A stretch of 35,840 nt of DNA, taken from Rhodocyclaceae bacterium. GTDB taxonomy: Bacteria; Pseudomonadota; Gammaproteobacteria; Burkholderiales; Rhodocyclaceae. The notes below the pieces were generated by a model, which saw nothing but the letters and a program-made list of their open reading frames with translations, did not search any database and was not told where the DNA came from. The stretch spans positions 1-35,840 of the forward strand of contig PMIH01000221.1 in assembly GCA_003158255.1 (NCBI GenBank), read 5' to 3'. Every line of letters begins with the position of its first letter. Within the stretch, counting starts at the first letter, position 1. Below are positions 1-35,840 of the stretch, one piece after another. A program made the position numbers and the translations under genes.

Positions 1-480
1 GTTCGATAGCACACATTGCGGCGCATGCATAAAGGTGTAAGCGAATGGTGCGTACGCCAGATGCCGTTGGTGATCACTGCCGCACAGTGCGAGCGCAGAC
101 TCGCGAATACACCAATGGGGCGGTGATCGTCATACATCATTGAAGTCAATGTTTCCGATTCCGAAAGGACAATCAATTCGGAGGCGCACACGCACGGTCA
201 ATTGCGGCTGTCCATGTGCGCCAGCGCACGGAATGAAATGCGCAAATGCTGGATAACGGCGGGACGGAAAATTGCCTTGGTTTGGATCGGACCGATCTCG
301 AATTCGAACGGACCAAGGGATGGCGAAACAGTCATTCCGGCGAATTTCCGATTTACGACCCGAAAGTCCTGTGTTGATCGCTATTGAAGCAGCACACCGT
401 GCTTGGCAAATACCGGAAGCCAGTGATTTCGACCTGCTGGCTATCAATGAGTCGTACCAAATCATATTGGGAGCAAGAAA

Positions 481-1623
481 ATGAAACTGGCAAATGCAAC
501 AAGGAAGCTCGGTCTGGCGGTGCTCGCCGTAGTCACCGCCCCTCTGGCAATGGCGGATGATTCGGCAGGCTGGTATGGCGGGATCGACGCTGGCCGGTCG
601 AGGTCGAAAATCGATGATTCCAGAGTCGCCGCTGGTCTGCTCAATGGTGGTCTTACCCAGACTTCGATTGCCGATGACAATCGCGATACCGGCTACAAGT
701 TGTTTGGCGGGTACCAGTTCAATAAGTACTTCGCCCTCGAAGGAGGCTATTTCGATCTTGGACGCTTCCATTTCGCGGCGGATACGACACCGACGGGGAC
801 ACTGAATGGCACTTTCAAAGTCAGAGGCGTGAATTTCGACGCGGTCGGCATTGCGCCGATCACCGACAGGTTCTCTGCGTTTGGCCGCGTGGGAGCGAAC
901 TATGCAGAGACCAGGGATTCCTTCAACGGAACCGGCGCGGTCGTGGTGCTCGATCCCAATCCCAGCAAACGCGGCACCAACTACAAGGCCGGTCTCGGGC
1001 TTCAGTACGATTTCACGCGAGCGCTCGCGATGCGCGTCGAGGGAGAGCGCTATCGGGTCAATGATGCTGTGGGCAGCAAAGCCAACGTCGATCTCTTCTC
1101 GGTTGGTCTGGTCTATCGCTTCGGCGCCAAGGAGCCGGCGCCCGCTCAACGTGCGATGGCGCCGGAACCGGTTGCGGCCGCTCCTGTACCCAAGCCGATG
1201 CCGGTAACAGCACCACCGCCGCCACCCGCACCAACGAAGGTTACCTTCTCCGCTGATTCTCTTTTCGACTTCAACAAGTCGGTCATAAAGCCTGCGGGCC
1301 AACAGGCGCTCGACAAATTGGCCGCCGACCTGAAGGGCGACAGCTTCAGCGTCATCAACGTAACTGGTCATACCGATCGCATCGGGGGGCATGAATACAA
1401 CCTGAAGCTTTCGGCGCGGCGTGCCGAAGCAGTCAAGGCCTACCTAGTGCAAACTTCAGGGATCCCAGCCGACAAGATCACAGCAACGGGAACGGACGGA
1501 TCAGATCCTGTGACGAAGCCTAGCGATTGTAAAGGCAACAAGAAGACCAAGAAACTGATCGACTGTTTGCAGCCCGATCGCCGCGTGGAAGTCGAAGTCG
1601 CCGCTACGCAACCAGCCCGGTAG
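481..1623 (+). CDS. OmpA-family outer membrane protein (N-terminal beta-barrel, Pro-rich linker, C-terminal OmpA/MotB peptidoglycan-binding domain)
   Basis: Signal peptide MKLANATRKLGLAVLAVVTAPLAMA; OmpA_C motif FNKSVIKPAGQQALDKLA...NVTGHTDRIGGHEYNLKLSARRAEAVKAYL...DRRVEVEV; PPPPPAP linker. Confidence 0.93.
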   Translation: MKLANATRKLGLAVLAVVTAPLAMADDSAGWYGGIDAGRSRSKIDDSRVAAGLLNGGLTQTSIADDNRDTGYKLFGGYQFNKYFALEGGYFDLGRFHFAADTTPTGTLNGTFKVRGVNFDAVGIAPITDRFSAFGRVGANYAETRDSFNGTGAVVVLDPNPSKRGTNYKAGLGLQYDFTRALAMRVEGERYRVNDAVGSKANVDLFSVGLVYRFGAKEPAPAQRAMAPEPVAAAPVPKPMPVTAPPPPPAPTKVTFSADSLFDFNKSVIKPAGQQALDKLAADLKGDSFSVINVTGHTDRIGGHEYNLKLSARRAEAVKAYLVQTSGIPADKITATGTDGSDPVTKPSDCKGNKKTKKLIDCLQPDRRVEVEVAATQPAR

Positions 1624-1764
1624 TCCTCGCGGACCCGAAAGGCCACAAAGGCAAGTTCCCTCACAGCCAAAGGCAACAAGGCGGGCAATTCTGCGGTGAG
1701 GTACGATCACCAGATCCAGTCCTGTTCAAGATTGGATCTGGCGATCTATCTGGCCCTTGGCCCG

Positions 1765-1956
1765 CTACGCCTTGCCGTTGCGCGGGCCCAGGAAATACCA
1801 GAGAATCAAGCCCACCAGCGGCAGCAGTAACACCGCAACTATCCAGATCAACTTCTTCTCATTGGAAGTACCGCTTTGAAAGATGTTGATGATCGCCCAA
1901 ATATCACCGGCAAGTATCAGCACGCCCCAAAGGCCGTTGAATCCCAGGTTCATCAT
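1765..1956 (-). CDS. Small PLDc_N-like (phospholipase D nuclease N-terminal) membrane protein
   Basis: MMNLGFNGLWGVLILAGDIWAIINIFQS...KLIWIVAVLLLPLVGLILWYFLGPR, a typical two-TM PLDc_N pattern ending W-Y-x-x-GPR. Confidence 0.8.
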   Translation of the reverse strand: MMNLGFNGLWGVLILAGDIWAIINIFQSGTSNEKKLIWIVAVLLLPLVGLILWYFLGPRNGKA

Positions 1957-2082
1957 TTCTGCTGCCTTCCTTTCCTTGTCACGAAGTGACTGCTGGCGAG
2001 TCTGCCGCAAGATGAATGACGATGTGAGCTTCGGCGGTCTGCGGCGAGTGGTGGGGGCAAGCGGCGGGCCCCTGGCCCACAG

Positions 2083-2814
2083 CTAATCCTGCGCCACGTC
2101 TTGCAGGTTCTTGACGATTCGGTAACACGTGCAGGCAGCCCCTTCAAGATCCTTTCGGTTCAGAATTTTGATCTTGCCCCGGCTGTAATCGATTAGCTTC
2201 TTCCGTTGCAAAGCGCTGGCTGCCTTGGTAACGCCTTCGCGGCGGACGCCCAGCATGTGCGCCAAGAATTCGTGGGTCAGGGTGAATTCGTTTGTTTGCA
2301 GCCGGTCGCTGGTCATCAGTAGCCAGCGCGCCAAGCGCGCCTGCGCCTCATGAAAGCGGTTGCACGCGGCCGTTTGGGAAATCTGGGCCATCAAGAGGTG
2401 GTTGTAGCGGAATAGCGCCCGCTGCAGCGGCTGGTTCTTCTTGAGTTCGGCGCGAAAATGCGCTGCCGTCATGCGTAACGCCGTTCCGGCTCCCTGGACA
2501 AGCGCTCGCACGGTCGAGACGCCGATCCCTAGCGCCATGGGCATGCCGACCATGCCTTCGCTGCCGACCATGCCGACCTCCAGCGTTCGCCGCTCGTCGA
2601 CCGCCGTCAGCAGGGATACAAGGCAGTCGAGGGGGAAGTAGACATGCCGAATCGGACCAAGGGGTTCATAGAGCACTTGCCCATAGATCAGTTCAACCGG
2701 TTCGAGGCTGGGCAGCATGCGCCGATAAGCCTGTCGCGGCACCGTGGCTAGCACGTGGTTGGCAGCGCCGATATTGCCGAAAGTACTTGCCGCATCCATT
2801 TCAAGTATCCTCAT
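2083..2814 (-). CDS. Crp/Fnr-family transcriptional regulator (no FNR-type N-terminal Cys cluster)
   Basis: cNMP-binding-like N-terminal domain (LIYGQVLYEPLGPIRHVYFPLDCLVSLL) and HTH FLAHMLGVRREGVTKAASALQRKKLIDYSRGKIKILNR; the ORF extends to 2871 with alternative starts. Confidence 0.85.
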   Translation of the reverse strand: MRILEMDAASTFGNIGAANHVLATVPRQAYRRMLPSLEPVELIYGQVLYEPLGPIRHVYFPLDCLVSLLTAVDERRTLEVGMVGSEGMVGMPMALGIGVSTVRALVQGAGTALRMTAAHFRAELKKNQPLQRALFRYNHLLMAQISQTAACNRFHEAQARLARWLLMTSDRLQTNEFTLTHEFLAHMLGVRREGVTKAASALQRKKLIDYSRGKIKILNRKDLEGAACTCYRIVKNLQDVAQD

Positions 2815-3409
2815 TCCCGTTCCATCAATGATGTCAGGGCGTAACGCTGAGCGCTGTACGACAGCGCACATAGGATTGCGGGCGCCTTGCTTGCGTTGGC
2901 AACTGAACTATGACGGGACGGAGGCGGAAGCAGGAATTGACTCGACGCTGCCCGTTGGTATCGGAAGGTCATGGCGACAATCCTTCGACACGGTTCGGTG
3001 CAGACGTATGGGCAGGACTATCCCCTTGTGACGACGGTTGCCGGGATTGGCATAGACGTCCCCATGACTTCAGCTCTTGGCCGGACGTGAAGCGTAGTGG
3101 GGTAAGCCGTTGCCTTGGCAAGTGATTTGCTTTCAGCCTCGGCTAATGTCTGCGCGCTGCTGGCAAGCACCTTCTTCCTTTTCCGGATGTCGATCTTCAC
3201 ATCGCTACCGGTTGCATCGACCGACCGGAGAAAACGCGATTCAAATTCGTCGTCTTTCATTTTCCATTGTTCTGGATTCACCTTGCCCCCACTGTCTGAG
3301 TCACCGGCACCACACCGGGTTTGGATCGAAGCACCTTTCAAGTTCGAGCGTGTGCTCTTCCGTGGCTCTCTTCATCACAATACGTCGTCAGGATCGACCA
3401 TTCTGTTCG

Positions 3410-4219
3410 TCAGCCAACATACTCATGGGCATTGGAGGAAAGTTGGTTGCCATGCGAATGGAGTCCGATTGGAAGCAACTCCGTCATGTGGGTCGTTGGC
3501 GTCCGAGCACGTTTCCGACTAATCAGTCGGTCGGATTCCTTCTTTACCACGGCATAGCACTCGCAGGCCCGCTCTTCCATTCCGGCGCGGTCCAGTACCG
3601 TGATGTGGCCGCGGCGATATTCAATCAAGCCCGCCATTTTCAGCCTGCCCGCGGCTTCCGTGATGCCCTCACGGCGGACGCCAAGCACGCCGCTGATCAA
3701 TTCTTGGGTTAGGACGAGCTCGCTGGATGTTGAGCGATCAAGCCGCATCAATAGGCAGCGGCAAAGCTGTTGGTCAATTGAATGATAGCGGTTGCACACA
3801 GCCGTCTGCGCGATTTGCGTCAGCAGTGACTGCGTATGGCGTAGCAACAGACTTTGCATTGGGCCAGCGCGATTGAACTCGTCCAGGATGACCTTCCTCT
3901 TGATTCGGTACGCATAGCCGGCCCCATGCACAACATAGCGACTGGGCGTGGCTTCGCCACCCATAAATAGAGAAACGCCCACGACTCCCTCGTTGCCGAT
4001 CACGGAAAACTCGGCCGACGCGCCGTCTTCCAGAACGTAGAAGCTCGATACGATGGTGGTCGTGGGGAAATAGACGTGGTGCATCTGGCCGCCGGACTCG
4101 CCGAGTACTTGACCGAAAATCATCGGAACGAGCTCCAGATGCTCGAACAGCCGACCGTAATCCACTGCGGGCAGAGCGGCGACGATGTGGTTCTGGCGCG
4201 GGTCATAAAGTGTGTGCAT
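3410..4219 (-). CDS. Crp/Fnr-family transcriptional regulator, paralogue of 2083..2814
   Basis: LISGVLGVRREGITEAAGRLKMAGLIEYRRGHITVLDR; same architecture as the upstream paralogue; ORF extends to 4336. Confidence 0.83.
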   Translation of the reverse strand: MHTLYDPRQNHIVAALPAVDYGRLFEHLELVPMIFGQVLGESGGQMHHVYFPTTTIVSSFYVLEDGASAEFSVIGNEGVVGVSLFMGGEATPSRYVVHGAGYAYRIKRKVILDEFNRAGPMQSLLLRHTQSLLTQIAQTAVCNRYHSIDQQLCRCLLMRLDRSTSSELVLTQELISGVLGVRREGITEAAGRLKMAGLIEYRRGHITVLDRAGMEERACECYAVVKKESDRLISRKRARTPTTHMTELLPIGLHSHGNQLSSNAHEYVG

Positions 4220-4296
4220 GAGCGATCTTCCGGTCGTTGCATCAGCCCATGGCAGCCAATGCCGACTGACTATGGCCTGAAGTAGGCGAGAACTAT

Positions 4297-5565
4297 GTGT
4301 GCCAACGCACATATGGGACGGAAAGATCGGGCACAATTGTCATCCATCTGAAACAGGAAGTGGGTAATACGACGCTTTTGGCCCGCAGACACTTACTGAA
4401 GTTGGACGCCCAGACAAGCGCGGCCAGAAGGGAAATGCATATGACTGGCAGTATTTCATGCGTTGCTCGCGGACCGAGAACTGAGCGTCGCTCAGGTGCG
4501 CTCTCGCCAGCTTCGCTAACTGCTTGCAATGACGAGTTCGTCGTGCCCTCAAGAAGGCATGACGACCCAGCGCGGTTTGTAGGTTATCGCAACCATCTCG
4601 CGGAGCCCGTTATCGCGCTGCTGGCCGACAATACCAAGAATCAGTACAGTCAGCGAAAGGCAATATGGAACTGGCTGTATCAGCACAATCCCTTCATCGG
4701 CGACAAGGAATTGGGTTTTGCATTGGTTGGGCAGAACCGGGTTGTCGGGTATAACGGATTCATACCGATTCATTTGTTGCGCGACGGCGAGCTGATCTGC
4801 TCAGCATGGAGTTTCGACACCATTCTGTTGCCTGAAGCACGCGGCAGAGGGTACGGCGGCAAGTTCGTTGACTTGGTAAAGTCCTCGTACCCGATTGTCC
4901 TCGGATATGGCATAGGGGACCTCCAAGCCAAGATTATGCTGAATCGTGGATATCGCGCCAGTGCGGAGATTGAACGATTCTTCTATTCGAACTCCCCCCG
5001 CACAGTCAGAGAGTGGGGCAAGTGTGGGTTGCAATTATCTAAACGACTAACACGATCGCATCAAAGAGTTGAGGTTTCGAATTTATCTATTGACATCGGT
5101 AGTGCGCGCCACCTACCGAGTGAGATTGATCGACTCTGGGACTCCGTAAAGTCGAGCCACAAGAACATCGTGGTCCGCGATAGCGCCTATATGCAATGGC
5201 GCTACGCCATGCATCCCGTGAAGGACTATTCGACATTGGTTGTGCGTGAGAACAATGTACTTCGCGCTCTGGCAATCTTCGAGCAAACGAAGAAATGCGC
5301 CAATCTTGTCGATTACCTAGGCGGGGCCAATGATCGGGAAGCCATGCAATTGATTGTCGAGACTTTCATCATGACTTCGTCAAGTTCCCATTTGTTGGCA
5401 TGTACGTGCACGAACGCGTGTTTGAAGTCGGCCTTGGGGATTAACGGCTTTCGACGCTATCGTGACAGACCAAAATTCTATGTCTATTCCAATCTCGATA
5501 ATGATCAAGATTGGACAAGTAGCTGGTTCGTCATGGATGGCGATTCTGACGTTAACTACTATTAG
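4297..5565 (+). CDS. GNAT-superfamily N-acetyltransferase of the type seen in polysaccharide gene clusters (start could be 4441)
   Basis: GFALVGQNRVVGYNGFIPIHLLRDGELICSAWSFDTILLPEARGRGYGGKFVDLV (GNAT R/Q-x-x-G-x-G/A-like) and a C-terminus rich in D/S (FVMDGDSDVNYY); visibly lower GC than its neighbours. Confidence 0.6.
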   Translation: MCQRTYGTERSGTIVIHLKQEVGNTTLLARRHLLKLDAQTSAARREMHMTGSISCVARGPRTERRSGALSPASLTACNDEFVVPSRRHDDPARFVGYRNHLAEPVIALLADNTKNQYSQRKAIWNWLYQHNPFIGDKELGFALVGQNRVVGYNGFIPIHLLRDGELICSAWSFDTILLPEARGRGYGGKFVDLVKSSYPIVLGYGIGDLQAKIMLNRGYRASAEIERFFYSNSPRTVREWGKCGLQLSKRLTRSHQRVEVSNLSIDIGSARHLPSEIDRLWDSVKSSHKNIVVRDSAYMQWRYAMHPVKDYSTLVVRENNVLRALAIFEQTKKCANLVDYLGGANDREAMQLIVETFIMTSSSSHLLACTCTNACLKSALGINGFRRYRDRPKFYVYSNLDNDQDWTSSWFVMDGDSDVNYY

Positions 5566-5705
5566 AAATGGCGATTGATGACTATGCCGAGCGACGGCAT
5601 GAAGTGGCGGCACCTGCCGTTGCCACAGATGCCCTAAACTTCATGCTTGTTGCCGCCGCCCGGCGCGACAACCGATCGATTACGCGTCAGGAAAGACACC
5701 GCGCC

Positions 5706-7082
5706 ATGCATCACCCAGATCTCGTCGACGCCCAGGTCGCGCCCGAAGGCCGTCTGGAAATCCTTTCCCGTTCGGAGGTCGCACGACTGCTGGACAAGAG
5801 CCAGAGCGGCCTGTTCGAGGTCTTCCGCAGTTGTTCGCTGGCGGTGCTCAATTGCGGCAACCCGTTCGACGACGGCAAGGAGCTGCTCGAACGCTACAAA
5901 GACTTCGATATCCGTGTCATCCAGCGCGAACGCGGGATCAAGCTCGACATCCGCGGCGCTCCGGCCAGTGCCTTCGTCGACGGCCGGATGATCAACGGCA
6001 TCCACGAGCATCTGTTCGCCGTATTGCGCGACGTGATCTATGTCGGCGACGAGATCAGCGGCAACCCGCGGTTCGACATGGCGACGCCGCTGGGGGTTAC
6101 CGATTCGGTGTTCCACATCCTGCGCAATGCTGGCGTCCTGCATTCACTGGACAATCCGAATATGGTGGTCTGCTGGGGCGGCCATTCCATACAACGTGAG
6201 GAGTACGACTACACGAAAGAAGTTGGCTACCAGCTGGGTCTGCGCGGCCTCGACATCTGTACCGGCTGCGGCCCCGGAGCGATGAAGGGACCGATGAAGG
6301 GCGCCGCTATCGCCCATGCCAAACAGCGCAACGGCAGCGGCCGCTATCTCGGCTTCACCGAGCCCGGCATCGTGGCCGCCGAAGCGCCCAATCCGATCGT
6401 GAACAATCTAGTCATCCTGCCCGATGTCGAGAAGCGCCTCGAGGCATTCATTCGCGCCGGTCACGGTATTGTCGTCTTCCCCGGCGGGGCGGGCACGGCA
6501 GAAGAAATACTCTACCTGCTGGGTATCCTGATCCATCCGGACAACACCGAGATGCCCTTCCCGTTGATATTCAGCGGGCCGAAGAGCGCCGCCGAGTATT
6601 TCCATCGCATCGACCGTTTTATCGGCGACACGCTGGGACTGGCAGCGCAGCGGCGCTACAAGATCGTCATCGACGATCCCGAGCAGGTGGCGCGGGAGAT
6701 GCACACGGGCATCAAGCACGTTCGGGAATTCCGCAAGGAGAAGAGTGATGCCTACTACTTCAACTGGCTGATCAAGATCGACCACGAGTTCCAGCAGCCG
6801 TTCGCGCCGACCCACGAAGGCATGCGCAACCTCGATCTTCGTCGCGAGCAGCCAAGCCACGTGCTGGCTGCCAACCTGCGCCGGGTCTTTTCCGGCATCG
6901 TGGCGGGCAATGTCAAGGACTACGGCATCCGCGCCGTCGAGCAGCACGGCCGCTTCGAAATCAGTGGTGACGCCGCCGTCATGGGTCCGGTGGACGAACT
7001 TTTGTCTTCGTTCGTCGCCCAGAACCGGATGAAGCTCGCGGGCCGGAAATACAACCCCTGCTATCGGATAATGTCCAGCTAA
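5706..7082 (+). CDS. ppnN: Pyrimidine/purine nucleotide 5'-monophosphate nucleosidase (PpnN/YgdH, LOG family)
   Basis: LFEVFRSCSLAVLNCGNPFDDGKELLERYKDFDIRVIQRERGIKLDI...; LOG motif GIVVFPGGAGTAEEILYLLGIL; ORF could start at 5568. Confidence 0.92.
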   Translation: MHHPDLVDAQVAPEGRLEILSRSEVARLLDKSQSGLFEVFRSCSLAVLNCGNPFDDGKELLERYKDFDIRVIQRERGIKLDIRGAPASAFVDGRMINGIHEHLFAVLRDVIYVGDEISGNPRFDMATPLGVTDSVFHILRNAGVLHSLDNPNMVVCWGGHSIQREEYDYTKEVGYQLGLRGLDICTGCGPGAMKGPMKGAAIAHAKQRNGSGRYLGFTEPGIVAAEAPNPIVNNLVILPDVEKRLEAFIRAGHGIVVFPGGAGTAEEILYLLGILIHPDNTEMPFPLIFSGPKSAAEYFHRIDRFIGDTLGLAAQRRYKIVIDDPEQVAREMHTGIKHVREFRKEKSDAYYFNWLIKIDHEFQQPFAPTHEGMRNLDLRREQPSHVLAANLRRVFSGIVAGNVKDYGIRAVEQHGRFEISGDAAVMGPVDELLSSFVAQNRMKLAGRKYNPCYRIMSS

Positions 7083-7363
7083 GGCGCACGCGCCGGGTCT
7101 GATGCCGTCAGTTGCTCCCGACCGCAGATTGACCCGGCCCAAGCGGTCTTGCCAAATTGCTGTGACCCGACTACCCACATGGCAAAAGCGCCCCTTGCTC
7201 GATTAGTGTGCCGATCTGAGGGGCAGTGGAACATATCGGCACATGAGTTATTCCGATAGCAAGTGCTTTGTTGCAATCGCTTTGCCCAGGTTCCCGTGCG
7301 TATTCCGGCGAAACCTGATGCAGAAATCCCTGACCTAGCCGGGCTACCGCATGCGGCAGTCAA

Positions 7364-7546
7364 ATGACGGGATCCGGGTTGCAACCGGTCACCCGATATC
7401 GACAGGTCGTCAGGCAGAAATGGGGCACCGAGCACTCATTCGCCAGTGAAGGAAGAGGACTTCAGCAAGCCTGGCGCCGCAACGGCGGCAACCTGCGCGA
7501 CACCTGCCACTCGCTGGGGCTAAGGCCAATGACGGCAATGGTTTAG
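7364..7546 (+). pseudogene. Possible remnant of a Fis-type C-terminal HTH (sigma-54 activator-like)
   Basis: ORF GRGLQQAWRRNGGNLRDTCHSLGLRPMTAMV resembles the Fis HTH signature L..A....GGN...A...LGI; no companion domain in frame. Confidence 0.22.
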
Positions 7547-7675
7547 ACATCATGTATTGACCTGCCGCACCTCAAGCGACGCGGATTACGCTTGGGGCTT
7601 TTCAACCTGAGGCGCAGAGCCAAAATTGAGGGGAGAGGCCTGCGCGGGTTGCATGGATGCGGAGATCGGTGGATC

Positions 7676-8140
7676 ATGCGGGGCCTCGAAAACAACCGGA
7701 GTCTTGCCGTGAAGAAAGTTATCGCCGTTCTGTTTGCCGCCTGTGTCGTTCCTGCCTGGGCGCAGCCCGATTTTGCGGCCACTGCTGCCAAGGAAGCTGG
7801 CGCGATTGTCAGCCCGAGCGGACTCGTGTATCTGTCATTGAAAGAAGGCACCGGCAATAGCCCTATCGCCACCGACACTGTGAAGGTGCATTACAAGGGC
7901 GTTTTCGCGGATGGCAAGGAATTTGACAGCTCCTACAAGCGCGGCGAGGCGACGGAGTTTCCGCTCAACCGCGTCATCAAGTGCTGGACCGAGGGCGTGC
8001 AGCGCATGAAGCTCGGCGGCAAGGCCAAACTGACCTGCCCGCCTGCCATCGCTTATGGCGAGCGTGGTGCCGGCAACGTGATTCCTCCGAATGCAACCTT
8101 GCAGTTCGAGATCGAACTGCTTGACGTCATCCGCCGCTAA
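7676..8140 (+). CDS. FKBP-type peptidyl-prolyl cis-trans isomerase, predicted exported
   Basis: VKKVIAVLFAACVVPAWAQ signal; VKVHYKGVFADGKEFDSSYKRGEATEFPLNRVIKCWTEGVQRMKLGGKAKLTCPPAIAYGERGAGNVIPPNATLQFEIELLDV; alternative GTG start at 7709. Confidence 0.93.
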   Translation: MRGLENNRSLAVKKVIAVLFAACVVPAWAQPDFAATAAKEAGAIVSPSGLVYLSLKEGTGNSPIATDTVKVHYKGVFADGKEFDSSYKRGEATEFPLNRVIKCWTEGVQRMKLGGKAKLTCPPAIAYGERGAGNVIPPNATLQFEIELLDVIRR

Positions 8141-8358
8141 TACGGTGCTTTCGTTGGTCTGGTCAATTCCGCCGTTCGGCGACGGCAATGCCGGTCCGTC
8201 TTGCGTAGGGTGAGCGGAACGGCTACGATTGATCGTGGGTGTTGATCACGAATGAACATTGTGGTCATCGCTTCTGTGTCCAACTTGCAGGGTGCAAACT
8301 CATCGGCTGACGTGCCCCCGGGGGAGTGCAGGAGTCGTTTGCGGAGGAGGAGGTTGTC

Positions 8359-8571
8359 ATGGCAGTGAATTCGGTAGGTTCAACCACCAGTGCAGCGCAG
8401 CAACTTGCAGCGGATCAGGTCAGGCAGGCCGCTCAGGTTCACCAAACGAACGAGGCCAAGGAATCCGAGGGAGCAAAGCAGGACAACGAGGCCGCCGAAG
8501 GTAAGCAGCCGTCGCCCGTCGTCAATGCCCAAGGTCAGATGACCGGGAAGCTCATCAACATTACCGCTTGA
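8359..8571 (+). CDS. Small conserved-looking hypothetical protein (70 aa, disordered linker plus C-terminal NAQGQMTGKLINITA)
   Basis: Strong purine-rich RBS (ggaggaggagg) 5' of ATG 8359; compositionally coherent ORF. Confidence 0.65.
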   Translation: MAVNSVGSTTSAAQQLAADQVRQAAQVHQTNEAKESEGAKQDNEAAEGKQPSPVVNAQGQMTGKLINITA

Positions 8572-8616
8572 GTTTCTGCGGGGGCCGCGCGCTCTCGCGC
8601 TTGGCTTCCGTTGCCG

Positions 8617-10278
8617 TTAGCCGTCTTTCAGCGCGCGCCGCAGCACCTTGCCGACGTTGGTCTTCGGCAAGTCGTCGCGGAACTCCACATGGTGGGGCAC
8701 CTTGTACGAGGTAAGCTGCGTCCGGCAGAAGGCGATGATCGCTTCCGCCGTGAGTTCGGGATCTTTGCGGACGACGAAGATTTTTACCGCCTCGCCGCAA
8801 CGGGCGTCCGGTATTCCGATGGCCGCTACTTCGCGCACGCCGGGGTGTGATGCCACCACTTCCTCGACTTCGTTCGGATAGACGTTGAATCCCGAGACGA
8901 GAATCATGTCCTTCTTGCGGTCGACGATAAAAACGAAGCCTTGTTCGTCGACATAGCCGATGTCACCGGTGCGCAGAAAGCCATCAGCGTGGAAGGCCGT
9001 TGCGGTTTCATCCGGGCGTTGCCAGTAACCCTTCGTCACTTGCGGCCCGCGTACGCAGATCTCGCCGACTTGTCCGACGGCTGCTTCCAGACCGGCATCA
9101 TTCCGGATCGATAGTTCCGTCGACGAGATCGGCAGGCCGATGGACCCGTTGAAGCCGGGCAGATCGAGCGGATTGATGGTGACCGCCGGCGACGTTTCGG
9201 TAAGGCCATAAGCCTGCGTCAATGGCCGCCTGGTCACTTGTTGCCAGCGGTCGGCGACCGGTTTTTGCACCGCCATGCCACCGCCCAGCGTGATCAGCAG
9301 CTTCGAGAAATCGAGCTTGGCAAACTCCGCATTGTTGAGCAGCGCGTTGAATAGAGTATTGACGCCCGTGATGACGGTGAATGGGTGCTTCCGCATTTCC
9401 TTGACCAGGCCGGGAATGTCGCGCGGGTTGGCGATCAGCAGGTTGGTGGCACCGATGCGGAGGAAGGTGAGGCAATTCGCGGTCAGGGCGAAGATGTGAT
9501 AAAGCGGCAACGCGGTGATAATTATTTCCTGCCGGTCGCGCACCAGCGCACTGATCCACGCGTGCGCCTGCGTCACGTTGCCGACGATGTTGCGGTGGCT
9601 GAGCATCGCGCCTTTGGAAATGCCCGTCGTTCCGCCCGTGTATTGCAGGAAGGCGAGATCGTCGAGCGTCAACCCGGGTGCGGCGAAGCCATGCCGATGC
9701 CCGGCGGCGAGTGCGCTGCGCAGCTTGATGGCGCCGGGGATGTGCCACGCGGGCACGATCTTCTTGACGTGGCGGACGACGAAATTGACCAGCGTGCCCT
9801 TCAGGCCGCCCAGCAACTCGCCCATCGGCGTGACGACGATATGGCGTAGCGCCGGCAAGTGCGGCAGCACCTGCTCGACCGTGTGGGCGAAGTTCTCGAC
9901 GACGACGATGGCTTCGGCTCCCGAGTCCTTCATCTGGTGTTCGAGTTCGCGCGGCGTGTAAAGCGGGTTGACGTTAACCGCGACGCAGCCCGCGCGCAGG
10001 ACGCCGAACAGGCAGATCGGATACTGCAACAGGTTGGGCATCATCAGCGCGACACGGTCGCCCTTCTTGAGACCGATGCCTTGCAACCAGCCGGCGAAAT
10101 CCGTTGCCAGACGATCAAGCTCGGTGAAGCTCAGCGTCTTGTCCATGCTGATGTAGGCCGTCTTGTCGCCGTAGCGCTTGCACGCGCTGGCCATCAACTC
10201 GTCCAGGGAATTCTCTTTCAGCGGCAGGATGTTGGCCGGGACGATCTTCGGATAGTTCTTGAGCCAGATCTTCTCCAC
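8617..10278 (-). CDS. fadD: Long-chain fatty acid--CoA ligase (AMP-binding)
   Basis: LQYTGGTTGISKGAMLSHRN AMP-binding motif; GDIGYVDEQGFVFIVDRKKDMILVSGFNVYPNEVEEV. Confidence 0.94.
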   Translation of the reverse strand: MEKIWLKNYPKIVPANILPLKENSLDELMASACKRYGDKTAYISMDKTLSFTELDRLATDFAGWLQGIGLKKGDRVALMMPNLLQYPICLFGVLRAGCVAVNVNPLYTPRELEHQMKDSGAEAIVVVENFAHTVEQVLPHLPALRHIVVTPMGELLGGLKGTLVNFVVRHVKKIVPAWHIPGAIKLRSALAAGHRHGFAAPGLTLDDLAFLQYTGGTTGISKGAMLSHRNIVGNVTQAHAWISALVRDRQEIIITALPLYHIFALTANCLTFLRIGATNLLIANPRDIPGLVKEMRKHPFTVITGVNTLFNALLNNAEFAKLDFSKLLITLGGGMAVQKPVADRWQQVTRRPLTQAYGLTETSPAVTINPLDLPGFNGSIGLPISSTELSIRNDAGLEAAVGQVGEICVRGPQVTKGYWQRPDETATAFHADGFLRTGDIGYVDEQGFVFIVDRKKDMILVSGFNVYPNEVEEVVASHPGVREVAAIGIPDARCGEAVKIFVVRKDPELTAEAIIAFCRTQLTSYKVPHHVEFRDDLPKTNVGKVLRRALKDG

Positions 10279-10293
10279 GTTGCTTGCTCCCCC

Positions 10294-10866
10294 TTAGCCG
10301 CCAAGCAAGTCCTGCTTCAACCCGGCGTCTGCGGGTTTGTCGCCCAGCCAGACCTTGATCAGTGCCCGGGCGAATGCTTCGCCACCGACGTTGCCGCGCA
10401 GTTGGCCGTTGAAGCCGACGCCGACGCCATTGCCGAAATCGATGCTGATGACGTCGCCAGTCTTCGCGTTGCCAATGCCGCGCATCAGGTGTTCGAACTG
10501 GTCGATATCAGGTTTCAATTTCGCCAGTTCAGACTCGTTTTGATTGCCGCGCAATCCCTCCAGCAAGGCGCTGAACAGCGAATCGGCGTCGAGGTCGCGC
10601 AGCATGTGCATGACGATGCGGCGCGGCTCGCGCGAATCGATCAGCGTTGCCGCATTGGTTGTCTTCTTCGGAGCATAGAGCGCGGCGGCGTAGACCTTGA
10701 AGAACAGCTTGGTGCGTACGCCGGCACCGTTCAGTACCAGATCGGTGCCACCGGCCTTTGCCTGTTCCTCGATGCGCACACCGGCGACTTCAGCGGCATG
10801 CAGCATCGGCGCCGCGAGCACGGCCGTCAATAGAACGACGGCGGTAGATATTCCGGATCGGGGCAT
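10294..10866 (-). CDS. Chalcone isomerase-like family protein, predicted exported
   Basis: Signal peptide; VAGVRIEEQ...LVLNGAGVRTKLFFKVYAAALYAPKKTTNAATLIDSREPRRIVMHMLRDLDAD...GDVISIDFGNGVGVGFNG. Confidence 0.85.
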   Translation of the reverse strand: MPRSGISTAVVLLTAVLAAPMLHAAEVAGVRIEEQAKAGGTDLVLNGAGVRTKLFFKVYAAALYAPKKTTNAATLIDSREPRRIVMHMLRDLDADSLFSALLEGLRGNQNESELAKLKPDIDQFEHLMRGIGNAKTGDVISIDFGNGVGVGFNGQLRGNVGGEAFARALIKVWLGDKPADAGLKQDLLGG

Positions 10867-10929
10867 TTCTTGTCTCCTCCAATGGCCTTATTTTTTGATA
10901 CCGCCACAATACAGAAATTGCCTCCGAAT

Positions 10930-12843
10930 TCAACTCCGTTTCTGATCGCGGGCGTACTGGAGTGGCCCGCCAGTGAAGGGTGCGAAACCCGTGCCGAAAA
11001 TTACACCAGCGTCAGCGAGGTCGGCATCGGCGACGATGCCCGCATCGACCAGTGCGCGGGTGCGATCGATCAGTGGCGTTACCAGCCGATTGGCGAGGCC
11101 CGGCTCCACCCGCTCTGCGGTGGCCTTGGCCGGTTTGCCGTTCGTCCAGACATAGAAGCCCTTGCCGGTCTTCTTGCCGAGGTCGTTGCGACCGACGCGT
11201 TCCGCCAGGCAGCGCGGCGGTTCGGCACCCTCTGCCAGTTGCTTGCCGGCGGCGAAGGCGATGTCGAGCCCGACGGTGTCTGCGAGTTCGATCGGTCCCA
11301 TTGGCATGCCAAAAGCGAGCATGGCCTCGTCCACCGTTTCGGCAGTGATGCCCTCGTCGACGCAGCGCATCGCTTCCAGCATGTAGGGACCGAGTACGGC
11401 ATTGACCAGGAAGCCGGGCGCGCTCTTCACCGGCAGCGGCAGCTTGTCGATCTGGCGCACGAAGGCGGCGGCGCGGGCGAGCATTTCCGGATCGGCGCCC
11501 TTGGCTTCAACGACTTCCACGAGTGGCATCATCGCCACTGGATTGAAGAAGTGGATACCGACCAGACGCGCCGGGTTCTTCATCGTCGTGGCGATGTCTT
11601 CCAGGCGCAGGCTGGAGGTGTTGCTGGCCAGCACGGCATCCGGTTTCATCTTCGCTTCCAGTGCCGCGAGCAGGTCGCGCTTGGCTTCCAGGTCCTCGAA
11701 GATGGCCTCGATCACCACATCGGCGCGGGCGGCGCCGTGACCTTCCGGATCGGGGATCAGCCGGTCGAGTGCCGAGCGGCGCAGCAGCTTGTCCTTGATG
11801 CGGCGCTCGTAGAGCTTGCTGGCGCGGCCGATGGCGGCAGCAACGCGCTCCAGCGACTGGTCCTGCAAGGTTACCGTCAGTCCGCGCATGGCCGCCACGG
11901 CGGCGATGTCGCCACCCATGACGCCGGCGCCGACCACGTGCAGATGGCGTGCCGCGACGGCTGACTCTTTGCCGAAGGCCTTCAGGCGATCCTGCAGGAA
12001 GAAGACGCGCACCAGGTTCTTCGCCGTGGCCGAGCGGACGATGCTGTCCACGAACTCGGGCGATGCCAGCGCGTTGCCGTTGTGTTTCGCCCAACAATCG
12101 ATGATCGCGTAGGGCGCCGGATAGTGCTCCGGCCGGGCGCGCTTGGCGACCTGCTTGCGCGCCTGCGAAGCGACGAAGAACTTTAGCGGACCATTCATCA
12201 GTCTGTGCAGCAGCGGTCGCGATTTGCGCGGACGGCCGGAGAGCAGCAGCCCGCGGGCGGTGGCGTCGGCGACGCGCGGCGGCGCGCATTCGTCGGCCAG
12301 GCCCATGCGCTTCGCCTTGCGGGCGTCGATGTTGCGGCCGCTGAGCATCATGTCCAGCGCCTCGGGTGGTGAAACGCGTTCCGGTAGTCTCTTCATGCCG
12401 CCCCAGCCGGGGAAGATGCCCAGCATCACTTCGGGCAGCGCCATCTTCGTGGACGGCTCGTCGACCGCCACGATGTAACGGCAGGCCAGCGAGAGTTCGG
12501 TGCCGCCGCCCATGCAGTGGCCGCGTACCAGCGCCAGTGTCGGGTAGCGGACGGCGGCCAGGCGGTTGTAGAGGTCCCAACCGCGTGCGACCAGGGCCCG
12601 TGCCGATTCGGCGCTGTCGAGGCGCGCGAACTCCTCGATGTCGGCGCCGGCGATGAAGCCGGCGGCCTTGCCGGAGCGGAAAATCAGTCCCTTCGGCGGC
12701 TCGCGGTCGCATTCGTCGAGCAATTGCGCAAGCTCCACCAGCACGTCGGCCGAGAGGATGTTGGTACTGGCGCCGGCCTTGTCCAGCGTCGCCCAGGCGA
12801 TGCCGTCGGCGTCGCGTTCGAGTTTCCAGTGGTTCAGGTTCAT
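10930..12843 (-). CDS. fadJ: Multifunctional enoyl-CoA hydratase / 3-hydroxyacyl-CoA dehydrogenase (FadB/FadJ-like alpha subunit)
   Basis: N-terminal crotonase (GHCMGGGTELSLACRYIVA); HAD Rossmann (LHVVGAGVMGGDIAAVAAMRGL); HFFNPVAMMPLVEVV. Confidence 0.92.
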   Translation of the reverse strand: MNLNHWKLERDADGIAWATLDKAGASTNILSADVLVELAQLLDECDREPPKGLIFRSGKAAGFIAGADIEEFARLDSAESARALVARGWDLYNRLAAVRYPTLALVRGHCMGGGTELSLACRYIVAVDEPSTKMALPEVMLGIFPGWGGMKRLPERVSPPEALDMMLSGRNIDARKAKRMGLADECAPPRVADATARGLLLSGRPRKSRPLLHRLMNGPLKFFVASQARKQVAKRARPEHYPAPYAIIDCWAKHNGNALASPEFVDSIVRSATAKNLVRVFFLQDRLKAFGKESAVAARHLHVVGAGVMGGDIAAVAAMRGLTVTLQDQSLERVAAAIGRASKLYERRIKDKLLRRSALDRLIPDPEGHGAARADVVIEAIFEDLEAKRDLLAALEAKMKPDAVLASNTSSLRLEDIATTMKNPARLVGIHFFNPVAMMPLVEVVEAKGADPEMLARAAAFVRQIDKLPLPVKSAPGFLVNAVLGPYMLEAMRCVDEGITAETVDEAMLAFGMPMGPIELADTVGLDIAFAAGKQLAEGAEPPRCLAERVGRNDLGKKTGKGFYVWTNGKPAKATAERVEPGLANRLVTPLIDRTRALVDAGIVADADLADAGVIFGTGFAPFTGGPLQYARDQKRS

Positions 12844-14114
12844 GATTTTTCCACCAACATGGCGCCGCCGAGCCCGCCGCCGATGCAGATCGTGGCGATG
12901 CCCTTCTGGCCGGATTGCAAACGGTGCAACACGTGCAGGACGATGCGGGCGCCCGATGCGCCGACCGGGTGGCCGAGGGCGATGGCGCCGCCGTCGGCGT
13001 TTAGCTTGCTGCGGTCGAGCGTGCCCATGGCCTTGTCCAGGCCGAGTTGTTCCTTGCAGTAGGTTTCATCCTCCCAGGCGGCGAGGCAACCGAGCACCTG
13101 CGCCGCGAAGGCTTCGTTGATTTCCCAGGCGTCGACATCGTTGAGACCGAGGCCGTGGCGTTGCAGGATCGGTGTCGAGGCGTGTACCGGCCCGAGGCCC
13201 ATCTGTGCCGGATCGAGGCCGGCCCATTCGCTGTCGGTGATTTGGCCGAGCGGCTTCAGGTTCCAGCGCTTCACCGCCTCTTCGGAAGCGAGCAGCAACA
13301 GTGCCGCGCCGTCGGTGATCTGCGAGCTGTTGCCGGCGGTGACGCTGCCGTAGGGCTTGTCGAACACCGGCCTCAGCTTGCCCAGTTTGTCGGGTGTCGA
13401 GTCGGTGCGCACGCCGTCGTCCTCGGCGTAGACGTTGCCCTTGCTGTCCACCAGCGGCACGATCTCGCCATAGTGGCCGGCTGCGCGACCCGCGGTGACG
13501 CGGAGGTGGCTTTCGGCGGAGAACTCGTCCATCGTTCGCCGCGAAATGCCGAACTTCCACGCCAGGTTCTCTGCCGTCTGGCCCATCATCAGTCCGACCA
13601 CTGGGTCGGTGAGCCCCTTGACGATGCCGAGTACGGGTGCGAGAAAGCCTAGTCTGAAGCCGCGCAGCGCGGCGAGCTTCTGGCCGACGGTCTTCGTTGC
13701 GTACCAGCCGGACAGCCACTGCACCATCGCGTCCGAGAACAGCAGCGGCGCGCGCGACAGCGCGTCGGTGCCACCGGCCAGTACCAGTTGCGAACGGCCG
13801 CACTGGATGTTGGCGATGGCGGAGTCGAGCGCCTGCATGCCGCTGGCGCAGTTGCGCATCACCGTCCAGCCAGGCACCTTGTCGCCACAGCCGAGTCGCA
13901 AGGCGAGCACGCGGCCAATGTTCACCTCGTCGGGTGAGGGCGAGGCGCAACCGAGGATGACTTCGTCTAGATCGCTGGGCGCGAACGGCTGGCGCAGCAG
14001 CAGGGCGCGCCCCGCCTGCACGGCGAGATCGGAAGCGGCGAAGGGGCCGGGTGTGTTCTTCGACTTGAGGAAGGGCGTACGCGCCCCGTCGACGATGTAG
14101 ACCGGTGCATTCAT
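12840..14114 (-). CDS. fadI: Acetyl-CoA C-acyltransferase (thiolase, FadI-like)
   Basis: MRNCASGMQALDSAI active-site Cys; NADGGAIALGHPVGASGARIVLHVL; CIGGGLGGAMLVE. Confidence 0.93.
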   Translation of the reverse strand: MNAPVYIVDGARTPFLKSKNTPGPFAASDLAVQAGRALLLRQPFAPSDLDEVILGCASPSPDEVNIGRVLALRLGCGDKVPGWTVMRNCASGMQALDSAIANIQCGRSQLVLAGGTDALSRAPLLFSDAMVQWLSGWYATKTVGQKLAALRGFRLGFLAPVLGIVKGLTDPVVGLMMGQTAENLAWKFGISRRTMDEFSAESHLRVTAGRAAGHYGEIVPLVDSKGNVYAEDDGVRTDSTPDKLGKLRPVFDKPYGSVTAGNSSQITDGAALLLLASEEAVKRWNLKPLGQITDSEWAGLDPAQMGLGPVHASTPILQRHGLGLNDVDAWEINEAFAAQVLGCLAAWEDETYCKEQLGLDKAMGTLDRSKLNADGGAIALGHPVGASGARIVLHVLHRLQSGQKGIATICIGGGLGGAMLVEKS

Positions 14115-16468
14115 CAGGCGGCCCGCCTTTCCTGTTGTGGCTTGGCGGCACTGGCGACGCCGAAGTCGTAGGGGAAATCATCGACACGAATGACGATGTC
14201 GCGTAGCGCGTTGCGACGGCGCATGACTTCGTACTCCGGCGCCGTGATGACGCCCGTTTCGAAGGCAACGGTGGCGATGTCGCGCACGTTGGCCCTCGGG
14301 TTGCTGTCGAAGCGGCCTTCGCGATCGGCTTGGCGGATCTTCGCTTCGATCGGTTCGGCTTCCACGGTGGCCGCAAGCGCCTGTTCCAGCGCGCCGACCG
14401 GTTCGTCGGACGTTGCGGGCAAATAGCAGTCGGCAGTCAGCCGTTCCCGTGCGGGGCAAGGCGAGATCAGTATCTTCGCTACCTGATGGCCGACCTTGTC
14501 CGACGGCACGACGTAGGGATGGCCGAACGGGAAGATGACCTTGTGCAGCCAGAAGGCGAAGAAGCGGTTCGGGTAGTTGGCGATGACGCCCTCGAAGGCT
14601 TCCTGCGCCCGGTACATGCAGTCCCAGACCGCCCAGTGCATCAGCGGCGCATCGTCCTGCTGGCGACCATCGGCTTCGTAGCGCTTGAGCGTGGCGGACA
14701 TCAGGTACATCTGGGCCAGCACGTCGCCGAGGCGGGCAGAGAGCTTCTCTTTGCGCTTGAGGTCGCCGCCCATGACCATCATGGAAATGTCGGCGATGTA
14801 GGCGAACGCCGCAGAGAAGCGCGTCAGTTGCTGGTAGTAGCGGCGCGTTTCCGGCGCCACGTCGGGCACCGACACGGTGTGCGAGCCGGTGAGGCCGTAC
14901 CACAGCGTGCGCAGCGCATTCTTGATCGTATAGCCGATGTGGCCGAACAGCGCGGCGTCGAAATCGACCAGACCCTTCCGCGAATCCGGATCATTCACTG
15001 CATGCATTTCCGGCAGTACGTAGGGGTGGCAGCGCACGGCGCCCTGGCCGAAGATGATCAGGCTGCGCGTGAGGATGTTCGCGCCTTCGACAGTGATGGC
15101 GACCGGTAGTTGTTGGTAGGCGCGGCCAAGGAAGTTCGATGGCCCGAGGCAGATGCCCTTGCCGCCGATGATGTCCATGCCGTCGTTGACCACCTGGCGG
15201 GCACGCTCGGTGACGTGGTACTTGGCGATGGCGGAGACCACCGACGGCTTTTCGCCGAGGTCGACCGCGCCGGCGGTCATGACGCGAGCTGCGTCCATCA
15301 GGTAGGTGTTGGCGCCGATGCGCGTCAGCGGTTCCTCGATGCCCTCGAAGCGGCCGATGGCGAGGTTGAACTGGCTGCGCACGCGGGCATAGGCACCGAC
15401 CGCGCGCGCGGTCATCTTGGCCATGCCGGTGTTGGAGGCGGGCAGCGAGATCGAACGGCCGGCGGCGAGACATTCCATCAGCATGCGCCAGCCCTGACCG
15501 GCCATGGCCGGGCCGCCGATGATGAAGTCGAGCGGCATGAACACGTCCTTGCCGCGCGTCGGGCCGGTGACGAAGACGGCATTGAGCGGCAGGTGGCGAT
15601 TGCCGGTTTCCACGCCCGGATGGTCGTAGGGCACCAGCGCGCAGGTGATGCCGATATCCTTCTTGTTGCCCAGCAGGCCATCGGGATCGTACAAACGGAT
15701 GGCGAGGCCGAGGATGGTGCACACCGGCGCCAACGTGATGTAGCGCTTGTCCCAAGTGACGCGCATGCCGAGTACTTCCTTGCCCTGATACATGCCATTG
15801 CAGACGATGCCGCTGTCGGGAATCGAGGCGGCGTCGGAACCGGCCCAGGGCGAGGTGAGTGCGAAGGCCGGCACTTCCAGGCCCTTGGCCAGGCGCGGCA
15901 GATAGTGGTTCTTCTGCTCGTCGGTGCCGTAATGGAGAAGCAGTTCGGCCGGGCCGAGCGAGTTCGGCACCATCACCGAAACGGCCAGCGCCGATGAACG
16001 CGTGGACAACTTCATCACCACCTGCGAATGAGCGTAGGCGGAAAACTCCAGGCCGCCATACTTCTTCGGGATGATCATGCCCAGGAAGCCCTTGTCCTTG
16101 ATGTAGCGCCAGGTTTCCGGCGAGAGATCGTATTGCTCGTGGGAGACCTTCCAGTCGTCGACCAGCCGGCAGGCTTCGCTCGTCTCGTTGTCGAGGAAGG
16201 ATTGCTCCTCGGTGGTCATCTTCGGCGTCGGCAAGTCGAGCAGCTTCTGCCAGTCCGGATTGCCGCGGAACAGCTCGCCGTCCCACCAGACGGTGCCGGC
16301 TTCCAGCGCTTCGCGCTCGGTATCGGACATCGACGGCAGGATGCGCTTGAACAGCGCGTAGATATGGCGCGAAATCAGTGCGCGACGTAGCGGCGGCAGG
16401 ACGAGGACGATGACAAGCGCCAAAGTCAGTGCTGACGGCACGCCAATAATGATCATGGAAGCAGTCAT
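14114..16468 (-). CDS. fadE: Acyl-CoA dehydrogenase FadE (long form)
   Basis: N-terminal TM; FALTSPWAGSDAASIPDSG; GRSISLPASNTGMAK; overall 784 aa FadE architecture; start ATG 16468 overlaps the TetR stop (ATGA). Confidence 0.93.
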   Translation of the reverse strand: MTASMIIIGVPSALTLALVIVLVLPPLRRALISRHIYALFKRILPSMSDTEREALEAGTVWWDGELFRGNPDWQKLLDLPTPKMTTEEQSFLDNETSEACRLVDDWKVSHEQYDLSPETWRYIKDKGFLGMIIPKKYGGLEFSAYAHSQVVMKLSTRSSALAVSVMVPNSLGPAELLLHYGTDEQKNHYLPRLAKGLEVPAFALTSPWAGSDAASIPDSGIVCNGMYQGKEVLGMRVTWDKRYITLAPVCTILGLAIRLYDPDGLLGNKKDIGITCALVPYDHPGVETGNRHLPLNAVFVTGPTRGKDVFMPLDFIIGGPAMAGQGWRMLMECLAAGRSISLPASNTGMAKMTARAVGAYARVRSQFNLAIGRFEGIEEPLTRIGANTYLMDAARVMTAGAVDLGEKPSVVSAIAKYHVTERARQVVNDGMDIIGGKGICLGPSNFLGRAYQQLPVAITVEGANILTRSLIIFGQGAVRCHPYVLPEMHAVNDPDSRKGLVDFDAALFGHIGYTIKNALRTLWYGLTGSHTVSVPDVAPETRRYYQQLTRFSAAFAYIADISMMVMGGDLKRKEKLSARLGDVLAQMYLMSATLKRYEADGRQQDDAPLMHWAVWDCMYRAQEAFEGVIANYPNRFFAFWLHKVIFPFGHPYVVPSDKVGHQVAKILISPCPARERLTADCYLPATSDEPVGALEQALAATVEAEPIEAKIRQADREGRFDSNPRANVRDIATVAFETGVITAPEYEVMRRRNALRDIVIRVDDFPYDFGVASAAKPQQERRAA
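16419..16445 (+). repeat. Possible diverged copy of the 27-bp repeat inside the 5' end of fadE
   Basis: GCCAAAGTCAGTGCTGACGGCACGCCA, 21/27 to copy 2; reads GVPSALTL in the fadE frame, the same frame as the lpxH copy. Confidence 0.4.
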
Positions 16469-17184
16469 GGTTTCTTCCTCCGGGTGCGGCAGTTGCCGCG
16501 GGGTTGGGGAACTGGGGATGCCGTCGCCGGCAGCGGTGCGCGTAAGCCGCCAAGCAGGAATGACATCAGGCGGGGCAGTAGGCATTCGAGATCGTCGTCG
16601 GCAGCGCCGGTCTGCCAGTCGGTGACCAGGCGCAATGTGTCGGTGCCGGCGATGGTGTAAGAGGTGGCGCCGAGCATGAAGTGGAAGCGCCAGATGATTT
16701 CTTCCTTCGGTACTTCCGGCAGGGCGCGGAAGAGGGCCGCCTTGTACCGCTCCAGCACATCGGCGAATTCTTCCGACAGCACCGTGCGAATGAATTCGGC
16801 GGGTTCGGTGAACGTGCGGCCGATCAGGCGCAGGAAGGTCTGGCCGCGGTCGCCGTGGGCGATCGCCATGCGCAACAGGGTGCCGAAGAAGGCATCGAGT
16901 ATTTGCGAAGGCTTGAGCGCCGCGCCGTTGGCCTTGGCCTCCAGCCCGTCGAGCACGCGCAGGCGCTCCTGGTTGAGCACGTGCAGGCGGCGATTGAGCA
17001 CGGCCTCGAACAGGGCTTCCTTGCTGCCGAAATGATAGTGCCCGGCGGCCAGGTTGACGCCGGCATCGCCCGTGATCTGGCGCATCGAGGCGCCCTCGTA
17101 GCCACAGGCCATGAAGACGGCCTCGGCAGCATCAAGGAGTCGTGCGCGGGTGTCGCGGATATCGGCGGATGCGGAGGTGGTCAT
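16465..17184 (-). CDS. TetR/AcrR-family regulator, PsrA-like
   Basis: HTH RLLDAAEAVFMACGYEGASMRQITGDAGVNLAAGHYHFGSKEALFEAVLNRR; C-terminal IIWRFHFMLGATSYTIAGTDTLRLV resembles Pseudomonas PsrA (WRVHFMLGA). Confidence 0.88.
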   Translation of the reverse strand: MTTSASADIRDTRARLLDAAEAVFMACGYEGASMRQITGDAGVNLAAGHYHFGSKEALFEAVLNRRLHVLNQERLRVLDGLEAKANGAALKPSQILDAFFGTLLRMAIAHGDRGQTFLRLIGRTFTEPAEFIRTVLSEEFADVLERYKAALFRALPEVPKEEIIWRFHFMLGATSYTIAGTDTLRLVTDWQTGAADDDLECLLPRLMSFLLGGLRAPLPATASPVPQPRGNCRTRRKKP

Positions 17185-17197
17185 GGCAACCAGAATT

Positions 17198-17211
17198 CAA
17201 ACGAACGTTTT
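17198..17211. promoter_or_regulatory. Predicted TetR/PsrA-like operator CAAACGAACGTTTT
   Basis: Perfect inverted repeat AAACG-AA-CGTTT about 15 bp 5' of the TetR start codon; agrees with the reported PsrA consensus (G/C)AAAC(N2-4)GTTT(G/C) except the last base. Confidence 0.6.
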
Positions 17212-17351
17212 AATCATACGATTGGGACGTGGCAAATGCAAGCCCCCGCCGACGGCAGTTCGAACGATGCGACTCGGTCGGGGGCGGCATATTCGATATA
17301 CTTGCAGCCCTGTTGTGCCATTCTTCCAGCTACCTTCACTAGCTACCGCCC

Positions 17352-18089
17352 ATGCGCATTCTGCTGAGTAACGACGATGGCTATTTCGCGCCCGGTATCG
17401 AGGCGCTGGCCAAAGCGCTGGCGCCGATTGCCGAGATCACCGTGGTGGCCCCCGAACGCGACCGCAGCGGTGCCAGCAATTCGCTGACGCTCGACCGGCC
17501 ACTGCGTCTGCGCCGTTCGGCCAACGGTTTCTACTTCGTCAATGGCACGCCGACGGACTGCGTGCACCTCGCCGTCACCGGCATGCTCGACCACGTGCCG
17601 GACATGGTCGTTTCAGGCGTCAATATGGGCGCCAACATGGGCGACGACACCATCTACTCCGGCACGGTCGCCGCGGCGATGGAGGGCTACCTGCTGGGTG
17701 TGCCTGCCATCGCGATCTCGCTGGCCAGCAAGCAGGGCGGTCATTTCGCCGTGGCGGCACGCATTGCCCGTGAACTGGTCGAGCGCTTTCAGCGCCAGGA
17801 ATTCGGGCAGCCGGTTCTGCTCAACGTCAATGTGCCGGATGAACCGGAGGTGCGCGGTCTTCGAGTGACACGACTCGGCCGCCGCCACAAGGCCGAAAAG
17901 GCAGTACCGCAGGTGACACCACGCGACGAGACTGTTTATTGGGTCGGTGCCGCCGGCGAAGCCGCCGACGCCGGCGCAGGTACCGACTTCCACGCGGTCG
18001 CCAACGGCTTCGTTTCGATTACCCCGTTGCAGATTGATCTCACCCATGCCGGACAGATCGGTACGGTCGAGGATTGGCTCGCCAGATGA
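17352..18089 (+). CDS. surE: 5'/3'-nucleotidase SurE
   Basis: [63 protein letters not shown]. Confidence 0.97.
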
Positions 18090-18742
18090 CCGTCCTGCAA
18101 GGTATCGGCATGACCTCGCAACGCACGCGCGGACGCATGATCGAGCGTCTGCGCGAGCAGGGCATCCGCGACGAGCGGGTGTTGACCGCCATGGCCGCCG
18201 TGCCACGCCATGTCTTCGTCGGCGCCGCGCTGGCACACCGGGCGTACGAGGATACGGCATTGCCGTTGATCCTCGGTCAGACCATTTCGCAGCCCTATGT
18301 AGTGGCGCGCATGATCGAGTTGCTGCTCACGGGACGTCAGTCGCTGGGCAAGACGCTCGAAGTCGGCGCTGGCTGCGGCTACCAGGCCGCCGTACTGGGT
18401 ACCCTGACGAAGCAGGTGTTTGCCGTCGAGCGGCTGGCGCCGTTGCTTGCCCAGGCGCGCGAAAACTTGCGTACAGCCAAGCTGTCCCATGTTCGCCTCA
18501 AACATGCTGACGGCATGGGTGGGCTGCCCGAGGCGGCGCCCTTTGATACCATCATCGTCGCGGCCGCGGCGCCGAGCGTGCCCCAGGCACTTCTCGATCA
18601 GGTGGCGCCCGGGGGGCGATTGATGCTGCCGGTGGGAACTCATGACCAGGCCTTGTGTCTTTTCGAGCGAACGGACAAGGGTTTTGTCGAGACGCGTTTT
18701 GATCCGGTGCGATTCGTACCGTTGTTGCCGGGAGTTGAATGA
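18086..18742 (+). CDS. pcm: Protein-L-isoaspartate O-methyltransferase
   Basis: [30 protein letters not shown]; start ATG 18086 overlaps the surE stop (ATGA). Confidence 0.95.
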
Positions 18743-18743
18743 G

Positions 18744-19736
18744 ATGGGGCGATACCTTTACCTGACGGGGCTGCTGGTTCTGGCCGCTTGCGGCAGCCGG
18801 CCACCGGTCCAGGTGGTGGACGGACATGCGCCGGTTGCCGTCGAAGCACGGCGCGGCGCGGCACCAGGGGCTGCGCGCGAAGGCTACTACGTCGTCAAGA
18901 AGGGCGACACGCTGTATCGCATCGCCCAGACGCATGGCGTCGAACAGCGTGACGTTGCCGCCTGGAACAACTTGACGGATCTGACGAAGCTCGAGGTCGG
19001 TCAGGAGCTGCGGATGACGCCGCCGGAAGGTGCGGTTGAAATCAAGCCGATTGCGGCGCCAGCGCCGATCGTGATGGTGGGTGACAGCGCGTCTTCCCCT
19101 GTCGCTACCCGGCAGCCGGTAGCCACTGCCGTCATCTCGCCGTCTCAAGGTGCCGGTGGTACCGTGCCTGCGACTGCAATCGGCGCTACCGGCGGCTTGA
19201 TGCACGAGCCGAAAGGCGGCAAGGTGGCGTATTCGGAGACCGCACTCGCCCAAGTGCGGGAAATGGAGGGTGGTAGCCAGACTGTGAAGCCAGCGGAGCG
19301 ACCGTTGGAAAAGCCGACGCTTGCGGTGGGTGCGCCCGCAGCGATTCCCAGCGATAGCAACGAATGGACCTGGCCGTTGGCAGGCAAGATGATCAGCGAA
19401 TTTGTCGAAGGCGGTGCCGGCAAGGAAAGCAACAAGGGCATCGATCTCGCCGGACGGGTGGGAGAACCCATTCAGGCGGCAGCCGCCGGTAAAGTTTCTT
19501 TCGTCGGTAACTTGCGCGGTTACGGCGATTTCCTTGTGCTTCAGCACAACGGCGACTTCATCTCCGTGTACGCCCATACCAGCAAGATCCTGGTCAAGAA
19601 AGACCAGCCGATCGCCAAGGGACAGAAGATCGCCGAAGTCGGCCGGTCGGATTCCGATGTGCCCAAGCTGCATTTCGAGATTCGCAGTCAGGGCAAGCCC
19701 ATCGATCCTTTGAAATTGCTGCCGCCACGCCAGTGA
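18744..19736 (+). CDS. nlpD: Lipoprotein NlpD / LysM-M23 peptidase-domain murein hydrolase activator
   Basis: Lipobox LVLAAC; Lys[30 protein letters not shown]23 domain [48 protein letters not shown]. Confidence 0.95.
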
Positions 19737-20656
19737 ACGAGGACGGTTTCCCGGAGGAACTCGAAGACGATGGCGATGCCGAAGGCGGCGTCGCTATCGA
19801 GGGTGGCGGCGAGGTCGAGTTCATCGACGATGTCACCCAGCTTTACCTGAACGAACTCGGCGCCACTTCGCTGCTTTCGCCAAAGGAGGAACTGGCGTTG
19901 TCGCGTGCCGTGCGGACAGGCGATTTCGCCGCCCGCCAGCGCATGATCGAAGCCAACCTGCGCCTGGTGGTGAGCATTGCCAAGCACTATCAGCATCGTG
20001 GTATTCCGCTCGACGACCTGATCGAGGAAGGCAACCTCGGGTTGATTCACGCGCTGGAGAAGTTCGATCCCGAGCGCGGCTTCCGTTTTTCCACCTACGC
20101 TACGTGGTGGGTACGCCAGAACGTCGAGCGCGCGATCATGAACCAGTCGCGCACGATTCGCTTACCGGTGCATGTCGTCAAGGAGCTCAACCTCGTGTTG
20201 CGCGCCCTGCGCCGGCTAGAGTCGTCCGACGATCCGGACCATCACGCCGATGCCGTTGCCGTTGCGCGCATGATCGACCGGCCGGTCGATGAAGTACGCC
20301 ACCTGCTTGCTTACAACGAAAGGACCGTCTCGCTCGATGCATCGCTTGATGTCGATCCCGATCTCTCGGTTGCCGACTCCGTCGCCGACGACGGCTCGGA
20401 GGCGCCCGACCACCATCTCGAGCAGTTGGAAATCGAACAGCGCATCACCGAATGGGTGGCGCGTTTGTCGGACAAGCAACGGCAGGTCATCGAGCGCCGC
20501 TATGGCCTCAATGGCGGCGACGTGGCAACGCTCGAAGCGGTGGCCAACGATCTCGGTGTCACCCGCGAACGAGTACGCCAGATTCAGCTCGAAGCCCTCG
20601 GCCAGTTGCGTCGCCAACTGCTGCATGCGGGCATCAACCGCGACGCGGTGTTGTAG
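19733..20656 (+). CDS. rpoS: RNA polymerase sigma factor RpoS
   Basis: [83 protein letters not shown] start overlapping the nlpD stop; conserved surE-pcm-nlpD-rpoS order. Confidence 0.96.
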
Positions 20657-20663
20657 TCCCGCT

Positions 20664-20963
20664 TCAGCCGCCACCCCGGTGCATGGCGAGGTCCATGCGC
20701 GCCAGCAGCGCCACCCGTTGTTCCGCCGAACCAGCCGTCATGCGAAGGCGGACTTTCATGCGTGGCATGTTCAGTAGCGCGATCACTCGCGGCGTTATTA
20801 TCTCCAGCGCGACTTCCATCGCCGCCTGGCCATCATCGACATGCAGAATCCCGTTGCGCTCCGTCACCCTGCCCGGAAACGCCAGACCCAGCCCGTGCCG
20901 GAATTCCTCGGGCGTGGTCCAGACTTCGCGTTCCACGACTTCGGGCGATTGTGGGGCGGGCAT
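20664..20963 (-). CDS. Hypothetical protein (99 aa)
   Basis: Open frame MPAPQSPEVVEREVWTTPEEFRHGLGLAFPGRVTERNGILHVDDGQ..., amphipathic and plausible; tightly convergent with rpoS. Confidence 0.5.
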   Translation of the reverse strand: MPAPQSPEVVEREVWTTPEEFRHGLGLAFPGRVTERNGILHVDDGQAAMEVALEIITPRVIALLNMPRMKVRLRMTAGSAEQRVALLARMDLAMHRGGG

Positions 20964-21005
20964 GGTAGAAAGCTGCGATGCGTCGATGATCTGTGAAGCC
21001 CAATT

Positions 21006-21377
21006 ATGAACCGGAGAATGTTTCCGCTACTGCGCTGGCTGAATGTGGTCCTTCGTGGCCTGCACCTGGCCGCAGTCATCACGCTGGGTGCGGCGCTGCT
21101 GGGTGCGCCGGTTGCAGGCGGCCCGTCAGCACTCGGCGTTGCCGCCACCGGTTTCGCCATGCTGGCCATCGACACCTGGAGCAAACCCAATCATTTGCTC
21201 GAAGTGTCGGGCATCGCCGTGCTGGTCAAACTCGTCCTCGTGGGCTGGATGGCCGCTGATGAATCGTCGCGGTTCGCGCTGTTCTGGATCATCGTCGCCG
21301 GCTCTGCCATCTTCGCCCACGCGCCCGCGCGCTTTCGGCACGCAGTTGTGTTCGGCCCGGAAAATAACCGCAATTAA
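21006..21377 (+). CDS. Hypothetical integral membrane protein (4 predicted TM segments)
   Basis: LRWLNVVLRGLHLAAVITLGAALLGAPVAGG...FALFWIIVAGSAIFAHAPARFRH. Confidence 0.7.
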   Translation: MNRRMFPLLRWLNVVLRGLHLAAVITLGAALLGAPVAGGPSALGVAATGFAMLAIDTWSKPNHLLEVSGIAVLVKLVLVGWMAADESSRFALFWIIVAGSAIFAHAPARFRHAVVFGPENNRN

Positions 21378-21484
21378 GTTGTTGGTAAGCGTTGCATCTG
21401 CGGCATTGAACCCGCCCCTTCAATATGCTAGGTTGTGCATATCTGGTCGCTACAGATGAACAACAACCTCACGAGGAGTTCGAT

Positions 21485-21964
21485 ATGCAGAAATCACTGT
21501 ACATCGATGCCAACAAATGTACGGGCTGCCTGCAGTGCGAGATGGCATGTTCTTACGAAAACTACGGCATCTTCAACACTGCCAAATCGCGCATCAAGAT
21601 TTTCGACTTCGAGCATGAAGGCCGTAAGGTGCCATACACATGCACCCAGTGCGCCGAAGCGTGGTGCCTGAACGCCTGCCCGGTCGAAGCCATCAGCATC
21701 GACGCGGCCACCGGCGCCAAGGTGATCAACGAGTCCACTTGCGTCGGCTGCAAGGTCTGCACCATCGCCTGCCCGTTCGGCACGGTCAATTACGTTGCCG
21801 ATACCGGCAAGGTCCAGAAGTGCGATCTCTGCGGTGGCGATCCTGCCTGCGCCACGGCCTGCCCGACGGGGGCGATCACTTTCGTCGATTCGGACTGGAC
21901 GGGATTCGACAAGATGCGAGCCTGGGCCGGCAAGACCGACAACGCCGCGCGCGCCAGCGCCTAA
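21485..21964 (+). CDS. aorA: Aldehyde oxidoreductase ferredoxin-like electron-transfer subunit (AorA-type, 4 [4Fe-4S])
   Basis: Four Cys clusters: CTGCLQCEMAC, CTQCAEAWCLNACP, CVGCKVCTIACP, CDLCGGDPACATACP; RBS aggag; directly 5' of the AOR large subunit. Confidence 0.9.
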   Translation: MQKSLYIDANKCTGCLQCEMACSYENYGIFNTAKSRIKIFDFEHEGRKVPYTCTQCAEAWCLNACPVEAISIDAATGAKVINESTCVGCKVCTIACPFGTVNYVADTGKVQKCDLCGGDPACATACPTGAITFVDSDWTGFDKMRAWAGKTDNAARASA

Positions 21965-21974
21965 GGAGACCGAT

Positions 21975-23822
21975 ATGGCATGGACAAAGAAGATCCTGCG
22001 CGTTGACCTGACCAAAGGCACGTGCAAATCCGAGCCCCTCAACATGGAGTGGGCGCAGCAGTATCTTGGCCAGCGCGGACTGGCAACCAAGTACTTCGTC
22101 GAGGAAGTCGACCCCAAGGTCGATCCACTATCCCCGGCCAACAAGATGATCATGGCCACCGGGCCGCTCACCGGCACACCAGCCTCGACTGGCGGGCGCT
22201 ATTCGGTGATCACCAAGGGGCCGCTGACCGGCGCCATCGCCTGCTCGAACTCCGGTGGCTACTTCGGCGCCGAACTCAAGTTCGCCGGCTGGGACATGGT
22301 CGTATTCGAAGGCAAGTCGGCCAAGCCCGTTTACCTGTCGATCGAAGACGACAAGGTTGAACTGAGGGACGCCGCCCACCTGTGGGGCAAGACGACCTGG
22401 CAGACCGAAGAGATCATCAAGAAGTCGCATCAGGATCCGCAGACCCGTGTTTGCAGCATTGGTCGCGCTGGCGAGAATGGCGTTCTGTTCAGTTGCATCG
22501 TCAATGACCTGCACCGCGCCGCCGGCCGTTCCGGTGTCGGCGCCGTGATGGGGTCGAAGAACCTGAAAGCAGTGGCTGTGCGAGGCACCAGCGGAACGGC
22601 CACGATCAAGGATCCGAAGGCCTTTATGGCGGCCACCGTGGCGGCCAAGAAAGTGCTGGCTGATAACGCTGTCACCGGCCAGGGCCTGCCGAAGTACGGC
22701 ACGCAGGTGCTGATGAACGTCATCAACGAAATGGGCGCGCTGCCGACCCGCAATGCCAAGGAAGTGCAGTTCGAAGGCGCGCGCAATATCTCCGGCGAGG
22801 CCATGCACGAGAAGCGGCCGACCGACGGCAAGGCCAACCTGGTTACCAATAACGCCTGCTTCGGCTGCACCATCGCCTGCGGTCGCATCTCGCAGGTGGA
22901 CAAGAACCACTGGAGCGTGGTGAACAATCCGAAGTACTGGGGTGCGTCGGGCGGCCTCGAATATGAAGCGGCCTGGGCACTGGGCGCCGCGGCCGGCGTC
23001 GATGACCTCGATGCCCTGACGGTTGCCAACATGATGTGCAACGAAGATGGCATGGACCCGATCACTTTCGGTGCCACCATCGGCGCGGCCATGGAACTCT
23101 ATACGCTGGGTGCGCTGACCAAGGAACAGATCGGCATCGAGGCGCCGTTCAATTCGGCGCAGGCGGTGGTCGAGATGACGCGCATGACCGCGGAAGGACG
23201 CGGCTTCGGCAAGGAACTCGGCCTCGGCTCGAAGCGCCTGACCGCCAAGTACGGTCATCCGGATCTATCGATGTCAGTCAAGGGCCAGGAATTCCCGGCC
23301 TACGATCCGCGCGGCATCCAGGGCATGGGCCTGACCTACGCGACCTCCAATCGCGGCGCCTGCCACCTCCGCAGCTACACCGTGGCTTCGGAAGTGCTCG
23401 GCATTCCGGTCAAGACCGACCCGCTGGTGACTGACGGCAAGGCCGGCCTGGTGATTGCATTCCAGGATGCCACTGCCGTGTTCGACTCCGCCGGCATCTG
23501 CATCTTCACGTCGTTCGCGTGGTCGCTGGCCGACGTGCAGCCGCAACTCGCCGCCGCCTGCGAGGGCGACTGGTCGATGGAGAAGCTGGCGCTGGTGGGC
23601 GAACGGATCTGGAACATGGAACGCCAGTTCAACAACGCGGCCGGTTTCACCGCCAAGGACGACGATCTGCCCAAGCGCATGAAGACGGAAGCCGCCAAGA
23701 CCGGTCCGGCCAAGGGTCTGGTCAGCGGCATCGACAAGATGTTGCCGGAGTACTACAAGGCGCGTGGCTGGACCACTGGCGGCGTACCTGAGAAGGAAAC
23801 GCTGGCGCGCCTGGGGCTCTAG
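21975..23822 (+). CDS. aorB: Aldehyde:ferredoxin oxidoreductase, tungsten-pterin catalytic subunit (AorB-type)
   Basis: GRYSVITKGPLTGAIACSNSGGYFGAELKFAGWD; CFGCTIACGR plus distal DSAGIC as Fe-S ligands; 615 aa AOR fold length. Confidence 0.93.
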   Translation: MAWTKKILRVDLTKGTCKSEPLNMEWAQQYLGQRGLATKYFVEEVDPKVDPLSPANKMIMATGPLTGTPASTGGRYSVITKGPLTGAIACSNSGGYFGAELKFAGWDMVVFEGKSAKPVYLSIEDDKVELRDAAHLWGKTTWQTEEIIKKSHQDPQTRVCSIGRAGENGVLFSCIVNDLHRAAGRSGVGAVMGSKNLKAVAVRGTSGTATIKDPKAFMAATVAAKKVLADNAVTGQGLPKYGTQVLMNVINEMGALPTRNAKEVQFEGARNISGEAMHEKRPTDGKANLVTNNACFGCTIACGRISQVDKNHWSVVNNPKYWGASGGLEYEAAWALGAAAGVDDLDALTVANMMCNEDGMDPITFGATIGAAMELYTLGALTKEQIGIEAPFNSAQAVVEMTRMTAEGRGFGKELGLGSKRLTAKYGHPDLSMSVKGQEFPAYDPRGIQGMGLTYATSNRGACHLRSYTVASEVLGIPVKTDPLVTDGKAGLVIAFQDATAVFDSAGICIFTSFAWSLADVQPQLAAACEGDWSMEKLALVGERIWNMERQFNNAAGFTAKDDDLPKRMKTEAAKTGPAKGLVSGIDKMLPEYYKARGWTTGGVPEKETLARLGL

Positions 23823-25067
23823 ATGAAACACGTCATCATCGGCGCCGGCGCTGCCGGCATGACCGCCGCGGAGGTGCTGCGCAAGTTCGATCCGAACGCC
23901 AGCATCACCGTGCTGGACGGCGAGGGCGAGGGGCCTTACGCGCGCATGGCGATCCCTTACCTGCTGTCGAACCAGATCGACGAAACGGGCACGCGCCTGC
24001 GCCGCGATCCGGACCACTACCGGAAGTTGCGCATCGACATCGAGAAGGCGCGTGCAACGGCGTTGGATGCCGCCGGTAGCGCGGTACGCCTCGCCGACGG
24101 GCGCGTGCTGCCCTACGATCGATTGCTGATCGCCACGGGCTCGGTGCCGAGCCGCGAGAAAATCGAGGGCATCGACCTGCCCGGCGTGCATACCTGCTGG
24201 ACGCTGGCCGATGCGCGCGCCATCATCGCCTCGCTGAGTCCCGGTGCGCGCGTCGTGCAGATGGGTGCGGGCTTCGTCGGCTGCATCATCATCCAGGGAC
24301 TGGTGTCGCGCGGCGCCCAACTCACCATCCTCGTGCGCAGCGGCCGCATGGTATCGCGCATGATGCCGCCGAAGGCGAGCGAGATGATCGCGGCCTGGTG
24401 CCAATCCAAGGGTGTGCGCATCATGGGCAAGACGCAGACGGCGAAGGTCGAACGCGACGGCAATGCCCTCAAGGTGACCCTGACCACGGGCGAAGTGCTG
24501 CCGGCGGACGTCTATCTGAGCGCTGTGGGCGTCAAGCCCGGTATCGATTTTCTGGCCGGCAGCGGCATCGCGATTCAGGCCGGCATCGTCGTCGACGAGC
24601 GCATGCGCAGCAACCTGCCCGGCGTCTATGCTGCTGGCGACGTGGCCGAAGCAAACGACTGTCTTTACGGCAAGCCGCTCGTGAATGCCATCCAGCCCAA
24701 CGCCGTCGAACAGGCCCGCATCGCGGCGATCAACATGGCCGGCGGCGAGACCGATTTCGTCGGCAGCCTCGCCATCAACGTGCTCGATACGATGGGTCTG
24801 GTGTCCTGTTCCTTCGGTCAATGGGAAGGCGAGGAGGGCGGCGAGAGTGTCGAACTGCTCGACGAGGCCAGGAATCGCTACCTGTCGCTCAAGTTCAAGA
24901 ATGACGTGCTGATCGGCGCCACCAGCATCGGCTGGACCGAACATATCGGCGCGTTGCGCGGCCTGATCCAGACACGCACACGGCTTGGTGCCTGGAAGGA
25001 TCGCCTGCTGGCCGATCCGACGTCTTTCATGGCCGCTTATCTCGCCAGCGCCCAGAAAGCCGCATGA
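23823..25067 (+). CDS. aorC: FAD/NAD(P)-dependent pyridine nucleotide-disulfide oxidoreductase subunit (AorC-type)
   Basis: MKHVIIGAGAAGMTAAEVLRKFDPNASITVLDGE; NLPGVYAAGDVAEANDCL; start codon immediately follows the aorB stop. Confidence 0.88.
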   Translation: MKHVIIGAGAAGMTAAEVLRKFDPNASITVLDGEGEGPYARMAIPYLLSNQIDETGTRLRRDPDHYRKLRIDIEKARATALDAAGSAVRLADGRVLPYDRLLIATGSVPSREKIEGIDLPGVHTCWTLADARAIIASLSPGARVVQMGAGFVGCIIIQGLVSRGAQLTILVRSGRMVSRMMPPKASEMIAAWCQSKGVRIMGKTQTAKVERDGNALKVTLTTGEVLPADVYLSAVGVKPGIDFLAGSGIAIQAGIVVDERMRSNLPGVYAAGDVAEANDCLYGKPLVNAIQPNAVEQARIAAINMAGGETDFVGSLAINVLDTMGLVSCSFGQWEGEEGGESVELLDEARNRYLSLKFKNDVLIGATSIGWTEHIGALRGLIQTRTRLGAWKDRLLADPTSFMAAYLASAQKAA

Positions 25068-25318
25068 GGGTAACGTTCAAGCTCTTCGCCTCGCTGCAGG
25101 ACTACCTGCCGGTCGAGGCGAAGCGCGACAACGCGCTGTCTCTCGATCTCGCCGAAGGCACCACGATCATGGCCGTGATCGAACGTTTCGGGCTGCCACT
25201 GAAATCCTGCAAACTCGCGCTCGTGGACGGTGTCTTCGTTCCGCCGGCGGAGCGCGCCACGCGCGTGCTTGCCGATGGCGAAACGCTCGCCATCTGGCCG
25301 CCAGTCGCGGGCGGGTGA
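25064..25318 (+). CDS. MoaD/ThiS-family sulfur carrier protein linked to AOR
   Basis: MRVTFKLFASLQDYLPVEAKRDNALSLDL...ADGETLAIWPPVAGG; C-terminal GG; ATGA overlap with aorC. Confidence 0.88.
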   Translation: MRVTFKLFASLQDYLPVEAKRDNALSLDLAEGTTIMAVIERFGLPLKSCKLALVDGVFVPPAERATRVLADGETLAIWPPVAGG

Positions 25319-25348
25319 CTTTCGCGTAACACTCGGGTCCGCCAGGCG

Positions 25349-26194
25349 CTAATCGGGAAGCAACACGGACTTGTACTTGGCTTCCACGCCGGGCGTCAGG
25401 TTGTCGGCGTTGAGTTCCTTATTGAACCCAGGCGCAGCGAGTCGGAAATAGATCTTCGCCCAAGCGATTCTGGCCTCAACTTCGGCGGGTAGTTGCATAT
25501 CGCGGACGGATGAGTCGTCGATGCCGACACATCCCTTGCCATCGCTCGTCGATTGCGTGCAGTCGAATCGCACCACACGCAGATACGAACCCCTGGAGTC
25601 GACGATGTACTGGGCGGATTCCAAATTGAACTCGCCGAGCTTGCCGTTCAGGCTGTCGAGGTTGCTCTGCGTGTCTCGCCAAAGCAGGGCATGCCCGGTC
25701 TTCCGCACCTGCGCGTTCGAAACGGGCCTCACCAAAACACAACGCCGAAATGCGGACGGGCCGTCCTTTTCGAGATACAGTTTTCGCTGATTCTCGACTT
25801 CACATCGTTCGGCATCCTTCCAGATGCCGTTGTGCGAACCAGGGCGGCGATTGAAGGTGGCAATGATGAGCGATTTCACCGCATCGCCGTCGAACTGGCC
25901 CAGGGCCATCGAGGTCAATTGAGACGGAGTGGCCTGGCTACTGTTGTGATCCGTTGCCGCCACCACAACCCATTCGCCGTTGGGAATCAGCAGTTGCTTC
26001 TTTACGCCCAGCCAGCCAACCGTGATGGCTCCAGGACCGTACAGCTTGTCGCCAATGCTCAAGTCAGTAGCGCCGGAGTTTGCCGCCGCGGAAAAGGCAT
26101 TGAGCCTGCTGCGCAGCGGCTGGGCGCTGGCAAGCATGGTCCCGAAAATCAGAAGCGACGCGAGAAGTGCGTTGCGCAGCTGCGGAGCCTTCAT
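25349..26194 (-). CDS. Hypothetical exported protein
   Basis: Signal peptide MKAPQLRNALLASLLIFGTMLASAQ; long coherent ORF; no family assigned with confidence. Confidence 0.65.
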   Translation of the reverse strand: MKAPQLRNALLASLLIFGTMLASAQPLRSRLNAFSAAANSGATDLSIGDKLYGPGAITVGWLGVKKQLLIPNGEWVVVAATDHNSSQATPSQLTSMALGQFDGDAVKSLIIATFNRRPGSHNGIWKDAERCEVENQRKLYLEKDGPSAFRRCVLVRPVSNAQVRKTGHALLWRDTQSNLDSLNGKLGEFNLESAQYIVDSRGSYLRVVRFDCTQSTSDGKGCVGIDDSSVRDMQLPAEVEARIAWAKIYFRLAAPGFNKELNADNLTPGVEAKYKSVLLPD

Positions 26195-26306
26195 GATGTC
26201 GACCAATATTGTCAATGGCGCCAATGTAACATGGGCCGTTGCGCGGGCGCATGGCCTGCCATTCGTCGTTCGACCGTGGCCATCAAGTTCCGGTTGGTTT
26301 GAGCTT

Positions 26307-26756
26307 TCAGCGGGAACGGGGCTGCGCTTGCCCGAATACCGGCACCGTCTCGGTGCCCATCTGCAGCACCAGGCCCTTTGCCGCCAGCGACGCCTGGTAG
26401 GCACGGCTGGCGGCGCCGCGAAAACCGAGACTGCGCATGACCTGGGCAATATGCTGCCAAGCCTCGCTGAGGCCGGATGCCGGCGTGCGGGCTTCGCGGC
26501 GGAGCGTCGTCGTGGCCATTTCACCCGTGGTGGCGCGTTTGTTCCGCCGGTCCCTGGTCGATCTGGCGCAAATCCTGTTGAACACCTCGCGCGCCGATTC
26601 GATGCGTCCCATCTGATAAAGCGCCAGGCCGAGAAAATGCAAGGCCACGAGATCCTCGGGAATTGTTGCCAGGATGGTGCGGGCGATGACTTCCATCTGG
26701 CCCGGATTCCCCGCCTGGTAATAAGCGCCCATGAGATCGATCAATGCAGTAATCAT
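26307..26756 (-). CDS. Small tetratricopeptide-like protein
   Basis: MITALIDLMGAYYQAGNPGQMEVIARTILATIPEDLVALHFLGLALYQMGRIESAREVFNRI is TPR-like; RBS gggag 5' of ATG. Confidence 0.7.
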   Translation of the reverse strand: MITALIDLMGAYYQAGNPGQMEVIARTILATIPEDLVALHFLGLALYQMGRIESAREVFNRICARSTRDRRNKRATTGEMATTTLRREARTPASGLSEAWQHIAQVMRSLGFRGAASRAYQASLAAKGLVLQMGTETVPVFGQAQPRSR

Positions 26757-26782
26757 GCGAATTCTCCCGCGGCTAGGAAGAC

Positions 26783-26811
26783 AAAAAAAAGGCCATGGCA
26801 ACGCCGTGGCC
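26783..26811 (-). terminator. Intrinsic terminator (minus strand)
   Basis: Minus strand GGCCACGGC-GTT-GCCATGGCC-TTTTTTTT: 9-bp stem (one G:U), 3-nt loop, 8 T. Confidence 0.85.
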
Positions 26812-26902
26812 GGCGTGAGTGTGGGCAGTCTGGTTGAATGGAAATGGCGACGCAACTGTCGTCATGGGTGCGACAACCGATGGCCATCGAGGTTCCGCGA
26901 TC
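26783..26902 (-). ncRNA. Candidate approx. 120-nt leader RNA / small RNA between predicted promoter and intrinsic terminator
   Basis: Promoter-terminator pair on the same strand in an intergenic region; contains the 12-bp palindrome CGATGGCCATCG (26878-26889). Confidence 0.4.
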
Positions 26903-26908
26903 GGTATG

Positions 26909-26937
26909 CTTATATGAATGGCGCGACAAGCGCTCAA
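26909..26937 (-). promoter_or_regulatory. Predicted sigma70-type promoter
   Basis: Minus strand TTGAGC - 17 bp - TATAAG. Confidence 0.55.
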
Positions 26938-26939
26938 TC

Positions 26940-26966
26940 TGGCGTACCACCATGACTGACTTTCGC
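26940..26966 (-). repeat. Dispersed 27-bp repeat, copy 1 (26/27 to copy 2)
   Basis: Minus strand GCGAAAGTCAGTCATGGTGGTACGCCA. Confidence 0.9.
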
Positions 26967-27070
26967 GGCACGATCGCTAGGCTTGCCATCCTTGCATACC
27001 CATGGTACGACGAAGGCCATCAATTTCTCGCTCAATACAATATTTCCGCCGGTGATTCGTCTTCACTGGT

Positions 27071-27643
27071 ATGGATACGACTTTGGTCGCCGATGCCCTG
27101 ATGGCTGAAAAGGATAATCGCATCACCGAAACCATCTCGCGTGAGCGGGGGCGCCTCGGCGATTTCATCCGGCGGCGCGTGGCCGATCCAGGCGAGGCCG
27201 AAGACATCCTGCAAGATGTGTTCTTCGAGTTCGTCGAAGCCTATCGGCTGCCGGAACCCATCGAGCAGATCGGGGCCTGGCTCTTCCGCGTCGCCCGCAA
27301 TCGCATCATCGACCGCTTCCGCAAGAAGAAAGAGGAGCTTCTGCCGCAGACGACGGATGCGGATGACGACGAATGGCTGGGGTTGGCGCTGCCGTCCCCG
27401 GAGTCGGGACCGGAAGCGGCTTACGCACGATCCGTGTTGTTGGCGGAAATCACGAGTGCGCTGGACGAATTGCCGAAGGCGCAACGCGACGTATTCATCG
27501 CCCACGAGCTGGAAGGGCGCAGCTTCAAAGACCTGGCGGCAGAGAGCGGCGTTGCCGTGAACACGCTGCTGGCGCGCAAGCGGTATGCAGTCCTACACCT
27601 GCGGGCGCGCCTGCAAACCATCTACGACGAATTCAATTTATAG
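27071..27643 (+). CDS. ECF-type RNA polymerase sigma-70 family factor
   Basis: RRVADPGEAEDILQDVFFEFVEAYRLPEPIEQIGAWLFRVARNRIIDRFRKKK (sigma2) and LPKAQRDVFIAHELEGRSFKDLAAESGVAVNTLLARKRYAVLHLR (sigma4). Confidence 0.92.
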   Translation: MDTTLVADALMAEKDNRITETISRERGRLGDFIRRRVADPGEAEDILQDVFFEFVEAYRLPEPIEQIGAWLFRVARNRIIDRFRKKKEELLPQTTDADDDEWLGLALPSPESGPEAAYARSVLLAEITSALDELPKAQRDVFIAHELEGRSFKDLAAESGVAVNTLLARKRYAVLHLRARLQTIYDEFNL

Positions 27644-27654
27644 AGGATCTGACC

Positions 27655-27984
27655 ATGAGTATGTCCTGCAAACCGCGTTGCGGAAAATTCATCATTCTGA
27701 TCGTGTTGGGCGTCGCTGCTTTGAGCGGGCTCGTCATGGCGCTCTGGAACTGGCTGATGCCAGCCTTGTTCTTCGGCGCCCGGGAGATCGGCTACCTGCA
27801 AGCGGTCGGAATTCTGGTGCTGAGCAAAATCCTGTTTGGCGGCTTTCGTGGCCATGGGCACTGGCATCGCGAGCGCTGGCAACAGATGACGCCGGAAGAA
27901 CGCGAGAAATTCCGGACCGGCATGCGCAACTGGTGTGGCCGCAACAAGAACGAAAGCGCCGCCGCCGACGATTGGCACGCTTGA
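27655..27984 (+). CDS. Small membrane protein downstream of the ECF sigma factor (candidate regulator)
   Basis: Two hydrophobic segments, then HGHWHRERWQQMTPEEREKFRTGMRNWCG; 11-nt gap from the sigma gene with RBS gagg. Confidence 0.75.
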   Translation: MSMSCKPRCGKFIILIVLGVAALSGLVMALWNWLMPALFFGAREIGYLQAVGILVLSKILFGGFRGHGHWHRERWQQMTPEEREKFRTGMRNWCGRNKNESAAADDWHA

Positions 27985-28041
27985 ATCTGCACTTGGCCGT
28001 CGCTTCGCATCCAGTGATACAGCTTTACCTGGGGCGACGGC

Positions 28042-29112
28042 TCAAGCGCCCATTGTCGGGTAGTCCGTATAACCCGCGGGCCCGGGCGTGTAGAACGTGG
28101 CGGGGTCGACCTTGTTCAGCGGCGCACCGGCCTTGATCCGCGCCGGCAGATCCGGGTTGGCGAGGAAGCCGGTGCCGAAGGCGACGGCATCGAGCTTGCC
28201 AGCCGCAATCGCGCTTTGCGCTTCGTCCGCGGTATAGCCCATGTTGCCGATCAGCACGCCTTTGTAATATTCGCGCACCGGCGTCACGACGTCGCCCTGC
28301 TGCTGCTGGAAGAAGTCGCCACGCATGAGGTGCAGGTAGGCCAGGTCGAAATCGTTCAGGCGACGGGCGAGCCAGGTGGCGAGGCCGACCGGGTCGCTGT
28401 CGATCATGCTGTTGTAGCTGTTGAGCGGCGACAGGCGCAGCCCGACGCGGTCGCTGCCCCAGACCTTGCAAACGGCCGCGAGCACTTCGAGCAGCAGCCG
28501 CGCGCGGCTCTCCACCGGGCCGCCATAAGGGCCGGTGCGCTTGTTCGAGCCGTCGCGCAGGAACTGGTCCAGCAGGTAACCATTGGCGCCATGAACCTCG
28601 ACACCGTCGAAGCCCGCGGCCTTGGCGTTCTCGGCCGCCTTTGCGAAACCGGCGACGATGCCGGGCAACTCGTCGTCGCGCAATTCGCGCGGGATCACGT
28701 AAGGCTTCTTGCCCTCAGGCGTGTGCACCTCGTCGCCAATGATCGCGATGGGGCTCGGCGCCACGGGTTGCGCGCCGCCGTTGAGCAGCGGATGACACGC
28801 CCGCCCGCCATGCCAGATCTGGAGGAAGATGTGGCCGCCGGCCGCATGAACCGCGTCGGTGGTCAGCTTCCAGCCCGTCACCTGCGCGGCCGAGTGGATG
28901 CCGGGTTCCATCCAGAACGCGGAATTGCCCGCCATCGCCATCGTCGCCTCGGCGATCAGCAAGCCGGCACTGGCGCGCTGGCTGTAGTACTCGGCCATCA
29001 ACGCCGTCGGCACGTGCTCGGCATCGGCCCGGCAGCGTGTCAGGGGTGCCATGAAAATGCGATTCGGGGCAGTCAATGCGCCGACCTTGATCGGGCTGAA
29101 TAGGGTAGTCAT
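28042..29112 (-). CDS. Alkene reductase / NADH:flavin oxidoreductase of the Old Yellow Enzyme family (NemA-like)
   Basis: MTTLFSPIKVGALTAPNRIFMAPLTRCRAD; QIWHGGRACH; FDGVEVHGANGYLLDQFLRDGSNKRTGPYGGPVESRARLLLEVL. Confidence 0.94.
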   Translation of the reverse strand: MTTLFSPIKVGALTAPNRIFMAPLTRCRADAEHVPTALMAEYYSQRASAGLLIAEATMAMAGNSAFWMEPGIHSAAQVTGWKLTTDAVHAAGGHIFLQIWHGGRACHPLLNGGAQPVAPSPIAIIGDEVHTPEGKKPYVIPRELRDDELPGIVAGFAKAAENAKAAGFDGVEVHGANGYLLDQFLRDGSNKRTGPYGGPVESRARLLLEVLAAVCKVWGSDRVGLRLSPLNSYNSMIDSDPVGLATWLARRLNDFDLAYLHLMRGDFFQQQQGDVVTPVREYYKGVLIGNMGYTADEAQSAIAAGKLDAVAFGTGFLANPDLPARIKAGAPLNKVDPATFYTPGPAGYTDYPTMGA

Positions 29113-29201
29113 TCTGCGTTCTCCTTGTTGTCTGGTGAGAATGCTAGCAGAGAGCGTCGCGGCGGCTTGTGACGACTGACGATTGAGCAGTGGGCGCAAT
29201 G

Positions 29202-29228
29202 GCGAAAGTCAGTCGTGGTGGTACGCCA
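29202..29228 (+). repeat. Dispersed 27-bp repeat, copy 2 (reference copy)
   Basis: GCGAAAGTCAGTCGTGGTGGTACGCCA. Confidence 0.9.
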
Positions 29229-29312
29229 AGCCTGGGCGTCGCCCGCAAGCCGACCGCTACAATCTGTTAGGCTGGACAACCACGACAGATTCTTCGAGAG
29301 GCGCAAAGACTG

Positions 29313-30578
29313 ATGGTCGAGAGTTCCGATGGAGTGACGGGGGCCGGCGGTTCCGCACCGCTGCTGGGTTTTGCGGTTCTTATGCGGATGGCGTTCTCGG
29401 GTGTTGATTTGACGCCGCTGGCCACCGATCTGCTGGCACGCGCCGGGGCGGATGAAACCGATGCCTGCGCGCTGATGGATGCGGCGATCATTCTCCAGTT
29501 CAAGGGCAATGTGGCCGTCGCGGTGGCGGTGCAGGGGCTGGCGCTTCAGGTGCAGCAGCATTTCGTCTTGCCGGCACGCTTGCAGCCGGCGCGGCTGCGC
29601 GTGCTGGCGCTGATGGCGCCGGGCGACTTGCAGGCCAATATGCCGCTGGAATGTCTGCTGGAAGACTCCGATGTCGATCTGCATCTGTACTATGTCCAGC
29701 CCGATCACGGCCTGGCGGGCGCGGTGCCTGCGCACGATGTCGTGCTCGTGGCGCTGAGTGAGACAGAGGCGAATCGGCCACTGCTCAAGCAACTTGAGCG
29801 CGAGTTGGCCCACTGGCCGCGGCCGGTGCTGAATCGGCCGGAGCACGTGCCGCGTGTCGCCCGCGATGCCGCCAGCCTGATCCTGAGCGGCTTTCCGCAA
29901 ATTGCCATGCCGCCAACGGTGCGCGTCGGCCGTGCTGAACTGGCGAAAGTGGCGGCGGCGAGCGCGGGGTTGGGCGAATGGCTGGCCGGCGCCGAATTTC
30001 CGCTCATCGTGCGTCCGCTCGACTCCCACGCCGGCCACGATCTCGACAAAATAGACGATGTCGCTGCCCTGCGCACCTACCTTGATCGGGTTGCCAATGA
30101 GGCTTTCTTCGTTTCGCCGTTTGTCGATTACCGCAGCCCTGACGGCCTGTTCCGCAAATACCGGATTGCCTTGATCGACGGCCGGCCGTTCGCCTGCCAC
30201 ATGGCAATTTCGTCGCACTGGATGATCCATTACCTCAATGCCGACATGGCCGACAGCGCTGCCAAGCGCGCCGAGGAGGCGCACTTCATGGCGTCGTTCG
30301 ACGAAGGCTTCGCGCAGCGCCACGCAGCGGCCTTGCGCACCATTGCCGACACGCTCGGACTTGAGTACGTCTGTATCGATTGTGCCGAAACCACCGACGG
30401 CCGGCTGCTGATCTTCGAAGTCGACCACGCCATGATCGTGCACGCGCTCGATCCGGTCGATGTCTTTCCTTACAAGCAGCCGCAGATGCGCAAGGTGTTC
30501 GCGGCTTTCCGCGCCATGCTCGGGCGAGCGGCAGCCCAGGGCAATTCCGGACTGGCGAGCGGGAGCAATGACCAATGA
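29313..30578 (+). CDS. ATP-grasp (RimK/glutathione-synthase-like) protein with N-terminal extension
   Basis: FPLIVRPLDSHAGHDLDKIDD...FFVSPFVDYRSPDGLFRKYRIALIDGRPFACHMAISSHWMIHYLNADM...LGLEYVCIDCAETTDGRLLIFEVDHAMIVHALD. Confidence 0.75.
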   Translation: MVESSDGVTGAGGSAPLLGFAVLMRMAFSGVDLTPLATDLLARAGADETDACALMDAAIILQFKGNVAVAVAVQGLALQVQQHFVLPARLQPARLRVLALMAPGDLQANMPLECLLEDSDVDLHLYYVQPDHGLAGAVPAHDVVLVALSETEANRPLLKQLERELAHWPRPVLNRPEHVPRVARDAASLILSGFPQIAMPPTVRVGRAELAKVAAASAGLGEWLAGAEFPLIVRPLDSHAGHDLDKIDDVAALRTYLDRVANEAFFVSPFVDYRSPDGLFRKYRIALIDGRPFACHMAISSHWMIHYLNADMADSAAKRAEEAHFMASFDEGFAQRHAAALRTIADTLGLEYVCIDCAETTDGRLLIFEVDHAMIVHALDPVDVFPYKQPQMRKVFAAFRAMLGRAAAQGNSGLASGSNDQ

Positions 30579-31666
30579 GCCGCTTGAATTTCTCCGGTGG
30601 CCCGGGCGTGCTGCCACAGTCGGTATTGCAGGAAACGCAGCGCGCGATCGCGCTGGTGCCCGAAGCCGGGCTGCCGCTGCTTGGCATCAGTCACCGTTCG
30701 GACTGGTTCGCTGCGGTGCTGGCGGAGGCCGAGGCGAATGTCCGCGCCTTGCTCGGTCTTGCCGACGACTACCACGTGCTGTTCTTGCAGGGCGGCGCCA
30801 CCTTGCAGTTCTCGATGATTCCGATGCTGCTGCTGCGTGGAAGGACACAGGCAGCCGAGTACCTGCACACCGGCTACTGGAGCGGCAAGGCAATTCCCGA
30901 AGCGGCGCGCGAGGGCAAGGTGAAGGTGCTCTGGAGCGGCGCCGACACAGGCTTCAAGCGCTTGCCCGGCGACGACGAATTGCCTTTCGCGGCCGACGCC
31001 GCCTACCTGCATTACGTCTCCAACGAAACCGTGGAAGGTTTGCAGTTCCACCGCATTCTTGGCCGGGACGATGTGCCCCGCGTGTGCGACATGTCGTCCG
31101 ATTTCCTGTCGGCACCTTGCGCGTCGGACAAGTTCAGCCTGATCTACGCCCACGCGCAAAAGAACCTCGGCCCCGCCGGCGTCACCATCGTCGTCCTGCG
31201 CAAGTCGCTGCTGGAATCGGTGCCGGAAAACCTGCACGCCAGCCTCGACTACCGCAACCATGTCGCCGCGCACTCGATCTACAACACGCCGCCGGTGTTC
31301 GCCATCTACGTCGTGCTGCTGGTGACGCGCTGGCTGCTGCGCGACATCGGCGGCCTGGCGCGCATGGCGGAGATCAATCGCACCAAGGCCGAGCGGCTGT
31401 ATGGCGAAATCGATGCCAGCGAAGGCTTCTATGTCGGCCATGCCGATGTTGCCGACCGCTCGCACATGAACGTCGTCTTCAATCTCCGTACGCCGCAACT
31501 CGAAGCCGACTTCCTGCGCCGCGCCTTGGCCGCGGGTTTTCATGGCCTGCCGGGTCACCGTTCGCTCGGTGGTGTTCGGGCGTCGATCTACAACGCGCTA
31601 TCCATCGATGCCGTCGATACCTTGTGCGAGTTCATGGATGAGTTCAGGCGAACCGTTCAGCGATGA
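30575..31666 (+). CDS. Phosphoserine aminotransferase (SerC)-like class V PLP enzyme
   Basis: LFLQGGATLQFSMIPMLLL; TGYWSGKA; VSNETVEG; VCDMSSDFLS; AHAQKNLGPAGVTIVV (PLP Lys); YNTPPVFAIYV; GHRSLGGVRASIYNA; overlaps the upstream gene by 4 nt. Confidence 0.9.
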   Translation: MSRLNFSGGPGVLPQSVLQETQRAIALVPEAGLPLLGISHRSDWFAAVLAEAEANVRALLGLADDYHVLFLQGGATLQFSMIPMLLLRGRTQAAEYLHTGYWSGKAIPEAAREGKVKVLWSGADTGFKRLPGDDELPFAADAAYLHYVSNETVEGLQFHRILGRDDVPRVCDMSSDFLSAPCASDKFSLIYAHAQKNLGPAGVTIVVLRKSLLESVPENLHASLDYRNHVAAHSIYNTPPVFAIYVVLLVTRWLLRDIGGLARMAEINRTKAERLYGEIDASEGFYVGHADVADRSHMNVVFNLRTPQLEADFLRRALAAGFHGLPGHRSLGGVRASIYNALSIDAVDTLCEFMDEFRRTVQR

Positions 31667-31733
31667 CGAGGCAGGGAGTCAAAGAACCGGCGCACCGGCT
31701 ACCGTAGGGCTCGGTCACGGGCAGCCGACGACG

Positions 31734-32081
31734 CTACGCTGCCTGGAGAAGAAACTCGACCTTCACTGCCTCGAACGGGAAAACAATTCGGCCGTCGTCG
31801 GTACGATCGATGACCCCGGCGGAAAGTAGGGCAGTAACGTCGCCGTGAACTGCCTTCACATCGCGCCCGGCCCGTCGTGCCGCCTCACGTATGGACACGG
31901 GGCCTGCACCACAAAGAGCCTTGAGCAGTTCCCAGCGTTTCTGAGTGAGTACCCGCCAAAGTAGCTCGGGCGAAGCGAAGCTGATGCGAGCGGATTTCCG
32001 GGCCTTGCCGGACTTCCAGGCATTGGCGAAATCGGCCATGGAATCGGTGGGTGATCGTACATCAAGCGTTACTGTTTTCAT
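31734..32081 (-). CDS. HTH DNA-binding protein, predicted TumA-type antitoxin
   Basis: LLWRVLTQKRWELLKALCGAGPVSIREAARRAGRDVKAVHGDVTALLSAGVIDRTDDGRIVFPFEAVKVEF (winged HTH); overlaps the DUF6516-like gene. Confidence 0.82.
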   Translation of the reverse strand: MKTVTLDVRSPTDSMADFANAWKSGKARKSARISFASPELLWRVLTQKRWELLKALCGAGPVSIREAARRAGRDVKAVHGDVTALLSAGVIDRTDDGRIVFPFEAVKVEFLLQAA

Positions 32082-32371
32082 GGTTCCACCTCGCAATATC
32101 ACGCTGGAAATCGGCAAGCAATTTGTCTGGCGTCTTGAATGCGTAAGCGGTTTCCTTTCCGCCAAAGTGCCGATGATCACCCTTGCCAGTCTCGTTGTCG
32201 TAGCGAAGAACGCATTTTCCAGATACCACGTACGCAAGCCGATACTTGAACTGATGTGACGATCCTTTGACTGGTTCCGATAGTCGCCATAGCACCAAGT
32301 CGGCGAATGATGTCTCTGAGTAAATGATTCGCGTGGAGATAAGCTCAACGGCTTTCATGTTGGAGATCATG
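32062..32371 (-). CDS. TumE-family (DUF6516-like) toxin
   Basis: MKAVELISTRIIYSETSFADLVLWRLSEPVKGSSHQFKYRLAYVVSGKCVLRYDNETGKGDHRHFGGKETAYAFKTPDKLLADFQRDIARW; alternative start 32359. Confidence 0.82.
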
Positions 32372-32408
32372 CCAACATAGGCCAGCGTTGTCAATTACTC
32401 CAACGCTA
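32358..32408. promoter_or_regulatory. Two inverted repeats over the predicted TumE/TumA promoter and start (candidate autoregulatory operator)
   Basis: ATGTTGG-N8-CCAACAT (32358-32379) and AGCGTTG-N10-CAACGCT (32385-32408). Confidence 0.6.
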
Positions 32409-32434
32409 ACAACCTCAGGGGCCGAACGTTTGAG

Positions 32435-33157
32435 TTAGGCCAACACTCGGTACCAGTAGTGATATGCACGACGAAACCCCATGCTTTCGTAGAGACGGAT
32501 AGCCACGGTATTTGAACCCGCCACTTGCAGGAAGGCAGACTGAGCCCCAGAGCGCCGACCCCAGGCCAAGAGGCTTGAGCAGAGCTTCTTGGCCAAGCCG
32601 CGTCCTCGATACGGCTGGCTCGTAGCGATATCGAACAGGCCGAGTTGATCTCGGACCGAAACGCCAAGACCGCAGCACACGGGTCCTTCGGCAGAAAGAT
32701 CAACGGCGAAGGCGCAAGGACTCTGAATTGAGCGGAGCAACTTGAGATGAATTGCTTGATCTGGACCAAGCTTGCCCGAAACATTTTGAAAGGCCTTGAG
32801 CCAGGTCTCCGCGTCGGGAGCAACGGAGAGCGATGGGGCTTCGCGTTCGACAGAAAGCGGCGCGACCATTACTAGCGAGAGATCCGTGAATCGATAGCCC
32901 TTTCCCGCAAGAACGCTATCCGTGTATTGGGGAGCAGAGAACGAGGTAAGCCGGAAGATTGGTGGAAGCCCTTGTTCCCGGTAACGATGCTCGATGTCGG
33001 CAATCTGGCTTGCGGAAAGATCGGCCGACTCAGTGGTGGGGTTCGCTGAGTTGGCGCGCTTCGTATAGCCATCCGCGAAGCGTAAGCGCCACCCGTGAAG
33101 GTCTTGTTCTTCAAGGGCTGGCCAAGCGGCGAATGCGGCGCATTCAAGGGTGTTCAT
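32435..33157 (-). CDS. GNAT-family N-acetyltransferase
   Basis: LFDIATSQPYRGRGLAKKLCSSLLAWGRRSGAQSAFLQVAGSNTVAIRLYESMGFRRAYHYWYR; ORF extends to 33166. Confidence 0.92.
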   Translation of the reverse strand: MNTLECAAFAAWPALEEQDLHGWRLRFADGYTKRANSANPTTESADLSASQIADIEHRYREQGLPPIFRLTSFSAPQYTDSVLAGKGYRFTDLSLVMVAPLSVEREAPSLSVAPDAETWLKAFQNVSGKLGPDQAIHLKLLRSIQSPCAFAVDLSAEGPVCCGLGVSVRDQLGLFDIATSQPYRGRGLAKKLCSSLLAWGRRSGAQSAFLQVAGSNTVAIRLYESMGFRRAYHYWYRVLA

Positions 33158-33195
33158 GGGTGGCAATCATGCCAAATCAATCATGCGGGCGCAAC

Positions 33196-33222
33196 GACAA
33201 AATCAGTCGTAGCGGTACGCCG
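33196..33222 (+). repeat. Dispersed 27-bp repeat, diverged copy 3
   Basis: GACAAAATCAGTCGTAGCGGTACGCCG, 21/27 to copy 2; lies between the recQ stop and the GNAT start. Confidence 0.7.
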
Positions 33223-33235
33223 CCACGAGGTCGGG

Positions 33236-35058
<1,823 letters not shown>

Positions 35059-35062
<4 letters not shown>

Positions 35063-35796
35063 TCGTCGATGGTCAGCAAGTGGCAGCCGTTCGCGTCGAC
35101 CGCCAGCGCGTTGCCGGTGGCGTGCCAGTCGCCGAGTACCCAGCGTTCGCAGGCGCGGCCGTCGACGACATGGTCGTGGCGTGCCTGCCGATGCGTGTGG
35201 CCGTGAATCATGCGGGTGACGCCATGGCGGCGGAAGGCGTCGGCGACGGCGTCGGCGTTGGTGTCCATCAGCGCATACGGCTTGCCGCTCTTTGCCGTCT
35301 CGCTACGTTCGCGGAACTCCTCGATCTTCACCTTGCGCTCGGCGAGCGGCAGGGCGAGGAATTCCCGCTGCCATGCCGGGTCGCGCACGAGCGCGCGGAC
35401 GGCCTGATAGTCGGCGTCGTCGGTGCACAGCGTGTCGCCATGCATGAGCAACGTCGGCGTGCCGGCGATGTCGACGACGGTCGGGTCGGCGATCAAAGTC
35501 AGTCGCGACGGTACGCCAAATAGATTGCCGATCAGGAAGTCGCGATTGCCGGCCATGAAGAAGATCTGCGTGCCGGCGTCGGCCAGGTCGGCCAGTGCGG
35601 CGCCGATGCCGGCATTGAACGGATCGGCGCGGTCGTCGTCGCCGGCCCAGGCATCGAAGAGGTCGCCGAGGATGTAGAGCGCCTGCGCGGTGCGCGCGGG
35701 ACCGGCGAGAAAGCGAAGAAAGAGATTCGCCGTTTCCGGCCTGCGCGCCGAGAGGTGCAGGTCGGAAACGAAGAGCGTCGGCAAACGACTCAGCAA
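35059..35796 (-). CDS. lpxH: UDP-2,3-diacylglucosamine diphosphatase LpxH
   Basis: [67 protein letters not shown] overlap with recQ. Confidence 0.96.
35492..35518 (+). repeat. Dispersed 27-bp repeat, diverged copy 4, inside lpxH
   Basis: ATCAAAGTCAGTCGCGACGGTACGCCA, 21/27 to copy 2; reads GVPSRLTL in the lpxH frame. Confidence 0.65.
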
Positions 35797-35840
35797 ACTT
35801 CGGCGCGCTCGATGATCACGTCTGCGACCGGCACGTCCTG
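35790..35840 (-). CDS. ppiB: Peptidyl-prolyl cis-trans isomerase B (cyclophilin), C-terminal end only, truncated by window edge
   Basis: Minus strand [16 protein letters not shown]-stop resembles a cyclophilin B C-terminus; sits directly 5' of lpxH as in many proteobacteria. Confidence 0.65.
   Translation of the reverse strand, partial: QDVPVADVIIERAEVC

Follow-up and report, generated by a model that had tools for sequence, protein, structure and literature searches.

The dispersed repeat found in the window, the whole 35,840-nucleotide stretch of a Rhodocyclaceae contig analysed here, belongs to a genome-wide family of sites whose unit is a sharp, non-palindromic and bipartite 24-mer, AAAGTCAG-N10-ACGCCR. 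By analogy with the signals through which Neisseria and Haemophilus (families Neisseriaceae and Pasteurellaceae) recognise DNA of their own kind, we consider it probable that this repeat acts as a DNA watermark of the uptake-sequence type, a recognition site for DNA uptake.

Within the window, the copies at 29202–29228 (+) and 26940–26966 (−) are identical at 26 of 27 positions, as an earlier note on this DNA had stated, and 100 shuffles of the window give no such pair. The diverged copies described there at 16419, 33196 and 35492 (all +) are also sound: each differs from the 27-mer at six positions and all score far above the matrix threshold. A genome-wide matrix scan (score threshold 7.5) places seven strong and two weak copies in the window (Table 1); the earlier count of four to five was of real copies but missed two, at 11945–11968 (−) and 33266–33289 (−). 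The 27-bp unit is likewise a real repeat, but the conserved unit is 24 bp long (29205–29228) and the leading GCG lies outside it. Three of the copies first described do lie in 5′ regions, but those at 11945, 16422, 33266 and 35495 are inside genes, so the location is not purely 5′-regulatory. The weak copy at 29160 is possibly the decayed inverted partner of the 29205 copy that it faces, and the one at 20733 may be a chance match. An Rfam search of the window gave no match.

Table 1. Copies of the 24-bp motif in the window
Feature	Position	Strand	Score	Context
24-bp motif, perfect consensus	29205..29228	+	42.0	0 mismatches to core pattern; between OYE gene and ATP-grasp-like gene
24-bp motif	26940..26963	-	38.4	Upstream of ECF sigma factor gene (neighbour: sigma70 r2/r4 domains)
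Motif in lpxH-like CDS (35059-35796, -)	35495..35518	+	36.0	Antisense; encodes GVPSRLT; PF00149
Motif between recQ and GNAT gene	33199..33222	+	33.2	
Motif in 3-hydroxyacyl-CoA dehydrogenase/enoyl-CoA hydratase (fadB-type multifunctional) gene (10930-12843, -)	11945..11968	-	31.7	Sense; gene assigned by Pfam
Motif, N-terminal end of acyl-CoA dehydrogenase gene (14114-16456, -)	16422..16445	+	29.1	Antisense; gene assigned by Pfam
Motif in recQ (33236-35062, -)	33266..33289	-	23.9	Sense; encodes AKVSRYGTA in HRDC domain (PF00570, residues 539-604)
Weak copy	20733..20756	-	14.4	Surrounding 90-aa ORF without Pfam match
Weak degenerate copy facing 29205 copy	29160..29183	-	13.7	Little above threshold

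The window's assembly (3,454,801 bases, or 3.45 Mb, in 325 contigs; 85% complete) contains 257 forward and 252 reverse copies of the pattern AAAGTCAGTNNNNNNGGTACGCCA when three mismatches or fewer are allowed. These 509 copies compare with three for the same pattern read backwards, so the outcome that the earlier note had named as fatal, a copy number at chance level, is not observed. Iterating a matrix on a sample of about 400 kb from the host genome (G000), with the threshold taken from an order-3 Markov shuffle, gives the consensus AAAGTCAG[TC]CGT[GC]G[CT]GGTACGCC[GA] and 102 sites, or 255 per Mb; about 400 kb of a second genome, G073, contains 83 sites, or 211 per Mb. For such comparisons genomes were sampled as stretches, not read whole, gene calls are heuristic and some assemblies are incomplete. 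The edges of conservation are abrupt: in 39 aligned copies the flanks from −60 to +90 are nearly information-free, except that a G precedes the motif and an A follows it. The 24-mer is not markedly palindromic and forms no stable hairpin, in line with the earlier remark that it contains no simple REP hairpin.

Word counts recover the same signal. The top over-represented 9-mer is AAAGTCAGT in G000 (45 occurrences where 0.8 are expected, level with its complement) and in G073 (55 against 0.2), and AAAGTCGGC in G655 (36 against 2.9). Motif-rich genomes also show a large excess of sites at 0–6 mismatches, a range in which permuted motifs yield next to none. Samples of G156 and G572 show neither a 9-mer excess of such a motif nor an excess in the mismatch spectrum; these two genomes are represented by k-mer and mismatch counts only, because the matrix iteration drifted to a meaningless low-information pattern.

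Copies within genes have formed in place. The LpxH proteins of 11 related genomes align without gaps through the site at 35495, where motif-bearing congeners match at 17 of 24 positions, the motif-poor congener G150 at 16, and G572 and members of other genera at 10–13. When every coding site that has a homologue in another sampled genome is considered, the motif is crossed without a gap in 43 of 53 alignments; control positions chosen at random in these proteins give 38 of 45 (gapped, 10/53 versus 7/45). This comparison concerns coding copies only. The lack of insertion relative to homologues shows that coding copies form by substitution rather than transposition, and the excess at 0–6 mismatches agrees with such an origin. 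A mismatch pattern of the same kind led Bakkali (PMC1939737) to infer a gradual origin by point mutation.

By simple self-trained gene calls (genomes 83–84% coding), 51 of the 102 G000 sites fall wholly within genes, with a sense to antisense ratio of 23/28; in G073, 54 of the 83 sites do so, with a ratio of 25/29. Sites are nevertheless enriched between genes (p=3e-10 in G000, p=0.035 in G073), and intergenic copies occur in regions of all types, including convergent ones. Codon phase is biased in G073 for both sense (p=4e-5) and antisense copies (p=9e-5), and in G000 for antisense copies only (p=0.002; sense, p=0.5). A restricted codon phase is expected if the encoded proteins filtered the placements that could be tolerated. 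In G073 there is no replication-strand bias, with 46 sites running with and 37 against the G-rich strand as judged by GC skew, and no clustering at ori or ter. Sites are evenly spread, the variance of the count per 20 kb being below the mean, and closely spaced inverted pairs are rare. Forward and reverse copies are also balanced in number.

The distribution among relatives is patchy. Of the six genomes of the host genus, four (G000, G066, G114 and G180) carry hundreds of exact AAAGTCAG-N10-ACGSCR copies, and the other two, G150 and G572, have only three each. Genus g11, very probably Candidatus Desulfobacillus, has hundreds in nearly all of its genomes, with only five in G156; the motif is also carried by the chromosome of Candidatus Desulfobacillus denitrificans (AP021857). 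Smaller numbers are found in G023 (77) and G655 (58), and controls give about 0. A second version, AAAGTCGGCGCTGGCGGGACGGCA, first found via G655, is abundant in genera g2, g9, g20, g39, g47 and g65; G677 and G710 contain both this version and the AAAGTCAG form. The dialects divide between g1, g11 and g24, with AAAGTCAG, and the six genera just named, with AAAGTCGG-N10-ACGGCR. Both share AAAGTC[A/G]G and ACG[C/G]C, positions 7, 9–18, 22 and 24 vary by genus, and the joint consensus is AAAGTCRG-N10-ACGSCR. In most of genus g20 AAAGTCAG seemed to be absent, and loss was considered; this was rejected because g20 carries the AAAGTCGG dialect. By these patterns, versions of the motif occur in 9 of 68 Rhodocyclaceae genera, with hundreds of copies in most of the nine, and are absent or changed in many others; in some species of motif-bearing genera the motif is switched off. 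In the 369 genomes examined from other families of the class, counts of either version stay at a chance-like 0–3.

Several further observations concern isolated copies and other repeats. Three genomes (G083, G055 and G056) have only 5–10 AAAGTCGG copies, often of perfect consensus and several clustered in short stretches: four of five lie within 41 kb in G083 (C1:1461265-1502243), with similar clusters in G055:C50 and in G056:C104 and C557. These may be imports from motif-rich relatives, usable as tracers of transfer. Lone exact or near-exact consensus copies outside the family (G429, at C2:238553 and C15:11871; G335:C1; G324:C1; G399:C103; G541:C39) possibly reflect horizontal transfer or contamination. 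We also note 40 IMG/VR viral contigs with the exact 23-mer AAAGTCGGCGCTGGCGGGACGGC, nearly always single, some of which may represent prophages together with flanking host DNA; the IMG/VR viral contigs gave no match to the g1 version. The motif-free g11 genome G156 has an over-represented string of its own, ACGTAGGCTGGG-like, with TAGGCTGGG seen 20 times against 0.5 expected. The G023 sample is dominated by GTTTCAATCCTCG-like 9-mers, probably a CRISPR array, and G514 (1.0 Mb, from another family) contains the reversed control pattern 25 times, presumably as an unrelated repeat.

Type IV prepilins were found in all 21 genomes tested, ComP_DUS-family pilins (PF16732) in 32 of 33 irrespective of the motif, and 43 of 46 have ComEC. 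The three genomes in which ComEC was missed are all incomplete assemblies, and one of them is that of the window, at 85% completeness. Motif-free genomes (G156, G572 and G084) likewise carry ComP_DUS pilins, N-methyl prepilins and ComEC, so the presence of none of them separates motif-bearing from motif-free genomes. The motif-rich genome G612 yielded just five N-methyl prepilins, four of which form a cluster, and motif-free G156 has a similar cluster; a comparison of pilins from a partial extraction gave no obvious signature. If a pilin is the receptor, the switch is likely to be a difference in pilin sequence rather than in pilin presence.

The interpretation in the earlier note is partly supported: of its three options, among which uptake sequences did not figure, a genome-wide protein-binding motif fits best. 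The miniature mobile element that it also offered belongs to a wider class of repeats spread by insertion (REP/RAYT, MITE or transposon-end relic), for which high copy number and dispersal speak. We find this highly improbable, since there is no longer unit and no stable hairpin, the flanks are random rather than conserved right up to the 24-mer, the mismatch spectrum is graded, the window has no Rfam match and coding copies align to motif-less orthologues without an insertion. With no insertion of a hairpin or terminal-repeat unit, a mobile repeat is refuted as a general explanation. The remaining option, a shared operator defining a regulon, has the three copies in 5′ regions in its favour, but hundreds of sites (about 210–255 per Mb), of which roughly half or more are intragenic, in both orientations and in convergent intergenic regions too, leave it hardly any room. 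Although site number and placement refute it as a general explanation, single sites could have been co-opted as operators.

There is a small chance that the 24-mer is bound inside the cell by a protein that organises or segregates the chromosome, or by a nucleoid protein, with its sites selected chromosome-wide. The bipartite 24-bp motif does resemble a protein-binding site, and the even spread and intergenic enrichment are in keeping with this role. However, the motif is non-palindromic, its sites show neither GC-skew polarity (46:37) nor ori or ter clustering, loss or change among species of one genus is fast for a housekeeping system, and copies in conserved coding sequence, as in the RecQ HRDC domain, come at some cost to the protein. 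It is quite improbable that the motif is a Chi-like signal or gene-conversion hotspot, spread by recombination that starts at it. Such a hotspot would be genome-wide, in coding and non-coding DNA and formed in place, as observed, but signals of the Chi type are short and follow the direction of replication, and the motif here is about 24 bp long and has lineage dialects. Because it is unoriented, a polar replication signal or a Chi-like signal does not fit.

We favor the interpretation of the repeat as an uptake sequence because it is repeatedly written into tolerant sites in both orientations, with dialects and frequent loss, as are the uptake sequences of the Neisseriaceae and Pasteurellaceae. 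A single short motif is over-represented, its coding copies arise by substitution in place, there is no strand bias and the dialects retain a conserved inner core. Against this reading speak the length and two-block form of the motif, the rarity of close inverted pairs, the pilins and ComEC that do not track the motif, and the negative ComEC result for the window's incomplete assembly. Known uptake sequences are mostly not inverted repeats, have no chromosomal orientation bias, lie in many cases in ORFs and are enriched in non-coding DNA (PMC1939737), and dialects are described in the Neisseriaceae (PMC3630211). According to a 2025 paper (PMC12616744), these two families are the only ones known to have uptake sequences, and among open-access papers we found no report of uptake sequences in Rhodocyclaceae or of the motif string. 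It is fairly likely that the Rhodocyclaceae have a third, independently evolved system, in which a dimeric or two-site receptor on the cell surface reads a 24-bp bipartite signal with a spacing of about 1.5 helical turns between its two blocks, and that this system has three or more dialects and has repeatedly been lost or altered among sister species.

In such a system, a cell-surface DNA receptor, probably borne on a type IV pilus, would prefer the site AAAGTC[A/G]G-N10-ACG[C/G]C[A/G] during natural transformation. DNA with good matches would be taken up and recombined more often, so that point mutations and allele replacements would add further matches at any place the proteins can accept (molecular drive), and the motif would drift into lineage dialects. 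That uptake is the driving process and a pilin the receptor is what we infer from the genomic pattern. If this is correct, an unrelated third case would provide an independent test of how uptake systems originate and how receptor and motif co-evolve, a test to which multiple dialects and sister species with gain or loss would add value. It would also test whether a bias in uptake is enough by itself to remodel hundreds of sites in a genome, including conserved protein segments. Natural transformability would be suggested for a family rich in uncultured environmental members, and the motif would be a sequence tag for delivering DNA to Rhodocyclaceae laboratory strains.

How, then, does the motif compare with known systems? 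Like Chi, KOPS and AIMS motifs, it is short, over-represented and chromosome-wide, but those are about 8 bp and polar, whereas the Rhodocyclaceae motif is about 24 bp and unoriented. REP/RAYT elements also supply hundreds of short repeats per genome; REPs, however, are hairpins that insert and lie almost only between genes, and neither hairpin, insertion nor intergenic confinement is seen here. The motif is longer than the 9–12 nt quoted for DUS and USS and has two conserved blocks. Extended USS are also long, but the USS flanks of H. influenzae are A/T-rich tracts, whereas the second specified block here is G/C-rich. The Pasteurellaceae USS, for which ComN/PpdA has been proposed as a candidate receptor (PMC12616744), differs in its core (AAGTGCGGT or ACAAGCGGT) and belongs to another bacterial family, but resembles the motif in evolving in place by point mutation, with many copies in ORFs and no orientation bias (PMC1939737). 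The Neisseriaceae DUS, with the receptor ComP, is unrelated in sequence and 10–12 bp long rather than 24 bp and bipartite; the consensus AAAGTCRG-N10-ACGSCR does not contain DUS proper, a GCCGTCTGAA-type 10-mer with core CTG. Several Neisseria have about 1900–2200 DUS copies per genome, above the roughly 210–270 sites per Mb of the Rhodocyclaceae motif, and closely spaced inverted pairs, rare here, are known for DUS. In other respects the two agree: DUS, too, is non-palindromic, occurs in hundreds to thousands of copies in coding and non-coding DNA, differs in dialect between related genera and is absent from some members of its family (PMC3630211).
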